Source: Balneolales bacterium ANBcel1
Lineage (GTDB): Bacteria; Bacteroidota; Rhodothermia; Balneolales; Natronogracilivirgulaceae
DNA length: 64,000 nucleotides
Direction of reading: 5' to 3'
Assembly: GCA_029688905.1 (NCBI GenBank)
Contig: JARULB010000004.1
Location: forward strand, 310,001 to 374,000
Part shown: positions 1 to 64,000 of the stretch, piece by piece
Layout: every line of letters begins with the position of its first letter
Numbering within the stretch: position 1 is the stretch's first letter
Position numbers and translations under genes: made by a program
The notes under the pieces: generated by a model
Told to the model about the DNA's origin: nothing
Seen by the model: the letters and a program-made list of their open reading frames with translations, nothing else
The model's database searches: none

Positions 1-62
1 GCGCAAGCAACTGACAGGGCATACTGCAGGGTACCCGAATCCGGAGACATCCCCCGATAACA

Positions 63-2318
63 CTATGCCTGAATGGCACGTGTCCCGGATACCGCCTCCG
101 GCAATACTCCTTCGTAAATTGCTGTCATATCCGCTACCGGAATGTCCGCAAACTCCTCGATCACCAGGCGGTCTCCGCCAACGGTTCCGAGATGATAGGC
201 TGGAATATCGGCCTCCTGAAACCGGTTTACCACACTTTCCAGATTCGCGGGCGATACGGTTATGAGGACCCCCGACTGCGCTTCACTGAAAAGCTGTTCG
301 GTGGCGCTTTGTCCAGGAAGGCTCAATGACAGTTTTGCTCCCTTCCCTGAAAAGATCGCTTTTTCCATGAGCGCAACTGCCAGTCCGCCATCGGAAATAT
401 CATGAGCCGAGACTACCAGTCCGGCCCGGATCGCTTCCAACAGCGCCTGCTGCAACTGAAGTTCGAATTCAAGGTCCAGGTCAGGCGCGTCTCCTGCTGT
501 AATTCCATGAACATGCGACAGGTACTCGCTGCCGTCGATACCGCTGCGGGTCGCACCGATATAGAGCACTTCATCACCCTCCGACTGAAATCCGGCCGGA
601 GTCGTATGATTGTCGCAATCCTCTATGAGGCCCAGCATTCCGATCACCGGTGTCGGGAAAATCGCCCCGACGGGGTTTTCGTTATAAAAACTCACATTGC
701 CGCCTGTAACCGGTGTGTCAAACAGCTTGCAGGCATCTCCCATGCCGCCCACCGCTTCCTTGAACGTCCAGTAGACTTCGGGTTTGTAGGGGTTTCCGAA
801 GTTCAGGCAGTTGGTAATCGCCATCGGTTTGCCACCGGCACAAACAATGTTGCGGGCCGCCTCGGCCACAGCGATTTGTCCCCCCTTGCGGGGATTCAGA
901 TAAACGTAGCGCCCGTTGCAATCGGTAGCGACCGCCAGTGCCTTCTTCGTTCCCTTGATACGTACCACTCCGGCATCCGAGGGACCCGGTCCGGTAACCG
1001 TGTTGGTCCGCACCATATGGTCGTACTGCTCATAGACCCAGCGTTTGGATGCGATATTCGGGGATCCGAGCAGCTTCAGCATGGTATCCTGCAAATCGTC
1101 AACATCCACATAATCGGACAGGTCGGTGGTGCCGGTGCTTTCCAGATAGGCCGGTTTCTCGGTTTCCCTGTGGTACACAGGGGCACCGCCGCCCAGAACC
1201 AGGCTGTGCGCGGGAATATCGGCCTTGACCTGGCCGTCGCGCTTGTACACCACACGGCCCGAATCGGTTACTGTGCCGATTTCAACACAGTTCAGGTCCC
1301 ATTTGTCGAATACGGCCTTTACCTCGTTCTCACGCCCTTTTTCAGCGACGATCAGCATTCGCTCCTGGCTCTCGGAGAGCAGAATTTCGTAGGCGCTCAT
1401 ATCGGCTTCACGTAGCGGCACCTTGTCGAGATCGATATCCATGCCGGTTTCCGACTTGGCGCTCATCTCGGAACTGGAACAGCTGATGCCGGCGGCACCC
1501 ATATCCTGGATTCCCACAACCGCACCGGTTTTCAGCGCTTCGAGCGATGCTTCCAGCAGCAGTTTCTCGGTGAACGGGTCGCCTACCTGCACACTTGGCC
1601 GCTTGGCTTCGCTGGCTTCACTGATCTCTTCGGATGCAAATGTCGCCCCGTGAATACCGTCGCGCCCGGTCGAGGCACCGACAATCAACACCGGATTTCC
1701 CGGTCCGTCGGCCACCGCCGAAGCGGTCTCCCCAACTTTCACGGTGCCCACGCTCATGGCATTCACAAGCGGATTGCCCTCATAGCTTTTGTCGAAATAG
1801 ATCTCACCCGCCACTGTCGGAACACCGAAAGAATTGCCGTAATCGGCGATCCCCCTTACAACCCCATCCAGCAGATACCGCACTCTTGGCTCGCTCATGG
1901 AGCCGAACCTAAGGGAGTTCAGGGCGGCTATGGGCCGGGCGCCCATGGTAAAAATGTCGCGGTGAATTCCGCCGACACCGGTCGCCGCTCCCTGATAGGG
2001 TTCCACAGCCGACGGATGGTTGTGGCTTTCAATTTTAAAGGCGCAGGCCAGCCCGTCTCCAATATTCACCAGTCCGGCGTTCTCCTCGCCGGCACCGACC
2101 AGCAGGTTGGTACCGGTCGTCGGAAGGGTTTTCAGCACAGCGATGGAATTCTTGTAGGAGCAATGCTCGCTCCACATCACCGAATAGACACCAAGTTCGG
2201 TAAAGGTGGGGGTACGTCCGAGGTACTCACGGATCATGTCGAATTCTTCATCGGTGAGCCCGTGTTCCCGGGCAAGTTCCAGCGTAACTTCGGGTTCTGA
2301 GTATCTCAGATCAGCCAT
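63..2318 (-). CDS. purL: Phosphoribosylformylglycinamidine synthase subunit PurL
   Basis: This 751-residue protein catalyses the fourth step of purine synthesis, turning FGAR into FGAM with ATP and ammonia supplied by a PurQ glutaminase. The length fits the small, separate-subunit PurL of Bacillus type rather than the ~1300-residue fused enzyme. The signature SEHCSYKNS (residues 50-58, with the catalytic-region His52) is followed by a long glycine-rich stretch with [19 protein letters not shown] and [12 protein letters not shown], and by [18 protein letters not shown]; all belong to the AIRS/PurM-like ATP-binding halves. purQ and purS are not in the window. It lies 15 bp downstream of the HAD phosphatase gene on the same strand, so the two are probably cotranscribed. 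The ATG start is followed by a normal N-terminus for the family. Confidence 0.96.
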
Positions 2319-2333
2319 GGCTTAAGGAGTAGG

Positions 2334-3095
2334 TCAGTGTGAAGGGGTTAATAGATCAATTAGCTGAGAAAACTGGCGAAATGTTGTATCGGCGGCGCAG
2401 TTCCCGGGAACTTCACCGTCGGGGTTGTACCAGGCCGTCATCCAGCCGCTTTGCGACCCGCCAAGAATGTCGGATGAGTAGGAGTCGCCGACATAAAGCA
2501 GCCGTGAGGGTTCGACTCCGGCTTTCTTTGCCGAAAACTCAAATATACGGGGATCGGGTTTCAGAAACCCGGCCTCTTCGGATATTATCAGATGGCGCGT
2601 GTACCGGTGCAGGGAAAAGAACTCGAATTTCTTTTGCTGGACGGCGGTGAATCCGTTGGTCATCACACCGATCGGAAACTGCCCGGACAAGGAGATAAAT
2701 GCTTCCCTGGCATCGGCGATCCACTCCCAGTGACGGCTGTAGTATTCCATGTAACGGGCATCCACTTCTCTCCAGTTGGGTTTTTTTACCCCGATTTCCT
2801 GAAACGTTTTCTCAAAACGAAGGCGTTTAAGAGTGGACTGGTCGATCCTGTTTTTTCGGTAATCGCTCCAGAGCTGGTTGTTGACTTCCGCGAACACCGA
2901 AGTGAATTTCTTCGGGTCGATCTCCTGAAGCTCGGGGTAATCGGCCCAGAGATCCTCAAGGCCGCGATTCTGCGCCATCTTGTGGTCGATCAGCGTGTCG
3001 TCCAGATCGAAGTAGATGAAGGCCACTTTTGAAAAGTCCGGTGTTGCGCCGGCGAGCCCGCTTGTTCCTGGAATAGATTCACTGGTCATAGACAA
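2334..3095 (-). CDS. HAD-superfamily phosphatase, YjjG-like nucleotidase
   Basis: This 253-residue hydrolase has all four HAD motifs: FDLDDTLID with nucleophile Asp30 and Asp32, MTNG with Thr146, FLKPDPRIF with Lys179, and GDSYSSDILG with Asp204 and Asp209. The long helical cap between motifs I and II (roughly residues 40-135) is of the C1 type found in YjjG, a pyrimidine nucleotidase that removes non-canonical nucleoside monophosphates. That substrate is inferred from family resemblance only. The first 20 residues are Ser/Thr/Gly-rich and precede the fold, and a second ATG lies two codons downstream of the first, so the exact start is uncertain. It is divergent from the peroxiredoxin-like gene and precedes purL by 15 bp, which supports a nucleotide-related role. 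Confidence 0.85.
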   Translation of the reverse strand: MSMTSESIPGTSGLAGATPDFSKVAFIYFDLDDTLIDHKMAQNRGLEDLWADYPELQEIDPKKFTSVFAEVNNQLWSDYRKNRIDQSTLKRLRFEKTFQEIGVKKPNWREVDARYMEYYSRHWEWIADAREAFISLSGQFPIGVMTNGFTAVQQKKFEFFSLHRYTRHLIISEEAGFLKPDPRIFEFSAKKAGVEPSRLLYVGDSYSSDILGGSQSGWMTAWYNPDGEVPGNCAADTTFRQFSQLIDLLTPSH

Positions 3096-3125
3096 TGTTT
3101 CGCTTTAAGAAAGGTTTAAAATAAG

Positions 3126-3139
3126 ACGTTGAGCAACGT
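3126..3139. promoter_or_regulatory. Short inverted repeat in divergent intergenic region
   Basis: ACGTTG and CAACGT are exact inverted arms around a 2-bp centre, between the divergent HAD phosphatase and peroxiredoxin-like genes. The position fits a dimeric regulator site or a small hairpin in one leader. No regulator is suggested by the sequence, and an arm of six bases can arise by chance. Confidence 0.25.
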
Positions 3140-3191
3140 TTCCATAAAAAAAGTATCTTATCGTCGTTTTTGATCACCTAATCAAATACTT

Positions 3192-3752
3192 ATGGCACGA
3201 ACACCATCCAACATGGTCGCTATCGGAACTCCGGCCCCTGATTTTTCGCTTCCGGATCCTGCCGGCACCCTGCACTCAAGAGACCAAATCAAAGGAAAAA
3301 ACGGTTTACTGGTTGTGTTTTACTGCAACCATTGTCCGTTTGTCAAACATATCCGGGAAAGATTCGCCGAACTGGCGTCTGAATACATGAAACAGGGAGT
3401 GGGGATCGTCGCCATCAACTCCAACGACATCACCACGCACCCGGAGGATGCCCCCGAGAAAATGGCCGAAGACATCGAACGGTTTGGCTACGAATTTCCA
3501 TATCTCTTTGACGAATCCCAGGAGGTGGCGCAGGATTTTGGTGCCGCATGCACTCCGGATTTCTTTCTGTACGATGCCGACCTTACCGTGTTCTATCGCG
3601 GGCAATTTGATGACAGCCGTCCCGGCAACGACCAGCCGGTAACCGGAGCCGACCTGAGCGCGGCAATCGAAGCCCTTGTTCGGGGCGAAGAGCCGCCGCA
3701 GGAACAAAAGCCGTCCATAGGATGCAATATCAAGTGGAAGAAAAGCGAATAA
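3192..3752 (+). CDS. Thioredoxin-fold peroxiredoxin-like protein (PRX_like1 type)
   Basis: This 186-residue cytosolic protein has the thioredoxin fold of the AhpC/TSA relatives: the PDFSLPDPAG entry, then YCNHCPFVKHIRERF with a CxxC pair at Cys45 and Cys48, and the ACTPDFFLYD turn with a cis-Pro region typical of the group. The CNHCPFVK motif marks the PRX_like1 subgroup, whose substrate is not established. It probably acts as a thiol oxidoreductase or peroxidase. No signal peptide is visible. trmB begins 9 bp after its stop codon, so the two share a transcript, although a functional link is not obvious. Confidence 0.88.
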   Translation: MARTPSNMVAIGTPAPDFSLPDPAGTLHSRDQIKGKNGLLVVFYCNHCPFVKHIRERFAELASEYMKQGVGIVAINSNDITTHPEDAPEKMAEDIERFGYEFPYLFDESQEVAQDFGAACTPDFFLYDADLTVFYRGQFDDSRPGNDQPVTGADLSAAIEALVRGEEPPQEQKPSIGCNIKWKKSE

Positions 3753-3761
3753 GTTAACGGC

Positions 3762-4472
3762 ATGGCTCGCACCACGAAGCTGGATCGGTACGACGAAATA
3801 CTGACTCTTCCGAATGTCACGGAACTGCACCACTATTTTGACGGTGACCATGCTTCGGTGCGGGGAAAATGGGCTTCGGTGTTTGGAAATGCCAATCCCG
3901 TTACCCTGGAGCTGGCCTGCGGAAAGGGGGATTATGCACTGGCGTTGGGCCGGCGATATCCAGACAGAAATTTTATTGGAATCGACATCAAGGGCGACCG
4001 GCTCTGGAAAGGGGCTTCTGACGCCATTGAGGCCGGACTGACCAACATCCACTTCGTCAGGGCACGGATCGATCATCTCTGTAACTATTTTGCTCCCGGA
4101 GACGTAGAAGAAATCTGGATCACTTTTCCCGATCCCTATGAGAAAAAGAAAAAAATACGCAAACGCCTGACGCATCCCGTTTTTCTGCAGCGATATGCCG
4201 GCATTTTGAAGCCCTCCGGCATCATCCACCTGAAAACCGACAGCGACCTGTTGTTTGCATTTACAAGGAAAATCATTGATATTTATGGTTTAAACGTAAC
4301 GGGCTGTATTGACAACCTGTACGCTCTGCCCTCACTCCCTGATGAGCTGAGCATCCAGACCTACTATGAGCGTAAGCATCTGGAAAAAGGATTATCCATC
4401 AAATATCTCTCTTTTCGCCTGGATGGCATCCGCGAGTTCCCCGATCATCCGGCGTTAAATGACCTTGAGTAA
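3762..4472 (+). CDS. trmB: tRNA (guanine-N7-)-methyltransferase TrmB
   Basis: This 236-residue enzyme methylates N7 of guanosine 46 in the tRNA variable loop with S-adenosylmethionine. The Rossmann glycine loop ELACGKGDYALALG (residues 50-63), the acidic end of strand 2 in FIGIDIKGDRLW (71-82) and the family hallmark TFPDPYEKKKKIRKRLTHP (121-139) are all present. The length is typical. It follows the peroxiredoxin-like gene by 9 bp and precedes a secreted metalloprotease gene by 24 bp. Confidence 0.95.
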   Translation: MARTTKLDRYDEILTLPNVTELHHYFDGDHASVRGKWASVFGNANPVTLELACGKGDYALALGRRYPDRNFIGIDIKGDRLWKGASDAIEAGLTNIHFVRARIDHLCNYFAPGDVEEIWITFPDPYEKKKKIRKRLTHPVFLQRYAGILKPSGIIHLKTDSDLLFAFTRKIIDIYGLNVTGCIDNLYALPSLPDELSIQTYYERKHLEKGLSIKYLSFRLDGIREFPDHPALNDLE

Positions 4473-4496
4473 CCCATCATCCCATATCTGCTCCCC

Positions 4497-7436
4497 ATGA
4501 CTTTATCCGTTAACGGTTCCCGAAGCGGCACCGGCTCCAGCCTCTTTTCAGTCCCGTCGGCCGTTTTTCTTCTGGTTTTGCTCTTTTCCATGCCCCTTTC
4601 CGGGACGGCGCAAACGTCCGGCGACACCGGCCTGCTTTTTTCTATTCCGGTTTCAAAGCAGAGCGAGGCCACGCTACCACCAGGTGGCCGAATACCGGTT
4701 TCGCTGAATCAAAACCTGCTGCATTCCGATTTCAGTATCGGCCAGATCCTGGAAGTTCCGGAAACCGACGGCAGCATCTCTTCCTACCGGATTACAGCTG
4801 TCTCCCGCTATGTGAAGGGATATACCTCGGTGAGGGCCGATCATGTGGATGATGCCCACGATCAGCTCACTTTTTCATATGGGGAAGGCCGGATGCTGGG
4901 AACACTCGATCGCTATTCGCGCGGAGCGTCGCTTCGCATACTGCCCGAAGGCAGCGGCAACTTCAAGCCGACTGCGGACGGCGGTACCGGGCACGTTTTG
5001 ATGATGAGGGATCCGGAGACTGAGGATATTCTGGAGTGCGGCACGACGATGGAGAATCACAGCAGTTCGGTCGACCACCACTCCCACACGGATCCGCTGA
5101 GCCGGAGCCACCTGGTGCCCGCTTTTGATGTTTCAGATTATGATGAGGCGGGGGTACCCATAGACCTGCTGATTGTCTACACCGGAAGCGCCCGGACATG
5201 GGCCGAAGAAAATGAGGGAAGTATTGAGTTGGTGATCAGCGAAATGATGAACAGGTCCAACGAGGCGCTTGAGAACAGTCTGACCGGGATCGAGCTTCGG
5301 GTTGTTCATACGCATGAAACCTCCTTTGAGGAGGACGGCAACGACAGTGCCGGCGACCTGCGCCGCATCACCGCTTCCCGCGACTTCAATCCGTTTGAAG
5401 AGCCTCAAAATTACAGCGGATACATGCTGAATGTCCATGATCTCAGGGATGAATACGGCGCCGATCTGGTTGCCATGCTGGCGGATGTTGAAGATGTGGG
5501 CGGGATAGCCTGGCTGATGCTGGACATGGCCGGGGCACCGCAGCTGGGTTTCTCGGTGAACCGGATCCAACAGATGAGCAGCACCTACACCTTCGTACAC
5601 GAAATCGGTCATAATCTGGGCAACGCGCACAGCCGTGACCAAAATGGGTCGCCGGCCGGCCCGTTCGGAGGGTTGTTCAACTACTCCGCGGGATTCCGTT
5701 TCAGTGATGCAACCGACTCCTCCTTTGCGACGGTGATGACATACGCCGAAGGCAGAAGTCAGACTATTGGCCATTTCTCCAATCCGGAGGTACCGTTCCG
5801 GGGGGAATATACCGGCACCTATTCGGACTCCATCGGTCCCGCTGACAATGTCAGGAGTATGCGGCTGAGTCGTCACGTGGTGAGCCAGTACCGTCCGCAG
5901 ATGAGCGAGCCTCCGGTTCTAAACGTCGATCGGAGCCTGATTGAAATCGATACCGAAACCGGCCAGCCTGCCGAAGTCCGGTTTTTTGTATCCAACGACG
6001 GAGCCAGCACCCTGCACTGGAATGCCGATATCCACTACAGTGTAACGGATCTTGCAAAATCTTCGACGGATGCAACAGCCGAAGCCCTCCCCAGCCAAGG
6101 CACGGGCGCTCCGAAAGACGATAGTGCGCAGTCCGGAGATACCGCGGGATCCCGAATGGATCAGGGGGGACAGGCCGTCGGCTTTGAAGGCCCCCAAAGG
6201 CCGTCATGGGGTGGCGGCATTCCCTATCTGATTCCGGATGCCGGATTGTGGGCGGTTGCCAAATCCGGTCCCCAATCGCTGACCGGAGCGCCTGCCGCAC
6301 CGCATATTACCGACCCGGTGCTTTTTAAAACCGGCTTTGAAACGGATGAAAATTACAACACCGGTTCCTATCTGATTCTCAACGACTGGGTGGCATGGCC
6401 CAGAGATGCCCAAAGCCGGTACAATATCTCCACGGTGAGTCCGGCAGCCGGATCACAACATTTGCGGCTTACGCCCCGAACCAGTTTGAATGAAAATATG
6501 TATGTCGGGGTTGCGGCTCCATATCCGGGTCCGCTTACCAATCAGGGGTACTCGGTTTCCATGGATCTGCGGTTCAGCAGCGACGAGTCTCAGAATGAAT
6601 TCCACATAGCTATTGACGAGGGCTCAACCAACCGGAACGCCGCCTGGGTCATATTCGACGACGGCGACATCATTGTGCGTAACAGGACCGGCACCGACAG
6701 GGATTTTGTAAGCCTGTACAATCCGATTCTCTCTGACGGTCTGCTGTGGGAGGCGGGACAATACTTTCGGTTTGAGATTCAGATGGATCCCGTTCGTGAT
6801 GAAATCCGGTATCTGGTTGATGACAGCCTGGCATATACCGGCAACCTTTACGGCGGAAGCGCCCCTGAGCAAGTTTACCTGCTTCACAGAAATTTCCACA
6901 CCAGCGAAACGTTCAGCATCGACAATGTTTCAATAAAGGCACTTCCCGGCCAGGAGTTTCCCCGTTTTCAGTTCCGGAAGCCATACGGTACCGTGGCCCC
7001 CGGTTCCACCGAGGAAGTCGTGCTGGAAGTGATCGCCGACCGCATTCCCGGCGGAACCTACGATTTTGAAATTCAGGTCCATTCAAACGACCCGCACGCA
7101 CCGGGCCAACCGGTTCCTGTCCGGATGCATGTGGAAGCCACCACGGTGCCTTCCGAGCCCGAGCCGGTTGCTCACCATCTGGCGTTGCATCAGAACTATC
7201 CCAACCCGTTCAACCCGGCAACAACCATCCGGTACGAACTGCCGGAGCGCGGGCACGTCCGTCTGGCGGTATATGATCTGCTTGGACGGAGAGTTTCCAC
7301 ACTGGTCAACGAACGACAGGATGCAGGAAGGCACGACGTGGCATTCGATGCATCCCGCCTGTCAAGCGGAGTCTACCTGTACCGTCTTGAGTCGGCCGGC
7401 CAAACACTCACAAGGCACATGATGCTGGTTAAATAA
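4497..7436 (+). CDS. Secreted metzincin metalloprotease with T9SS type A sorting domain
   Basis: This 979-residue protein is probably exported by the Sec pathway and then released or anchored by T9SS. A hydrophobic signal segment lies at residues 18-38, ending in a GTAQT-like cleavage region. The catalytic domain carries HEIGHNLGNAH (368-378), the three-histidine zinc site of metzincins, and a Met-turn VMTY with Met414, so it resembles reprolysin/M12-type proteases with all ligands intact. A propeptide-like region comes first. After the protease comes a low-complexity stretch, a concanavalin-like sandwich region (about 615-820) and an Ig-like segment. The last ~80 residues hold QNYPNPFNPATTIRYELPE, LAVYDLLGRRVSTL and SSGVYLYRL, the standard T9SS sorting domain ending in MMLVK. 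Substrates are unknown. Its stop codon abuts that of the convergent cargo gene. Confidence 0.92.
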   Translation: MTLSVNGSRSGTGSSLFSVPSAVFLLVLLFSMPLSGTAQTSGDTGLLFSIPVSKQSEATLPPGGRIPVSLNQNLLHSDFSIGQILEVPETDGSISSYRITAVSRYVKGYTSVRADHVDDAHDQLTFSYGEGRMLGTLDRYSRGASLRILPEGSGNFKPTADGGTGHVLMMRDPETEDILECGTTMENHSSSVDHHSHTDPLSRSHLVPAFDVSDYDEAGVPIDLLIVYTGSARTWAEENEGSIELVISEMMNRSNEALENSLTGIELRVVHTHETSFEEDGNDSAGDLRRITASRDFNPFEEPQNYSGYMLNVHDLRDEYGADLVAMLADVEDVGGIAWLMLDMAGAPQLGFSVNRIQQMSSTYTFVHEIGHNLGNAHSRDQNGSPAGPFGGLFNYSAGFRFSDATDSSFATVMTYAEGRSQTIGHFSNPEVPFRGEYTGTYSDSIGPADNVRSMRLSRHVVSQYRPQMSEPPVLNVDRSLIEIDTETGQPAEVRFFVSNDGASTLHWNADIHYSVTDLAKSSTDATAEALPSQGTGAPKDDSAQSGDTAGSRMDQGGQAVGFEGPQRPSWGGGIPYLIPDAGLWAVAKSGPQSLTGAPAAPHITDPVLFKTGFETDENYNTGSYLILNDWVAWPRDAQSRYNISTVSPAAGSQHLRLTPRTSLNENMYVGVAAPYPGPLTNQGYSVSMDLRFSSDESQNEFHIAIDEGSTNRNAAWVIFDDGDIIVRNRTGTDRDFVSLYNPILSDGLLWEAGQYFRFEIQMDPVRDEIRYLVDDSLAYTGNLYGGSAPEQVYLLHRNFHTSETFSIDNVSIKALPGQEFPRFQFRKPYGTVAPGSTEEVVLEVIADRIPGGTYDFEIQVHSNDPHAPGQPVPVRMHVEATTVPSEPEPVAHHLALHQNYPNPFNPATTIRYELPERGHVRLAVYDLLGRRVSTLVNERQDAGRHDVAFDASRLSSGVYLYRLESAGQTLTRHMMLVK

Positions 7437-7454
7437 TTATTTTACCAGCATCAT
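7419..7454. terminator. Palindromic convergent terminator built from two gene ends
   Basis: The last codons of two convergent T9SS cargo genes (both encoding MMLVK-stop) form a 36-bp inverted repeat: left arm 7419-7436 and right arm 7437-7454 match at 17 of 18 positions, and the two stop codons touch at the centre. On the plus strand four T residues follow (7455-7458), so it resembles a bidirectional intrinsic terminator, although the stem is AT-rich near its loop and the T-run is short. Termination activity is inferred. Confidence 0.6.
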
Positions 7455-9833
7455 TTTTCGGGTGAGGATTTGCGATCCTGATTCCAGCCGGTAGATATAC
7501 ACTCCGCTGGGGAGTGAGCCCGCGTCAAAATGCGCGGAATGGGTTCCTGCGGAAAACCGGTCATCGGCAAGAACGGCTACGTTACGGCCCAGCAGATCAT
7601 AAACACGCAAAGTGACCTGTGACGGCGCGTCCATTTCCCATGATACGGTGGTAACCGGATTGAATGGGTTGGGATAGTTCTGGAAGAGCCTCAAACGCAC
7701 CGGCACCGCATCTTCCTCTTCGGCGCTGCTGGGTGTTTGCGCCTGGCTGGCCAGGAAGTCGCCTGTTACCGCATCCACAAAAAAGTCCACCCTGGCCCTG
7801 TACAAAGGTTCTGTAAAATGATCATCCCAGACATCGGCAATAAACCTGATATTCCAGAACGGGTTGGTCGATTCGTCCAGCAAGTCGGGAAACTCAAAGT
7901 AGAATCTGCTCAGCCGGTACTGAACCACGGAATACCGGTTTCCTTCGGGAACATTGGCCATCTGATCGCTCATACCGTTCTGCATCGCTGTCGCGAGCGC
8001 CTGGGCGCTACAGATAACATCCGCAGGCACAGCCCGGATTATTTCCATCGGTGGCCTGTCCTCTTCCGGGATATCCTCAAGCCTCATAATTTGAACTTCA
8101 TCAATTTCCATACCATACGTATTGAGAACAACAACGCTTTCCTCGTTGACAAGATCCGCAAAGGCAAGCATCCACTCCGAACTGGAGCCCTGCGGGGGGA
8201 CCGGCAAATAAACATCCTCCCGCCCGTAGACAAGTATCAGTTCGACTGAAGGATCGATTCCGGCCACATAATCCCGGGCCATCCCGTGCACATCACTAAA
8301 ATGAACGGGAACCGCAGGCCCGTAATCACCTGCAGACGAGCCGAGAAATGCTCCGGTTACCGCATCCACAAGAAACCAGTACGAGGCATAGTGACTGTCA
8401 CCGTCATGGTGATTCATGGCAAAAATATCGATATCGACAAACCAGAACGGGTTGGAATCTTCATCCAAAAGCTCAGGGTGTTCGAACCAGAAGCTGTTCA
8501 GGTCATAATCCAAAGTGACGAACACCATTTCGTACGGCAGGTCCGCGAGTATATTCTCCAGTCCGTTACCCATCACCACTTCAGCGACAGCACTCCCGTC
8601 AACGAAATTATCGGGGATGGATTTCACGAGCGACAGATCGAAATCGGGACGTTCATCTTCCGGAAAATCATATAGCGACTCCACTTCGACATGCAGAATA
8701 TAGTCCTCCAGGGTCGTGATGATGTAAATGTCGGCGGTTGCGTCGTCATAAAAAACGGTCGTCCAGATCGGACTCAGTCCGCTGGGTGAGCGCGGCGGGG
8801 AATCCCCTTCGAACATATAGTCCTCTTCACCCCAGAGACCGAGCGGACGGGCTACGGGATTCATATTCGACATCCTCTGAACTGCCAGTTCGAAAGCAAC
8901 ACCGGCTTCCACGGGAGTAAGCAGTTCCATGAGGAATCCCTGAACCGGAAAGTCCATATCCGTCAGGTTTGCGTCCTGTACGGTGATTGCGATCGGCTCG
9001 TCATCTTCATCAGCATAGCATCCAACGCCAAAAATATCCATACCGTATGTGCTGATATCCAAGTAGATGGCGCACAGATAGTATAAGCCCGGACGCACAT
9101 TCTCAATCCGGTAATTCCCATCGGCATCCGCTACGCCGGCATTTTTTGTCGATCCGCCGGGCCCAACGTCGTAAATCTCATCGAGCCAATCGACATCTTC
9201 CACCAGAAGAACTATGGTGTGTGACAGATCCACACCTGCAGATGTTATCTCACTGCCGGTCTGTCCGCCACCCGTCCGGGCGGCCAGATCGCGGATACCC
9301 GGTTTTGATACCTCGCCGGGCAACGCTTTGGCGAAATCAACACTCAGATAGGGGTTGAACGGATTGTTGACAAACCAGAGACTTCCTTCTACGGAGACGT
9401 TCGAAACGGAGGGCATGGTAGTATAATTGACTTGTCCCAAACTGCTCAAAACCTCGCCACTTTCGGAATAGGGGCCATGAAATATCCAGACATAGTCGGT
9501 ATCGGGTGAGTGGGTCACTTCCATGCTCACCGTGGTATTGTTATCTGAAAACGAATGACTGTGAATGGTGATTTCATTCTCTGGATAGATGACAAATACC
9601 TCGCCAAGATTATCGGGGTCCATCCGGTGGGTGTTCAGCGGCTGGCTGAAGGTAAACGAAACGGTGGTTTCGAGCGCGATACCGTCGCTAATGTGGCCAG
9701 GGTCACTGGCAATCAATTCAAAAGACTGGCCATAGATGGCCGGGGAGGTCATCAGAAAACAGATAAAGAACAAACCTTGAAGCCTTTTCTTAACCCCCCA
9801 CGCGGTTAAGGCTGAGTAAGTATTCATATCCAT
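7437..9833 (-). CDS. Secreted protein with duplicated PepSY-like units and T9SS sorting domain
   Basis: This 798-residue protein has a signal peptide (hydrophobic 20-34, cleavage near YGQS). An N-terminal Ig-like domain of the Big_5/SbsA kind spans about 37-140, and a carboxypeptidase-regulatory-like module about 200-300 (DADGNYRIENVRPGLYYL). Two homologous units follow, about 390-500 and 589-697, each running from a PEDERP/PEEDRP motif through a FWFEHPELLDE/FYFEFPDLLDE segment to FLVDAVTGAFL/FFVDAVTGDFL; the VDAVTG ending recalls PepSY domains. The C-terminus (about 716-798) has QNYPNPFNPVTTVSWEM, YDLLGRNVAVL and SGVYIYRL, a T9SS type A sorting domain. No catalytic motif is visible, so it is probably a surface binding or structural protein; the function is not recognised. 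Confidence 0.85.
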   Translation of the reverse strand: MDMNTYSALTAWGVKKRLQGLFFICFLMTSPAIYGQSFELIASDPGHISDGIALETTVSFTFSQPLNTHRMDPDNLGEVFVIYPENEITIHSHSFSDNNTTVSMEVTHSPDTDYVWIFHGPYSESGEVLSSLGQVNYTTMPSVSNVSVEGSLWFVNNPFNPYLSVDFAKALPGEVSKPGIRDLAARTGGGQTGSEITSAGVDLSHTIVLLVEDVDWLDEIYDVGPGGSTKNAGVADADGNYRIENVRPGLYYLCAIYLDISTYGMDIFGVGCYADEDDEPIAITVQDANLTDMDFPVQGFLMELLTPVEAGVAFELAVQRMSNMNPVARPLGLWGEEDYMFEGDSPPRSPSGLSPIWTTVFYDDATADIYIITTLEDYILHVEVESLYDFPEDERPDFDLSLVKSIPDNFVDGSAVAEVVMGNGLENILADLPYEMVFVTLDYDLNSFWFEHPELLDEDSNPFWFVDIDIFAMNHHDGDSHYASYWFLVDAVTGAFLGSSAGDYGPAVPVHFSDVHGMARDYVAGIDPSVELILVYGREDVYLPVPPQGSSSEWMLAFADLVNEESVVVLNTYGMEIDEVQIMRLEDIPEEDRPPMEIIRAVPADVICSAQALATAMQNGMSDQMANVPEGNRYSVVQYRLSRFYFEFPDLLDESTNPFWNIRFIADVWDDHFTEPLYRARVDFFVDAVTGDFLASQAQTPSSAEEEDAVPVRLRLFQNYPNPFNPVTTVSWEMDAPSQVTLRVYDLLGRNVAVLADDRFSAGTHSAHFDAGSLPSGVYIYRLESGSQILTRKMMLVK

Positions 9834-9961
9834 TCATAATAAGATTAGAGGTGCCGTGCGAGCCATTTGCTTTTGCCTGAAATATTGTCACAGCCGCGCA
9901 CACAGGAAAGTTACACTCCCCGCCCATAAAATTCTAATATTTTGTAAAATTGATGTAAAAA

Positions 9962-10882
9962 CTATAAAAGGCGGGCGCCCTGTACCTTCTTTTTGCGAGT
10001 CATTTCCGTCATTACCGCGCTGATCACTTCCGGATGTTTCCGGCGTCCCCACCGAGGGGCGATGAGCAGGTTCGGCGGAGCGCTCCCGCAGAGCCGGGCG
10101 ATAGCGATGCGGGGTGGCAGCAGTTCCAGAAAATCGCAGATCAGATCCACCCATTCCCCAAAGGAAAAGACGGTAAAGGGTTTGGACGCATACTCCTGTG
10201 CCAGTGCGGTCCCTTTGACCACCTGGAGATGATGAATTTTGAGATACTCCATCGGCAGCCCGGCCAGGATACCGGCCGTGTCCAGCCACTGGCGGCGCGA
10301 CTCCCACGGAAACCCCAGGATGAGATGGGCGCCCAGGTGAATTCCGCGTCCCGAAAGCCGTTCGAAAGCCTCCCGGATAGTTGCGAAATCATGCCCCCGG
10401 TTGATCCGGTGCAGCGTCTCGTCATAGACCGATTCGATACCGATTTCAACGGCCATATAATAATCGCGGGCAAGGGATTCAAGCAGGCTGACCACCGGTC
10501 CGGGCAGACAGTCGGCGCGTGTGCCGATTACAAGTCCGTCGATGGCGGGATGAGCAAGGGCGGCTTGGTAGCGTTCCTCCAGCCGATCCACGGAATCATG
10601 GGTGTTGGAGTAGGCCTGAAAATAGGCGAGAAACCGCTCGGCGCCATAGCGTTCCCGCTGCGATGCCACTCCCTGGCTGATCTGGTCACGGATGGATGTG
10701 GAGCGATCCAGGTATTTCGGCACAAAACTCCGGTTGTTGCAATAGGCACATCCGCCCAGCGCCACGGTTCCGTCGATATTCGGACAGGTAAAACCGCCAT
10801 CTACCGAGACCTTGTAGGTGACTGCGCCCAGATGACGTTTCAGATAGCTGTGGTAATCGCTGTAGGGTTTTTCCGGCTTCAT
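9962..10882 (-). CDS. TIGR01212-family (YhcC-like) radical SAM protein
   Basis: This protein of about 306 residues belongs to the YhcC-like radical SAM group. It starts with the family opening PYSDYHSYLKRHLG and has the three iron-sulfur cysteines in GGFTCPNIDGTVALGGCAYC, where a long insertion separates the first cysteine from the CxxC pair. EIGIESVYDETLHRINRGH and HLILGFPWESR are further family motifs. The reaction is unknown. The frame stays open to a GTG at 10933, but the ATG at 10882 matches the family N-terminus, so I chose it. It follows the TonB-dependent receptor gene by about 87 bp on the same strand. Confidence 0.88.
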   Translation of the reverse strand: MKPEKPYSDYHSYLKRHLGAVTYKVSVDGGFTCPNIDGTVALGGCAYCNNRSFVPKYLDRSTSIRDQISQGVASQRERYGAERFLAYFQAYSNTHDSVDRLEERYQAALAHPAIDGLVIGTRADCLPGPVVSLLESLARDYYMAVEIGIESVYDETLHRINRGHDFATIREAFERLSGRGIHLGAHLILGFPWESRRQWLDTAGILAGLPMEYLKIHHLQVVKGTALAQEYASKPFTVFSFGEWVDLICDFLELLPPRIAIARLCGSAPPNLLIAPRWGRRKHPEVISAVMTEMTRKKKVQGARLL

Positions 10883-10969
10883 GGATGCAAGATACGGGTT
10901 CCGGTTCCGGGAATCTAACCCTTCAGCCTGCACCCTGGGTCGGAACTTCCGGCATCTGTCGGGTAACTG

Positions 10970-13243
10970 CTAAAGGCTTAGACGGAAACCGGCAAACAGG
11001 GCACGTCCGGGCGCCGGTTCGTAATAACGGCCGGCATTGGCGTTGATACTCACCGAGCTGTTGTACCTGGTGCCCGCCAGGTTTTCGACTTTGAGAAATG
11101 GCATCACGGAAAGACCATGGCCCAGGGCTACACCGCTGTGACCCAGACGCAGATGGAATACTTCGTAACCGGGGTTGGTTGCGGTATTGTCGTTATTCAC
11201 ATAGTAGCGGCCGAGCAGTTCCATGGAGAGGCTTACGCGCAGGTCGCCGGGACTGGAATCGAGGCGTACCATCAGACGGTGTTCCGGAATCCCGGGCAGG
11301 CGATTGCCTCTGGTAAACGTAACCTGTCCGGTATCCACCGATTCACGGAAGGTGAAATCGCTCCAATTGTAGTTGGCCGACAACTCAAACAAGTACAGCG
11401 GTTGCCAGCGCAGTGCCGCTTCCATTCCGATGTGCCGGGTTGATCCCGCGTTTCGGTAGAAATCGCGGTCGCCCCCCTCCTCGGTTCGGAAGCTGATGAG
11501 CTGATCGCGGACATCCATCCGGAACAGGGCGATTTCATAACGAATACGGGCGGACGGCCATCCGCCGCGCAGGCCGGCTTCCGCGCCACGCGCCCGTTCG
11601 GGATCCAGGTCGGGATTAAAACCGCCGGTCATGTCGGGCCGGTTCACCAGCTCGGTGGTGGTGGGGGTTTCAAAGGAGGTGCCGAAATTCAGATAAATGA
11701 GACCGGGACGGGTCTGCAATGCCGCGCCGATACTCGGACTCAGAGCGGTGAAGGAGCGGCTGCCCGACTGGTCCTCGGGGAATTCCGTACGTCTGTCGTC
11801 GGTTTCAAACCGGACGGCGTCCAGACGGAGACCGGTGGAAATCGTAATCCGTCCCCAGCCGGTGGCCGCACGGGCGAACAGGGCGGTGTTAACCACCGTC
11901 TCCTGCTGGTCAATCACTCTTTCTCCGCGGTCAAACGAACCGGACTGATAATCGTAGTTTCTGCGGTCATCCGACTGCAGGGCCGCATCGGCGCCAATGC
12001 TCCATGAAAAGAAACGGCTGTCATTGGTCAGGGAAAGCCGGGTTCCGGTCATCAGCCGGTCGACTTCGATATCGGCCCAGGGCAACGGGTTGTGGAGGCT
12101 CCTGGCGGTTCCGTACACGGTACCCCGCCATTGGCCGAATCCCGATTCATGCCGGAGGGTGGCGCCCAGCTGGCCCTGGCGCCAGGATTTTCCTGCCGAG
12201 GCGTTCTCAAAAAACGCAAAAGCCTGCCGCCTGTCCTCATCCAGCTGTTCCTGCGAAAGCGAACCCGGATGGCGGGAATCCGGAGCTTCTACAAATGCAC
12301 CGCTCACATTAAGCCGGGTTTGCGGGGTGAGGTTCCAGTCCATGTGGCTGGTCATCCGGAACGCCTCATGCCTGCTGTGGTCGCGGTAGCCTTCACGTTT
12401 CAGGTAGGATGCATTGACATGGAACCCTCTTGCTCCGCGCCGAAACGTTGCTCCGGCCTGCGTGCTGTAGGTACCGTGCGCTCCGGTGAGAAAACGAACA
12501 TTAAGTGACGGATCGTAGCTTGCCGGCTCTGTCGAGAGCAGCAATGCTCCACCGCTGGCATTTCCCCAGAAGGAGGAACTGGGTCCGCGCAGCACCTCGA
12601 GCTGGCGTACCATGGAGGGATCCACGATATCCATAACCGTCTGCCCGTCTGGCACGGTGAGCGGGATATCATCCATCATAACAAAAATTCCACGGACCCC
12701 GAAGGCGGTTCGCCAGCCCATGCCCCGAATGGAGACCCGTTCACCCAGCGCATAATTCTGGCGGTCATTGACCCAGAGGCCGGGAATCTCTGTGGCGATG
12801 CGGTCGAAGCTGAGTCCCGGTTCCAGTGTCTGCTGTTCGACCGTTCTGGAGGTAACGCTCACCGAAAACGGTGCGCTTGCCTGGGTTTCGGTATCCCGTG
12901 TTGCCCGGATCTCAATCTCTTCGAGTTCGAAGAAAAGTGTATCGCTCGGGGAATGACCATTGCCCGGCTCCGGGAATGCGGCGAGCAGCGGGGTGGGGAC
13001 AGGGTTCGCATCCTGCACGGCAAATGCCCGATCCGTTGGCTGGACAAGCAACATCGGCAAAAGCATCATCCACATACCTTTTATGGCTTTGTGGGTGCGG
13101 CCGACCTCATGCGGGAGAAAAACCCGGCGGCGTCTCAACAGGGATAGCGTATGCAGGGCCGGATTCGAAAATCGTGCAAAGCCGCTTTTCAAACCTCGAA
13201 ACATTGCCGCAATAATTGTAAGGCTCTGATAGAAATGGTTCAT
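10970..13243 (-). CDS. TonB-dependent outer membrane receptor
   Basis: This protein imports a ligand across the outer membrane using TonB energy. The plug domain is clear: TEIPGLWVNDRQNYALGERV, SIRGMG, FVMMDDIPLTVPDGQTVMDI and VRQLEVLRGPSSSFWGNAS. About 550 residues of barrel follow, ending in FAGFRLSL with a terminal aromatic/hydrophobic pattern suited to barrel assembly. A hydrophobic segment MWMMLLPMLLVQPTDRAFA precedes the plug and is probably the signal core. The frame is open to 13513; candidate ATG starts are 13243, 13204 and 13075, and the true start is uncertain. No SusD partner, siderophore or vitamin gene is adjacent, so the substrate cannot be named; FecA/BtuB-type small ligands are possible. 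Confidence 0.88.
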   Translation of the reverse strand: MNHFYQSLTIIAAMFRGLKSGFARFSNPALHTLSLLRRRRVFLPHEVGRTHKAIKGMWMMLLPMLLVQPTDRAFAVQDANPVPTPLLAAFPEPGNGHSPSDTLFFELEEIEIRATRDTETQASAPFSVSVTSRTVEQQTLEPGLSFDRIATEIPGLWVNDRQNYALGERVSIRGMGWRTAFGVRGIFVMMDDIPLTVPDGQTVMDIVDPSMVRQLEVLRGPSSSFWGNASGGALLLSTEPASYDPSLNVRFLTGAHGTYSTQAGATFRRGARGFHVNASYLKREGYRDHSRHEAFRMTSHMDWNLTPQTRLNVSGAFVEAPDSRHPGSLSQEQLDEDRRQAFAFFENASAGKSWRQGQLGATLRHESGFGQWRGTVYGTARSLHNPLPWADIEVDRLMTGTRLSLTNDSRFFSWSIGADAALQSDDRRNYDYQSGSFDRGERVIDQQETVVNTALFARAATGWGRITISTGLRLDAVRFETDDRRTEFPEDQSGSRSFTALSPSIGAALQTRPGLIYLNFGTSFETPTTTELVNRPDMTGGFNPDLDPERARGAEAGLRGGWPSARIRYEIALFRMDVRDQLISFRTEEGGDRDFYRNAGSTRHIGMEAALRWQPLYLFELSANYNWSDFTFRESVDTGQVTFTRGNRLPGIPEHRLMVRLDSSPGDLRVSLSMELLGRYYVNNDNTATNPGYEVFHLRLGHSGVALGHGLSVMPFLKVENLAGTRYNSSVSINANAGRYYEPAPGRALFAGFRLSL

Positions 13244-13569
13244 AGTAACAGTATAAATAAATCGGTACCCGTAACTGCAGTGCAACTCCGGAAAGATGAT
13301 ATCCCGAACCAAAAAACAATCTTCGCCTGGTGGCAGTTCATTCGGTCTGAAGCGGCCTGCTTCCGACAGAAAGGCGGTAGCCTGAACATAATTTACTACA
13401 TTTGAAAGGCGACAAAGATGAAAACTTCCCTGATTTGGCCGGCAGATTAACCATGATTCACGAAATTTCCGGAACCTTTCCGGATAACGGACGTATATCC
13501 GTCGAGTAATCACATCGCTACAATAAGGGATGGTTTTATAACTATTATCTTTCTAAATCGGAGCTAATC
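13244..13569. other. Intergenic region with possible structured leader of the receptor gene
   Basis: This stretch separates the divergent receptor and DUF4097-type genes. Read on the minus strand, it can fold into several hairpins: GTTCA/TGAAC (13387-13383 with 13340-13336) could close a junction holding GGC-TACC-GCC (13382-13373) and a longer arm with TCGG/CCGA and AAGC/GCTT (13366-13342). A GCC-ACCA-GGC hairpin (13334-13325) follows and then a run of six T (13316-13311). This resembles an attenuator-type leader. The same stretch is open as an upstream extension of the receptor frame, so coding is an alternative. On the plus strand TACATTTG at 13397-13404 matches the Bacteroidota -7 box. Confidence 0.35.
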
Positions 13570-14571
13570 ATGAAAGGACGAGGCTGGTTTATAATCGCGA
13601 TAATCGCACTGGCGCTGGTGATCCACTATTCTCCCGGATTTGATTTTCAGCGAATGGTTCTGGCAAACGGCACTTCCGGAGTGCACGCAAACGACAAACC
13701 GGTATGGCATTCCGAAACGGTTCAATGGGAGCCGGGAATGGCCCTGGAGGCCAAAACTTCCGGCGGATCCATTACGGTCGAAGCTCACAGCAGTGACGAC
13801 ATTATAGTCGACGTATATGTCTACAGGAAAGGCGCTTACCTGGAAGAAGGAAAGTCGGCGCCGGTAGATTTCAGTATTACGCAAGAGCGTAACCGCGTTG
13901 TCGTCAAAGCCGAAACAAGACGCACCGACAGGTGGCTCTCCTGGGGGTCATCAACCTCCGTGTCATATCGGATTCTGGTGCCGCATGAGACCGAACTTGT
14001 AGCCCAGACCAGCGGCGGCGCTGTAAGCGCAAAAGGAATCACTCAGAATGTCTCCCTGATAACCAGTGGCGGATCCGTTCATGCCGAACATATCGTCGGT
14101 GATCTGCTGGCCCGCACGTCAGGCGGCCCCATTACCGTACTCCATACCGACGGCCGGGTCACTGCCCGAACCAGTGGCGGTGGCATCCGAATGAGCGATG
14201 TCGAGGGTTCCGTGTCTGCCCGAACCAGCGGCGGATCCATCCGTTTAACTGATCTTTCGGGAACCATCAGCGCCCAGACCAGCGGCGGCGGCATCCATGC
14301 CGAGATCCTGCAACTTGAGGGGGGGCTCGACCTGGCCACCTCCGGAGGCTCCATCACCGCCATCCTTCCCAACAACCAGGGACTGGATATCAAGGCAAGC
14401 GGATCCCAGGTACGAAACCGGCTGGATGACCTGACCGGCTCCATGCAGCGCGGTTCGGTGGACGGGAAGGTGAAAGGCGGCGGAATTCCCGTCAAACTGC
14501 GCACCTCCGGGGGATCCGTAACCCTTGAATACAGGAGCGATATCACCGAACTGAGCCCTCGCTCCGATTAG
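13570..14571 (+). CDS. DUF4097-type beta-helix protein with TSGG repeats
   Basis: This 333-residue exported or membrane-anchored protein opens with a hydrophobic segment (about residues 5-17). From residue ~60 it carries eight or more copies of a strand-turn unit centred on TSGG (for example LEAKTSGGSI, VAQTSGGAV, LARTSGGPI, TARTSGGGI, SARTSGGSI, SAQTSGGGI, LRTSGGSV), most spaced about 17-18 residues apart. The pattern is that of DUF4097/bactofilin-like right-handed beta-helices, which expose a regular ladder. No enzyme motif is visible. A role in envelope structure or stress sensing is inferred from relatives. It is divergent from the receptor gene and apparently monocistronic. Confidence 0.8.
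   Translation: MKGRGWFIIAIIALALVIHYSPGFDFQRMVLANGTSGVHANDKPVWHSETVQWEPGMALEAKTSGGSITVEAHSSDDIIVDVYVYRKGAYLEEGKSAPVDFSITQERNRVVVKAETRRTDRWLSWGSSTSVSYRILVPHETELVAQTSGGAVSAKGITQNVSLITSGGSVHAEHIVGDLLARTSGGPITVLHTDGRVTARTSGGGIRMSDVEGSVSARTSGGSIRLTDLSGTISAQTSGGGIHAEILQLEGGLDLATSGGSITAILPNNQGLDIKASGSQVRNRLDDLTGSMQRGSVDGKVKGGGIPVKLRTSGGSVTLEYRSDITELSPRSD
14008..14310 (+). repeat. Tandem degenerate coding repeat (TSGG units)
   Basis: Within the DUF4097-type gene the sequence ACCAGTGGCGG or ACCAGCGGCGG recurs every ~51-54 bp, each copy encoding TSGG. The units differ at many synonymous positions, so they are maintained by protein structure rather than by recent slippage. Confidence 0.7.
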
Positions 14572-14721
14572 CACTGGCAAAGCAAAGCTGCAGTATCCGG
14601 CTAATGGCAAATAGTCCGTTCGTCCGTTTTGCCGTGACACCGCCACGCTGACCTTGTCGCGGGCCTGATCGCGGTCGGCAGTCGGCGGATAGCGTGAAAC
14701 GGGTGACCCGTCCCTCCCACT

Positions 14722-15786
14722 TCAGTACAACTCAAGTTCACCCTGGGTGGGAACGCGTCTGAAATGGCGATTTGTGAGCGGCGGACCGGAATCCTTGAGT
14801 CCGTATCTGCGGCATGAAATCTGAAAGGACTGGCGAATCTGCTCGGCAAAAGCCCCTTCCCCCTTCATCCGATAACCAAACCGATGGTCGCTCAGCGCCC
14901 CGCCGCGAAGCGCCTTCAACCGGCTGATGATCTTTTGTTTGCGTTGGGGATAGTGCTTTTCCAGCCAATCCTCGAACAGCGGTCCGACAGCGCCCGGAAG
15001 GCGAAGCATGATGTAGCTTCCGAAAGAGGCGCCCGCCTCTGCCGCCTGCTCCACCAGCCTGGGCAGCTCCTCGTCGGTAAGCGCGGGAATGAGCGGCCCG
15101 AACATCGCTCCGACCGTTATTCCGGCCCGGGACAATTCCCGGATTGTCTCAAGCCTGCGGGCGGGCCTGCTGGTCCGGGGCTCCATAATGCTCACCAGGC
15201 CGGGATCCAGCGATGTCAAACTGACCATCACCCGGGCCGCGCCTAGCTCCGCCATCCCGCCTATCAGATCGATATCGCGGGTCACCAGATGGTTTTTTGT
15301 GATGATGGTGAATGGATTGCGAAATTCCGAAAGCACTTCCAGGCAGCGGCGCGTTATCCCGAGCTTTCGTTCCACCGGCTGGTAGGGGTCGGTCACCCCG
15401 CTCACCGATACGGTGCGCGGTTTCCATGCAGGGGACTGAAGCTGCTTTCGCAGTTTTGCCGCAGCATCTTTCTTGACCATGATGCGGGTTTCGAAATCGA
15501 GGCCGGGAGACATGTCCAGGTACTCATGAAACGGCCTCGCATAGCAATAGACACATCCGTGCTCACATCCCCGGTAGGGGTTCAAACTGGCTTCGAACGG
15601 AACATCCGGGCTGTCGTTGGTGGCGATGACACTCGCCGCATCATCTTGATAGAAACGGGTTTTGGGTGAAATTCCGTCACTGTTTTCAGGATCGGGCTCC
15701 ACCTCGAGGCGCGTAAACCGGCCGGCCGGGTTGCTTGCGGTGCCCCGCCCACGGATCGACTCACCGGTTTGATTCCATTCAGACAT
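14722..15786 (-). CDS. PA0069-family radical SAM protein
   Basis: This protein of about 354 residues begins IRGRGTASNPAGRF, the standard opening of the PA0069/Rv2578c group, and has NPYRGCEHGCVYCYARPFHEY with the CxxxCxxC cluster motif. VSGVTDPYQPVE, ITKNHLVTRDIDL and ISLTSLDPG-like stretches (here MVSLTSLDPGL) match SplB-like radical SAM proteins. The reaction is unknown. An ATG at 15786 gives the family N-terminus; the frame is open 51 bp further. It lies 91 bp after the aminotransferase gene on the same strand and may be the last gene of the anmK run. Confidence 0.87.
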   Translation of the reverse strand: MSEWNQTGESIRGRGTASNPAGRFTRLEVEPDPENSDGISPKTRFYQDDAASVIATNDSPDVPFEASLNPYRGCEHGCVYCYARPFHEYLDMSPGLDFETRIMVKKDAAAKLRKQLQSPAWKPRTVSVSGVTDPYQPVERKLGITRRCLEVLSEFRNPFTIITKNHLVTRDIDLIGGMAELGAARVMVSLTSLDPGLVSIMEPRTSRPARRLETIRELSRAGITVGAMFGPLIPALTDEELPRLVEQAAEAGASFGSYIMLRLPGAVGPLFEDWLEKHYPQRKQKIISRLKALRGGALSDHRFGYRMKGEGAFAEQIRQSFQISCRRYGLKDSGPPLTNRHFRRVPTQGELELY

Positions 15787-15877
15787 GGCACTATCTATGC
15801 GTGATGAGGATTTTACACGTAATATAACATATATCACACATATACAAAATCCGGAGCGAAAATTCCGGCCATCCAGT

Positions 15878-17083
15878 TTAGCTGCACAGATGTGCGATCG
15901 TATCCCTGATGACGGTCAGGCTTTCGGTGAGGAGCGACTCATCGATGATGAGCGGGGGTGCGAGGCGGATAAGGGTGTTGGAATGAAGGGTCCATCCCAG
16001 GAGAATATGATGCCGGTCAAGGCAGGTTTCAACGGTTTTTTGGGTGAGATCCGCATTCTCAAGCTGGAGGCCGAGCATGGCTCCCTTGCCGCGCACTTCG
16101 GAGATCCCGGGTCCTCTCAGAATATCTTTGGCACAGGCTTCGATCAGTGCGGCGCGATCCATTAGGCCGTCACGCAGCAGTACCTGAAGAGCGGCGTCGG
16201 CTGCGGCGCAGGACACTGGATGGCCGCCGAAGGTGGTGACATGATTCAGCGGGGGATCGTACATGAACGCCTGGAAAATTTCGGTGGATGATGCCAGTCC
16301 GCCAAGCGGCATCCCTCCTCCCATGGCCTTGGCCATGGTCAGAATATCCGGAACCACGCCATAGTGTTCGAATGCGAACAGCTTTCCGGTACGTCCGAAT
16401 CCGGATTGAATCTCATCGAAAACAAGCAGGGTGCCTGTTTCGCTGCAGCGCTCGCGGACAGATCTGAGCCAGGCGGGATCCGAAGGGATGATGCCCCCTT
16501 CGCCCTGTATCGGCTCCATGATGACGGCGGCGACCTCTTCTGTGATGTGCTCCAATACCGCGGGGTCGTTGAACCGGCAGAACTGCACCTCCGGAAGCAG
16601 CGGTTCATAAGGCGTACGATAGACATCCCGGCCGGTTACACTGAGCGATCCCTGGGTATCGCCGTGATATCCGTTCTCAAATGCGACAAACCGGTGTCTT
16701 CCGGTATGTTTTTTTGCCAGCTTAAGTGCGGCTTCGTTCGCCTCTGTTCCGGAATTCACGAAATAGATGCGATCCAGGGAGTGCGGCAGCCTGGAAGCCA
16801 GACGGCCTGCAAAGGCGGATTGCGGATGCTGGATAAATTCGCCGTACACCATCACGTGCATGTGGCGTTCGGCCTGAAGCTGCACGGCTTTCACCACTTC
16901 CGGGTGGCCGTGGCCCAGCGAGCTCACGGCAATTCCGGAGATAAAGTCCAGCACCTTCCTCCCGCTGCGTGTAATCAGCCAGGGGCCCTCCGCGCGTGCA
17001 ATTTCGAGCCCTAACGGCCCGTCGCTTGTCTGGGCCACATGGCGGTAAAACGCATCGCTTTCGGTGGATCGGCCGGTGCTCAT
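15878..17083 (-). CDS. Class III PLP-dependent aminotransferase (acetylornithine/ornithine type)
   Basis: This 401-residue fold-type I aminotransferase keeps the cofactor residues: SGTEANEAALKLAKKHTG (111-128), VFDEIQSGFGRTG (221-233, Asp223 binding the pyridine nitrogen) and the Schiff-base lysine Lys252 in TMAKAMGGGMPLGG. The 401-residue length and VIMEPIQGEGG fit ArgD/RocD-like enzymes. No arginine genes are adjacent, so the amino donor is uncertain; acetylornithine, ornithine, 4-aminobutyrate or a cell-wall-related substrate are all possible. The thioredoxin-like gene ends 10 bp upstream, which implies cotranscription with it and probably with anmK. Confidence 0.88.
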   Translation of the reverse strand: MSTGRSTESDAFYRHVAQTSDGPLGLEIARAEGPWLITRSGRKVLDFISGIAVSSLGHGHPEVVKAVQLQAERHMHVMVYGEFIQHPQSAFAGRLASRLPHSLDRIYFVNSGTEANEAALKLAKKHTGRHRFVAFENGYHGDTQGSLSVTGRDVYRTPYEPLLPEVQFCRFNDPAVLEHITEEVAAVIMEPIQGEGGIIPSDPAWLRSVRERCSETGTLLVFDEIQSGFGRTGKLFAFEHYGVVPDILTMAKAMGGGMPLGGLASSTEIFQAFMYDPPLNHVTTFGGHPVSCAAADAALQVLLRDGLMDRAALIEACAKDILRGPGISEVRGKGAMLGLQLENADLTQKTVETCLDRHHILLGWTLHSNTLIRLAPPLIIDESLLTESLTVIRDTIAHLCS

Positions 17084-17093
17084 GAGTTCCAGC

Positions 17094-17693
17094 TCAGACG
17101 GAGCGAACCCGCTCCAGAATTTCCTTCTGCAGTGTACGGGTTTTGTCCTTGTTGTTCCATTTTTGCAGCTCTTCGGCGATGGCCGGATACGGCTCCCCTT
17201 TTTCCTTCAAATCCAGAAACAGTTTCTGGGCCGGTTCGGGCCGGGGCCCCCAGGTCCAGAGCTCCTCAAGGGTATCCCTGTTCAAGGCGATCACTTTGGG
17301 GATGGCTCTGCCGCCGTTCGTGAGATAAGCGTCGATCACCTCGGGATGTTCATCGCGCAGCAACAGGCGCATACTGACTTTCGGCGCCGAAACCGCCATT
17401 TTGGCCAGTGCCGGTATGGCATGAGGTACATCCCCGCACCACGCCTCGACAATACCAAGCCAGATTTGGTTCTCCCTGATGGCCTTCAACGCTTCCAGCA
17501 GCTCCGGATCGATGATGGTCGTTTTATCCATACGGTCCATGCGCTGGTTGTTCAGCCGGGTGTACTGAACCAGCTCCCCGGACTGATTGGGGCCGGTGGT
17601 TTTCCGCTCGATAAGCAGGCTGTTGACAAGGTCACGGAACCTGGCGTACGACATGGCCTGTTCAATATGCTCTCTGGTAATCACTTTCGCCAT
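17094..17693 (-). CDS. Thioredoxin-like protein, single-cysteine type
   Basis: This 199-residue cytosolic protein has a helical N-terminal half and a thioredoxin fold in the C-terminal half. The active-site position reads EAWCGDVPHAIPALAKMA, with one cysteine and aspartate where a second cysteine would be expected, as in the Thioredoxin_9 group of Bacteroidota and Firmicutes. GRAIPKVIALN holds the cis-proline region. It therefore probably does not work as a dithiol reductase alone. A candidate -7 promoter box lies 35 bp upstream of the start, and the aminotransferase gene follows after 10 bp. Confidence 0.8.
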   Translation of the reverse strand: MAKVITREHIEQAMSYARFRDLVNSLLIERKTTGPNQSGELVQYTRLNNQRMDRMDKTTIIDPELLEALKAIRENQIWLGIVEAWCGDVPHAIPALAKMAVSAPKVSMRLLLRDEHPEVIDAYLTNGGRAIPKVIALNRDTLEELWTWGPRPEPAQKLFLDLKEKGEPYPAIAEELQKWNNKDKTRTLQKEILERVRSV

Positions 17694-17727
17694 TTAAACT
17701 GTCTGATTGGGTGTTGGAATTTGGGAT

Positions 17728-17735
17728 CAAAAGTA
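17728..17735 (-). promoter_or_regulatory. Candidate -7 promoter box of the thioredoxin-like gene
   Basis: On the minus strand TACTTTTG matches the Bacteroidota -7 consensus TAnnTTTG exactly, 35 bp upstream of the ATG at 17693. No clear -33 TTTG lies at the usual 19-20 bp distance, so confidence is limited. Confidence 0.35.
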
Positions 17736-17790
17736 CAGCAAATATCAATGAATGACCAGAATTATTGAATTTCGGGTCGTCGATAAAATA

Positions 17791-18966
17791 TCAATGATCC
17801 GTAAGAGAAATTTTACCGAAATGAAGTCGTGGATCCTCTCCGCAAATCAGTTCATTGGCCAGAGCTGCGAAAAGCACCGCTTCCTTCGCATCCTCGTCCA
17901 TCCCGATTTCTTTTGTGGTGCGCACCGGCAGCGGAGAGAGGTCGTCCGTCAGCTGTTCCATAAGAACGCGATTGTGTATTCCACCGCCGCTGACAAATAC
18001 TTCCGCCTTTTCGCCCTCGTGCAACACCTTGCGAATCCCTGTGGAGATGGTCCCGGCAGTAAAGCGGGTCAGTGTTGCCAGCAGATCCTCGGCAGGGCGG
18101 TCAAACCCGGCGGCCTCCATGCATTCGTGCACCCAGTCCATGTGAAACATTTCGAATCCGGTCGTTTTTGGTGCGTTTCTTTCAAAATACGGGTGGGCTT
18201 TCAGTAACGAGAGCAGGTTCGGGTCAGGGCGGCCGTATGCGGCAAGTCCGCCATCCTTGTCGTAGGCAAGCCCTTCGAAATAGTGTGATGTTGCCGCGTC
18301 GATCAGGGTGTTTCCCGGACCGGTATCGGTGGCGAATGGTGGCATGCGATGTTCTTCCGGTCGCAGCAAGGTGAAATTTGCAATACCCCCGATATTAAGC
18401 AGGATGCGGGTCATGGTGGCCGGGCGAAACAGCAGATAATCGCCAAAGGCTGCCAGTGGCGCTCCCTCGTTGCCTCTGGCGGTATCCCGCTGGCGAAAAT
18501 CGCTGATGGTAATAATACCCGTGCGGTGCGCCAGGTGATCGCCGTCTCCGATCTGGAATGTCGCGTTGGGCATTCCATCCCTGCGGTGTTTGTGTCGCGG
18601 GGCGTGATGGATGGTTTGGCCGTGGCTGGCAAGCAGATCCACCTCAGCGGATTTCCGGCCCCACTGCTGCAGGGCCTCATTCACCATATCCGCATGAACA
18701 TGAGCCAGGTACGTGTTCCATATGCAGAGTTGTTCCGGGTCCGGGCACGGCGCGTTTGCAAGGGCCAGCAACGGCTGGCGGGTTTCCTCATCGTAGGGGA
18801 TGGAAACGAAGTGGTCCAGCACAAACGAAGTTTCCGCCCCGGAACCGGTAAACCGGCACAAGGCAATATCGAGTCCGTCCATGGAGGTACCGGACATCAG
18901 TCCCAGCACCGTTCGCTCTTCCTTTCTGGCTATTTGTTGCAGTTTTTGCAAAACCGGATTCATCAC
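17791..18966 (-). CDS. anmK: Anhydro-N-acetylmuramic acid kinase
   Basis: This 391-residue enzyme phosphorylates and hydrolyses 1,6-anhydro-MurNAc to MurNAc-6-phosphate in peptidoglycan recycling. The phosphate loop GLMSGTSMDGLD (22-33) is diagnostic, followed by SHGQTIHHAP, ISDFRQRDTARGNEGAPL with the catalytic aspartate, NIGGIANFTLL and TDTGPGNTLID, all hallmarks of the family. The length is typical. It is divergent from the small acidic-protein gene across 84 bp and begins the minus-strand run that ends with the PA0069-type gene. No murQ is in the window. Confidence 0.95.
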   Translation of the reverse strand: MMNPVLQKLQQIARKEERTVLGLMSGTSMDGLDIALCRFTGSGAETSFVLDHFVSIPYDEETRQPLLALANAPCPDPEQLCIWNTYLAHVHADMVNEALQQWGRKSAEVDLLASHGQTIHHAPRHKHRRDGMPNATFQIGDGDHLAHRTGIITISDFRQRDTARGNEGAPLAAFGDYLLFRPATMTRILLNIGGIANFTLLRPEEHRMPPFATDTGPGNTLIDAATSHYFEGLAYDKDGGLAAYGRPDPNLLSLLKAHPYFERNAPKTTGFEMFHMDWVHECMEAAGFDRPAEDLLATLTRFTAGTISTGIRKVLHEGEKAEVFVSGGGIHNRVLMEQLTDDLSPLPVRTTKEIGMDEDAKEAVLFAALANELICGEDPRLHFGKISLTDH

Positions 18967-19050
18967 ACCTTTTCTTTTACCATTTATTGATTTACTGCGC
19001 CCCTGCTCCTATCATAAGTGGAAAAGACGGCTCATCCAAAAAAACCTGAA

Positions 19051-19305
19051 ATGAACGAATCGCTGCATCCCGAAGCTCCGGAAGATTTTGAAAAAGATAT
19101 CAACGAACTGATTGCCAGGCTCAAAACCGCGCTGGGCGAGGGCGACTCCCGGTGGTATTATGACGATCACTCCGAAATCCTTTATATTGAACTGGAGTCC
19201 CTGGCAGGAGCCTCCGATGAAACCATTGAGAAGCAGGCGGGCCCGATTCTCGACTCCTCCGAACTCGATTTCGAAGAAATTATTCTGTTGCCGCTGACGC
19301 GGTAG
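19051..19305 (+). CDS. Small acidic protein of unknown function
   Basis: An 84-residue acidic protein, starting at an ATG at 19051; an upstream in-frame start at 19018 would add 11 residues. It contains a helical segment FEKDINELIARLKTALGEGD, then YYDDHSEILYIELESL, which looks like paired strands, then a helix-strand end. No cysteines or membrane segment are visible. The stop is 6 bp before the next gene, so it is cotranscribed with the beta-lactamase-fold protein. I do not recognise the family. Confidence 0.65.
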   Translation: MNESLHPEAPEDFEKDINELIARLKTALGEGDSRWYYDDHSEILYIELESLAGASDETIEKQAGPILDSSELDFEEIILLPLTR

Positions 19306-19311
19306 AATGGC

Positions 19312-20574
19312 ATGCGCTTACTTCGCTTTTTCCTGATTTTTATCGGCACGGCCCTTCTGGTGGTGGGATCCATCTTCTGGCTCAATCGCGATACGTTTGT
19401 AACCGTATTTCAAAACCGGGCCGCCATTCTGGAAGGCAGCGAGTGGGTGGAAAAGACCTATTCCCTGGCCGGACTGATCGAGTACATGGCCGAACAGCCG
19501 CAACACGCCGCCTTTGCTTCCATCCCATCGCAGCCCGGAGACGACGGCATCGCGCCGGCAGCCGGCACAGACAATACCGGTGTCCGTTACAACGATGCTG
19601 GTAACGGCGGAGACGGCCGGTTCGAAATCCGCTACCAATCCGGCCGCATTCTTCCCGCCGCCGGCCTTTCCAGGCTGATGCTGGTGATTACCTATGCCGA
19701 ACGTGTCGGCTCCGGCGAACTGGACCCGGACGCGCCGGTTGATATCCGCAGAATCACTCCCTTCTATTTTCCGGAAGCTGACCGGCGCCACCTCCGCAAC
19801 CTTGAAAACCGGTTCGGGGAAAACGGGGAACCGCCGGTACTGAAGGAGCTGGTACGCTATATGGCCCAATCCAACGACCCCGCGGTGGCGGATTACCTGT
19901 TTTTCCGGCTTGGGCCCGACCGGGTGGCGGAAACAACGTACCGGATCAGCGGCGGACGCATCGAGCCGCCGGTGCCGCAATACGGTATCCGGACTATGGC
20001 TCAGCAGTTCCATCCGGATACCACGACCCTGTCCCGGCACCTTGACCGGCTTCTGGAATCCGACCGCGAGTGGTTTCTCACAGAAGCGGTTGAAACGGCC
20101 CGTCGGCAATGGGAGGAGCCGAAACCCGTCGAAGAGACATCCATCCGTTTCTTCCAGGATCAGCGCAGCTTGCACAACCTGTTTCCCGGAATTGAGCCGG
20201 ACACGTTCGGGAGCATGCTGGTGGATATCTGGAACGGAACTCTGACCGGCCCGGAAACCGACGCTGAAATCCGCAGCCTGATCCGGAGAACCGCGGACGA
20301 CCGGCTGCTGGAGCCGCACATCTCGGACTATGCCGCGCATTTCGATGAGCGCATGGGAAATATGAGCGGATGGACCGTAGCAACGGCACAGAAAACGGGG
20401 AAGATCCGGGCACAGGTGATCATTTTGCATGATCTGCCCGCCGGACTCTGGTTTCACATGAACAGTAATTTCATGATCCGGGATTTTCATCACAGAATGT
20501 TGTATGATCCAACCATACGCAGCCGCTCGTTTGAGTTGCTGCACCATGGCGGGCAGGCCCGGAACCTGCCCTGA
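19312..20574 (+). CDS. Membrane-anchored class A beta-lactamase-fold protein, degenerate active site
   Basis: This 420-residue protein has an N-terminal membrane or signal segment (residues 4-23) and then a region resembling class A beta-lactamases/serine hydrolases. The strand before the first helix reads LPAAGLSRLMLVITYAERVG, so the expected SxxK at 118-121 is G-L-S-R; the SDN-loop position reads SND (187-189) in MAQSNDPAVADYLFFRLG; the KTG triad is intact at 361-363 in TAQKTGKIRAQVIIL. The fold assignment is inferred from this order of motifs. If correct, the nucleophile and base are missing and the protein is more likely a binding or regulatory pseudoenzyme. It sits 6 bp after the small acidic-protein gene. 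Confidence 0.65.
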   Translation: MRLLRFFLIFIGTALLVVGSIFWLNRDTFVTVFQNRAAILEGSEWVEKTYSLAGLIEYMAEQPQHAAFASIPSQPGDDGIAPAAGTDNTGVRYNDAGNGGDGRFEIRYQSGRILPAAGLSRLMLVITYAERVGSGELDPDAPVDIRRITPFYFPEADRRHLRNLENRFGENGEPPVLKELVRYMAQSNDPAVADYLFFRLGPDRVAETTYRISGGRIEPPVPQYGIRTMAQQFHPDTTTLSRHLDRLLESDREWFLTEAVETARRQWEEPKPVEETSIRFFQDQRSLHNLFPGIEPDTFGSMLVDIWNGTLTGPETDAEIRSLIRRTADDRLLEPHISDYAAHFDERMGNMSGWTVATAQKTGKIRAQVIILHDLPAGLWFHMNSNFMIRDFHHRMLYDPTIRSRSFELLHHGGQARNLP

Positions 20575-20615
20575 TTCCACAACGGCGGGGAGGGGGATTC
20601 CTGCCATCAGCAAGT

Positions 20616-20641
20616 ACCGTAGAGGCAAACCACGGTTTTTT
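20616..20641 (+). terminator. Weak candidate terminator
   Basis: ACCGT (20616-20620) pairs with ACGGT (20632-20636) and is followed by six T residues (20636-20641), between the beta-lactamase-fold gene and the kinase-like gene. The stem is only five pairs. Confidence 0.25.
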
Positions 20642-20675
20642 GATCCCGTGACAACCATTAAACCCAACGAGTGCA

Positions 20676-21380
20676 ATGTATTCTCATCTTATTCAAAAAA
20701 TCGACCGGGATATCGGAGCTCAACTCAAGTCATTGGGCATAGGGGAAAAGCGATCGCAAAAATACCAGTTTCCGTGCATAACCATTTCCAGGCAATTCGG
20801 GTGCGAAGGTGTTCCGGTCGCGCTCAAGCTGATCAAAAAACTGAGCACCGAAGAGTACCCCTGGGTTCTGTTCCACAGGGAGTTGATCACCGAATTGTCG
20901 GAATCCGACCTTTTCCACAAGGATTTTACCGAGAACATCCTTCACGAGCAGCGCGGAAAAATCCAGCAGTACATCGATCATTTGCTGGTAAGCAAACCCA
21001 CCGATGCGCAGTTGTACAAGAAAATGGCCGAAACCCTCAGGGTTCTCGGATTGCGTGGCCGGTCGGTGATCCTGGGTGCGGGTGCCGCCCTGCTCACATC
21101 CGACATCAAGCACGCCCTCCATGTACGGCTCCAGGCGCCTATCGATTTCCGGGTACAGAATGTGATTCAGGTTCTGGGCGTTACCGAGCAACAGGCACGG
21201 GAGGAAATCGCATTTCGTGACAACCGCCGGCTGGAGTTTATATACGAGTTCACCCACAAGGATGTGCGCGACCCGGCACACTACCACCTGGTGATTGACA
21301 ATGAAAAATTCAAAGCCGGTGAAATTGCGGAATTGATTTACCAATCACTGGTGTTGAAGAAGATGCTTCCCCGTTTGTAA
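20676..21380 (+). CDS. Cytidylate kinase-like family protein
   Basis: This 234-residue protein resembles the Cytidylate_kin2 family. The nucleotide loop reads CITISRQFGCEGVPVALKL (about residues 30-48) in place of a classical Walker A, as usual for that family. RGRSVILGAGAALLTSD and HALHVRLQAPIDFRVQNV match later conserved blocks, with a lid/arginine region FRDNRRLEFI. A nucleoside monophosphate kinase activity is likely, but the substrate has not been established for this family. It follows a weak terminator and precedes a small membrane-protein gene by 30 bp. Confidence 0.82.
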   Translation: MYSHLIQKIDRDIGAQLKSLGIGEKRSQKYQFPCITISRQFGCEGVPVALKLIKKLSTEEYPWVLFHRELITELSESDLFHKDFTENILHEQRGKIQQYIDHLLVSKPTDAQLYKKMAETLRVLGLRGRSVILGAGAALLTSDIKHALHVRLQAPIDFRVQNVIQVLGVTEQQAREEIAFRDNRRLEFIYEFTHKDVRDPAHYHLVIDNEKFKAGEIAELIYQSLVLKKMLPRL

Positions 21381-21410
21381 CCTCCGCATCATTCATTGAA
21401 AATTGTACGC

Positions 21411-21902
21411 ATGTATAAAATGACATACCTGTGGTTTCTGGTCTGGCTGCTCCCGCTCTACCTGGCGGGCATGGCCGTTCACATGGGGGCGATCTATTAC
21501 GGGCTGAACACGACATACGAGAACGGGGAGAGCCATCTGGCGGATGTGATCCATTTTGAGATCAAGCAGATTGCCGCGCAAACCAACGGCAGTATAACGG
21601 TGCGGTTCACCACCGGCGACGGAGAGGAAATCACCCGAAAACTCTCGCAGCCCATTCAGAACGCCGCGCAGCTGCAGGCATCCGAGCTTATGCCCATCCG
21701 CTATCACAAAAGCAGCTATCAGCCGATTGTGCTGGTGCCCATCTATGAGTTCCACAAGAAAATGGTGCTGGTGAATCTGGCGGTACTTCTGTTATCCGTC
21801 ATCATAACGCTCTTTGTGGCGTGGACCGCCCATCGGTTTGCCCGACGCAAGCTGGCCGGCGGAAACTGGCAGGAACAGCGGATCGAAATCATTGACAGCT
21901 GA
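21411..21902 (+). CDS. Two-helix membrane protein of unknown function
   Basis: This protein of about 163 residues has a transmembrane segment near the N-terminus (YLWFLVWLLPLYLAGMAVHM) and another near the C-terminus (LVNLAVLLLSVIITLFVAWT), with about 90 residues of beta-rich sequence between them that probably face the periplasm. A basic tail FARRKLAGG follows the second helix. The ATG at 21411 is preferred over the TTG at 21396. Its stop overlaps the next start by one base (TGATG), which suggests translational coupling with the methylase. The family is not recognised. Confidence 0.7.
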   Translation: MYKMTYLWFLVWLLPLYLAGMAVHMGAIYYGLNTTYENGESHLADVIHFEIKQIAAQTNGSITVRFTTGDGEEITRKLSQPIQNAAQLQASELMPIRYHKSSYQPIVLVPIYEFHKKMVLVNLAVLLLSVIITLFVAWTAHRFARRKLAGGNWQEQRIEIIDS

Positions 21903-22744
21903 TGACGACATCGCAACCGCAAGCACCGGAAGCCCCGGCCCGGGGCCATCTCTATCTTATCCCGACCCCGCTTGGCCGGCAGCCCGACAACCGGGTACTT
22001 CCGGAACAGGTGATAGAGACGGTTCACAGCCTGGATACGTTTTTTGTTGAGAGAATCCGCCAGGCCAATTCGTTTCTTCGGTGGATCAGGCATCCCGTGC
22101 CCGATTTCCGATGCCGGTTCTACGAACTCAACAAACACACGCCCGGCGAGGACCTGATTGAGATGCTTTCGCTGCTGAAACAGGGGGCCCGTGCCGGGAT
22201 TATCTCGGAGGCGGGGTGTCCCTCGGTGGCCGATCCCGGTGCCGAGCTGGTCAGGCTCGCGCATCAGTCAGGTATCCCGGTAACACCGCTTGTGGGACCG
22301 TCCTCCATACTCCTGGCGGTGATGGGTTCCGGGTTGAACGGCCAGGCATTCACCTTCCACGGATATCTGCCCCGGCCGGGCGCGGAACGCACGGAAGCGA
22401 TCCGCAGGCTGCAGAATGAATCCGACCGGACCCGCGCCACCCAGGTTTTCATGGAGACTCCGTATCGCAACAATGATCTGCTGCAGGAGTTGCTCCGGGA
22501 GCTTCGGGACGACACGCTGCTTTGCACGGCATCGAACCTGACCCTCGACGGAGAGCAGATCATTACCAAAAGTGTGGCGGAATGGCGGAAGACGGAAATT
22601 GACCTGGATCACTCCCCGTCCATCTTTCTGCTGCTTTCGGAGACACCGCGCGACGGCAGAGGCTCCAGTAAAGGGAAACGGCAAGGGAGAAACGGACCGG
22701 GCAAAAAAAAACCCGCACGCGAAAAGCGGCGGGTTCGAAAATAG
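21902..22744 (+). CDS. RsmI-like SAM-dependent tetrapyrrole-methylase-fold protein
   Basis: This 280-residue protein has the tetrapyrrole methylase fold of RsmI, the 16S rRNA C1402 2'-O-methyltransferase: LYLIPTPLGRQPDNRVLP, the ISEAGCPSVADPGAELV loop and GIPVTPLVGPSSILLAVMGSGLNG. It departs from classical RsmI in the first motif (PTPLG rather than PTPIGN) and in the ETPYRNN block, and Bacteroidota often carry such a second paralogue, so the rRNA target is unproven. The C-terminus is very basic (about 30 residues rich in Lys/Arg/Gly), suited to RNA binding. The basic tail codons also hold an antisense terminator (22703-22735). Confidence 0.82.
   Translation: MTTSQPQAPEAPARGHLYLIPTPLGRQPDNRVLPEQVIETVHSLDTFFVERIRQANSFLRWIRHPVPDFRCRFYELNKHTPGEDLIEMLSLLKQGARAGIISEAGCPSVADPGAELVRLAHQSGIPVTPLVGPSSILLAVMGSGLNGQAFTFHGYLPRPGAERTEAIRRLQNESDRTRATQVFMETPYRNNDLLQELLRELRDDTLLCTASNLTLDGEQIITKSVAEWRKTEIDLDHSPSIFLLLSETPRDGRGSSKGKRQGRNGPGKKKPAREKRRVRK
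22703..22735 (-). terminator. Intrinsic terminator of the ankyrin gene, inside an opposing coding sequence
   Basis: On the minus strand AACCCGC (22735-22729) and CGC pair with GCG and GCGGGTT (22726-22710, one bulged base, loop TTTTC), followed by nine T (22711-22703). It lies 78-110 bp after the ankyrin gene stop and within the last 14 codons of the RsmI-like gene. Confidence 0.75.
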
Positions 22745-22812
22745 TAGTGAGTAATTGGCAAGAAAGCCTGATGAAGCGTCATTCATTCCCACATACTGGG
22801 AAAAGCTGTGTA

Positions 22813-23205
22813 TCAGGCGGTTTTTCCGGTACTGAGTGCCTCTTCCAGGATGGCGATGACATCTTTATCCTGGTTTGATTTGGCATGATCCATGGCTGTC
22901 CAGCCTCTGTCGTCGGTAAAAGTGGCATCCGCGCCATTCTGTAGCAGTAAAGAAAGGATTTCGCTGTGACTCCTGACAGCGGCCCAGTAAACAGGTGTGG
23001 TTCCGCGATTGTCTCTCAGATTGACATCAGCGCCCTGATCGACTAGAAATTCGACAATGTCCTTGCGGCCATGCTTGGAAGCTTTCAGCAGTAGCGACCT
23101 GTTGTGTTCGTCCACGGTGTTGACATCGGCACCGTCCTGAACACCACTGCTGATCAATGCCAAATCGCCGCTTTCGGCGGCGTCAAGAAGCTCATTTTCC
23201 TTCAT
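22813..23205 (-). CDS. Ankyrin repeat protein
   Basis: This protein of about 130 residues consists almost entirely of ankyrin repeats: AAESGDLALISSGVQDGADVN, SLLLKASKHGRKDIVEFLVD, TTPVYWAAVRSHSEILSLLL with QNGADATFTD, and a final WTAMDHAKSNQDKDVIAILEE half-repeat. No signal peptide is visible, so it is probably a cytosolic protein-binding module. The ATG at 23205 is preferred to a GTG two codons upstream. A strong terminator follows in the opposing gene. Confidence 0.85.
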   Translation of the reverse strand: MKENELLDAAESGDLALISSGVQDGADVNTVDEHNRSLLLKASKHGRKDIVEFLVDQGADVNLRDNRGTTPVYWAAVRSHSEILSLLLQNGADATFTDDRGWTAMDHAKSNQDKDVIAILEEALSTGKTA

Positions 23206-23510
23206 AAGCACCCTCTATTTTTTTGAGTTTGGTTTAGGTGGTATAATTTATTGTAATAGATTTCGATCCCGTTTGCAACAGCAACTTTTCGGGCGCTGTC
23301 TTTTTCCGGCAATAAATCGCACGGGGGCCCGTAATCGTACAAGAAAGCGCTTTTCTTCTTTCTTTAGTTGATAAAAACAGTCAACGTACCGACTCTATTG
23401 TACAGAGCTGAAATGTTTTACAAAATCACTACAGTTTTTACCAAAAACCTTGCAGGTGACAAAGACTTTTCATTGTTTTCAGAGTGATAGATTTAGTATC
23501 CTGTATCTGC
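23206..23510. other. AT-rich divergent intergenic region
   Basis: About 305 bp between the divergent ankyrin and rlmN genes. It is AT-rich and contains a small stem GTTTTT/AAAAAC (23434-23448). TAGATTTA near 23488 resembles a -7 box but lacks a matching -33 element. I see no gene in it. Confidence 0.4.
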
Positions 23511-24635
23511 ATGAATAACAAGCATCATCTCCTCCAAAAACTTCCTGTTAACCTGAAACATCTTGCGTTAAAAGACTGGGAAGAATTGTGCGAAGCCCTG
23601 GGGATCGCACCCGCTTCCCGAAAGCAGGTTTTTGAAGCGGTCTATCATCACAATATCGGATCGCCCGAGGAGATCACTTCCATCAGCGGGCAGGAACGTG
23701 ACGCATTGCGGCATGCCGTAATTATCCCCCCTTCCGTTCGAGAGAGCCTGGTACCCAGCAGTGACGGCTCCTGGAAACTGACACTCCGACTGCACGACGG
23801 AGGTCTGGCAGAAACGGTTATCATTCCCGAATGGGAGGATGGGAAACTTCGCAAGTGTTCGGCGAGCATCTCTTCCCAGATCGGCTGTTTCTTCGGCTGC
23901 TCCTTCTGCGCCACCGGAAAAATGGGCTTTCACCGCAATCTTTCAACAGGCGAGCTCATCGACCAGGTGCGGGAAGCCGAACTTGCGGTACGCGAACAGC
24001 TTAACAGTGAAATTACCCATTTATATTTTATGGGGATGGGTGAGCCGATGCACAACTACCGGGCAGTCTCCGATGCGCTTTCCATTATGCGGAATCCGTC
24101 CGCTCCGGGGCCCGTCCCCGATCGCATAACCGTCTCCACGGTCGGCCTGTACCGCCAGATCAGGATGCTGGCCGACGACCATCCGCAGGTGAGGCTCGCC
24201 GTATCCATCCATTCGGCCGATCAGCAGACCCGCAGGGAGATTATGCCGGTGAGCGCCCGCCTTGGATTGCCGGAAATTCGCGACGCGCTTATCTATCACA
24301 ATCGCCGTACCGGTCACCCGGCCACCATCCAGTACCTGCTGATGGGTGGAGTTAACGACCGGCCGGAAGATGCCGATAACCTGATTTCATACCTGGATGG
24401 CCTTGGCGTGCGCATCACTCTGATCATGTACAATGATGTTCCCGAAGCTCCGGGCAACCGAACCGAAATCGACCGGATGCAGCGGTTCCGTGGTATTCTG
24501 AATGATGCCGGTCTGGATACCGATGTCCGGTGGTGTTACGGTGAAGACATCGACGCGGGATGCGGACAGTTGAAGATACCCGTCAACAGGGAACGGGTAT
24601 CTGTATCCATGCGCCATCCGGCCGCTGAATCCTGA
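23511..24635 (+). CDS. rlmN: 23S rRNA (adenine-C2)-methyltransferase RlmN
   Basis: This protein of about 374 residues is a radical SAM methylase for A2503 of 23S rRNA and A37 of certain tRNAs. Numbered from the GTG at 23484, the cluster cysteines are Cys135, Cys139 and Cys142 in GCFFGCSFCATG, and the methylated acceptor cysteine is Cys360 in GEDIDAGCGQLKI. The FMGMGEPMHNY and RITVSTVGL motifs are also present. The ATG at 23511 is preferred. Downstream korA starts 60 bp later, without an obvious terminator. Confidence 0.95.
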   Translation: MNNKHHLLQKLPVNLKHLALKDWEELCEALGIAPASRKQVFEAVYHHNIGSPEEITSISGQERDALRHAVIIPPSVRESLVPSSDGSWKLTLRLHDGGLAETVIIPEWEDGKLRKCSASISSQIGCFFGCSFCATGKMGFHRNLSTGELIDQVREAELAVREQLNSEITHLYFMGMGEPMHNYRAVSDALSIMRNPSAPGPVPDRITVSTVGLYRQIRMLADDHPQVRLAVSIHSADQQTRREIMPVSARLGLPEIRDALIYHNRRTGHPATIQYLLMGGVNDRPEDADNLISYLDGLGVRITLIMYNDVPEAPGNRTEIDRMQRFRGILNDAGLDTDVRWCYGEDIDAGCGQLKIPVNRERVSVSMRHPAAES

Positions 24636-24695
24636 GACGTACATTGCCCGTTTCATTCTGACAAACCGACAAACATCCATAGCACTCGTTCTGAT

Positions 24696-26555
24696 ATGAG
24701 TATCCAGCAAAAAATAAAAAAGGAAGTCACCATCCGGTTTGCCGGCGACTCCGGTGACGGGATACAGCTTACCGGTTCCCAGTTCAGCAACACCACGGCG
24801 CTGTCGGGAAATGACCTCAGCACCTTCCCGGATTACCCTGCGGAAATCCGGGCTCCGGCCGGTACGGTGCACGGGGTATCCGGCTTCCAGATCCACTTCG
24901 GCAGCAAACCCATCCACACCCCCGGAGATGTATGTGATGTGCTTGTTGTGATGAATGCCGCCGCCCTGAAAGCCAACCTGAAATTTCTCAAACCGGGAGG
25001 AATTATTGTTGCAAATACCGACGGATTCGGGAAAAGGGATCTGTCTCTGGCCCGCTATGGACCCGAAGACACCCCGATTGAAGACGCACGGCTTTCGGGA
25101 TACAGCGTCATTGAAATCGATGTAACAAAAATGACACGGGAGAGCCTGAAAGACACCGGGCTTTCCACCAAGGAGATGGACCGCAGCAAGAACATGTTCG
25201 TGCTTGGGGTTCTCTACTGGCTGTACAGCCGGCCCCTGGAGTCCACGGTCAACTTCCTCAAAAAGAAATTCGCCAGGAAACCCGTAATAGCCGAAGCCAA
25301 CATCAAGGCGCTGAACGATGGCTTTACTTTCGCCATCGCCACGGAAATTTTCAGTGAACGGTACAGCGTGGACGCGGCTCCGATCGAGCCGGGCACCTAC
25401 CGCAACATCACCGGCAACGACGCGATAGTACTGGGCCTGGCCGCGGTAGCAAAAAAATCGGAACTGCCTGTCTTTCTGGGCTCATACCCGATCACTCCGG
25501 CATCGGAAATCCTGCACGGCCTTGCCCGCCTGAAGCAGTATGGGGTGACCACCTTCCAGGCCGAGGATGAGATCGCGGCGATCACTTCGTCGATCGGCGC
25601 ATCGTTTGGCGGAAGCCTTGGCGTGACAAGCAGCTCGGGACCGGGTGTCGCCCTCAAGACCGAAGCGATCGCCCTGGCCACCATGCTGGAGCTTCCACTG
25701 GTGATAATCAATGTGCAGCGGGCAGGGCTGTCCACCGGCCTGCCGACCAAAACCGAGCAGTCGGATCTTCTGCAGGCCTTTTACGGAAGAGCGGGTGAAT
25801 GTCCCGTGGCCATTCTGGCGGCGTCTTCGCCGGCCGAGTGTTTCGAAGTAACCTATGAGGCGTGCCGGATCGCCGTGGAACACATGATCCCGGTAATGCT
25901 CCTCTCCGACGGGTACATTGCCAACGGCGCGGAACCGTGGCGGCTGCCGTCCGCAAAGGAGCTGAAGCCCGTGAAAGCAGGTTTTGCCAAAGCCCGTGAT
26001 AACGGCAAGGAGGAAAAGCCCTTCCTGCCCTACTCACGTGACGAAAACCTGGCTCGTCCATGGGCCGTCCCCGGCACCAAAGGACTGGAACACCGTATCG
26101 GCGGCCTGGAAAAGGAGCATGAAACCGGCAATATCTCCTACGATCCGGACAACCACCAGCGAATGACCGAGATCCGCGAGAAGAAGCGCGACCACATAGC
26201 CCGGTTGATCCCCGATCAGCGGATTGAAGACGGCCCGGAGAGCGGTGAGCTCCTGGTAGTGGGATGGGGCTCCACTTACGGAACCATCAAATCGGCGGTT
26301 AACGATGCCATTGAGGAAGGGCACAGCGTTTCCTACACCCATTTGCGATACCTCAGCCCGTTCCCGGGAAACCTCGGGGAGCTTCTGGGCCGTTTCAACA
26401 AGGTGCTGGTTCCCGAGATCAACAGGGGGCAGCTGGTCAAAATTCTGCGCGAAGAGTTCCTCATTCCCGCCGAAGGCTTCAATCGCATCAAGGGCACGCC
26501 CCTGAAAGTTTCCGAGCTGAAGGAAAAGATCATCTCCATGAGCTCCGGCTCGTGA
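24696..26555 (+). CDS. korA: 2-oxoglutarate:ferredoxin oxidoreductase alpha subunit (gamma-alpha fusion)
   Basis: This 619-residue subunit works with KorB to convert 2-oxoglutarate and CoA to succinyl-CoA with ferredoxin reduction, or the reverse. The first ~190 residues are the gamma domain (RFAGDSGDGIQLTGSQFSN), fused to the pyrimidine-binding alpha domain (GSYPITPASEILHGLA, FQAEDEIAAITSSIGASFGG, TSSSGPGVALKTEAI) and a C-terminal transketolase-type domain (VVGWGSTYGTIKSAV). This order is the usual arrangement for Bacteroidota and Actinobacteria. korB follows 42 bp later. Confidence 0.93.
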   Translation: MSIQQKIKKEVTIRFAGDSGDGIQLTGSQFSNTTALSGNDLSTFPDYPAEIRAPAGTVHGVSGFQIHFGSKPIHTPGDVCDVLVVMNAAALKANLKFLKPGGIIVANTDGFGKRDLSLARYGPEDTPIEDARLSGYSVIEIDVTKMTRESLKDTGLSTKEMDRSKNMFVLGVLYWLYSRPLESTVNFLKKKFARKPVIAEANIKALNDGFTFAIATEIFSERYSVDAAPIEPGTYRNITGNDAIVLGLAAVAKKSELPVFLGSYPITPASEILHGLARLKQYGVTTFQAEDEIAAITSSIGASFGGSLGVTSSSGPGVALKTEAIALATMLELPLVIINVQRAGLSTGLPTKTEQSDLLQAFYGRAGECPVAILAASSPAECFEVTYEACRIAVEHMIPVMLLSDGYIANGAEPWRLPSAKELKPVKAGFAKARDNGKEEKPFLPYSRDENLARPWAVPGTKGLEHRIGGLEKEHETGNISYDPDNHQRMTEIREKKRDHIARLIPDQRIEDGPESGELLVVGWGSTYGTIKSAVNDAIEEGHSVSYTHLRYLSPFPGNLGELLGRFNKVLVPEINRGQLVKILREEFLIPAEGFNRIKGTPLKVSELKEKIISMSSGS

Positions 26556-26597
26556 CGGACAACCGAACCAGATCCATCCCAATTCCATATAAGCGTT

Positions 26598-27653
26598 ATG
26601 AGTACCACGAAATCAGTCAACGGCTCGCCACAAAACGGAACCCTGAAGGCAAAGGATTTCGCCTCCGACCAGGATGTGCGATGGTGCCCCGGATGCGGCG
26701 ACTATACCATCCTCAAGCAGGTTCAGACGCTCATGCCGAAACTGGATGTTCCGCCCGAGAATATCGTTTTCATTGCCGGAATCGGTTGCTCCTCGCGATT
26801 CCCGTACTACATGAATACGTATGGTATGCACGGGATCCATGGGCGGGCGCCCGCCATCGCCACCGGACTTAAAGCTTCGAGGCCCGAACTGAGTGTCTGG
26901 GTGGTGACCGGCGACGGTGACGGGTTGTCTATCGGAGGAAATCACCTCATCCACACTCTTCGCAGAAACCTGGACCTCAATATCCTGCTGTTCAACAACG
27001 AGATTTATGGCCTGACCAAGGGGCAGTATTCTCCTACATCCCACAGCGGACAGATTACCAAATCCTCACCTATGGGATCCCTCGACGCCCCCTTCAATCC
27101 GCTGGCTCTCGCTCTCGGAGCCCAGGGCACGTTCATTGCCCGATCAATGGACCGTGACCCGAAACATCTGCAGGCCATGTTGGAACGCACGCATCAGCAC
27201 AAGGGAACCTCTTTCCTTGAAATCTATCAGAACTGTATCGTGTTTAACGACGGGGCGTTCTCGCCGTACACCGATAAAGGTGTCAGAGACAACACGAGCC
27301 TGTACCTGGAAAACGGCAAGCCGCTGCTGTTCGGTAAAAACGACCGTTTCGGAGTACGCCTGGACGGCTGCCGCCCCGAGGTGGTGGACATGGAGGACGG
27401 AAACTGGTCCTCGGACGACCTGTGGATACACGACGAAACTGACCGTAATAAAGCATGGCTACTCTCCTCCATGTTTGACGACAACAACCGGGAGGAAGGC
27501 ATGCCGCGGCCCTTTGGAGTGCTACTGGCCGAAAGAGACCGGCCGACGTACGAACAGTTGCTGCAGGATCAGATCGCGGCCGCCAGAGAGGCCGACAAGG
27601 ATGCCGATCTGGACGATCTGCTGAGCGGAGAAGAGACCTGGATCGTCAAATAG
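26598..27653 (+). CDS. korB: 2-oxoglutarate:ferredoxin oxidoreductase beta subunit
   Basis: This 351-residue thiamine-diphosphate subunit has VRWCPGCGDY with Cys30 and Cys33, Cys64 in GIGCSSRFPYY and Cys213 in YQNCIVFNDG, which together fit the single [4Fe-4S] cluster of the family. The TPP motif GDGDGLSIGGNHLIH (105-119) ends in the NNEIYGLTKGQYSPTS region (133-148). It has no ferredoxin domain, so an external ferredoxin is needed; none is encoded nearby. It is cotranscribed with korA. Confidence 0.93.
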   Translation: MSTTKSVNGSPQNGTLKAKDFASDQDVRWCPGCGDYTILKQVQTLMPKLDVPPENIVFIAGIGCSSRFPYYMNTYGMHGIHGRAPAIATGLKASRPELSVWVVTGDGDGLSIGGNHLIHTLRRNLDLNILLFNNEIYGLTKGQYSPTSHSGQITKSSPMGSLDAPFNPLALALGAQGTFIARSMDRDPKHLQAMLERTHQHKGTSFLEIYQNCIVFNDGAFSPYTDKGVRDNTSLYLENGKPLLFGKNDRFGVRLDGCRPEVVDMEDGNWSSDDLWIHDETDRNKAWLLSSMFDDNNREEGMPRPFGVLLAERDRPTYEQLLQDQIAAAREADKDADLDDLLSGEETWIVK

Positions 27654-27669
27654 CGGCAGGAGATTACCC

Positions 27670-30012
27670 ATGAAAGCGATCCTGTTCCTGTGCCTGCTCA
27701 CAGCGATATCAACGGCCGTTTCCAGGCCGGCTGCCCAGGGCTCGGCTCCACCCGAAGCCCCCGACCTGCTCAACAACGGCATATCCGGGTACCATGCAGA
27801 TTCAGACGCTCCCTCCCGGTTTGTCAATAGACAGGGTTCCGGCGACTCACACACCCTTCGAAGATCTGATGATTCATCATTTGCCGTTGAGCCGGACACA
27901 GCCGATACCTCCTCCCGGGGGGAAAACCGGTTTACCGTGGGCCTGGCGCTGAGCGGTGGCGGGGCTGCCGGACTAGCTCACATCGGGGTTCTCAAGGTCC
28001 TTGAAGAAGCGGGGATACCGGTGGATGTGGTCAGCGGCACAAGCATGGGTGCCATTATCGGTGCGCTCTATGCTATCGGGTATTCAGCAGAGCAGATTGA
28101 AGAGGAGGTCAGAAGAATCGACTGGCGCGAGCTGTTTGAAGAACCCATCCACCGGCACAACCTGCCGCTGGAAGAGAAAAAATATGACGGGCGTTTCCTC
28201 CTGAGCTTCCCGGTGGAAGGGCGTGAGGTCAAATTGCCAACGGGACTCGTTTCCGGAAACTACATTTTTAACAAACTGGCCGAGCTTACGGCAACATATC
28301 ATCATGTCGAGGACTTTCGCAGCCTGCCCCGCCCGTTTGTCTGCGTTGCCAGCGATCTCGAAACCGGTCACCAGGTGGTTATGGACAGCGGATTTCTGCC
28401 GGATGCCATCCGGGCAAGCATGTCCATCCCCTCGGTTTTTGATCCGGTGTGGGTTGATGGAAAGTATCTCGTAGACGGCGGCCTGCTGAACAACATGCCG
28501 GTGCAGGAAGCGATCGGCCTCGGAGCCGACTTCGTCATTGCCGTCAATTCAAGCTCCGACCTCAAACCCGCCGATGAACTGCTGTCGCTCCCGGATATCC
28601 TCACGCAAACCATATCCGTTGGAATGCGGGGAACCATACTTCAGCAACTGGAACATGCCGATTTTTACATTCAGCCCGACCTGGCACAATACACTACGCT
28701 CAGCTTCGGAGATGTTGATGAAATCATTTTGGCCGGGGAACGAGCCGCCAGGAGCAGGCTGCCGGAAATCCGGGAACTGGCCGATAGTCTGCACGCCCTG
28801 CGCGGCGGCAGCGAACCCGATATCCCCGAATTTGAGCCAATCCGTGAGATTCCGGTGCGACAAATCCATTTTGACGGACTTAAAACAGTACCTCTGGACC
28901 ATATCCGCACCATCCTCCAGATTGAACCCCACTCAACGGTCCCGTTTACAGAGCTCGATGAAGGGCTGCTCCGGCTGTACGGAATGAAACGCTTCAACCG
29001 AATCACCTACCGGCTTTACTGGGATGAAGAAGAAGGGGCAGCCGACCTGACCATCTACCTGGAAGAACAAACCGCGAATATGGTCCAGGCCGGTTTCTAT
29101 CACAATAGTGAATACGGTCCGTCGCTTCTTTTTAACACCACTTTCCGGAATCTGATCTACCCGGCCAGTACTGCCAGGCTTAACATCCGAATCGGTCACG
29201 AAGCCATGCTGGAAGGCGAATATTTCAATTATATCGGGCTGGAACCCCGGTTGTCATTTCTGGCATCGGCCGGTTTCCGGGAGCGGGAGATCGATATCTA
29301 TGATCAGAACCGAAGGGTATCAAATCTGCGAACCGACATTTTTCACGCCGACGGCCTCATCGGTCCGCTTTTCGCATCGGTTTTTCGGACGGGAGTCGGG
29401 TACCGGATAGAGCATTTCAACCTGACCGAATCCTACGGAGAAATCGAGGCCCCAAAAAACTGGAATACACTGCACATGTTCCTCGGCGAGATGGAGTTCG
29501 ACAACCTGAACCGGTCGCACCTGCCCACAAGCGGCCAGCACACTCTCATCCGTGCCGAAGTTCTGCCCGATTTTCTTCCCGGCGATGCCTCCTTCGGCCG
29601 GATAACCGGAACCTGGAAATCCTACCTCCCGATTAATCAGAGGCTCACAATACTACAGTCGCTCTACGCCGGCCACATATTCGGAGGCACACCGCCACTG
29701 CACTATCGCCTGTATGCCGGCGGACACAATGGCTTTTGGGGCTATCGGAAGGACGCCCTCTCCGGCAATAACTTGCTCACCTACCGGACTGCCGCACAGT
29801 ATCAGTTTTACGGCAATTTTTACGCCACAGGCGGCATTAACCTCGGTAACCGCTACGAGAACCTGACCACCGACCTTTTCGAACGAACACCGCGCTGGGG
29901 ATGGGCGGCCATTCTCGGCTGGAACACGATACTGGGTCCGATCGAAGCCGTACTCTCCGGCAGTAAAGAACACGCGCTGCTGTTCGAGTTTCTCATCGGA
30001 ATGAACTTTTAG
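27670..30012 (+). CDS. Patatin-like phospholipase fused to POTRA and Omp85-type barrel
   Basis: This 780-residue outer-membrane protein has a signal peptide (about 1-24), then a patatin lipase domain with the oxyanion loop SGGGAAG (95-101), the nucleophile elbow GTSMG (Ser125) and the catalytic Asp269 in LVDGGLLNN. Both members of the Ser-Asp dyad are intact. A POTRA-like domain follows (about 395-460, IREIPVRQIHFDGLKTV) and then a ~320-residue barrel of the bacterial surface antigen/Omp85 kind, ending in FEFLIGMNF. This architecture is shared with PlpD-type autotransporters (type Vd secretion), so it may secrete or display its own lipase. It follows korB by 16 bp. Confidence 0.9.
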   Translation: MKAILFLCLLTAISTAVSRPAAQGSAPPEAPDLLNNGISGYHADSDAPSRFVNRQGSGDSHTLRRSDDSSFAVEPDTADTSSRGENRFTVGLALSGGGAAGLAHIGVLKVLEEAGIPVDVVSGTSMGAIIGALYAIGYSAEQIEEEVRRIDWRELFEEPIHRHNLPLEEKKYDGRFLLSFPVEGREVKLPTGLVSGNYIFNKLAELTATYHHVEDFRSLPRPFVCVASDLETGHQVVMDSGFLPDAIRASMSIPSVFDPVWVDGKYLVDGGLLNNMPVQEAIGLGADFVIAVNSSSDLKPADELLSLPDILTQTISVGMRGTILQQLEHADFYIQPDLAQYTTLSFGDVDEIILAGERAARSRLPEIRELADSLHALRGGSEPDIPEFEPIREIPVRQIHFDGLKTVPLDHIRTILQIEPHSTVPFTELDEGLLRLYGMKRFNRITYRLYWDEEEGAADLTIYLEEQTANMVQAGFYHNSEYGPSLLFNTTFRNLIYPASTARLNIRIGHEAMLEGEYFNYIGLEPRLSFLASAGFREREIDIYDQNRRVSNLRTDIFHADGLIGPLFASVFRTGVGYRIEHFNLTESYGEIEAPKNWNTLHMFLGEMEFDNLNRSHLPTSGQHTLIRAEVLPDFLPGDASFGRITGTWKSYLPINQRLTILQSLYAGHIFGGTPPLHYRLYAGGHNGFWGYRKDALSGNNLLTYRTAAQYQFYGNFYATGGINLGNRYENLTTDLFERTPRWGWAAILGWNTILGPIEAVLSGSKEHALLFEFLIGMNF

Positions 30013-30113
30013 CGGTGTATGGTAGCCGGCCGAAGGCGGCAGGCTCTCTTTGGGTATAGCGGACATACCTCCTGTTCCCGGTTCATTTCTAATTGCGGAA
30101 ACTCAGATGCGTC

Positions 30114-30144
30114 TTGTCAGGCAATGGCGGAATAACTACATTTT
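30114..30144 (+). promoter_or_regulatory. Candidate Bacteroidota-type promoter of the usp genes
   Basis: TTG (30114-30116), a 20-bp spacer and TACATTTT (30137-30144) match the -33/-7 layout TTTG-N19-21-TAnnTTTG with two deviations, 21 bp before the first usp start codon. This is the best promoter match in the window. Confidence 0.5.
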
Positions 30145-30165
30145 AGATACCCTCCAACCAGTCCA

Positions 30166-31050
30166 ATGCGCTCCATGAAAAACGCCAGAATACTCGTCCC
30201 CACTGATTTTTCAGAGCTCAGCCTGCTTGCGTTTCCGGCGGCTGTCGCAATCGCCAGACTGTTCGGCGGAACGGTGGTTCCGTTTCACGCTTACATGCAG
30301 GCCAACGAACTGGACGGTTTCTACTACATGGGCGAAACCAGTCCGGAAACCGATATGCGCACCCTCGAACGTTCTCTCTACCAGCGGCTGGAAGAAGTTT
30401 CCAGAGAACATGTGGAGGAGCCCTTGCTCGGCGAACCGCGCATCGCCATCGGAAATGCCGCCCGGGCCATCTGTGAGGCAGGCAAAGAGTTTGACCTGAT
30501 CGTCATGAGCAGTCACGGGCGAACCGGTTTTTCAAGACTGATACTGGGATCCATCTGTGAAAAAGTGCTTCGCACCAGTCAGAGTCCGGTGCTGGTCGTG
30601 GAAGAAAAAAGCCGCCTGTTCCCGTTGCAGCGAATTCTGCTGACCACCGACTTCTCCGACAACTCCATCTACGCGTTTGAACCGGCGGCCGAGCTTGCCG
30701 AGGCTACCGGAGCTCAAATCGATCTGATTCACATCGTCAGCTACGAGCAGTTCGACACCCTTGCCCAGGCACAGCACGACAGCGAAGAGCGTAAAGAAAA
30801 ACTGAAACAACTGGCGGTGAAATATTTCTCTGATCTCGAAACGCAGGTTCAGACCGAGGTGTTTTTCTCTGACAGGTCCGTTCATGAAGAAATTGCCAGG
30901 CTGACCAAGGCCAGGCCCTACAACCTGGTTGTGATGGCTACCATCGGCCGCACCGGGCTCGATTACATGATGCTTGGAAGCACAGCATCCAGTGTGCTCC
31001 GCCATGTAAGAACCGCCGTACTGAGCGTCAAGCCGGAAATCACCACCTGA
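30166..31050 (+). CDS. Universal stress protein, two-domain
   Basis: This 294-residue protein is a tandem of two UspA domains (about 1-150 and 151-294), each starting with the ILVPTDFSELSL or ILLTTDFSDNSI strand. The first domain has SSHGRTGFSRLILGSICEKV and the second ATIGRTGLDYMMLGSTASSV, both with the G-x2-G-x5-G(S/T) pattern of ATP-binding Usp proteins. It probably acts as a cytosolic stress or nucleotide-sensing dimer. A near-paralogue follows 59 bp later. A second ATG at codon 4 is an alternative start. Confidence 0.9.
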   Translation: MRSMKNARILVPTDFSELSLLAFPAAVAIARLFGGTVVPFHAYMQANELDGFYYMGETSPETDMRTLERSLYQRLEEVSREHVEEPLLGEPRIAIGNAARAICEAGKEFDLIVMSSHGRTGFSRLILGSICEKVLRTSQSPVLVVEEKSRLFPLQRILLTTDFSDNSIYAFEPAAELAEATGAQIDLIHIVSYEQFDTLAQAQHDSEERKEKLKQLAVKYFSDLETQVQTEVFFSDRSVHEEIARLTKARPYNLVVMATIGRTGLDYMMLGSTASSVLRHVRTAVLSVKPEITT

Positions 31051-31109
31051 AAACAACGTGTACCGACTTCTGCCACTATTCCAAAAGCAGTGTTAAAACC
31101 ATCTATATT

Positions 31110-32006
31110 ATGAAAACAGCCAATATTCTCGTACCCATTGACTTCTCTGACCTCAGCCTCAAAGCGCTTGAAGCTGCGTCCGTTTTTGCGGAGTCGTTCG
31201 ACGGTGCCATCACACCGTTTCACTCCTACATTTCCATGAGCGACCTGGGGGAGATAGACGCCTCCTCTTCCCGGAAATTTGCCGATACGCATGAAGAACT
31301 GGAAAAGAAACTGAGAGGAAAGCTGAATGAGATTGCTTTGGAAAGAGTGGACTCCAAGTATCTGAACGAGGGAATTGTGCAGGTTGGAAATCCTGCGGAA
31401 GCAATCATCGAAGCCGCCAGAAATTACGATTTAATTGTAATGACCACGCATGGGCGCACCGGCTTTTCCCGCCTGATCATGGGCTCGGTGGCCGAGAAGG
31501 TCATCCGTTTTGCCCCGGTTCCCGTCCTGGTCGTTGAGGAGGCATCGAAAATCAAGCCTTTGAAAAGGATCCTGCTAACCACCGACTTTTCCGATTACTC
31601 ATTGAAAGCCTTGCCCTTTGCCCGGAGCATCGCCCAGGCTACAGGGGCCAGTATCGACATCATTCATGTCATCAGCTTTGAGCAGTTTGGCAGCATACCG
31701 CAGATTCAGGCAGCCACCGACACCAAGAAGAAGCAGATGCGGGAGCTCGTGGACGAACGATTTGATGATATGAGGGATCAGGTGCACACCGACGTGGTTT
31801 CAACGAAAAAATCCATCCACGAAAAAATCACCAAAATCGCTCACAAAGAGGCGTACAATTTGGTTGTGATGGCGACCATCGGCCGAACCGGACTGGAGTA
31901 CCTCCGGCTTGGCAGCACCGCGTCGAATGTGGTTCGACATGTAGAAAACGCCGTATTCACTATCAACCCGCGACGGCTGAAGGGCTCCGGAGACGAACGA
32001 AAATAA
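31110..32006 (+). CDS. Universal stress protein, two-domain paralogue
   Basis: This 298-residue protein has the same two-domain layout as the gene just upstream: ILVPIDFSDLSLKAL, TTHGRTGFSRLIMGSVAEKV, ILLTTDFSDYSLKAL and ATIGRTGLEYLRLGSTASNV. The nucleotide-loop glycines are kept in both halves. The two proteins diverge mainly in the middle of each domain and at the tail, as expected from an old tandem duplication with possible heterodimer formation. It has no separate promoter that I can see. Confidence 0.9.
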   Translation: MKTANILVPIDFSDLSLKALEAASVFAESFDGAITPFHSYISMSDLGEIDASSSRKFADTHEELEKKLRGKLNEIALERVDSKYLNEGIVQVGNPAEAIIEAARNYDLIVMTTHGRTGFSRLIMGSVAEKVIRFAPVPVLVVEEASKIKPLKRILLTTDFSDYSLKALPFARSIAQATGASIDIIHVISFEQFGSIPQIQAATDTKKKQMRELVDERFDDMRDQVHTDVVSTKKSIHEKITKIAHKEAYNLVVMATIGRTGLEYLRLGSTASNVVRHVENAVFTINPRRLKGSGDERK

Positions 32007-32035
32007 CCGTCCGGCTATCGCATGCGGCCCCTACG

Positions 32036-32120
32036 ACCTCTCCAGCGTGGAGAAGCCGCTTACCAAATGCGGTAACCGGGCATCGCTCACCGGCCCGTTC
32101 TACTCCTCCAGCGTGGAGAG
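32036..32120. repeat. Short duplication and hairpins near the acs 3' end
   Basis: The acs C-terminal codons at 32106-32119 contain CTCCAGCGTGGAGA, itself an inverted repeat around GCG. The same 14 bases recur at 32040-32053, 66 bp away in the convergent gap. Between them TTACC-AAATGC-GGTAA forms another small hairpin. It may be a duplicated gene end and may limit read-through, but no T-run follows. Confidence 0.4.
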
Positions 32121-34025
32121 GTCGCCTTCGTCCACACCCATGGCCCGGGCTTTCAAGACACGGCGCATGATCTTGCCGCTTCGTGTTTTCGGAAGGGAGT
32201 CGAGAAATGAGACATTCTCGGGCCTGGCTATCGGGCCAATTTCATCGCTGACATGCCGGCGCAGTTCGTCCGCCAGCTCCTTCCCTCCATGGATCCCTTC
32301 GCGGAGAATGACATAGGTGTATATGGCATTGCCTTTCACCTCATGCGGTAACGCGATTGCCGCGGCCTCCGATACGGCCGGATGGCTCACCAAAGCGCTC
32401 TCCACTTCGGCGGTGCCGAGCCGGTAGCCGCTTACCTTGATCACATCATCAATCCGTCCGATAATCCAGACATAGCCGTCTTCGTCGATCCGCGCGGAAT
32501 CTCCGGCCTTGTACCAGCCCTGCTTTTCGTACTCCTTCCAGTAGGTTTCGACGAATCGGTCGGGATCACCGAATATGGTTCGTGCCATCCCCGGCCAGGG
32601 GTTTTTTATCACCAGATTGCCCTCCTCTCCGGGGCTGACTTCCGCGCCTTTCTCATCCACAATAGCCACCTCAATACCAAAAAACGGCCGGGTTGCGGAG
32701 CCCGGTTTCAGGGGAGTAACCGGCAGCGGAGTGATCATGAATCCGCCGGTTTCGGTCTGCCACCAGGTGTCCATGATCGGACAGTTGCCGTTGCCGATCA
32801 CCCGGTGGTACCATTTCCATGCTTCCGGGTTGATGGGCTCGCCAACCGATCCCAGCAGGCGAAGCGAGCTCAGATCGTGGCGCTGGGGCCACTGCTCCCC
32901 AAACCGCATGAGTCCGCGTATGGCGGTAGGAGACGTATAAAGAATGTTGATCCCGTACTTCTCGACCATATTCCACCACCGGTTCGGATAGGGGTGATTG
33001 GGCGCCCCTTCATACATCATCACCGTCGAGCCGTTGATGAGCGGCGCGTAGATCATGTAGCTGTGACCGGTAATCCAGCCGGGATCCGCCGCGCACCACC
33101 ATCTGTCTTCATCCTTGATGTCGAACACATACCGGTGGGTCGTTGACGTGTATACGGAATAGCCGCCGTGGGTATGCAGCAGCCCTTTCGGTTTGCCGGT
33201 GGTGCCCGATGTATAGAGAATAAAGAGCATATCTTCGGCGTCCATCTCTTCGGTTTCGCACCTGGCGTTGGCGATCGGCAGCGACAACAGGTCATGCAGC
33301 CAGAAATCGCGGTCATTCTCCATGTACACCTCGTGCCCGGTCCGTTTCACCGTGATGCAGACCTCCACGGTGGGCGAACGCTTCATCGCCTCATTGGCTA
33401 TCCCTTTCAGGTCGGTGACGCGGCCCCGCCGCCATCCGCCATCGGCGGTAACAAGCACACGGCTCCGGGAGTCCTCAATGCGGGATGCAAGCGCTTCCAC
33501 ACTGAACCCGCCATAAACCACGCTGTGGGCGGCTCCGATCTTGGCACAGGCAAGCATGGCGACAGCCAGTTCGGGAATCTGGGGCATATAGATGGTGACG
33601 ATATCACCGCGCCGCACTCCCATGCTCTTCAGGATATTGGCAAATTTCGAGACCTCACGGTTCAGCGCGTGATACGACATGGTGCGGAGGTCACCCGGCT
33701 CTCCCTCCCAGATGAGCGCGAGTTTGTTACGGCGCCAGGTTTTCAGGTGGCGGTCGATGGCGTTGCTGATCACATTGATGCGCCCGCCGGTAAACCATTT
33801 ATAAAACGGCTTCCTGCTGTCATCCAGCACCTTGTCCCATTTTTTGAACCAGTGCAGCTTTTTGGCTTCATCCGCCCAAAACTTCTCCGGGTCGGACACG
33901 GACTTTTCATATAACGCATCATAGTCTTTTACATTCGCCTGTTTGGTAATTGCCCTGGACGGGTAAACCATATCAGATGTTGTTCCCGATGCCGACTCTT
34001 TCGTTCCGGTCTTGCTTTTTGCCAT
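32100..34025 (-). CDS. acs: Acetyl-CoA synthetase
   Basis: This 641-residue AMP-forming ligase activates acetate to acetyl-CoA. The adenylation loop LYTSGTTGKPKGLLHTHGGY, the DTWWQTETGG motif and GYRLGTAEVESALVSHP are all characteristic. The C-terminal catalytic lysine is Lys618 in SLPKTRSGKIMRRVLK, the site that Pat/CobB acetylation regulates in other bacteria. The length is typical. It is divergent from lexA across about 200 bp. Confidence 0.96.
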   Translation of the reverse strand: MAKSKTGTKESASGTTSDMVYPSRAITKQANVKDYDALYEKSVSDPEKFWADEAKKLHWFKKWDKVLDDSRKPFYKWFTGGRINVISNAIDRHLKTWRRNKLALIWEGEPGDLRTMSYHALNREVSKFANILKSMGVRRGDIVTIYMPQIPELAVAMLACAKIGAAHSVVYGGFSVEALASRIEDSRSRVLVTADGGWRRGRVTDLKGIANEAMKRSPTVEVCITVKRTGHEVYMENDRDFWLHDLLSLPIANARCETEEMDAEDMLFILYTSGTTGKPKGLLHTHGGYSVYTSTTHRYVFDIKDEDRWWCAADPGWITGHSYMIYAPLINGSTVMMYEGAPNHPYPNRWWNMVEKYGINILYTSPTAIRGLMRFGEQWPQRHDLSSLRLLGSVGEPINPEAWKWYHRVIGNGNCPIMDTWWQTETGGFMITPLPVTPLKPGSATRPFFGIEVAIVDEKGAEVSPGEEGNLVIKNPWPGMARTIFGDPDRFVETYWKEYEKQGWYKAGDSARIDEDGYVWIIGRIDDVIKVSGYRLGTAEVESALVSHPAVSEAAAIALPHEVKGNAIYTYVILREGIHGGKELADELRRHVSDEIGPIARPENVSFLDSLPKTRSGKIMRRVLKARAMGVDEGDLSTLEE

Positions 34026-34161
34026 AAGTAACCCCTGTATTGGATTCGTTTATTACAACTTGCGCCTATTTTGCTATTTATTATCTTTTTATCCGCATGC
34101 CATTTTAAGTGAATCGCCTGTGGAATTCAACCGCCTGCAACGAACTTTTTTTATACACGGC

Positions 34162-34193
34162 TTTGCACTCATCATGAATAAGTAGTATTATGC
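34162..34193 (+). promoter_or_regulatory. Candidate lexA promoter
   Basis: TTTG (34162-34165), a 20-bp spacer and TATTATGC (34186-34193) give a partial -33/-7 match 32 bp upstream of the lexA ATG. The -7 element overlaps a palindrome at 34184-34200. Confidence 0.35.
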
Positions 34194-34200
34194 ACATACT
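34184..34200. promoter_or_regulatory. Candidate LexA operator (AGTAT-N7-ATACT)
   Basis: AGTAT and ATACT form an inverted repeat with a 7-bp centre, 24 bp upstream of lexA and over its proposed -7 box. Autorepression by LexA is common, so this is a candidate operator. The motif itself is not a known LexA box of this group. Confidence 0.4.
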
Positions 34201-34224
34201 TCTTACACATAGCCTTCGAATATT

Positions 34225-34878
34225 ATGGACAACAGCCAGCTTACCCGAAAGCAGAAGCAGTTTTTCGACTACATCGTCTCTTATAAAAATGAGCATGACA
34301 TCTGGCCGACATACAGGGAAATAGCGGATGAGTTTGGCTACAAATCCCCGAACAGTGTCACGCAAAATCTTCAGGCGCTTGTCAGGAAGGGGGTGTTGAT
34401 AAAGACCGAGGATGAAGAGTATGATCTTGCCCCGGATTATGATAAGACCCGGGAGCCGGTTTCAGGCGGCATACCGGTACGGGGGCTGATCGCAGCCGGT
34501 TATCTGCAGGAGGCGGTGGAGGCGAATCTGGGATCCATCACTCTTGATTTTCTTTTTCCCAATCTGGACCGCATGTTCGCGCTGCGCGTTTCCGGCTCCA
34601 GCATGAAAGACGCCAATATCGAAGACGGGGATTTTGTGTTGCTGATGGATGATGACATCAAGGACGGGGACATCGGCGCGGTCCTCTACAATGGGGAGAC
34701 CTCCCTTAAACAAATCTATTATGGCCGAAACGGATTGCAGCTTAAACCGGCCAACGAGGAGTACAAGGATATTATCATCGAACCGGATGTATTCGAGGAG
34801 GTACGTATTCTGGGCAAATATGTAGGCCATGTAAACCGGTCGGGGATCTACCGGCACGACCGCCGCACCAGAAACTAA
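34225..34878 (+). CDS. lexA: LexA-type SOS repressor
   Basis: This 217-residue repressor has an N-terminal winged-helix DNA-binding domain (KQKQFFDYIVSYKNEHDIWP, REIADEFGYKSPNSVTQNLQ, about 8-55) and a C-terminal S24 peptidase domain. The self-cleavage bond is Ala91-Gly92 in GLIAAGYLQ, the catalytic serine is Ser126 in VSGSSMKDANI and the general base is Lys162 in TSLKQIYY. All key residues are intact, so RecA-stimulated autocleavage is expected. Its stop overlaps the convergent small gene by 3 bases. No recA or umuC is in the window. Confidence 0.92.
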   Translation: MDNSQLTRKQKQFFDYIVSYKNEHDIWPTYREIADEFGYKSPNSVTQNLQALVRKGVLIKTEDEEYDLAPDYDKTREPVSGGIPVRGLIAAGYLQEAVEANLGSITLDFLFPNLDRMFALRVSGSSMKDANIEDGDFVLLMDDDIKDGDIGAVLYNGETSLKQIYYGRNGLQLKPANEEYKDIIIEPDVFEEVRILGKYVGHVNRSGIYRHDRRTRN

Positions 34879-35147
34879 ATCTTGCGGAAAGAGTCGGTAT
34901 CCCGGATCAAGCCGGCGGCCTTTTTTTCCAGCACATCGCGCCCAGTATCCTTCAGGCGGTCCGACAGCGGGCGCCCGCGCTCGATCCGGTAGTTGGCGCC
35001 TTCAACCGCATCGTGGAGTTGGCCGTCCATGATCCACGCCCGGCCCCCGTCGTGTTGCAGACGCTTTCGATTTTTTATGAAAAACGCCTGCCTGTGCAGG
35101 TCGGGCAAGCCGCTTTCGGCCATGGGAGTATCGTTTTTTTTAGTCAT
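34875..35147 (-). CDS. Hypothetical protein, 90 residues
   Basis: This small basic/acidic mixed protein contains a central block GGRAWIMDGQLHDAVEGANY and a helical end SDRLKDTGRDVLEKKAAGLI. It has no signal or membrane segment and no recognised domain. Its end overlaps the lexA stop by 4 bp in convergent orientation. The protein-like composition supports a real gene, but I could not identify a family. Confidence 0.5.
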   Translation of the reverse strand: MTKKNDTPMAESGLPDLHRQAFFIKNRKRLQHDGGRAWIMDGQLHDAVEGANYRIERGRPLSDRLKDTGRDVLEKKAAGLIRDTDSFRKI

Positions 35148-35283
35148 CTGTCTTCAATTTCGGCAATTAAAACTTTCTTTCAGCGATAAAAGGTAGCCTG
35201 CTTTCATTATATATCAAACCGAACGCCGCATTTTATCTGCATCATTCCCCCGTTTTTGGGTTTTATTCTACCTGAAAAACTAC

Positions 35284-35291
35284 TATATTTG
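35284..35291 (+). promoter_or_regulatory. Candidate -7 box of the rplU-rpmA operon
   Basis: TATATTTG matches TAnnTTTG exactly, 48 bp upstream of the rplU ATG. The nearest TTTG (35255-35258) is 25 bp away, longer than usual. Confidence 0.4.
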
Positions 35292-35338
35292 AGGTCTTGA
35301 ATAAAACAGTTTTTCTCACATTATAGAAACCGAACATC

Positions 35339-35653
35339 ATGTACGCGATTGTTGAGATAAGTGGGCATCAGTATAAGGTAGCAAAAGGCGATGTCATTTT
35401 CGTTGACCGTCAAAAAGCCGATGCCGACAAAAAAATCACCCTCGACAAGGTTTTGCTGACTTCTGACGGCAAAGGAAAGGTTAATGTAGGCACACCCATC
35501 CTTGAAAAAGCAAACGTTAACGCCAAGGTCGTTGACCACGTCAAAGGAGACAAAATCGTTGTCTTCAAGAAAAAACGTCGCAAAGGATATCAGGTTACAC
35601 GTGGCCACCGTCGCCATCTGACCCGACTTTTAATTGAAAAAATAACCGCTTAA
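35339..35653 (+). CDS. rplU: 50S ribosomal protein L21
   Basis: This 104-residue protein begins MYAIVEISGHQYKVAKGD and carries FKKKRRKGYQVTRGHRRHLT, the basic 23S rRNA-binding hallmark of bL21. rpmA follows 12 bp later, the conserved rplU-rpmA order. An obgE gene, often third, is absent here. Confidence 0.97.
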   Translation: MYAIVEISGHQYKVAKGDVIFVDRQKADADKKITLDKVLLTSDGKGKVNVGTPILEKANVNAKVVDHVKGDKIVVFKKKRRKGYQVTRGHRRHLTRLLIEKITA

Positions 35654-35665
35654 TCTTACAGAACC

Positions 35666-35920
35666 ATGGCACATAAAAAAGGTGGCGGCTCTACGAAAAA
35701 CGGTCGTGACTCCGAATCTAAAAGACTGGGCGTCAAACGCTTCGGTGGTGAAGCAGTTCGTGCCGGCAATATCATCATCCGCCAGCGCGGCACAAAATTC
35801 CATCCCGGCACAAACGTGGGTATGGGAAAGGATGACACCATTTTTGCCACGGCTGACGGCATCGTCACGTTCAGCATCGGACGAAAAAACCGCAAAACGG
35901 TTTCTGTGGAAGCCGGCTGA
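35666..35920 (+). CDS. rpmA: 50S ribosomal protein L27
   Basis: This 84-residue protein begins [20 protein letters not shown] and keeps [20 protein letters not shown], typical of bL27. The short MAHKKGGGS start without a long leader means no Prp-type N-terminal cleavage is needed. A terminator follows. Confidence 0.97.
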
Positions 35921-35942
35921 TCCGCCCGCAACACCCTTCTTT

Positions 35943-35979
35943 AAAGCTCCTGCCGCAGCTATGCGCTGGAGCTTTTTTT
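35943..35979 (+). terminator. Intrinsic terminator after rpmA
   Basis: AAAGCTCC (35943-35950) pairs with GGAGCTTT (35968-35975), with a T-run at 35973-35979. It lies 23 bp after the L27 stop. Confidence 0.85.
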
Positions 35980-35992
35980 ATATCTATCAGCC

Positions 35993-36667
35993 ATGACTTC
36001 AGTGATCATCCCGGGACTTGCCCCGTTGCCCGCCGGCAATATCTACTGCATCGGCAGAAATTATGCCGCGCATGCCCGGGAGCTGAATAACCCGCTTCCC
36101 ACCCGGCCCGTCATTTTCGGCAAACCGTCTGCAAGCCTCACATTTGACGGGATTATCCGCATCCCTCCTTTTGTCGCTGATCCCCACTATGAGGCCGAAC
36201 TGGTGGTGGCCATCGGAGAGCGCGGGAAAAACATCCCGGCCGGCTGCGCCCTGCCGCTGATTGCCGGCTATGCCATGGGAATTGATGTGACGGCACGTGA
36301 CATCCAGCAGGAACTTAAAGAAAAATCTCACCCCTGGTTGCTGGCAAAGGGCCTGGACACGTTTGCGCCAGTCGGATCATTTATTGCGTCCGATCAGATC
36401 ACGGATCCGCAAAAGCTGCACTTCACACTCGACATCAACGGTAAGCGGCGGCAAAACGGAGACACCTCCCAAATGCTGTTTTCTGTGGATGAGCTGATCT
36501 GCACCCTGTCGCGTTACGTGACCCTGCAGCCGGGCGACCTCATCTTCACCGGAACGCCTGAGGGTGTCGGCCGACTTGAGAACGGCGACAGGCTTCATGC
36601 CGAGCTACAGGCGGGAAATTCCGGCGCCACGGCTCGTCTTGATGCCACCGTCCGGTTCGAATCCTGA
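35993..36667 (+). CDS. Fumarylacetoacetate hydrolase-family protein
   Basis: This 224-residue protein has the FAH fold core of metal-dependent hydrolases/decarboxylases: YCIGRNYAAHARELNNP, HYEAELVVAIGERG with the metal-binding glutamates, GYAMGIDVTARDIQ with the metal-binding aspartate, and FTGTPEGVGRLENGD. The length is close to the YcgM/FAHD1-type acylpyruvase or oxaloacetate decarboxylase group. The substrate is not defined by context. The M23 peptidase gene starts 27 bp downstream. Confidence 0.88.
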   Translation: MTSVIIPGLAPLPAGNIYCIGRNYAAHARELNNPLPTRPVIFGKPSASLTFDGIIRIPPFVADPHYEAELVVAIGERGKNIPAGCALPLIAGYAMGIDVTARDIQQELKEKSHPWLLAKGLDTFAPVGSFIASDQITDPQKLHFTLDINGKRRQNGDTSQMLFSVDELICTLSRYVTLQPGDLIFTGTPEGVGRLENGDRLHAELQAGNSGATARLDATVRFES

Positions 36668-36694
36668 CCCAATCACCACCACCTTTTCCTGAAC

Positions 36695-38698
36695 ATGATT
36701 CGTCACAAGGCTCCTCCCCTGCCTATCCCGGCTCTTGCCCTTGCACTATTTTTCCCCGTTTTATTGCTTGCTGTGACAACGGCCCCGGCCCATGCCCAAT
36801 CACGGCCTGCATTTCTGGAGGAAGGGGTCACCTATCTCTGGCCTACCAACGCCAGCCGCTACATGTCATCTTCATTCGGTGAAACCAGGGCGGCCCATTT
36901 TCATGCCGCCATGGATATCGGAACCTGGGGCCATGAGGGGCATCCGGTTTACGCTACACGGGACGGTGTACTGCACCGCGTGGCGGTGGGTCCGGTCGGA
37001 TACGGCAACGTGATCTATCTGCGGCACGATGACAACACGATTTCCCTCTACGCTCATCTGAAGGACTTTCATCCGGAGATACGCGCGGTGGTCGATTCCC
37101 TCCGAATGAAACAGTACCAGTTTAAATTCGACCGGAATATGGAGGAGTTCGGTATAGCGTTCCGGCGCGGGCAGCACATCGGCTGGACCGGCTCCACCGG
37201 GGTTGGTCCGCCCCATCTCCATTTTGAACTCCGTACGCCCGGCGGCAAGCCGTTCAATCCGCTGCTTGCCGGTATCCGGATCGAAGATACCATCCCCCCG
37301 CAGTTTTCAGAACTGGCTATTGAGCCGCTTTCGCCCGGCAGCAGCATCAACGGACAAACGCACATCCACCGCAAAACGCCGGTCCGACGAGACGGAATCT
37401 ATCATTTTGGTACGGTAACGGTGGAAGGCGAGGTTGGTCTAGCTGCGGATGTCTTTGACCGGGCCAACGCCTCAAATAACGTCCATGCCGTATACGAACT
37501 TGAAATGCGGGTCAACGGAGAACGCCTGTTTCATTCCAGAGCGGACAGCTTTTCCTACGGGCAGGCGCGCCAGATGTTTATTGACCGGGTTTTCCCCATC
37601 CTGCATACGGAGCGCAAGGGACTCCAGCGGCTGTACATACACCGTGGCAACACCCTTCCTTTCTATTCAGAGATCGCCGGGCACGACGGACGCCTGCGCC
37701 TTCCGGCCGGGACCCACAATGTGCGCATTGCCGCCTCCGATTATTTTGGGAACCGCTCCACAGCCCGTCTGATCCTGCACGTGGAAGAGCCGACAGAAAC
37801 CCTTACGGAGCACATCACAGCCAGGGTGCCCTTCGACACCCCTTCCGGAATACCGGTTCCACCGTTGATGGCCCCGGAAGCTGTTTACTGGCACAAAAAC
37901 TGGATGATGCCGCCAGAGTCATCATCACCCGACGACACCCTGTCACAATGGCGCATTCGGCCTGTGGGCTCATTTGAAGCGGAACGCGACGGATTTACAT
38001 CCGGCCGCTACGGTCTGCCGCTTGATGTCTCTGAGCGCATGGAGCTGTCCGGTGGCGGAGCGGCATGGACCATGCACCGCATCATGCCCGGCTACCCGGT
38101 ATCAGTTCTGCATGATGCAATGCGGCTAAAGGTAACGTTTCCCTCCCGGGCGTTCTTCGCGCCGGTGACGGTCGGCCTGGCGGGTACGCACACCGCCTTC
38201 AGCCTGTATCCCGCATCCGAACCGCTCAATCAGCCGGCCACCGTACGCATCCTGCTGGACCGGAAGCAGGCGGCCACGACGGGAATCGGCCTGTACCGGA
38301 CACATCCGCGAACCGGAAAACCGGTACACATCAGCTCCTTCATCGATATCCGCAACCATGCCCTGGTGGGTGAACTCAATGCCCCCGGAGACTACTACCT
38401 TGCCGCAGATTCACTGGCTCCCGAAATATCCGATCCGAAAATCGGGCGGTGGCGCCACACTGGCAAGGCGTTTGTGACGGTCACCGTGACGGACGAACTG
38501 TCGGGCATTGACCATCGGTCGGCCGAGTTTTATGTAAACGGGGAACGCGGAATCGCGGAATACGACCCCGAAAAGGATCTTCTGCGGTATCACCACCCGG
38601 ACTTCACCCCTCGTGAAGAAAACGACATAACAGTGCGCATCCGCGACCGGGCCGGGAATTTGGCCGAAAAAACGTTTTCCGGTGTCGCCGGGCAGTGA
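36695..38698 (+). CDS. Secreted M23-family metallopeptidase
   Basis: This 667-residue exported protein has a hydrophobic signal segment (about 11-33, ending AHAQ). The lysostaphin-type M23 domain follows: HFHAAMD gives zinc ligands His70 and Asp74, YAHL gives His121, and GPPHLHFELR gives His174 and His176, so the site is complete. The remaining ~480 residues are beta-rich, with Ig-like segments near the end (FVTVTVTDELSGIDHRSAEF). It probably cuts or binds peptidoglycan cross-links. It follows the FAH-family gene by 27 bp and is convergent with ridA. Confidence 0.88.
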   Translation: MIRHKAPPLPIPALALALFFPVLLLAVTTAPAHAQSRPAFLEEGVTYLWPTNASRYMSSSFGETRAAHFHAAMDIGTWGHEGHPVYATRDGVLHRVAVGPVGYGNVIYLRHDDNTISLYAHLKDFHPEIRAVVDSLRMKQYQFKFDRNMEEFGIAFRRGQHIGWTGSTGVGPPHLHFELRTPGGKPFNPLLAGIRIEDTIPPQFSELAIEPLSPGSSINGQTHIHRKTPVRRDGIYHFGTVTVEGEVGLAADVFDRANASNNVHAVYELEMRVNGERLFHSRADSFSYGQARQMFIDRVFPILHTERKGLQRLYIHRGNTLPFYSEIAGHDGRLRLPAGTHNVRIAASDYFGNRSTARLILHVEEPTETLTEHITARVPFDTPSGIPVPPLMAPEAVYWHKNWMMPPESSSPDDTLSQWRIRPVGSFEAERDGFTSGRYGLPLDVSERMELSGGGAAWTMHRIMPGYPVSVLHDAMRLKVTFPSRAFFAPVTVGLAGTHTAFSLYPASEPLNQPATVRILLDRKQAATTGIGLYRTHPRTGKPVHISSFIDIRNHALVGELNAPGDYYLAADSLAPEISDPKIGRWRHTGKAFVTVTVTDELSGIDHRSAEFYVNGERGIAEYDPEKDLLRYHHPDFTPREENDITVRIRDRAGNLAEKTFSGVAGQ

Positions 38699-38761
38699 CA
38701 CTGGCCAGGTGAGTCAAGCGTGTTCCCCGATATTGCCTCCGCCTGGTGGCAGCGGCACACT

Positions 38762-39142
38762 CTATACGTGCGCGATGCAACTCACTTCCACCCGCGCCCC
38801 CTTTGGAAGCGCCGCCACGGCAACGGCCTCCCGAGCCGGAGCCTCTTCGGAGAAATAGCGGCCATACACCTCATTAACTGCCGCAAACTCTTTCATGTCA
38901 ATCAGGTAGATAGTACATTTCAACACGCGGTCCCAGTCCGATCCGGCTGCTTTCAGCACCTCTCCAAGATTGACCATCACCTGCTCCATCTGCCCGGCAG
39001 TGTCGGATTCTGAAAGTTCTCCGGTTTCCGGATTCAGGCCAATCTGGCCCGAGCAGAACACCAGCCGGTCAAATACGGAGGCCTGGCTGTAGGGCCCGAT
39101 GGCCGCAGGTGCATTCCTCGTTGAGATGAGTTTTATGGACAT
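38762..39142 (-). CDS. RidA-family deaminase
   Basis: This protein of about 126 residues belongs to the Rid/YjgF group, which hydrolyses reactive enamine/imine intermediates to keto acids and ammonia. TRNAPAAIGPYSQA, FCSGQIGLNPETGEL and ARVEVSCIAHV are conserved, and the catalytic arginine is in the REAVAV-to-GARVEVS region. An in-frame upstream start would add 14 residues, but the ATG at 39142 fits the family. The 3' end is convergent with the M23 gene. Confidence 0.92.
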   Translation of the reverse strand: MSIKLISTRNAPAAIGPYSQASVFDRLVFCSGQIGLNPETGELSESDTAGQMEQVMVNLGEVLKAAGSDWDRVLKCTIYLIDMKEFAAVNEVYGRYFSEEAPAREAVAVAALPKGARVEVSCIAHV

Positions 39143-39543
39143 AATGTAGATCCTCTTTATGCGTTGAAGTTGCGGAAGCGTCAAGCTATCCTTACTTTAG
39201 GTGCATGTTTTCCGGGTGCCTTCAGAGATACCAGGTCATGTCTGCTATAACCATCACATGTCCTGATTTGTATTCCGAATGCACTGTCGCAGTATCCCGA
39301 TACGATATAGATTCCATTTTTTAAAAAAAACAGATGATTTGCCCATGGAGAAACTACCGGCCAGGCCACTTCTGAAAGGTCTCGGGCCTGTCATCTTCTA
39401 CTTTCAATCAGAAAAACAACCAGATGAACCGAAGGTCGCGAAGCGCTATGAACATGACCGGGCTGGCGGCGGGACACACAAGCGCATGATTAAAACCGGT
39501 CATGTCATTCTATCTAACATTATAAATCTGAAATTTTAAACAG
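39143..39543. other. 400-bp divergent intergenic region
   Basis: This region separates ridA from the TPR lipoprotein gene. It contains poly-A/poly-T stretches (around 39318-39330) and small ORFs on both strands that overlap each other (for example 39279-39539 plus and 39181-39369 minus). Neither has a recognisable domain, so I do not call genes here. Confidence 0.4.
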
Positions 39544-40872
39544 ATGAAAAAAAACCTTTACCCACAACTACTGATCGTCGCTTTTACAGCATTTCTGGTT
39601 TGGTCGTGTGCTCCTGACCCGCATATTGAGTCGGCGAGACTGGCACTTGCCCAGGGTGATTTTGAGGAGGTGATTGCCGCCGCGCAGGAAGCAATTGACG
39701 CAGATCCCGAGAATGCCAATGCCTATTACTACATGGGTGTCGCCTACGCCTCCATTGCCAGCAACAATCCTCCGGAAGAGCGGCTTGAAGACTACGAACG
39801 GGCCCGCGAATATCTGGAACAGGCCCGGCAAATGTATGCCGAACAGGGTATCAGTAACGACGAGGCCGAGAACCTGCCTGAAGTAATTTTTGAACTGTGG
39901 GCTTTCGAGCATAACTCAGGGATTCAGCCGCTGACCGACGACATTATCAGTTCTCATGAAGACTCTCTGATCCTGGCCCGTCACCACTTCCAGAATGCCA
40001 TCGCCATCAACCCGGACAGTTCCCAGTCCTACAGTCTGCTAGCCGAGGTCTACTTCGCCAAGGGTGATATGCAGGAGGCTGAGCGCCTGACCAGGACAAT
40101 TATTTATGACCTGGACGATGCCGACCTCTTCAACTACTACCGCCTTGCCCTCTATCTGATGGAGGATGATCGTGACGCCGAGGCCGTGGACATCCTTTAT
40201 GAAGCGCGGGAAATCTATCCGGACGAAATAGAAATTACCCAGGAGATTGCCAACGCCTACCTGCGGCTGGGAAGGACCGATGAAGCCTTGGAAGTGGTAC
40301 GTGAGCTGATGGAGCAAGATCCCGAAAATCCGCAGTACCGGCTGGTATATGCCACCCAGATATATCAGATGGTTCAGGAGCTGGACGATCAGATCCGAAG
40401 CCTGCATGACGATGTGTATGACATAAGTGCGGAAATTCGTGAGCGAGCACGTTCCCAGGAAATTGATGAAGCCGAGATGAATGCCATGTCCCAGGAAATT
40501 GAAGACAAACTTGCCCAAGCGGATGAGCTTATCGAGGAGTCTTTCCGGTTTTCCGATGAAGCGGAAGAACAGTTGCTGATCGCCCTGGAAAGCGAGCCGG
40601 AAAACCCCGACATTCACTCCACGTTGGGTATTGTCTACCAGAACAGAGCCGCCATATACCAGGACAAGCGCAACATGAGTGAAGATGTTGACGAAGCCGA
40701 GGAGTTTGACGCGATGGCCCGGAAATATCTGGAGCGTGCGCTCCCCCATTATGAGAAAGCGGCCGAACTGGAGCCGGATGACCAGGAACACTGGATGTCG
40801 CTGTTCCGCGTGTATACCAACCTCGGAATGAATGAGAAAGCCGAGCATGCCCGCGAAAGGGCCGGCTTCTAA
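39544..40872 (+). CDS. TPR-repeat lipoprotein
   Basis: This 442-residue protein has a lipoprotein signal with lipobox FLVWSC (Cys22). Tetratricopeptide repeats follow from about residue 30 (LALAQGDFEEVIAAAQEAID, ANAYYYMGVAYASIA, SYSLLAEVYFAKGDMQEAER, AYLRLGRTDEALEVVREL) and near the end, separated by an acidic coiled-coil segment (about 275-340). It is probably a scaffold on the inner leaflet of the outer membrane or the outer leaflet of the inner one. No partner is indicated. A strong terminator ends the transcript. Confidence 0.85.
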   Translation: MKKNLYPQLLIVAFTAFLVWSCAPDPHIESARLALAQGDFEEVIAAAQEAIDADPENANAYYYMGVAYASIASNNPPEERLEDYERAREYLEQARQMYAEQGISNDEAENLPEVIFELWAFEHNSGIQPLTDDIISSHEDSLILARHHFQNAIAINPDSSQSYSLLAEVYFAKGDMQEAERLTRTIIYDLDDADLFNYYRLALYLMEDDRDAEAVDILYEAREIYPDEIEITQEIANAYLRLGRTDEALEVVRELMEQDPENPQYRLVYATQIYQMVQELDDQIRSLHDDVYDISAEIRERARSQEIDEAEMNAMSQEIEDKLAQADELIEESFRFSDEAEEQLLIALESEPENPDIHSTLGIVYQNRAAIYQDKRNMSEDVDEAEEFDAMARKYLERALPHYEKAAELEPDDQEHWMSLFRVYTNLGMNEKAEHARERAGF

Positions 40873-40909
40873 CTACCCTGCCGAACACCGGCAGCATGGT
40901 TTCCTATTG

Positions 40910-40944
40910 AAAGCTCCGCAACGTTTCTGCGGAGCTTTTTTTTT
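40910..40944 (+). terminator. Intrinsic terminator after the TPR lipoprotein gene
   Basis: AAAGCTCCGCA (40910-40920) pairs exactly with TGCGGAGCTTT (40928-40938), followed by a nine-base T-run (40936-40944). It shares the arms of the rpmA terminator. Confidence 0.9.
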
Positions 40945-41026
40945 GCATCACGCCTGAACCCCTGACGAATTCCGGGAACATATCCCAAAGCCTCCCTAAT
41001 CACGAAACTCCATAACTCCCCTTTTC

Positions 41027-42178
41027 ATGCGCTTCAACACCAAAACGATCCACGCCGGACAACATCCCGAAGAGACTTCGGGCGCTGTAATGCCTCCGGT
41101 CTTTTTTACGTCAACATACGCCCAGGAAGCACCAAACAGACACAAAGGGCATGAATATGCACGGGTGACCAACCCCACGCGCACCGCATTTGAAAAACTT
41201 CTGGCCGGACTGGAAGAGGCGGACCATGCATGCGCTTTTGCTTCCGGCTGCGCCGCCATGGATGCATTGCTCAAGAGGTTGCGTCCCGGTGACCATGTCA
41301 TTGCTACCAATGATATTTACGGCGGCTCCTACCGGCTCTTCACCCAGGTGTTTGAACCGTACGGCATCCGTTTCAGCTTTATCGATATGGGCTCGGTGGC
41401 TTCGGTAAGAGAGGCCATCACACCGCAAACCCGGATGCTTTGGATCGAAACCCCTACCAATCCGCTGCTGAACCTGGTTGATATTGCGACACTCTCCCGG
41501 GAAGCAGGTAAACGCAATATCCTCACGGTGGTCGACAATACATTTGCCTCGCCCGCTCTGCAAAAACCGTTGCTGCTTGGCGCCGACGCGGTAGTCCACT
41601 CGACAACAAAATACATCGGCGGCCACTCCGACCTCATCGGCGGTGCCGTCTGCACCAGCAACAGTGAGATTCTCGATAACCTGCTCTTCCAGACCAAGAC
41701 CACCGGCGCCGTTCCGGGTCCGATGGATTGCTACCTGGCATTGCGCGGAGTCAAAACCCTCGGCCTTCGCATGGAGCGTTCGTGCCATAACGCCCGCGTT
41801 CTGGCCGATTTCCTGGCCGATCACCCCGACGTTGCCGAAGTCCGGTACCCCGGCCATACGGGTCACCCCGGTCACGAAATCGCGCGCGCACAAATGAGTG
41901 ATTTCGGCGGAATGGTCTCTTTCAGCCTGAAAAAGGACGACACCGGGCACGCGCACGCCTTTATGAGCAGTACCCGGATCTTTACACTTGCCGAAAGCCT
42001 TGGAGGCGTGGAGTCGCTGATCAGCCATCCGGCCAGCATGACCCACGCGTCCATCCCCAAAGAAGAGCGGGAAGCGGCCGGCCTGAATGACTCGCTCATC
42101 CGGCTCTCCGTCGGCATAGAGGATGCCGAAGACCTGGTCGAAGACCTCCAATCCGCTTTCCGGAACATTTCCGTTTGA
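41027..42178 (+). CDS. Cystathionine gamma-synthase-family PLP enzyme
   Basis: This 383-residue fold-type I enzyme has FNTKTIHAGQHPEETSGAV, the FASGCAAMDALL cofactor-binding loop, TVVDNTFASPALQKPL with Asp170 and the Schiff-base Lys195 in HSTTKYIGGHSDLIGG. The length and sequence suit cystathionine gamma-synthase (MetB) or gamma-lyase; the motifs do not separate the two. A role in methionine/cysteine interconversion is likely. The start ATG follows a terminator by about 80 bp. Confidence 0.9.
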   Translation: MRFNTKTIHAGQHPEETSGAVMPPVFFTSTYAQEAPNRHKGHEYARVTNPTRTAFEKLLAGLEEADHACAFASGCAAMDALLKRLRPGDHVIATNDIYGGSYRLFTQVFEPYGIRFSFIDMGSVASVREAITPQTRMLWIETPTNPLLNLVDIATLSREAGKRNILTVVDNTFASPALQKPLLLGADAVVHSTTKYIGGHSDLIGGAVCTSNSEILDNLLFQTKTTGAVPGPMDCYLALRGVKTLGLRMERSCHNARVLADFLADHPDVAEVRYPGHTGHPGHEIARAQMSDFGGMVSFSLKKDDTGHAHAFMSSTRIFTLAESLGGVESLISHPASMTHASIPKEEREAAGLNDSLIRLSVGIEDAEDLVEDLQSAFRNISV

Positions 42179-42250
42179 CGCCGTTTTTCGGATTCCTCCG
42201 CCATCGACACTGTGGATGATATCCGCCCTGTTTTTCGTATCTTTCACATC

Positions 42251-42769
42251 ATGCGCACCCGTTTATTCCCAGGCCTCCTGCTTGTACTCATCCCCCTGAT
42301 GGCCGGATGCATAAACCCTTTTGCGCCCGGTGAGGTGGAGGGGGATCCGGTGGCCGACCTGCTGGGGGACCCATCCACCATAGAAGGGTTTTATACCCGC
42401 TTCCAAAAAGCCTATGAACTGCGCGATACCTCTCTGTATGGCCCGCTGATCCACTCCGACTTCACCTTCACCTTCCGGGATTTTGAGATCAACGAAGACC
42501 GTACCTGGGACCGGCCCGAAGAGATGAGAAGAACACACAGCATGTTCATGAATACCCATGACATCACCCTGCAGTGGAACAATATCCTGCGGGAAACCAT
42601 CTTCGACGACAGGACGCGGGTCCGCATTGAACGGGTTTTCAATTTACGGCTTGTGGACAGCGGCTCACAAACCTTCCGGGCCAACGGCATCGCCAGTTTT
42701 GAACTGACCCGATCAGACAGTACCGAGAACTGGCGGCTCATCAGGTGGAGGGATGAATCCGACATATAG
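42251..42769 (+). CDS. NTF2-like lipoprotein of unknown function
   Basis: This protein of about 172 residues has a lipoprotein signal with LIPLMAGC as the lipobox. The mature part begins with a proline/acidic linker and continues with FYTRFQKAYELRDTSLYGPL, IHSDFTFTFRD and a set of alternating strands ending WRLIRWRDESD, resembling NTF2/SnoaL-like folds. An upstream in-frame start at 42212 would add 13 residues before the signal; the ATG at 42251 is preferred. No ligand is evident. Confidence 0.7.
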   Translation: MRTRLFPGLLLVLIPLMAGCINPFAPGEVEGDPVADLLGDPSTIEGFYTRFQKAYELRDTSLYGPLIHSDFTFTFRDFEINEDRTWDRPEEMRRTHSMFMNTHDITLQWNNILRETIFDDRTRVRIERVFNLRLVDSGSQTFRANGIASFELTRSDSTENWRLIRWRDESDI

Positions 42770-42814
42770 AACGCCCGAAACTAAATGCTACTTTTCTGAA
42801 GAAAGGAACACCTT

Positions 42815-43993
42815 ATGAAGCATGTAGTAATCATTGACGCTCTGCGTACCCCCATCGGCTCTTTCGGAGGCCGGTTCAAATCCATGACTGCGCCGCAGCT
42901 GGCTTCGGTCACCATCGGCGCGCTGTATAAAAACAACAGCCTCAATCCCGATGTCATAGACGAGGTGATTATGGGGAACGCGTTACCGGCAGGTGTGGGT
43001 CAGGGTCCGGCCAGACAGGCGGCTCTCCTTGCAGGGCTGAGGGACACCATCCCCTGCTCAACGGTCAATCAGGTATGCGCTTCCGGGATGAAGGCGGTGA
43101 TGACAGCCGCGCGCCAGATCGCATGCGGCGATGCCAATGTGATGGTCGCCGGGGGCATGGAGAGTATGAGCAACGTGCCCTATTACCAGCCGGGAGCACG
43201 GTTCGGTACCACTCTTGGCCATTCGGAATTGCAGGACGGAATTATTCGGGATGCGCTCCAGGATCCCTTCAAAAAATGGCAGACGGGAAATGCGGCGGAG
43301 CTGTGTGCGCAAACCCATGAAATCAGCCGTCAGGAACAGGATGAATACGCCGAAGCGTCGTACCGTAAAGCGCAGGCGGCACAGGATCAGGGGGCTTTCG
43401 CTGCCGAAATCACGTCGGTAAAAATCCGCAACCGCAGGGGAGATGCGGAGGTGATCATCCAGGATGAGGAACCCGGTCGCCTGGATGTCGCCGATATCGC
43501 GCGTAAAGGTCCGGCCTGGCAGAAAAACGGTACGGTAACTTCCGCCAACTCGGCTGCCATGGGCGATGGCGCGGCCGCGCTGCTTCTGATGAGCGAAGAA
43601 GCGGCCTCGGAACACGGACTTGCGCCATTGGCGCGAATTGCCGGCCAGGCTGCCTGCGCCGGTCCGGCGGCGGAATACCTTACAGCTCCCTCAAAAGCCA
43701 TCGAACTGGCGGCACAACGGGTCGGGACCACACCGCGCGAAATCGATATCTATGAGCTGCATGAGCCCTTTGCCGTTTCGTTACCGGCCAATATCCGTCT
43801 GCTTGACATCGAACCCTCTGTTGTAAACCTCCATGGCGGGGCTGTCAGTTTGGGAAATCCCGTTGGGTGCTCCGGGGCCCGGGTTCTGGTGAGTTTGCTG
43901 CATTCCATGATCCGTCATGAGAAAAAACGGGGCTGCGGAGCTGTTTCCGCTGCAGGAGGGGATGCTGCAGCCATGGTACTGGAGCGTTTTTGA
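42815..43993 (+). CDS. Thiolase-family protein with altered catalytic residues
   Basis: This 392-residue protein aligns along its whole length with acetyl-CoA acetyltransferases. The nucleophile region VNQVCASGMKAVM keeps Cys88, and GGMESMSNVPYY, NSAAMGDGAAALLLM and NLHGGAVSLG are present. However, the catalytic positions, numbered as in the Zoogloea enzyme, are changed: the NEAF Asn316 is His (ELHEPF), the GHP His348 is Asn (SLGNPVGCSGAR), and the CxGGG Cys378 is Ser (AVSAAGGD). It may be a thiolase of altered mechanism, a weak condensing/cleaving enzyme, or a CoA-binding pseudoenzyme. It follows the small lipoprotein gene by 45 bp. Confidence 0.8.
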   Translation: MKHVVIIDALRTPIGSFGGRFKSMTAPQLASVTIGALYKNNSLNPDVIDEVIMGNALPAGVGQGPARQAALLAGLRDTIPCSTVNQVCASGMKAVMTAARQIACGDANVMVAGGMESMSNVPYYQPGARFGTTLGHSELQDGIIRDALQDPFKKWQTGNAAELCAQTHEISRQEQDEYAEASYRKAQAAQDQGAFAAEITSVKIRNRRGDAEVIIQDEEPGRLDVADIARKGPAWQKNGTVTSANSAAMGDGAAALLLMSEEAASEHGLAPLARIAGQAACAGPAAEYLTAPSKAIELAAQRVGTTPREIDIYELHEPFAVSLPANIRLLDIEPSVVNLHGGAVSLGNPVGCSGARVLVSLLHSMIRHEKKRGCGAVSAAGGDAAAMVLERF

Positions 43994-44002
43994 CACAGCG
44001 CA

Positions 44003-44026
44003 GGCAGACGGGTGCCGCCGTCCGCC
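44003..44026 (+). terminator. Possible terminator hairpin after the thiolase gene
   Basis: GGCAGACGG (44003-44011) pairs with CCGTCCGCC (44018-44026) with one A-C mismatch and a loop of six bases, 10 bp after the thiolase stop. There is no T-run. Confidence 0.3.
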
Positions 44027-44295
44027 GATATGTTACCATTCCACTGCGAGCGACTGAGCAAAAACATGTCCGATTGATTGACATTATGTTTACATGGATG
44101 TAACTTAGCTGTTAATCTATCATTTCAAATACTATTGCCTATTGTGTTAATGGTTACTGAAGCCGCTTAAAAGCGGAATATCAATGTCTGATATCTGTTC
44201 GTTTCACCAATGATAACATAAGGTGAGCATCTGCAACAGAATCGGTTCATTCCTTTTGCCCCAAGAAAATTCTGTAACCCGGTTGATCTCCGACA
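44027..44295 (+). promoter_or_regulatory. porU promoter and leader region
   Basis: ATTG (44077-44080), a 20-bp spacer and TAACTTAG (44101-44108) fit a Bacteroidota-type promoter. TTGACA-N17-TAACTT also fits a sigma-70 layout over the same bases. The leader to the porU ATG would be about 180 nt and has two small hairpins, CCGCTT/AAGCGG (44163-44176) and ATATCA/TGATAT (44178-44194). No gene is visible in this stretch. Confidence 0.4.
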
Positions 44296-47200
44296 ATGGC
44301 AATTCGTAATTCGTCACTGGTTCTGCTTTCAGGATGGTTTATGCTCCTGGTGGTCGTTGCTTCCGCAAGCGGGCAGAGTTTCCGTGCCGTAAGCAAAACG
44401 GCCGAGTTCACCGAATACGAGTATCGCAACGACAACCTGGCCATCGGCTCGCCGAAATACCTGATGGCTCCCTGGCGTGACGGTAGTGCCCGCTACCGTG
44501 TGATGGCGCAGGAAATTGTGCCCGTCACAGCAGACTCAAGCCAGATGCATTATGCGAAGAACGCGGAATTTTTCCTGATCGCCGACCGGCGCAGTCCGGT
44601 TATCGAGATCGGCGAGCCCGGCCATACGCGAGGAGCATATCTGGCCCAGCTTACTGTCAATGTCTCCCGCCTTGCCGACAGAGACGCCGGAGCGTTTCAG
44701 GTTCTCCGGCACATGCGAATTCGCATCTATCATGAACAGGAAGAGTCCCGGGCGAGGCGGTCCGTTCACGAAACGGCACAGGTGCAGAGCAGCCCGCTTT
44801 CAAGTGGTGAGTGGTTTAAAATCCCCATCCCGGAAGATGATCTTTACGTACTTGACGCGGACTATCTTGATGCGCTTGGTGTGGATATTGCATCGATCGA
44901 CCCGAACCGGATCCAGATCTGGTCCACCAATGGCTACATTATTCCAAGTGCCAACAATGAACCCCGGTCGGAACTGACCCAGGTCAGGCGCATTGTGGAA
45001 GCCGAGTCCGGCAACAGTTTTGGGGAAAATGACCGGGTCATCTTTTACGCCAATGGCCCGAACCGGCATTTTCTGGATCAAACCGCCAACCGGTTCCAGC
45101 ATGAGCTGCACCCGTATGCCGCTACCAACTACGTCTTTTTGACGGTCGGTGACGAACCGGGCAAGCAGATGGTTTTGCGGACAGCTGAAGAGATCGGCTC
45201 CCCAACCCGGGAGGTCCGGCAGTTTCGGGATTTCCGCTGGCTGGAAGAGGACCTGGAAAAATCGGAGTCACGCATTAAATCGGGCCGTTACTGGTTCGGC
45301 CAACGCCTGGAACCGGCAAGAACCTCAACCATTTTCACCGACACGCTTGCCGGGTTTGTTGACGGGTCCGATCTCGAAGTTGAGCTTTCGATGGCTGCCA
45401 GGGCCCTTTCTACCTCCGGATTCCAGGTAATTGTCAACAATACCTCCCTGCCGCGGATCACTCTGCCGGGAATCTCGAGCTTCACCTCGGCCACCGGGGA
45501 ATCCGCCAGGGTGACCGAGAGACGCAACACGTTGTCCAGCGTAACCATTAATAACGATATTCTGCAGATTCGGGCCACCTACGAAAGCAATCAAAGCGAT
45601 GCCAGGGGCTGGGTGAACTGGATCCGGATCCGTGCCGACCGGCACCTTCAGGCACATGACGGAAAACTCCGGTTTCATCCTCCCGATGACAGCGACGGGA
45701 GCCCGGTGCGCTATCGCATCAGCGGTTTTGACAGCACACCCATCATCCTGGATGTGACCGACCCGGTATCCAACCCCGTGATGATTGAACCTCTTACCGA
45801 TGGCAACGAATATACCGCCGTCTATTACTCCGACCGCCACCGGCAGTTTTTTGCCGCCAGCAGATTCAAAACACCCCCGGCGGGCGAGGCGCTCTCCAAC
45901 CAGAACCTGAGAGATCCCGGAGTGTTTCCCGACTATGTAATCGTAACCGCGCCGATCTTCCTGCAACAGGCACAACGGCTGGCGGACTACCGGCAATCCC
46001 GAGACGGCCTGACTCCGGTCATCGTCACACAGGAACAGATTTTTAACGAGTTCAACGGTGGAGTGCCCGATGTTACCGCGATACGTGACTATCTGAAACA
46101 CCTGTACGACCGGGGCGCTGAATCCGGGCAGCAACGGCCGGAGTACCTGCTGCTGCTGGGCGATGCCACATACGACTTCAAGGGGGTCATACGAAATCCG
46201 GCCCTTCAAAACCATGTATTCACCTTCCAGAGCGAAGAATCCATCAACAGAACCTATTCGTACGCCAGTGACGACTACTTCGGCTTTTTGTCGGATGATG
46301 GCGGTACCTGGAGGGGACGTGAACTGGTTGATCTCGGAATCGGACGCCTCCCGGTCCAGACCCCGGACCAGGCCGACCTGCTCATCGACAAGATCAAGGT
46401 GTATGAAGACCCGAGAAACCGCGGTGACTGGAACAACCTGTTTACGTTTATTGCGGATGATGATATCGCCAGTCGGGGCAACGAGCGAGATTTGCATATT
46501 CTGAATGCCGACGGGACCGCCGATGTCATTGACAGGGATCTTACGGGAATCCGCCTGGATAAGATCTATCAGATCTCCTATCCCTCTGAAAACACCAGCG
46601 CGGGCGTACGGGTACCGCAGGCAACCCAGGCCATGATCGACCGCATCAATAACGGTACGCTGGTTTTCAACTTTTCGGGACACGGTTCCGAACAATTCCT
46701 GACCGATCAGCGGCTGTTCACCTCAGACGATATCAGCCGCCTGAATAACCGTAACCGGCTCAGTATAATGGTAACGGCCACCTGCTCATTCGGCCGTTAC
46801 GACAACACCGAGGAGCACTCGGGAGCGGAAAAGATGCTCCTCCATCCGGACGGTGGCCTCGTTGCCGCGCTCACAACCTCGCGTGTCGTGTTCACTTCAC
46901 CCAGCCCCACACACAGCAACTTCGGGCTCAATCGCGTATTAACCGAGGAGATGACACGCCGGGACGAGAACGGACGGCCGCAGCGCCTCGGCGACATCTT
47001 CCGGAATACCAAAATTACGCACATCGGTTCCAGCGACAATTCCCGAAGGTTTATCCTGCTCGGAGACCCCGCAATGCGCATAGGGCTACCCGAGTTCCGG
47101 GCAGAAGTAACACACATCAACGGAGAGGCGGTCCCGCAGGGAGATTCCCTGAATCATGAAAATGACCTGGATGATGCACAGATTCAGGCCGGCAACAGTT

Positions 47201-48336
47201 TTGCCGGAAATGGAGATCCTGTCGGTGAAATGGATACCGTGAACGGCGGGCCCTCACCACTGATAGAACTGCGCGCGCTGGACCAGGTAAACATCAGCGG
47301 CCATGTTTCGCGGGCGGACGGCTCTGTCAACACTTCCTTCAACGGTGAGGCGAATGTCCGCGTATACGATGCCGAAAGGCTGGTGCGCTTCCCGGATCGC
47401 GATTGGGTAGCGGAAGGCAACTGCTATCTCGACGACTGCGGATACCTTGTTCAAACCGACGCCCTGTTCAGCGGCAGGGTCTCCGTGTCGGACGGGGTTT
47501 TCTCCAGCCGTTTCATTATCCCCAAGGATGTCTCCTATTCGCAAAACCCCGGTCGAATTCACGTCTTTGCCCGAGAGCGCGACCACGATGCCGTGGGAGC
47601 CACTTCCGTATTCCGGATCAGCGGACGCAACCCCGATGCCGATGAGCTGGATAACAGACGCGGGCCGGACATCGACATTTTCCTGAATGACGAAATGTTT
47701 GTGGACGGCGGAATTGTAAACGACGCTCCACAGCTGATCATCCTGCTTTCGGACGATGCCGGAATCAATACTACCGGAGCCGGAGTTGGACACGAGATCG
47801 TAGCGATTATCGAGAACCGGGATGATCCTTCAAACCGCCGTACCATCTCCCTCAACGAGTTTTACCAAAGCGAGCTGGACGATTTCACCAGCGGAAGAAT
47901 TGAATATCCGCTGAGCGGGCTGGAAGAAGGAAGCTACCGCCTGCGGGTCAGGGCCTGGGATGTCTTCAACAACATGGGCGAATCCGATGTCACCTTCCAG
48001 GTATTGGACAGCAAGGACTTGCAGATTCGCAACGTGTTCAACTACCCCAACCCGATGCACAACTTCACCCATTTTATCTTTGAGCACAATCAGCCGGGAA
48101 TCCCGATGGATATTTCCATCCGAATTTATACCTTAAGCGGAAAACCTGTGGCCACCATTCGCAGGGAGCAGATGATTACCGCCGGCAATATGGTTCGCCT
48201 GGATTGGCACGGAAGGGATGATGATCAGCACCGGCTCGCCACAGGCACGTATCTTTACCATGTGCAGGTACGGGCCGATACCGCCAACGGACGACAGACC
48301 AAAGACAAAATTGAAAGACTTGTCATATTACGATGA
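44296..48336 (+). CDS. porU: Type IX secretion system sortase PorU
   Basis: This 1346-residue protein has a signal peptide (about 1-27). PorU is the gingipain-fold (C25) surface sortase that removes T9SS sorting domains and links cargo to A-LPS. The caspase-like core carries His796 in NFSGHGSEQFL and Cys830 in TATCSFGRYD, both catalytic residues intact. LLLLGDATYDFKG and the YASDDYFGFL loop fit the family. The C-terminus has NYPNPMHNFTHF and a GTYLYHVQV segment, a sorting-domain-like end that PorU is known to keep. The length is near the family norm. porV follows 45 bp later, the usual partner order. Confidence 0.93.
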   Translation: MAIRNSSLVLLSGWFMLLVVVASASGQSFRAVSKTAEFTEYEYRNDNLAIGSPKYLMAPWRDGSARYRVMAQEIVPVTADSSQMHYAKNAEFFLIADRRSPVIEIGEPGHTRGAYLAQLTVNVSRLADRDAGAFQVLRHMRIRIYHEQEESRARRSVHETAQVQSSPLSSGEWFKIPIPEDDLYVLDADYLDALGVDIASIDPNRIQIWSTNGYIIPSANNEPRSELTQVRRIVEAESGNSFGENDRVIFYANGPNRHFLDQTANRFQHELHPYAATNYVFLTVGDEPGKQMVLRTAEEIGSPTREVRQFRDFRWLEEDLEKSESRIKSGRYWFGQRLEPARTSTIFTDTLAGFVDGSDLEVELSMAARALSTSGFQVIVNNTSLPRITLPGISSFTSATGESARVTERRNTLSSVTINNDILQIRATYESNQSDARGWVNWIRIRADRHLQAHDGKLRFHPPDDSDGSPVRYRISGFDSTPIILDVTDPVSNPVMIEPLTDGNEYTAVYYSDRHRQFFAASRFKTPPAGEALSNQNLRDPGVFPDYVIVTAPIFLQQAQRLADYRQSRDGLTPVIVTQEQIFNEFNGGVPDVTAIRDYLKHLYDRGAESGQQRPEYLLLLGDATYDFKGVIRNPALQNHVFTFQSEESINRTYSYASDDYFGFLSDDGGTWRGRELVDLGIGRLPVQTPDQADLLIDKIKVYEDPRNRGDWNNLFTFIADDDIASRGNERDLHILNADGTADVIDRDLTGIRLDKIYQISYPSENTSAGVRVPQATQAMIDRINNGTLVFNFSGHGSEQFLTDQRLFTSDDISRLNNRNRLSIMVTATCSFGRYDNTEEHSGAEKMLLHPDGGLVAALTTSRVVFTSPSPTHSNFGLNRVLTEEMTRRDENGRPQRLGDIFRNTKITHIGSSDNSRRFILLGDPAMRIGLPEFRAEVTHINGEAVPQGDSLNHENDLDDAQIQAGNSFAGNGDPVGEMDTVNGGPSPLIELRALDQVNISGHVSRADGSVNTSFNGEANVRVYDAERLVRFPDRDWVAEGNCYLDDCGYLVQTDALFSGRVSVSDGVFSSRFIIPKDVSYSQNPGRIHVFARERDHDAVGATSVFRISGRNPDADELDNRRGPDIDIFLNDEMFVDGGIVNDAPQLIILLSDDAGINTTGAGVGHEIVAIIENRDDPSNRRTISLNEFYQSELDDFTSGRIEYPLSGLEEGSYRLRVRAWDVFNNMGESDVTFQVLDSKDLQIRNVFNYPNPMHNFTHFIFEHNQPGIPMDISIRIYTLSGKPVATIRREQMITAGNMVRLDWHGRDDDQHRLATGTYLYHVQVRADTANGRQTKDKIERLVILR

Positions 48337-48381
48337 TATTCACGTTATTTAACAACACACCCAACCAAGAGCACTCAGACC

Positions 48382-49491
48382 ATGTTTAATTTGAAGAATT
48401 ATCTCTACACTCTCGTATTATCCGTTTTGCTGTTATTCTCTGCCGCTGCTTCTCATGCACAGGTAGGGGTAACGGCTGTGCCCTTCCTCCAGATTGAACC
48501 GGATTCGAGAACGGCCGGTATGGGGAACTCCGGTGTCGCTATTGCCGACAACGCGACTGCCATATACTGGAATCCCGCAGGCCTGGCATTTCAAGAGGGT
48601 CACGAAGTGAGTCTGACGCACGCCGACTGGCTGCCCGATTTTAACGTGGACATGTTCTATGACTACCTGGCCGGGAAATACTACATCGAAGGCATCGGAA
48701 CCATCGGTGCCCACATCACATACCTGAACCTCGGGGAACAGGAGCGTCGCGGTGAGGACGGCCAGTACCTCGGCGATTTTTCCAGTTATGAAGTGGCCGG
48801 GGGCTTCTCCTACGGTTTCAAGCTCACCGATAACCTGGCTCTCGGAACCGGTATCCGTTTTATTTTCAGTAATCTTGTTCCTTCCGGCACCATGGTTAGC
48901 GAGCAGGAGGCCCGCAACGGAACCAGTATCGGTGTGGATATCGCCGCACTCTACCGTACGAATCCATTTACGGTGCTCGACAGGGAAGCCCAGTTCAGCG
49001 CCGGAGCAAACCTCTCGAATTTCGGTCCGCGTATCCAGTACACGGATGAAGCCCAGAAAGACCCGCTTCCCACCCTTCTGCGTGTTGGCTGGGCCTATAA
49101 AATGAATCTTGATCAGAACGGGTTTAATACCATCACCATCAGCAACGACTACTCCAAACTGATGGCCAGGCGCGGCATGAGTCCGTTTGAAGCGCTCTAC
49201 AACTCCTGGGGCTCCCTCACCCACCAGGAAAGTGAAGGAAACAACGTAACGGTACCCCTGAGTGAGCAGATCATGATCGGAACCGGAATCGAGTACTGGT
49301 ACGACAACCTGTTCGCGCTCCGTGCCGGGTACTTCTACGAGTCACCCAATAACGGTGCCCGCGAGTTCCTCACATTCGGTGCCGGCTTGCGCTACAACAT
49401 CTTTGGCGTTGATTTCAGCTACATCTATACTATTGAAGAAGATCACCCGCTCGCCAATACCCTGCGCTTTACAGCGTCCCTTCACTTTTAA
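48382..49491 (+). CDS. porV: Type IX secretion outer membrane channel PorV
   Basis: This 369-residue FadL-type barrel protein is the shuttle that carries T9SS cargo from the translocon to PorU. A signal peptide covers about 1-28 (cleavage near SHAQ). The N-terminus has FLQIEPDSRTAGMGNSGVAI and NATAIYWNPAGLAFQ, the diagnostic block of the PorV/PorQ family. The C-terminus ends LRFTASLHF. The gene position directly after porU supports PorV rather than PorQ. Confidence 0.92.
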   Translation: MFNLKNYLYTLVLSVLLLFSAAASHAQVGVTAVPFLQIEPDSRTAGMGNSGVAIADNATAIYWNPAGLAFQEGHEVSLTHADWLPDFNVDMFYDYLAGKYYIEGIGTIGAHITYLNLGEQERRGEDGQYLGDFSSYEVAGGFSYGFKLTDNLALGTGIRFIFSNLVPSGTMVSEQEARNGTSIGVDIAALYRTNPFTVLDREAQFSAGANLSNFGPRIQYTDEAQKDPLPTLLRVGWAYKMNLDQNGFNTITISNDYSKLMARRGMSPFEALYNSWGSLTHQESEGNNVTVPLSEQIMIGTGIEYWYDNLFALRAGYFYESPNNGAREFLTFGAGLRYNIFGVDFSYIYTIEEDHPLANTLRFTASLHF

Positions 49492-49526
49492 TTCCCCGGC
49501 TTCCCAACGCCATTATTCCTTATCGA

Positions 49527-52500
49527 ATGTTGCATTCCTTTCGTGAAAGCAGAAGCCCGGTCCTGGTGATCGTGCTTCTGCTTTTTGCATATCCCTCATG
49601 GTCATTGCCTCCGTCCGACAAGACGGTTCCCGCCCCCAAACTTATTTCCCAGGAGTCACTCGAATCGTCGCGTTCCCGCGGCACCATTCACATCGTAGCG
49701 GTGATGGTGGAATTTGAGGAGGAAGATAACCGGTTCACTTCCGGTAACGGTACCTTCGACCTGCCCTATCTGCAGCGCGACGACATCACCATCGGCCCAC
49801 TGCCCCATGACCTCGGCTACTTTCAGGCGCATCTGGAGTTTGCGCAAAACTATTTCCAAACGGTTTCCGGCGGGCAGCTCAATATCGAATACACCATTGT
49901 CCCCGAAGTCCTTCGTCTCGACAACCCCATGAGCAGTTATGCGCCGCTGGGTGAATCTGGTGATGAAAACTACAAGCTCGCCCATCTGGCCCGGGATGCC
50001 TGGGCCGAAGCATCCGGGATCGACCTCCCGAACCTGTCGCAGCTGGACCAGGAACGGACCATGTTCATCGTATTCCATGCCGGCTCGGGCAGAAACATAG
50101 AACTGATGGGTACCAGCCTGGAAAAGACCCCGCAGGACATCCCCTCGGTCTATCTTGGTAACCGCTCTCTGGAACGCCTTCTCGAGCAACCCGGTTTTCA
50201 AGGTTTCGAGCTTGGTGACACCGGTTTGCGCGTCACCAATACCGCCCTGCTGCCGCAGACACAGTCGCGTGCCGGCGAAGACGTAACCGGGAATGAGTAT
50301 GTGCTCGAACTCTCCATCAACGGCCTGCTTGTCGCCAACATCGGCAGCTTTCTCGGACTTCCCGACCTGTTCAATACCGAATCCGGAACGTCGGCTATCG
50401 GACGCTTCGGGCTGATGGACGCCGCCTCCATCTTCTCCTACCGGGGTATGTTCCCGCCGGAACCATCGGCATGGGAAAAAATCTATCTCGGATGGGTCGA
50501 TCCTTTCGATATCGCACTTGATTCCGAAGAGCCCATTCAGCTGCCGGCCACATCGCTGCATCAGCCCGGAAGCATTGCGCGGCATGCCATCTCGGCAGAT
50601 GAGTACTTCCTCGTGGAGAACCGGCACCGCAACCCCTCGGGGGAACCGCTCGAGATTACGTTTCGCACCCCTGACGGAACGTATGTCACACGCAGCATCG
50701 ATCCAATGGATGAACGCTTCGATGCCAATAACGACTCGGACTATGATGAGATACTGGAACCCGGAGTGGTCGTGAATGTCAGCAGTTTCGACTGGAGCCT
50801 TCCCGGCGGACCGGATATCGCTCCGGACGGCAATGAAGACGATGATACCGGACGACTGCTGAACGGCGGGATACTCATCTGGCATATCGATGAAGCCGTC
50901 ATCCGCAACACCATCGACGACAACCGGGTGAATGCCGACAACAACCGAAGAGGGGTACAGCTCAAGGAAGCCGACGGATCCCAGGATATCGGATTTTCTT
51001 CAAGTCCCGAACGTTTTATCAACGGGAATGCCTTTGACTTCTGGTGGAGCGGCAACAACTTCACGGTGATCACCCCAACCGGCGACAGCCTTGTTGTCTA
51101 TGAAAACCGGTTTGGACGTGATACCCGCCCCTCCAATGAAAGCAATACCGGCAGCCCCTCATTTTTCGAGTTTTATTATTTCTCCGGCAACGAGCCCATA
51201 GCCTCTTTCCGCGCCCGCTCCCTGGGCGGAGTTTATGCCGACGCCATCTCCCATTCCTACCCCCGGCTTCCGGAATCCGCCTCCTTTTCGTACGAAGCTG
51301 CCCGATACCCGGTGAGTCCGGCGGTGATTTCGATTGAAACCGGCTCAACGAACAACCGCTTCGGCGAAATGCGCCGGGACCGGTCACCCGCTCCGGGCAC
51401 CACCGGCCTCTCCGCTTCCCGGCTGTTGTTGCTGCCCACCGAATCCGGTTTTTATTCGATGCCGCTTGATGGCAGTGAGCAGGAGTATCAGTTTGTGGAG
51501 CATCCCGATCCCTCCACCCCGCTCATTGCGGATAACCGCTTCTACGCCGGACAGATCCGCCCGGCCGGAGACAACGCACTTCAGAGCATCGCTTCATGGG
51601 CCTACGAAAACGGCCAGTGGACCATGCGCTGGCTGAAGGAAGAACAGCCCTCAGGCCCCGGTTTCCTGAGCCTGGAGGATCCCGGCATCCTGCATGCCGA
51701 CCGGACGCACCTGCTTCTGGATGCCGGCGACGGATCGGTGCTTTCGGACGAGCGCGACCCGGCTTATCAGCGCAGCGGCCGGATGAACGGACTCTCCGCC
51801 TTGCTGGAGGACGATCGGTTCGAACTTTCGGACGGATCTTTCTTTTTTCACCTCGATCGGGACGACCGGGAGTCCTTGCGCCAATATACCGGAAACCTGC
51901 GGTTCAGCGCCGATGCCGGGCCCTCGTTTTTTGTGCTCACCGACCACCGGCTCATTCTGGTCGATGACCTCGATCGCGGCGAATGGCAAGTGCAAACCCT
52001 GCTCGATGGGGATGACATCCTCTCCTGGCCCGCGTTTGGCGACTGGACCGGCGACCATGCCCTTGAAATTTTCATCACCGATGCCGCCGGCAACGCCATA
52101 CGGGGTTTTAACCGCGATGGCGGGGTATTGGACCGTTTTCCCCTGCGGGCTCCGCGCGGCCAGCGATTTACCGGGTCCGTTCTGCTGGCCGATATCACCG
52201 GAGACGGTCAGAACGAACTGATCGCCGGCGCACGGGACAGCCTCTCCTTCATCATCCACGCCTATGACCGTAATCACAGGCCTGTGGACGGGTTTCCACT
52301 GCTGGCCGGGTCATTATCCGGGGTAGCGAAGACATCCGCCACCGGTACCCCGTCCATTGCTGCGACACAGACCGGCGCATCCGGCAACAGGACGGCCGGT
52401 TCGGCTGCATCAGGGACCTCTTCGCACGGGGCCACAGGTCATAATGCAGGCATTGCCGCACAGCCTTCAGCATCTCCGATGATCTCGCAAAATGTGCCAT

Positions 52501-52955
52501 TACCTCTGATGATTGCGGCTGGACACCTGTTTGCCGTCTCACCGGCCGGTGAAGTACGCGCCTGGGAATTGACACAGCTTGGGGAGGTGGCCTGGGGGCA
52601 TGTCTACGGCCACCAGCCGGGGAACAAGGTCGGAATTGCGGTGGAAGACCGGGAACGGCAACGCGCGGCTTTCAACATCCTGAATGAGCGCGAAACCTAC
52701 AATTGGCCAAATCCCGCCGTCGACCATACCTACATACGATTTGAAACTTCGGATCCCGCCCGCATCGACATAACTGTCATAAGTCCTTCCGGTTCCGTGA
52801 TCTTCGAAAAGCAGGCGGAATCGCGAGGGCGATTTCCCGAAGAGATCAGGCTGAACACCTCCTCCTGGGGCAACGGAGTCTATTTCGGGCGTGTCCGCGC
52901 ACGTAACGGGCAGGGTTCGGAAACAAAAATTTTAAAAATCGTGGTTACGCACTGA
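49527..52955 (+). CDS. Secreted M6-protease-like protein lacking the zinc site
   Basis: This 1142-residue exported protein (signal about 9-28) resembles immune inhibitor A/M6 metalloproteases in its first half: HIVAVMVEFEEEDNRF, YFQTVSGGQLNI, FGLMDAASIFS, PSAWEKIYLGW, and the later IWHIDEAVIRN (His453, Asp455, Glu456) with VQLKEADG. The place of HExxHxLGLPD reads ANIGSFLGLPD (270-280), so both zinc histidines and the glutamate are gone, and no HExxH occurs elsewhere. A repeat-type propeller follows (FGDWTGDHALEIFITDAAGN, LLADITGDGQNELIAG), then an Ala/Ser/Thr/Gly-rich insert (about 930-990), and a T9SS-like end with NWPNPAVDHTYIRFET. It is probably a pseudoprotease. Its stop overlaps the next ATG by one base. 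Confidence 0.85.
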   Translation: MLHSFRESRSPVLVIVLLLFAYPSWSLPPSDKTVPAPKLISQESLESSRSRGTIHIVAVMVEFEEEDNRFTSGNGTFDLPYLQRDDITIGPLPHDLGYFQAHLEFAQNYFQTVSGGQLNIEYTIVPEVLRLDNPMSSYAPLGESGDENYKLAHLARDAWAEASGIDLPNLSQLDQERTMFIVFHAGSGRNIELMGTSLEKTPQDIPSVYLGNRSLERLLEQPGFQGFELGDTGLRVTNTALLPQTQSRAGEDVTGNEYVLELSINGLLVANIGSFLGLPDLFNTESGTSAIGRFGLMDAASIFSYRGMFPPEPSAWEKIYLGWVDPFDIALDSEEPIQLPATSLHQPGSIARHAISADEYFLVENRHRNPSGEPLEITFRTPDGTYVTRSIDPMDERFDANNDSDYDEILEPGVVVNVSSFDWSLPGGPDIAPDGNEDDDTGRLLNGGILIWHIDEAVIRNTIDDNRVNADNNRRGVQLKEADGSQDIGFSSSPERFINGNAFDFWWSGNNFTVITPTGDSLVVYENRFGRDTRPSNESNTGSPSFFEFYYFSGNEPIASFRARSLGGVYADAISHSYPRLPESASFSYEAARYPVSPAVISIETGSTNNRFGEMRRDRSPAPGTTGLSASRLLLLPTESGFYSMPLDGSEQEYQFVEHPDPSTPLIADNRFYAGQIRPAGDNALQSIASWAYENGQWTMRWLKEEQPSGPGFLSLEDPGILHADRTHLLLDAGDGSVLSDERDPAYQRSGRMNGLSALLEDDRFELSDGSFFFHLDRDDRESLRQYTGNLRFSADAGPSFFVLTDHRLILVDDLDRGEWQVQTLLDGDDILSWPAFGDWTGDHALEIFITDAAGNAIRGFNRDGGVLDRFPLRAPRGQRFTGSVLLADITGDGQNELIAGARDSLSFIIHAYDRNHRPVDGFPLLAGSLSGVAKTSATGTPSIAATQTGASGNRTAGSAASGTSSHGATGHNAGIAAQPSASPMISQNVPLPLMIAAGHLFAVSPAGEVRAWELTQLGEVAWGHVYGHQPGNKVGIAVEDRERQRAAFNILNERETYNWPNPAVDHTYIRFETSDPARIDITVISPSGSVIFEKQAESRGRFPEEIRLNTSSWGNGVYFGRVRARNGQGSETKILKIVVTH

Positions 52956-55900
52956 TGCAATTATTCTGTTCCCTTTTCAAAAACCCGCTCTCTGCCATTC
53001 CGGCGTTGTTGATGCTGCTGTTTATGGCCGTTGGCGTACTGATTCCCGCGGACACGTATGCCCAGCGGGATCCTGCTCTGTATAACTATCCCCAGAACCA
53101 CCTGGGTTGGTACACGATTGAAAGCGATCACTTTCTGGTCCATTTTCAGGAGGGCAGCAGCCGGCCGGCCCAGGTCGCATCCCGCATTGCTGAAGAGGTG
53201 TACGGCCCTATCACCGAACTGTACGGGCACGAACCGGAGCACAAAGTTAGCCTGCTGATCATCGATCGCCTGGACTACTCCAACGGTGCCGCTTTTTTCT
53301 ACGACAACAAGATTGAAATCTGGCTGCCGTCGCTCGACACTCCGCTTCGCGGTACGCACAATTGGCTGAGAAACGTCATCACCCACGAGTTTACCCATAT
53401 CGTGCAGCTGCAGGCTTCCATGAAGCGAACCCGGCGGGTACCTGCCATTTATCTGCAATGGCTCTCCTACGAGGAGGTCCGGCGCCCGGACGTGCTGTAC
53501 GGCTTTCCGAGCGGCATCATTTCCTACCCCCTTGCGGGAATCAGCATGCCGGCCTGGCTTGCGGAAGGAACCGCGCAATACATGCACAGCGAGCTTCATT
53601 ACGATTACTGGGATTCGCACCGCGACATGCTTCTCCGAACCAGGATACTCGATGACAACTACCTGGGCCTCGAAAAGATGGGCACGTTCAGCTCCAAAAC
53701 CTCACTGGAGCGCGAGCTGACCTACAACCAGGGATTCGCGTTCACTTACTACCTTGTCGACCGGTTTGGGGAAGAGGCCCTGGCCGATATTACCAGGGCG
53801 TTCAGCCAGCGGGGTGTCTATGATGTGCGCAAGGCCATCCGGGAGGCCACCGGCATTGACGGAAGAGTGGTTTTCAACGACTGGATTGAAGAGCTCAAGG
53901 CCCACTACGAAGAGATGGTCGAGGGCACGGAGAAGGATCCGGAGAACCGGAGCTGGATAGAACCGTTCGGCTTTTTCAATTTTTACCCGGCCTATACGCC
54001 GGATGGCGGTCAGATCGCCTATCTCTCCAACAAGTTCAGCGACGGAGCGATGGCCTTTCTATATATGCGGGATGTCGAAACCGACGAAGAGGAGAGCGCA
54101 TACGAAGCGCGCCTTCTCGAAGAACCCTCCCTCAGTCATGCGTCACACACCAGCCACAGTAACGCTCACCAAAGTCTTCGTAACCGAAATCTTCCCCCGG
54201 GCCACCCTTCATCATCCACCATCAACCACAACGGACACAGCTGCCAGTTCGGAGCCCTGCAGCTGCGCCGCCTTGAGACCTCCTTCAGCTTCTCCCCCGA
54301 CGGTGAGCGCATCGCCTACAGCCGGTCGAGCCTTAACCCCCAGGGAGAGCAGTACCGCGACCTCTATATTCATGACATCGCGACCAGTGACTCCGAACGT
54401 CTGACTTTCAGCCAGCGGCTCCACGATCCGGTCTGGAGTCCGGATGGCCGCACACTTGCCGCCGGCAAAATCGAGGACGGCTCCGTCAACCTCTTCCTTT
54501 ATGATCTGGAACGGGACAGCCTCATCCGGGTCACCGATTTCCGGCACGGCGAACAGGTGTACCGGGCGGCCTGGCACCCCGACGGCGACCGCCTGTTCTT
54601 TGCCTATGCTGATACCGCCCATCGCGGCATTTATGAACTGAGCGCCCCCGGCTCCCAGGACCCGGCTTACGAACTTTCCGGCCATGAAACCGGACACGTG
54701 TCCATCTTCCCCCGCTTTGCCGATAACGCATGGCGTGAATCCATGCGCCCGGTTCTGACCAGCCCGGCCGTCGATTACCGCGACCCCGCCGTAAGTCACG
54801 ACGGCACATGGCTCTATTACAGCGCCGATCACAACGGGATCTTCAACATCTACCGGCTCTCGCTTGACACCGGGAAATCACAAAAAATCACCAATGTCGC
54901 CGGCGGGGCCTTCATGCCCCATCCGCATCCTCACAAAAAAGCACTGCTCTATTCCGAATACGTCTCCACCGGCTACAAAATCGCCGAACTGGACCTTTCG
55001 GCCACGGAATTCGTGAATGGTTCCTCCCCCGGAGCCCCGGTTTCCACCGCCGGCACCACCGGTGAACGCCCTGCAGCCGGGCAGCAGTCCGTCGCCGAAA
55101 CGCAAGCCCGGGCCGAAGATCGAACTGACTCCGTCCATCATCCCGCTGCCTCGCAGTTTGCGGATTTTACTGATCCCGGATTCCATGCTTTCCCGGTCAC
55201 GGGTACAACCACAGGCACGACTACGATCACGAACTCGACCACGACCACAGGCACGGCTAGTGCCACAACGACAACTACAGTCACGGCCACGATTTCGGCC
55301 TCCGCCGACGATGCCGGCAGCGATGCGTTTCCAAATGCCGACCGTCTGCTGCGCAATCCGCATGCATCCGCCACGTGGCAGGGAGCGGACCACACACCGA
55401 CTTCCATAACCAGCCTGAACATCTTTGACGACACCGATCTTGAACCGCTGTCGGAGACCGCGATCGCGCATGCCGATACCGGCTCCTACTCGTTTCAGAT
55501 CTCCACCCGCGGATCCTCTTCGGAGCGGAGTTTTTACAGGTACGATGATCAGTTCACCACATTTCAATTCTACCCGGTCATTCGTTTCGACAACTACTCC
55601 CGGATGAGGGGCAGCAATTCGGATCTGCTGACCAGCGGGCAGTTCGGCGACCTCGGGAACAACCTGTGGCGCGATGCCAAAATCGGCACCTATTTCGTTT
55701 CCAGGGAGATGCTCGAACGCTTTACCATATTCGGCGGCGGCCTCATCGGAGCAGGTTCCAGGCCAAGCGACGGCGTCAGTAATTTTTTCAATCCGGGACG
55801 CCTTGTTGATCTGGACCGTGACCTGTTCCTTGAAGTGGAATACGTCGGTCTGCCCTTCCTGAAGCGGCACTGGTCACCTACGCTCTCGGTATCCTTCTTC

Positions 55901-56860
55901 AATATTCGGAGAAATGTCAGCGACGGACTGCAAATCGAGGAGTTTCCCTGCACCTCGTGCATGCCCGACACCACATCCACCGACATTGCCTATAATATGT
56001 GGCAGGTCGAGGTGAACGCCATCAGCAAACTGAATCGATGGAGCCTGCTCGAATTGGGGTACTATTACAGCCCCTACCGCGTATCGACCGAATCTTTCTA
56101 CTCCCGGGAGTTCCGGCAGGAAGTAGCCGGTTCAACATCGCGCTACTACATCGGCTCCACCTGGTCTGCTGCCTGGATGTTTGATTTTTCCCTGCCCGAC
56201 CGGCACGGCGATATCGCACCGCTCGGCTGGCGCGGCTTGATCCGGTACCGGTATGAGCCCAGCGAACTGCTCGATTCCTACGATATCCGGGACGGGACAC
56301 TCATCCCCGTTTACGACAACTTCAACAACCATTCTGTTGAAATTGACCTGCGTGCCGGCACGGTGCTGCGGCAACAGCGCCTGAGTCTGCGCACCCGGTT
56401 CTTCAGCTATTTCGAAGGGCCTGACGAATTTTTCTATCTGGATTATATCGGCGGCATGATCGGCATGCGCAGTTATCCGTACTTTGCACTGGGCGGAACA
56501 ACAACCGCGTTTACCCAGCTCTCCTGGTTTGTACCGCTTAAAACCGATATCTATCAGCAAATGGGGCGTTTTACCCTCGACAAAGTATTCCTGCGCCTGT
56601 TTGCCGAAGCCGGAAACGGCTGGGGCGGCCCCATTGACATCGACCGGAGAATCAAAACCGGGGCCGGTGCAGAGCTGCGAATCGGGATGAATTCCTACTA
56701 CTTCTTCCCAACCAGTTTTTTTATCAGCGGCGCCTACGGATTCAATTCGTATGATATCCAGCTTCCCGAAGCATTCCTTACGGAAGTTCCCGACGGGAGA
56801 GTTGATTATGGGAACCAATTACTAATAAATTTCGGCATTCTGTTTGATTTCGAGTTCTGA
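52955..56860 (+). CDS. Gluzincin-like protease, TolB-type propeller and outer membrane barrel fusion
   Basis: This 1301-residue protein has a signal peptide (about 13-36). A peptidase-MA-like domain follows, with zinc site THEFTHIVQ (His144, Glu145, His148) and third ligand Glu204 in LAEGTAQYM, all intact. TolB/PD40 blades come next (FSFSPDGERIAYSRSS, DPVWSPDGRTLAAGKIEDG), broken by a His/Ser-rich insert (about 393-430) and a Thr-rich linker (about 748-782). The last ~430 residues look like an outer-membrane barrel, ending NFGILFDFEF. It may be a surface-exposed processing protein. Its ATG overlaps the stop of the M6-like gene (TGATG), so the two are translationally coupled. Confidence 0.85.
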   Translation: MQLFCSLFKNPLSAIPALLMLLFMAVGVLIPADTYAQRDPALYNYPQNHLGWYTIESDHFLVHFQEGSSRPAQVASRIAEEVYGPITELYGHEPEHKVSLLIIDRLDYSNGAAFFYDNKIEIWLPSLDTPLRGTHNWLRNVITHEFTHIVQLQASMKRTRRVPAIYLQWLSYEEVRRPDVLYGFPSGIISYPLAGISMPAWLAEGTAQYMHSELHYDYWDSHRDMLLRTRILDDNYLGLEKMGTFSSKTSLERELTYNQGFAFTYYLVDRFGEEALADITRAFSQRGVYDVRKAIREATGIDGRVVFNDWIEELKAHYEEMVEGTEKDPENRSWIEPFGFFNFYPAYTPDGGQIAYLSNKFSDGAMAFLYMRDVETDEEESAYEARLLEEPSLSHASHTSHSNAHQSLRNRNLPPGHPSSSTINHNGHSCQFGALQLRRLETSFSFSPDGERIAYSRSSLNPQGEQYRDLYIHDIATSDSERLTFSQRLHDPVWSPDGRTLAAGKIEDGSVNLFLYDLERDSLIRVTDFRHGEQVYRAAWHPDGDRLFFAYADTAHRGIYELSAPGSQDPAYELSGHETGHVSIFPRFADNAWRESMRPVLTSPAVDYRDPAVSHDGTWLYYSADHNGIFNIYRLSLDTGKSQKITNVAGGAFMPHPHPHKKALLYSEYVSTGYKIAELDLSATEFVNGSSPGAPVSTAGTTGERPAAGQQSVAETQARAEDRTDSVHHPAASQFADFTDPGFHAFPVTGTTTGTTTITNSTTTTGTASATTTTTVTATISASADDAGSDAFPNADRLLRNPHASATWQGADHTPTSITSLNIFDDTDLEPLSETAIAHADTGSYSFQISTRGSSSERSFYRYDDQFTTFQFYPVIRFDNYSRMRGSNSDLLTSGQFGDLGNNLWRDAKIGTYFVSREMLERFTIFGGGLIGAGSRPSDGVSNFFNPGRLVDLDRDLFLEVEYVGLPFLKRHWSPTLSVSFFNIRRNVSDGLQIEEFPCTSCMPDTTSTDIAYNMWQVEVNAISKLNRWSLLELGYYYSPYRVSTESFYSREFRQEVAGSTSRYYIGSTWSAAWMFDFSLPDRHGDIAPLGWRGLIRYRYEPSELLDSYDIRDGTLIPVYDNFNNHSVEIDLRAGTVLRQQRLSLRTRFFSYFEGPDEFFYLDYIGGMIGMRSYPYFALGGTTTAFTQLSWFVPLKTDIYQQMGRFTLDKVFLRLFAEAGNGWGGPIDIDRRIKTGAGAELRIGMNSYYFFPTSFFISGAYGFNSYDIQLPEAFLTEVPDGRVDYGNQLLINFGILFDFEF
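55198..55295 (+). repeat. Thr-rich low-complexity coding stretch
   Basis: About 98 bp of near-repeating ACN triplets encode a Thr-rich linker (VTGTTTGTTTITNSTTTTGT and similar, residues about 748-782) between the propeller and barrel of the 1301-residue protein. The repeat could vary in length between strains by slippage. Confidence 0.7.
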
Positions 56861-57067
56861 AGCATGGCGACACGGTATCAACGGCATCTTGCCCGATCGG
56901 CACGGCAGGTACAGCATTTTGAACCACCGGTTGCCGGCCCGCCCGATTCGCCGGTTCGCTGCATCAGTACAAAATCGCATTGCCGCTTCACCTGAACATC
57001 GCATCATCCCGTTACCGGTCTGCAGGATAGCCGGTATTACCGCATCAAATTAACCTGAACGCCTGTT

Positions 57068-58072
57068 ATGATCCGTTTCGGCTTTAATATCTCCGCTTTT
57101 GTATCTGCCGCCCTGATGGCGCTTTCAATAATCGGCCTGTCTGCGGCCGGCGCAACCGGAACGGTGCCCGGCGCTCCCACATCCGCCATACAGCCCGAAC
57201 AAGGCGCTGAATCCGGCTCATTGTCGATTGCGGACCTTCGCTCGAGACCCATCCTCCCGGGACCCCGCCACGTTTCACTGCGCGATAGCGACAACGGCTG
57301 GAATTCCGGGTTCATGGCATCGATCAGCAATTCCCCCGGCTACGCATTCCTGGCTTCTGCGGCACTACCCGGCCTGGGGCAGGCAGCCAACCGCCAGTGG
57401 TGGAAAACAGCCGTGTTTGTCACGGTTGAGGCCACTGCAATCGGTTTGTACCTCCACCGCCGCGACCGCGGACGTGACGGCGAGCGTTATTATGAATCTT
57501 ACGGTGACGAGCACTGGAGTGTGGTGAAGTACGCACAGTATGTCGTCGAAAACCACCGGCACGAGCATGGCACCGACTTCGAGGATCTGCTGAACGAAGG
57601 GGTCGAGTATGATCCGGATCTGCCGTGGGGCGGCATTGAACCCGCCTTCGATACCGATATCGACTGGGCCGTGATCGACCGTGAAGCACTGAATGCAGCC
57701 GAACGCCGTAGCCTCTACGCGAACGGCCGCCCTTTTTCCCATACGGTAGAGCCGTACGGCGGCCAGCAATATTATGAATTGATGAGCAAATACTATCAAT
57801 TCGGGCCCGGATGGAGGCAGTGGGAAACCGGTGTGCATAACATTGACGAGCAGCGGATGCCTGAGGATTTTTTATACCATGCCCAGATCGGATACGATTT
57901 CAACGATGACCTGAACGTGGCCCGAAACATGCTCACCATACTGCTGGCAAACCATTTTATCGCCGCTTTCGACGCCTATTTCACCCAGCAGCTCCGCAGA
58001 GCCAGGGTACAGCCCACCGCATCCATGGATTACGGGGTGCGCCCAACAATTGGCTTTGAATACCGTTTTTAA
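57068..58072 (+). CDS. DUF5683-like exported membrane protein
   Basis: This 334-residue protein has an N-terminal hydrophobic signal (about 8-28) and a long polar linker. The block FLASAALPGLGQAANRQWWKTAVFVTVEATAIGLYL (about 96-132, in two parts) is the hallmark of the DUF5683/TM2-like family, whose role is unknown. The middle (about 140-270) is hydrophilic, with aromatic-rich motifs such as YYELMSKYYQFGPGWRQW. A second amphipathic segment follows (NVARNMLTILLANHFIAAFD), and the end is IGFEYRF, typical of an outer-membrane C-terminus. The gene is 207 bp after the 1301-residue protein and 17 bp before the PASTA gene. Confidence 0.75.
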   Translation: MIRFGFNISAFVSAALMALSIIGLSAAGATGTVPGAPTSAIQPEQGAESGSLSIADLRSRPILPGPRHVSLRDSDNGWNSGFMASISNSPGYAFLASAALPGLGQAANRQWWKTAVFVTVEATAIGLYLHRRDRGRDGERYYESYGDEHWSVVKYAQYVVENHRHEHGTDFEDLLNEGVEYDPDLPWGGIEPAFDTDIDWAVIDREALNAAERRSLYANGRPFSHTVEPYGGQQYYELMSKYYQFGPGWRQWETGVHNIDEQRMPEDFLYHAQIGYDFNDDLNVARNMLTILLANHFIAAFDAYFTQQLRRARVQPTASMDYGVRPTIGFEYRF

Positions 58073-58089
58073 GAAAAATACCTCCGCCG

Positions 58090-58941
58090 ATGAAAAAAGC
58101 CCTCTCGTTCATTTTTCATTTTTTTACCGACCGCAAACTCTATTACCTGCTGGGTGGCCTGATACTGTTTGGCGGTATCTCCCTGATTGCCATGGATCGC
58201 TACATCATGCCCGCCTACACCAATTATCAGGACGGCATCACGGTTCCCGACGTCAGCCGGATGCCGCTGGAACAGGCCGCCTTGATGCTGGAAGAACGGG
58301 GTCTCCGCCACGAACTGGCCGCCAAGCGTTCCAACGAGGCTTTCCCACCCGATTTTGTAATCGACCAGACTCCCGCCGCCGGGATGATCGTCAAACCGAA
58401 CCGCAAGGTGTACATCACGGTCAATGCCACCTCCACACCGACCGTAGTGGTCCCGGAAGTTGAAAACCTCTCCCTGAGAAACGCCACCATTCAGCTTGAA
58501 AACTCCGGGCTTCAGGTGGGCAACATCACCTACGAATCCTCCCGTTTTCGCAACAGTGTACTGCGTCAGTCGATTCCGTCGGGCCGGAGAGTTGACCAGA
58601 ACACCACGGTGGATATTGTGGTCGGCGACGGCTTGGGCACCGCCATGGTCTCGATTCCGGACATTTCCAACATGCACCTGACCGAAGCCCAGAATGTTCT
58701 GCGCGAAGCCGGTTTGCGGGTTGGTTCCATCCATTTTGAACCCACGGCAGCCGTACAACCCAACACCGTGCTGCGATACGACCCCGACGACCAGCCGGCC
58801 GTTTACGAGGGTACCGCGATCGACCTGGTGGTTTCGGTGAGCCCCGGCGAAGAGGAAGAAGAGGAAACCGGTCCGATTATCATCGAAGATTCGGCACCCG
58901 ACACTACCGGAGATCCCGACAGCTCCGACGGCCGGGAGTAA
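58090..58941 (+). CDS. Three-PASTA-domain membrane protein
   Basis: This 283-residue protein has a cytoplasmic N-terminus, one transmembrane helix (YYLLGGLILFGGISLIAMD, about 18-36) and three consecutive PASTA domains: VPDVSRMPLEQAALMLEERG (about 48-115), VPEVENLSLRNATIQLENSG (about 118-186) and IPDISNMHLTEAQNVLREAG (about 190-255). The tail is acidic and disordered. PASTA modules bind muropeptides or beta-lactams in kinases and PBPs, but no kinase or transpeptidase domain is present here. It may be an adaptor. It is in the same transcript as the DUF5683-like gene. Confidence 0.88.
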   Translation: MKKALSFIFHFFTDRKLYYLLGGLILFGGISLIAMDRYIMPAYTNYQDGITVPDVSRMPLEQAALMLEERGLRHELAAKRSNEAFPPDFVIDQTPAAGMIVKPNRKVYITVNATSTPTVVVPEVENLSLRNATIQLENSGLQVGNITYESSRFRNSVLRQSIPSGRRVDQNTTVDIVVGDGLGTAMVSIPDISNMHLTEAQNVLREAGLRVGSIHFEPTAAVQPNTVLRYDPDDQPAVYEGTAIDLVVSVSPGEEEEEETGPIIIEDSAPDTTGDPDSSDGRE

Positions 58942-59033
58942 CCCGCACAGAGGTTACAAACCGACGGGACAATTTCCAATAAATAGCCTATTTTACAGCC
59001 GCTCACTGATTCTCTCACATAGAATTAACCGAC

Positions 59034-59726
59034 ATGCTGCGCAGTTCGCCCCCGATCATAGCCCCATCGCTTCTTGCGGCCAATTTCCGAAATCTGGAGA
59101 ATGACATCAAACAGGCCGAGAACGGTGGCGCCGACTGGATTCATTGTGATGTTATGGATGGACATTTTGTGCCGAACATCAGCTTCGGACCGATGATCGT
59201 GGAGGCTGCCAGAGCCTGTACCAACGCTTTTCTGGATGTCCATCTGATGATTGAGGATCCCGAACGTTATATTCCCGCGTTTGCCAGGGCCGGTGCCGGA
59301 CTCATCACAGTGCATATCGAAGCCTGTACCCATTTGCATCATACGCTTGAGCTTATACGGGAACATGGCTGCTATGCCGGAGTGGCCATCAATCCGGGCA
59401 CGGCGTTAACCACGCTTCGGGCCGTTATAGAGGATGTCGACCTTGTTCTGTTGATGACCGTCGATCCCGGTTTCGGCGGCCAGCGATTTATTGAAATCAG
59501 TTACGACCGGCTTCGATCCCTTCATCTGATTCGTGAAGAGCTGAAGACGAAGTTCCTGATTCAGGTGGATGGCGGCGTTAATAGTAAAAATGCCGGCGAC
59601 ATTGCAGCTGCAGGTGCCGACGTTCTGGTGGCGGGAAGCAGCATCTTCAACAGCGACGATATTTCGGGACGTGTTGTCTCTCTCAGGAATGATGCGGCCT
59701 CCGGATATCGTTCTGATATTGTGTAA
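59034..59726 (+). CDS. rpe: Ribulose-phosphate 3-epimerase
   Basis: This 230-residue TIM-barrel enzyme interconverts ribulose 5-phosphate and xylulose 5-phosphate. It has APSLLAANFRNLENDIKQAE, HCDVMDGHFVPNISFGP with the metal ligands, HLMIEDPERY, MTVDPGFGGQRFIE and IQVDGGVNSKNAGDIAAAGA. All metal and phosphate-binding motifs are kept, and the length is typical. It starts 92 bp after the PASTA gene. Confidence 0.95.
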   Translation: MLRSSPPIIAPSLLAANFRNLENDIKQAENGGADWIHCDVMDGHFVPNISFGPMIVEAARACTNAFLDVHLMIEDPERYIPAFARAGAGLITVHIEACTHLHHTLELIREHGCYAGVAINPGTALTTLRAVIEDVDLVLLMTVDPGFGGQRFIEISYDRLRSLHLIREELKTKFLIQVDGGVNSKNAGDIAAAGADVLVAGSSIFNSDDISGRVVSLRNDAASGYRSDIV

Positions 59727-59757
59727 GTATCACCCTGAACCATAAAATCGAATCACC

Positions 59758-60804
59758 ATCGCAACAACCGAAAAAAAAGCCGAAACGAAATCCATTTTCA
59801 TTGATAATGTGGACCCCGTAGTTGTTCTCGGCCTGCAGGACCGCCTTCTGAATCAGATTGACGAGGCCTTTGGGGAATCGCGCCTTACAGTGCGCGGCAA
59901 CGAAATAAAGGTGAGTGGTCCGCCGGAACAGTTTGAAGCCATCGAGGCTGTCATCAAGGAGCTTATCCGGCTGGCCCGCCGAAACGGGGCGGTCACCGAA
60001 AATGATCTGAGCACCTTGCTTGCGCTGCAGAAGAGTGACCGCATGCTGCGCAAAACTACCATCTCCCCGGAAGAAACGCTGCTGTATACCACAACCGGAA
60101 CTCCGGTAACGGCCCGTACCGCCAATCAGAAAGAAATTGTCAAGGCTTGCAACAAAGACGATATCGTATTTGCGATCGGTCCGGCGGGAACCGGGAAAAC
60201 CTATACTTCGGTAGCGCTGGCGGTACGCGCCCTCAAAGAGCGGCAGGTCAAGAAGATCGTGCTGGTGCGTCCCGCGGTCGAAGCGGGAGAGAGCCTCGGG
60301 TTTCTGCCCGGAAACCTGAAAGATAAAATCGACCCGTATCTGCGTCCGCTTTATGATGCTCTGGAAGAGATGCTCGACTACGACAAGCTGGAAATGAATC
60401 TCACGAAAAACATCATCGAGATCGCTCCGCTTGCCTACATGCGCGGCCGCACGCTCAACAATGCCTTTGTTATCCTTGATGAGGCGCAGAATGCCACCCA
60501 GACCCAGATGAAGATGTTCCTCACCCGTCTCGGGATTAACAGCAAGGCGATTATCACCGGCGACCTCACGCAGACCGACTTGCCGAAAAGCCAGCACTCC
60601 GGATTGCGTACCATTCAGCATATCCTGGAGTCCATCAAGGGCATTTCGTTTGTGTATCTGGATCAGACCGATGTTGTGCGGCACAAGCTGATTCGGGATA
60701 TCATCAAGGCCTATGAACGGTATGAAGACCGCGAAGCAGGGGTTTCAGATCCGTCATCCCACCACACCGCCGCATCCGACCTTCCGAAACCGGATGCGTC
60801 ATGA
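59758..60804 (+). CDS. PhoH-family ATPase
   Basis: Counting from the GTG at 59809, this 331-residue protein has Walker A GPAGTGKT (124-131) and Walker B AFVILDEAQN (about 220), with FLTRLG and TGDLTQTD as in the PhoH/YbeZ family of ATPases linked to rRNA or RNA processing. The family usually begins with a strand before VDPV; that strand (KSIFIDN) is coded upstream of the GTG with no ATG, GTG or TTG in frame. An ATC at 59758, opening a run IATTEKKAETK, is the likeliest start, or a base change has replaced ATG; I give the longer form. Its ATGA end overlaps the next gene by 4 bp. Confidence 0.85.
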   Translation: MATTEKKAETKSIFIDNVDPVVVLGLQDRLLNQIDEAFGESRLTVRGNEIKVSGPPEQFEAIEAVIKELIRLARRNGAVTENDLSTLLALQKSDRMLRKTTISPEETLLYTTTGTPVTARTANQKEIVKACNKDDIVFAIGPAGTGKTYTSVALAVRALKERQVKKIVLVRPAVEAGESLGFLPGNLKDKIDPYLRPLYDALEEMLDYDKLEMNLTKNIIEIAPLAYMRGRTLNNAFVILDEAQNATQTQMKMFLTRLGINSKAIITGDLTQTDLPKSQHSGLRTIQHILESIKGISFVYLDQTDVVRHKLIRDIIKAYERYEDREAGVSDPSSHHTAASDLPKPDAS

Positions 60805-61607
60805 TTACACCACTTTACCAGGGTACCTATTCGGTCGGCATGGACGGCAAGTTCATCCCCATCAGTCCCGATGATAAACCGAAACGGGGACACCTCAAGC
60901 TAGCCCTCAACCCGTTCCTCATCCGTGACGATTCGCTCACGGCGCTCATCGATGCCGGGATCGGATCGTTCGGCCCGGGCAATCAGTATGAAATGATGGT
61001 TGATAGCCTCGGCCGCCAGGGTGTCGAGCCGGAAGACATCCAGCATGTCTATTGCAGCCATCTGCATACCGATCATATCGGAGGTTTGCTTCACGAACGA
61101 TTCGGAACCTACGAACTCACCTTTCCCAATGCCGCCATCTGGCTCTCGGGCCGGGAGTGGAAACGGTTCACCGAACGTGCCGAACAGAAGGGCCATGACG
61201 ATACCGTTCGCTGGGCTCTCTATCTGGAGACTTACGGAGACCTTCGCTTTGTGGAGGATACGGCACCCGAACCGGATTCCATTACCATGACCACCATCGG
61301 CGGCCATACCGAGTTCCACCAGGCGATCCTGTTCGAAGGCCGCGACGAGAAGGCCATGATGCTTGGCGACGTGCTCGGGCGGCCCGTGGCCGTAAATCGA
61401 AAATTCGCCGCGAAATACGATTTCGACGGCAAACAAAGCCAGCAAATCCGGGATCACTATTTGCAAAAAGCACTCGAGGAAGAGTACCTTATCCTTACGT
61501 ATCACAGTTACAACGGAGCGGTCATCGCTCTCAAGGATTTCGATCAAACCAAAGGATATCACATTGAGCACATCCCATCAGATTCCACCGGAAACCGCCG
61601 CCGATGA
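60801..61607 (+). CDS. Metallo-beta-lactamase-fold hydrolase
   Basis: This 268-residue MBL-fold protein has HLHTDHIGG (about residues 90-98), the HxHxDH zinc motif, and GGHTEFHQ and MLGDVLG as later ligand regions. It probably hydrolyses an ester or lactone-like substrate, and the motifs are not enough to name one. It overlaps phoH by 4 bp and the purine nucleoside phosphorylase frame by 44 bp, so the three genes form one operon. Confidence 0.86.
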   Translation: MITPLYQGTYSVGMDGKFIPISPDDKPKRGHLKLALNPFLIRDDSLTALIDAGIGSFGPGNQYEMMVDSLGRQGVEPEDIQHVYCSHLHTDHIGGLLHERFGTYELTFPNAAIWLSGREWKRFTERAEQKGHDDTVRWALYLETYGDLRFVEDTAPEPDSITMTTIGGHTEFHQAILFEGRDEKAMMLGDVLGRPVAVNRKFAAKYDFDGKQSQQIRDHYLQKALEEEYLILTYHSYNGAVIALKDFDQTKGYHIEHIPSDSTGNRRR

Positions 61608-62391
61608 AATCGCGCAGATACTCCGGAAAAAGGGTATCGGCATACCGGATGCATCCGTCATTCTCGGATCGGGGCTCGGTAATTTCACACAGGTGCTGGA
61701 CGACGCCGTAGTTGTGCCCTACAAACAGATTCCCGGCTTTCCAGCTACGAGTGTTGCCGGGCATGACGGAGCGCTTCACTTCGGGCGGATCGGCGACCGA
61801 AACGTACTGGTGTGGTCGGGCCGATTCCATTTTTATGAGGGACATCCTTTTGAACGGACCATCCTGCCGGTTCAGGTGGCCCATGCCCTCGGCTGCCGGT
61901 CACTGATTGTAACCAACGCGGCTGGCGGTATCAATGACCGGTTTCAGGTCGGCGACCTGATGCTCATCGATGACATTATCACGCTCATGGTTTCAGTAAG
62001 CCCCTGGCGTAATAAGCTTTACAAGCGATACTCCAATGATGGGACGGTAGAGAGTGTAATTCGGATGGCTGCACGCGCCGGCATTCCGGTCACCCGCGGA
62101 TGCTATCTGTTTGCCAAAGGGCCCACGTACGAGACCAAAGCCGAAGTGCGCGCTTTTCGTGCCATGGGAGCCGACGCGGTGGGCATGTCAACCGCCGCGG
62201 AGCTGTATGAGGCGATACGACTGGATATGCAGTGCCTTGGAATTTCGCTGATTACCAACAAGGCGACGGGTGTGAGCAAGGGCAAGCTGGATCACGGCGA
62301 AATCAAGGAGGCCGCCACCCTTCGCGAGAAGGAGTTTGTTGCCCTTGTGAGCGGCATCATCACCGACAGGGACAGTCCGCTGTACTGCTGA
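61564..62391 (+). CDS. Purine nucleoside phosphorylase, trimeric type
   Basis: This 275-residue enzyme cleaves purine nucleosides to base and ribose 1-phosphate, most likely inosine/guanosine. It has GSGLGNFTQVL, FPATSVAGHDGALHFGRIG, WSGRFHFYEGHPFE, VTNAAGGIND, GPTYETKAEVRAFRAMGADAVGMST and ITNKATGVSKGKLDH. The only ordinary start in frame is TTG at 61564, which makes the gene overlap the upstream MBL gene by 44 bp. The N-terminus is therefore uncertain. Confidence 0.92.
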   Translation: MSTSHQIPPETAADEIAQILRKKGIGIPDASVILGSGLGNFTQVLDDAVVVPYKQIPGFPATSVAGHDGALHFGRIGDRNVLVWSGRFHFYEGHPFERTILPVQVAHALGCRSLIVTNAAGGINDRFQVGDLMLIDDIITLMVSVSPWRNKLYKRYSNDGTVESVIRMAARAGIPVTRGCYLFAKGPTYETKAEVRAFRAMGADAVGMSTAAELYEAIRLDMQCLGISLITNKATGVSKGKLDHGEIKEAATLREKEFVALVSGIITDRDSPLYC

Positions 62392-62423
62392 GCCGTTGCG
62401 CGTGCAGAATCAATCGGCAAAAC

Positions 62424-62442
62424 CCGGATCATTATTATCCGG
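62424..62442. other. Small hairpin between convergent genes
   Basis: CCGGAT (62424-62429) pairs with ATCCGG (62437-62442) around CATTATT, between the purine nucleoside phosphorylase and photolyase ends. There is no T-run, so termination is uncertain. Confidence 0.3.
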
Positions 62443-62495
62443 CCGTGGAGTCGGCTTTTCGGGCTGCCGCAGGATCAACCTCGAAGTAAAAACCA

Positions 62496-63980
62496 TCACT
62501 TCGCTTTCGTCGCATAGCGTCTGAGGTATTCATCAAGCCGGATTTTTTTTCGGGCACTATCGCTGCTCATATACCGGATTTTTCCGAAAACAGGGCGTTC
62601 CGGTCCCCAGGCTCTGTCGAACCGGCCAACAATCCAGAAGATTCCGGAATAGCTGTTCGGATCCCGCCCGTCCAGCGCGTAGGTGTTATTCAGGTCGATG
62701 AGGTATTTCAGTGCGGTTTGCGGGTCGGGGGTCCATTCCAGTACCTTTTTGCCCCAGAGCATGCGCAGGTAATTATGAATCCTGCCTTCCTCCCTCAGCT
62801 GGGTTTGCGCGGCATTCCAGAGCGGGTCGTGTGTGGCGGATTTTGCCAGGTCGTCGTACGAGTAGCTGTGTTCCCTGGGATCTTTGGCGTGGTCCGAGAG
62901 AGTCTGCAGCGCCCAGTCGGGCAGTGAGTCGTAGCGGTCGTATCCGGGGGTTTGATCTGCAAAATGAAATCCGGTTTCCCGCCAGGTGATGACCTCATCC
63001 AGGTACGACTCCACGGCGGGGTGACCGCCGAAAAACCCGGAGCGTTTGCCTCCTGCGGGTCTGACCCGGTTGACATCCCACCCGTCCGGCTGTTTTGAAA
63101 ACACCTTCTCGACAACCTCAAACGGAGAGATTTTGCCGGTGTGCAGCCAGGGGCTGAGGCGGCTTGTCCGTTCCTTGTCGGGGTGGTTTCGGTCATCATC
63201 ATAGCTTTCAAGATCATTGGAGACAAAGTCGTTGAGGCGGGCCAGGGCGGCTTTTCGTGTCCCTTTCAGGTCGACCGGTGCAACCTGCCGATTCAGATCC
63301 GGCACCTGACGGATAAAAGCGGAGATGGCTTCATCCGTCTCCAGATGCATCGCCCCGGCTTCGCGCCTGTCGTGCAGGTCATCCGGCAGATCCGCCTTCC
63401 CGAAATGGTGCAGTTTCTGAAGCGGACTTTTCACGGGAGGATGGCGCCAGCACTCCAGAAACTTCTCCTGCATCAGTCTGCGGAATACAAATGCCGAATA
63501 GGGTGCTTTTCGGGAGAGTGCCATCGGGAGGATGCCGTTCGAGTCGACGGTAACAAACGGGATGTCCAGTTCTTTCTGAAGCCGCCGGTTCCGCTCCCGC
63601 ATGATAAACACAGGGTATTCATCCGAGATCAGGATGGCGGCCCCGCTGCAAAGGTCGCGAAGCAACCGGTCATAGCTGCCTTTCTCTTTTTCAGGCCAGG
63701 GAATATAGGTGACTGATTCGGAATCGTGCAGCCGCTGCAGATGTTCGGCCATCCCCTGCAGGAGAAACGTGGTGGTCCGCGCGGTTGCCCAGGGGTAGTC
63801 AGCGGCCACGCCTTCCAGAATGACCAGGGGGCGTTTCAGCTTGTTGGCCCATGCCACAGCATACTCCAGCGCATAATTGTAATGCAGGCGGCGGTGGATC
63901 TGCATCCAGTAGAGTACGTATCCCTTCCCCGGCTCACAGTCGACCCGAACGCGTTTTCGGAGTGAGTTAATATTCTCCAT
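62496..63980 (-). CDS. Class II CPD photolyase
   Basis: This 494-residue flavoprotein repairs cyclobutane pyrimidine dimers with blue light. The class II pattern is clear: GYVLYWMQIHRRLHYNYAL near the N-terminus, the RTTTFLLQGMAEHL block, and the C-terminal LWGKKVLEWTPDPQTALKYL, LNNTYALDGRDPNSYSGIFW and RPVFGKIRYMS. The gene starts 20 bp inside the window edge, so its promoter cannot be judged. It is convergent with the nucleoside phosphorylase gene. Confidence 0.93.
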   Translation of the reverse strand: MENINSLRKRVRVDCEPGKGYVLYWMQIHRRLHYNYALEYAVAWANKLKRPLVILEGVAADYPWATARTTTFLLQGMAEHLQRLHDSESVTYIPWPEKEKGSYDRLLRDLCSGAAILISDEYPVFIMRERNRRLQKELDIPFVTVDSNGILPMALSRKAPYSAFVFRRLMQEKFLECWRHPPVKSPLQKLHHFGKADLPDDLHDRREAGAMHLETDEAISAFIRQVPDLNRQVAPVDLKGTRKAALARLNDFVSNDLESYDDDRNHPDKERTSRLSPWLHTGKISPFEVVEKVFSKQPDGWDVNRVRPAGGKRSGFFGGHPAVESYLDEVITWRETGFHFADQTPGYDRYDSLPDWALQTLSDHAKDPREHSYSYDDLAKSATHDPLWNAAQTQLREEGRIHNYLRMLWGKKVLEWTPDPQTALKYLIDLNNTYALDGRDPNSYSGIFWIVGRFDRAWGPERPVFGKIRYMSSDSARKKIRLDEYLRRYATKAK

Positions 63981-64000
63981 ATTCAGAAGTTTTCAATAGA

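Follow-up and report, generated by a model that had tools for sequence, protein, structure and literature searches.

What does a protease-like protein with a dead zinc site do among the genes of a T9SS? The known parts of this system come mostly from Bacteroidia, for example Porphyromonas and Flavobacterium. We analysed a window of 64,000 nucleotides from Balneolales bacterium ANBcel1, the forward strand of which encodes the T9SS sortase PorU (a C25 peptidase; 44296..48336; NF033707 1017 bits, Peptidase_C25 326 bits), the outer-membrane shuttle PorV (48382..49491; NF033710 279.5 bits, above cut-off) and an inactivated M6-like protein of 1142 amino acids, here called M6i (49527..52955). The gaps are 45 bp between porU and porV and 35 bp between porV and M6i. 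The original prediction for this locus had placed M6i directly downstream of porU-porV, as the coordinates confirm, and had proposed a conserved, inactive surface protein that might be a dedicated T9SS part, such as a cargo receptor or attachment scaffold.

Identity, fold and zinc site of M6i

M6i is a full member of the NCBIfam family NF052323 (T9SSA_dep_M6i, 'T9SS-dependent M6-like inactivated metalloprotease') and differs from it in no structural respect. Its score of 1101.8 bits lies well above the cut-off (600 bits), the match spanning residues 29-1142, and it is the sole full-length member in its own genome (1096.7 bits in that profile search). The dead protease itself is already catalogued by NCBI, and since NF052323 covers the family, the combination of an inactivated M6 domain with a T9SS tail is not new. 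The original prediction did not contain this family name, nor the downstream gene 4 and its joint loss with M6i described below. Searching open-access full text for M6i and for the T9SS of these lineages, we found no paper on its function; likewise, we did not find the gene row with gene 4, the nested losses or a sortase-less Balneolales T9SS described there.

Searching the genome with Pfam PF05547 gave zero matches, because M6i is too divergent for this model, which matched 11 of 59 M6i orthologues. The M6 domain model TIGR03296 matched M6i at E 3.7e-17, under the model's own cut-off, and matched the M6 regions of all 59 orthologues. Sequence searches of the PDB, with M6i and with a profile of its M6 region, returned chance-level matches only, so that a fold search was required; with the full-length model this mostly returned propellers, and the M6 region was therefore modelled separately. 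The AlphaFold2 model of residues 47-600 (49665..51326; pLDDT 87, pTM 0.89) found immune inhibitor A2 as its best Foldseek match in the PDB (4yu6, E 3.4e-15, TMq 0.55), with 4yu6 and 4yu5 at the top (E 3e-15 to 2e-14). As modelled, M6i has the M6 fold. The landmarks FGLMD, PSAWEKIYLGW and IWHIDEAV, on which the M6-type scaffold had originally been proposed, are all present.

The M6 region is followed by a fast-evolving, beta-propeller-like region (residues 601-1050, 51327..52676; full-length model pLDDT 84), for which the Foldseek matches include PorZ (5m11) and BamB (3prw) and which gives a weak FG-GAP_3 match. Within it, residues 936-987 (about 52332-52487) form a low-complexity stretch rich in Ser, Thr, Ala and Gly that is disordered in the model. 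The protein ends, as had been predicted, in a type A T9SS C-terminal domain (CTD; residues 1056-1142, 52692..52952), with scores above both cut-offs (PF18962, Por_Secre_tail, 28.4 bits; TIGR04183 27.3 bits); its N-terminus, read from the sequence alone, is hydrophobic. Mean pairwise identity is 47% for the M6 region versus 45% for the catalytic domain of PorU, and 49% for the M6i CTD versus 52% for the PorU CTD; the propeller region reaches 22%.

Compared with the M6 peptidases, which we take to be the thuringilysin family (immune inhibitor A, 4yu6), M6i shares the fold, the LGLPD and FGLMD motifs and an Asp at the third-ligand position, but has lost both His and the Glu and has gained the propeller and the T9SS tail. 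The zinc segment, expected as HExxHxLGLPD, reads ANIGSFLGLPD (residues 270-280, 50334..50366) and aligns to it without gaps. No HExxH was found anywhere in the 1142 residues, as originally noted, or in any M6i orthologue examined. We inspected this segment in 101 aligned sequences: the window copy, 80 loci from genome contigs and 20 from other genomes, among which a few rows may stem from the same genome. The orthologues come from Balneolales, from other Rhodothermia and from Ignavibacteria. Both His and the Glu are substituted in 101/101: A, S, G or N stands in column 270, E never occurs in column 271, and column 274 holds S, N or T. D280, in the third-ligand position, is D in 101/101; an Asp is rarely the third ligand among metzincins, as it is in thuringilysins (PMC12237041). 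That is, the zinc site was lost long ago and family-wide, and this comparison, which had been suggested together with the prediction, rejects a recent mutant, as the site is dead in all 101 rows.

The protein is nevertheless maintained. In the computable close pairs, M6i dN/dS is about 0.02-0.14, with synonymous sites near saturation in several of them, and a pair of loci from genomes without the sortase (L004/L007) gives 0.053. Since these values hold with the sortase-less pair included, M6i is kept up by selection; it is under purifying selection, and at such values a decaying pseudogene was rejected as well.

The conserved gene row and gene 4

Wherever a locus offered sufficient sequence (72/72), porV stands immediately upstream of M6i; on the downstream side, gene 4 follows at no more than 1.5 kb in 61 of 70 loci. 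In the window the M6i stop and the gene 4 start overlap by 1 nt, and a DUF5683 protein comes next in the row (57068..58072, forward strand; PF18935 37.7 bits), a position kept in most loci. Four deep relatives below the family cut-off (L089-L092) also have the order porU-porV-M6i-gene 4, and this order is ancient. The full row is also present in the cultured Gracilimonas mengyeensis (L012). In nine Ignavibacteria-type loci (L026, L036, L037, L041, L045, L049, L063, L068, L073), M6i is present and gene 4 is absent from the downstream kilobases.

Gene 4 (52955..56860, forward strand) encodes a Peptidase_MA domain (Peptidase_MA_2 34 bits), a PD40/TolB-like propeller (PD40 65 bits; E 1e-17 against TolB structures) and a probable Omp85-like C-terminal barrel. 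Its HExxH motif is intact (HEFTH, residues 144-148, 53384..53398, with E204 downstream), and H144, E145, H148 and E204 are invariant in 23/23 orthologues. A minority of orthologues give an Omp85 match in the C-terminal region (E 2.8e-7 at best), but the window copy gives none, so that the assignment of the barrel from sequence is probable rather than proven; weak matches to BamA, TamL and TamA were also obtained. At 1301 aa the protein is longer here than its orthologues, and around residues 690-800 it carries a low-complexity stretch rich in Ser, Thr, Ala and Gly. We know of no described protein in which a Peptidase_MA domain with intact motif is joined both to a TolB-like propeller and to what is probably an Omp85-type barrel.

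Distribution and loss of M6i

Across a phylum sample of 118 genomes, M6i occurs in 47, all of which carry SprA (47/47), and 44 of these 47 also carry PorU and PorZ. Three genomes that are 99-100% complete (G061, G081, G108) have M6i but neither PorU nor PorZ. Conversely, some genomes of this sample have PorU, SprA and PorZ without M6i, and M6i is absent from Bacteroidia-like genomes as well as from several families of Rhodothermia that have PorU and SprA. Since genomes of this kind occur, M6i does not belong to every T9SS.

Of 85 Balneolales genomes, 45 carry both PorU and M6i and 28 carry M6i without PorU; none has PorU without M6i, and 12 lack both. M6i is thus present in 45/45 PorU-encoding genomes, but since it is kept in 28 without PorU, it is not strictly a PorU cofactor. 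Apparently, these 28 of 85 genomes run a T9SS without its sortase: like the genomes of the PorU-less loci L003, L004, L006-L008, L010, L013, L014 and L124-L127, they come with SprA, PorV, M6i and CTD proteins. Three of the 28 were checked for PorZ, and all three are without it. SprA was found in all 12 genomes that lack both PorU and M6i. A C-terminal remnant of porU stands beside an intact porV in L126 (oriented 5999-6304) and L010 (8463-8768), two loci that look like one genome; it is a trace of sortase loss.

The ANBcel1 genome has 86 Por_Secre_tail stretches and hence a large T9SS cargo set; such stretches number 30-86 in seven PorU-encoding Balneolales genomes versus 7-32 in eleven PorU-less genomes, with G081 and G118 among the latter apparently being one genome. 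A proxy for CTD proteins, based on first-look candidate counts (correlation 0.997 with the Por_Secre_tail counts over nine genomes), declines in steps, with medians of 64 in genomes with PorU, 18.5 in those with M6i but no PorU and 10.5 in those with neither, the genomes being related. In Porphyromonas without PorU, uncleaved substrates remain bound to PorV (PMC5562754), and by analogy substrates staying on PorV may be the reason why cargo shrinks after sortase loss in Balneolales.

In the M6i-less Balneolales genomes we located the locus via the neighbouring rpe gene and could read ten of 12; the locus of G194, which has gene 4, is cut by a contig end and G181 gave no anchor match, so that both were left out of the losses. 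The ten loci keep the flanks thiolase-PorV and PASTA-rpe-PhoH, and M6i and gene 4 are both gone in 10/10; DUF5683 persists in two. The scars differ: L120 retains residues 6-73 of M6i beside residues 1006-1120 of gene 4 (both numbered as in the L003 orthologues), L121 part of DUF5683 and, as a weak match at E 0.001, residues 7-32 of M6i, and L116 a few residues of gene 4. A six-gene tree, in which some deep nodes are weak, implies at least 7 loss events assuming no regain, three of them around the M6i-bearing locus L003.

All ten resolved losses fall in PorU-less genomes only, and PorV is kept in 10/10. The association of M6i loss with PorU absence has a Fisher p of 2e-4, with related genomes treated as independent. 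The joint loss of M6i and gene 4 is weaker evidence than it seems, because the genes are adjacent and one deletion takes both, as visible in L120. The evolutionary evidence says that M6i is not lost as long as PorU is there, is tolerated after sortase loss and is then repeatedly lost, jointly with gene 4. An essential partner of SprA or PorV was rejected as a role, as the ten M6i-less genomes keep both.

Possible roles of M6i

Since its gene stands in fixed order with T9SS genes and is present wherever Balneolales keep PorU, M6i probably serves as an accessory component and not as an enzyme. Our preferred reading, put forward tentatively, is that M6i is a pseudoprotease with an accessory role in the PorV/CTD cargo pathway and works with gene 4. 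M6i would be exported through SprA by its own CTD and, we infer, held at the surface by PorV, in analogy to PorZ, the CTD of which PorU leaves uncleaved (PMC8545088). The dead M6 cleft and the propeller could bind cargo or glycan. The gene 4 product may be the active partner of M6i, and the pair would handle CTD cargo or check its quality before PorU processes it or while it does so. A wider claim, which we regard as doubtful, is that the row represents a T9SS variant in which M6i and gene 4, as an outer-membrane metallopeptidase-propeller-Omp85 protein, form a module that handles cargo or controls its quality downstream of PorV; the module would be needed where a sortase has many CTD cargos to process, and dispensable after sortase loss.

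The same pair might instead be an autonomous surface or outer-membrane module, for adhesion, glycan binding or as a peptidase with its pseudoprotease regulator, where the T9SS just exports M6i and the link to cargo processing is incidental. The joint loss of both genes from genomes in which PorV and SprA remain would fit such a module, as would the survival of M6i beyond the loss of PorU and PorZ and the HExxH that gene 4 keeps intact in 23/23 orthologues. We consider it unlikely, because zero losses in 45 PorU-encoding genomes and the strict adjacency to PorV exceed the needs of an independent cargo pair, and nine loci have M6i with no gene 4 nearby.

M6i carries a standard type A CTD in a genome with about 86 CTD-bearing stretches, and could thus be one ordinary cargo that came to lie in the porUV operon by chance and drifted to non-enzymatic binding. 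For ordinary cargo, a fixed gene order and presence in every PorU-encoding Balneolales genome are unexpected; M6i is moreover single copy and kept over class-level distances, and its CTD and the PorU CTD are conserved to about the same degree, all of which makes this explanation improbable.

The strict form of the original prediction, a component of the PorU-PorZ-PorQ attachment complex acting as cargo receptor or anchor scaffold, fares slightly worse. Like PorU, M6i is encoded in the operon with porV and has a similarly conserved CTD, which may be retained as those of PorU and PorZ are; no Balneolales genome has lost M6i while PorU is present. PorU itself belongs to a different family, that of a cysteine peptidase, and M6i outlasts it in many genomes. 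PorZ also has a propeller, a type A CTD and a link to the T9SS, and ranks second in the PDB for the full-length M6i model, but it has two propellers, the N-terminal one of which (PF21544) finds no match in M6i, and no M6 domain, and its gene lies elsewhere (PorZ match at C5:117969-118442 in the ANBcel1 genome). In the three genomes checked, it is PorZ that is gone along with PorU, and M6i that is kept. A replacement of PorZ by M6i was rejected, since the two coexist in 44 of the 47 M6i-bearing phylum genomes, which leaves no vacancy. Nor is M6i confined to genomes with PorU, as would suit a part of the attachment complex (PorU, PorV, PorQ, PorZ): there are 28 Balneolales exceptions. What holds of the proposed dedicated T9SS part is the link to T9SS genes (PorV in 72/72 loci, M6i in 45/45 genomes with PorU); an obligate part in a PorU/PorZ attachment complex is not supported, given these exceptions, the three checked among them also being without PorZ, and the persistence of SprA and PorV in ten genomes without M6i. 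Very improbable, finally, is an enzyme that uses another metal site or different chemistry: H184, E364, D504 and, mostly, H453 are near-invariant polar residues of the M6 region, but HExxH is missing and the column of the catalytic Glu never holds E.

Should M6i and gene 4 indeed work on CTD cargo, as in the accessory pseudoprotease reading, a large share of the phylum would run a T9SS with an undescribed module. The nested losses provide a natural experiment: sortase-less genomes that keep SprA, PorV and CTD proteins, with or without M6i, make it possible to ask which parts the sortase needs.
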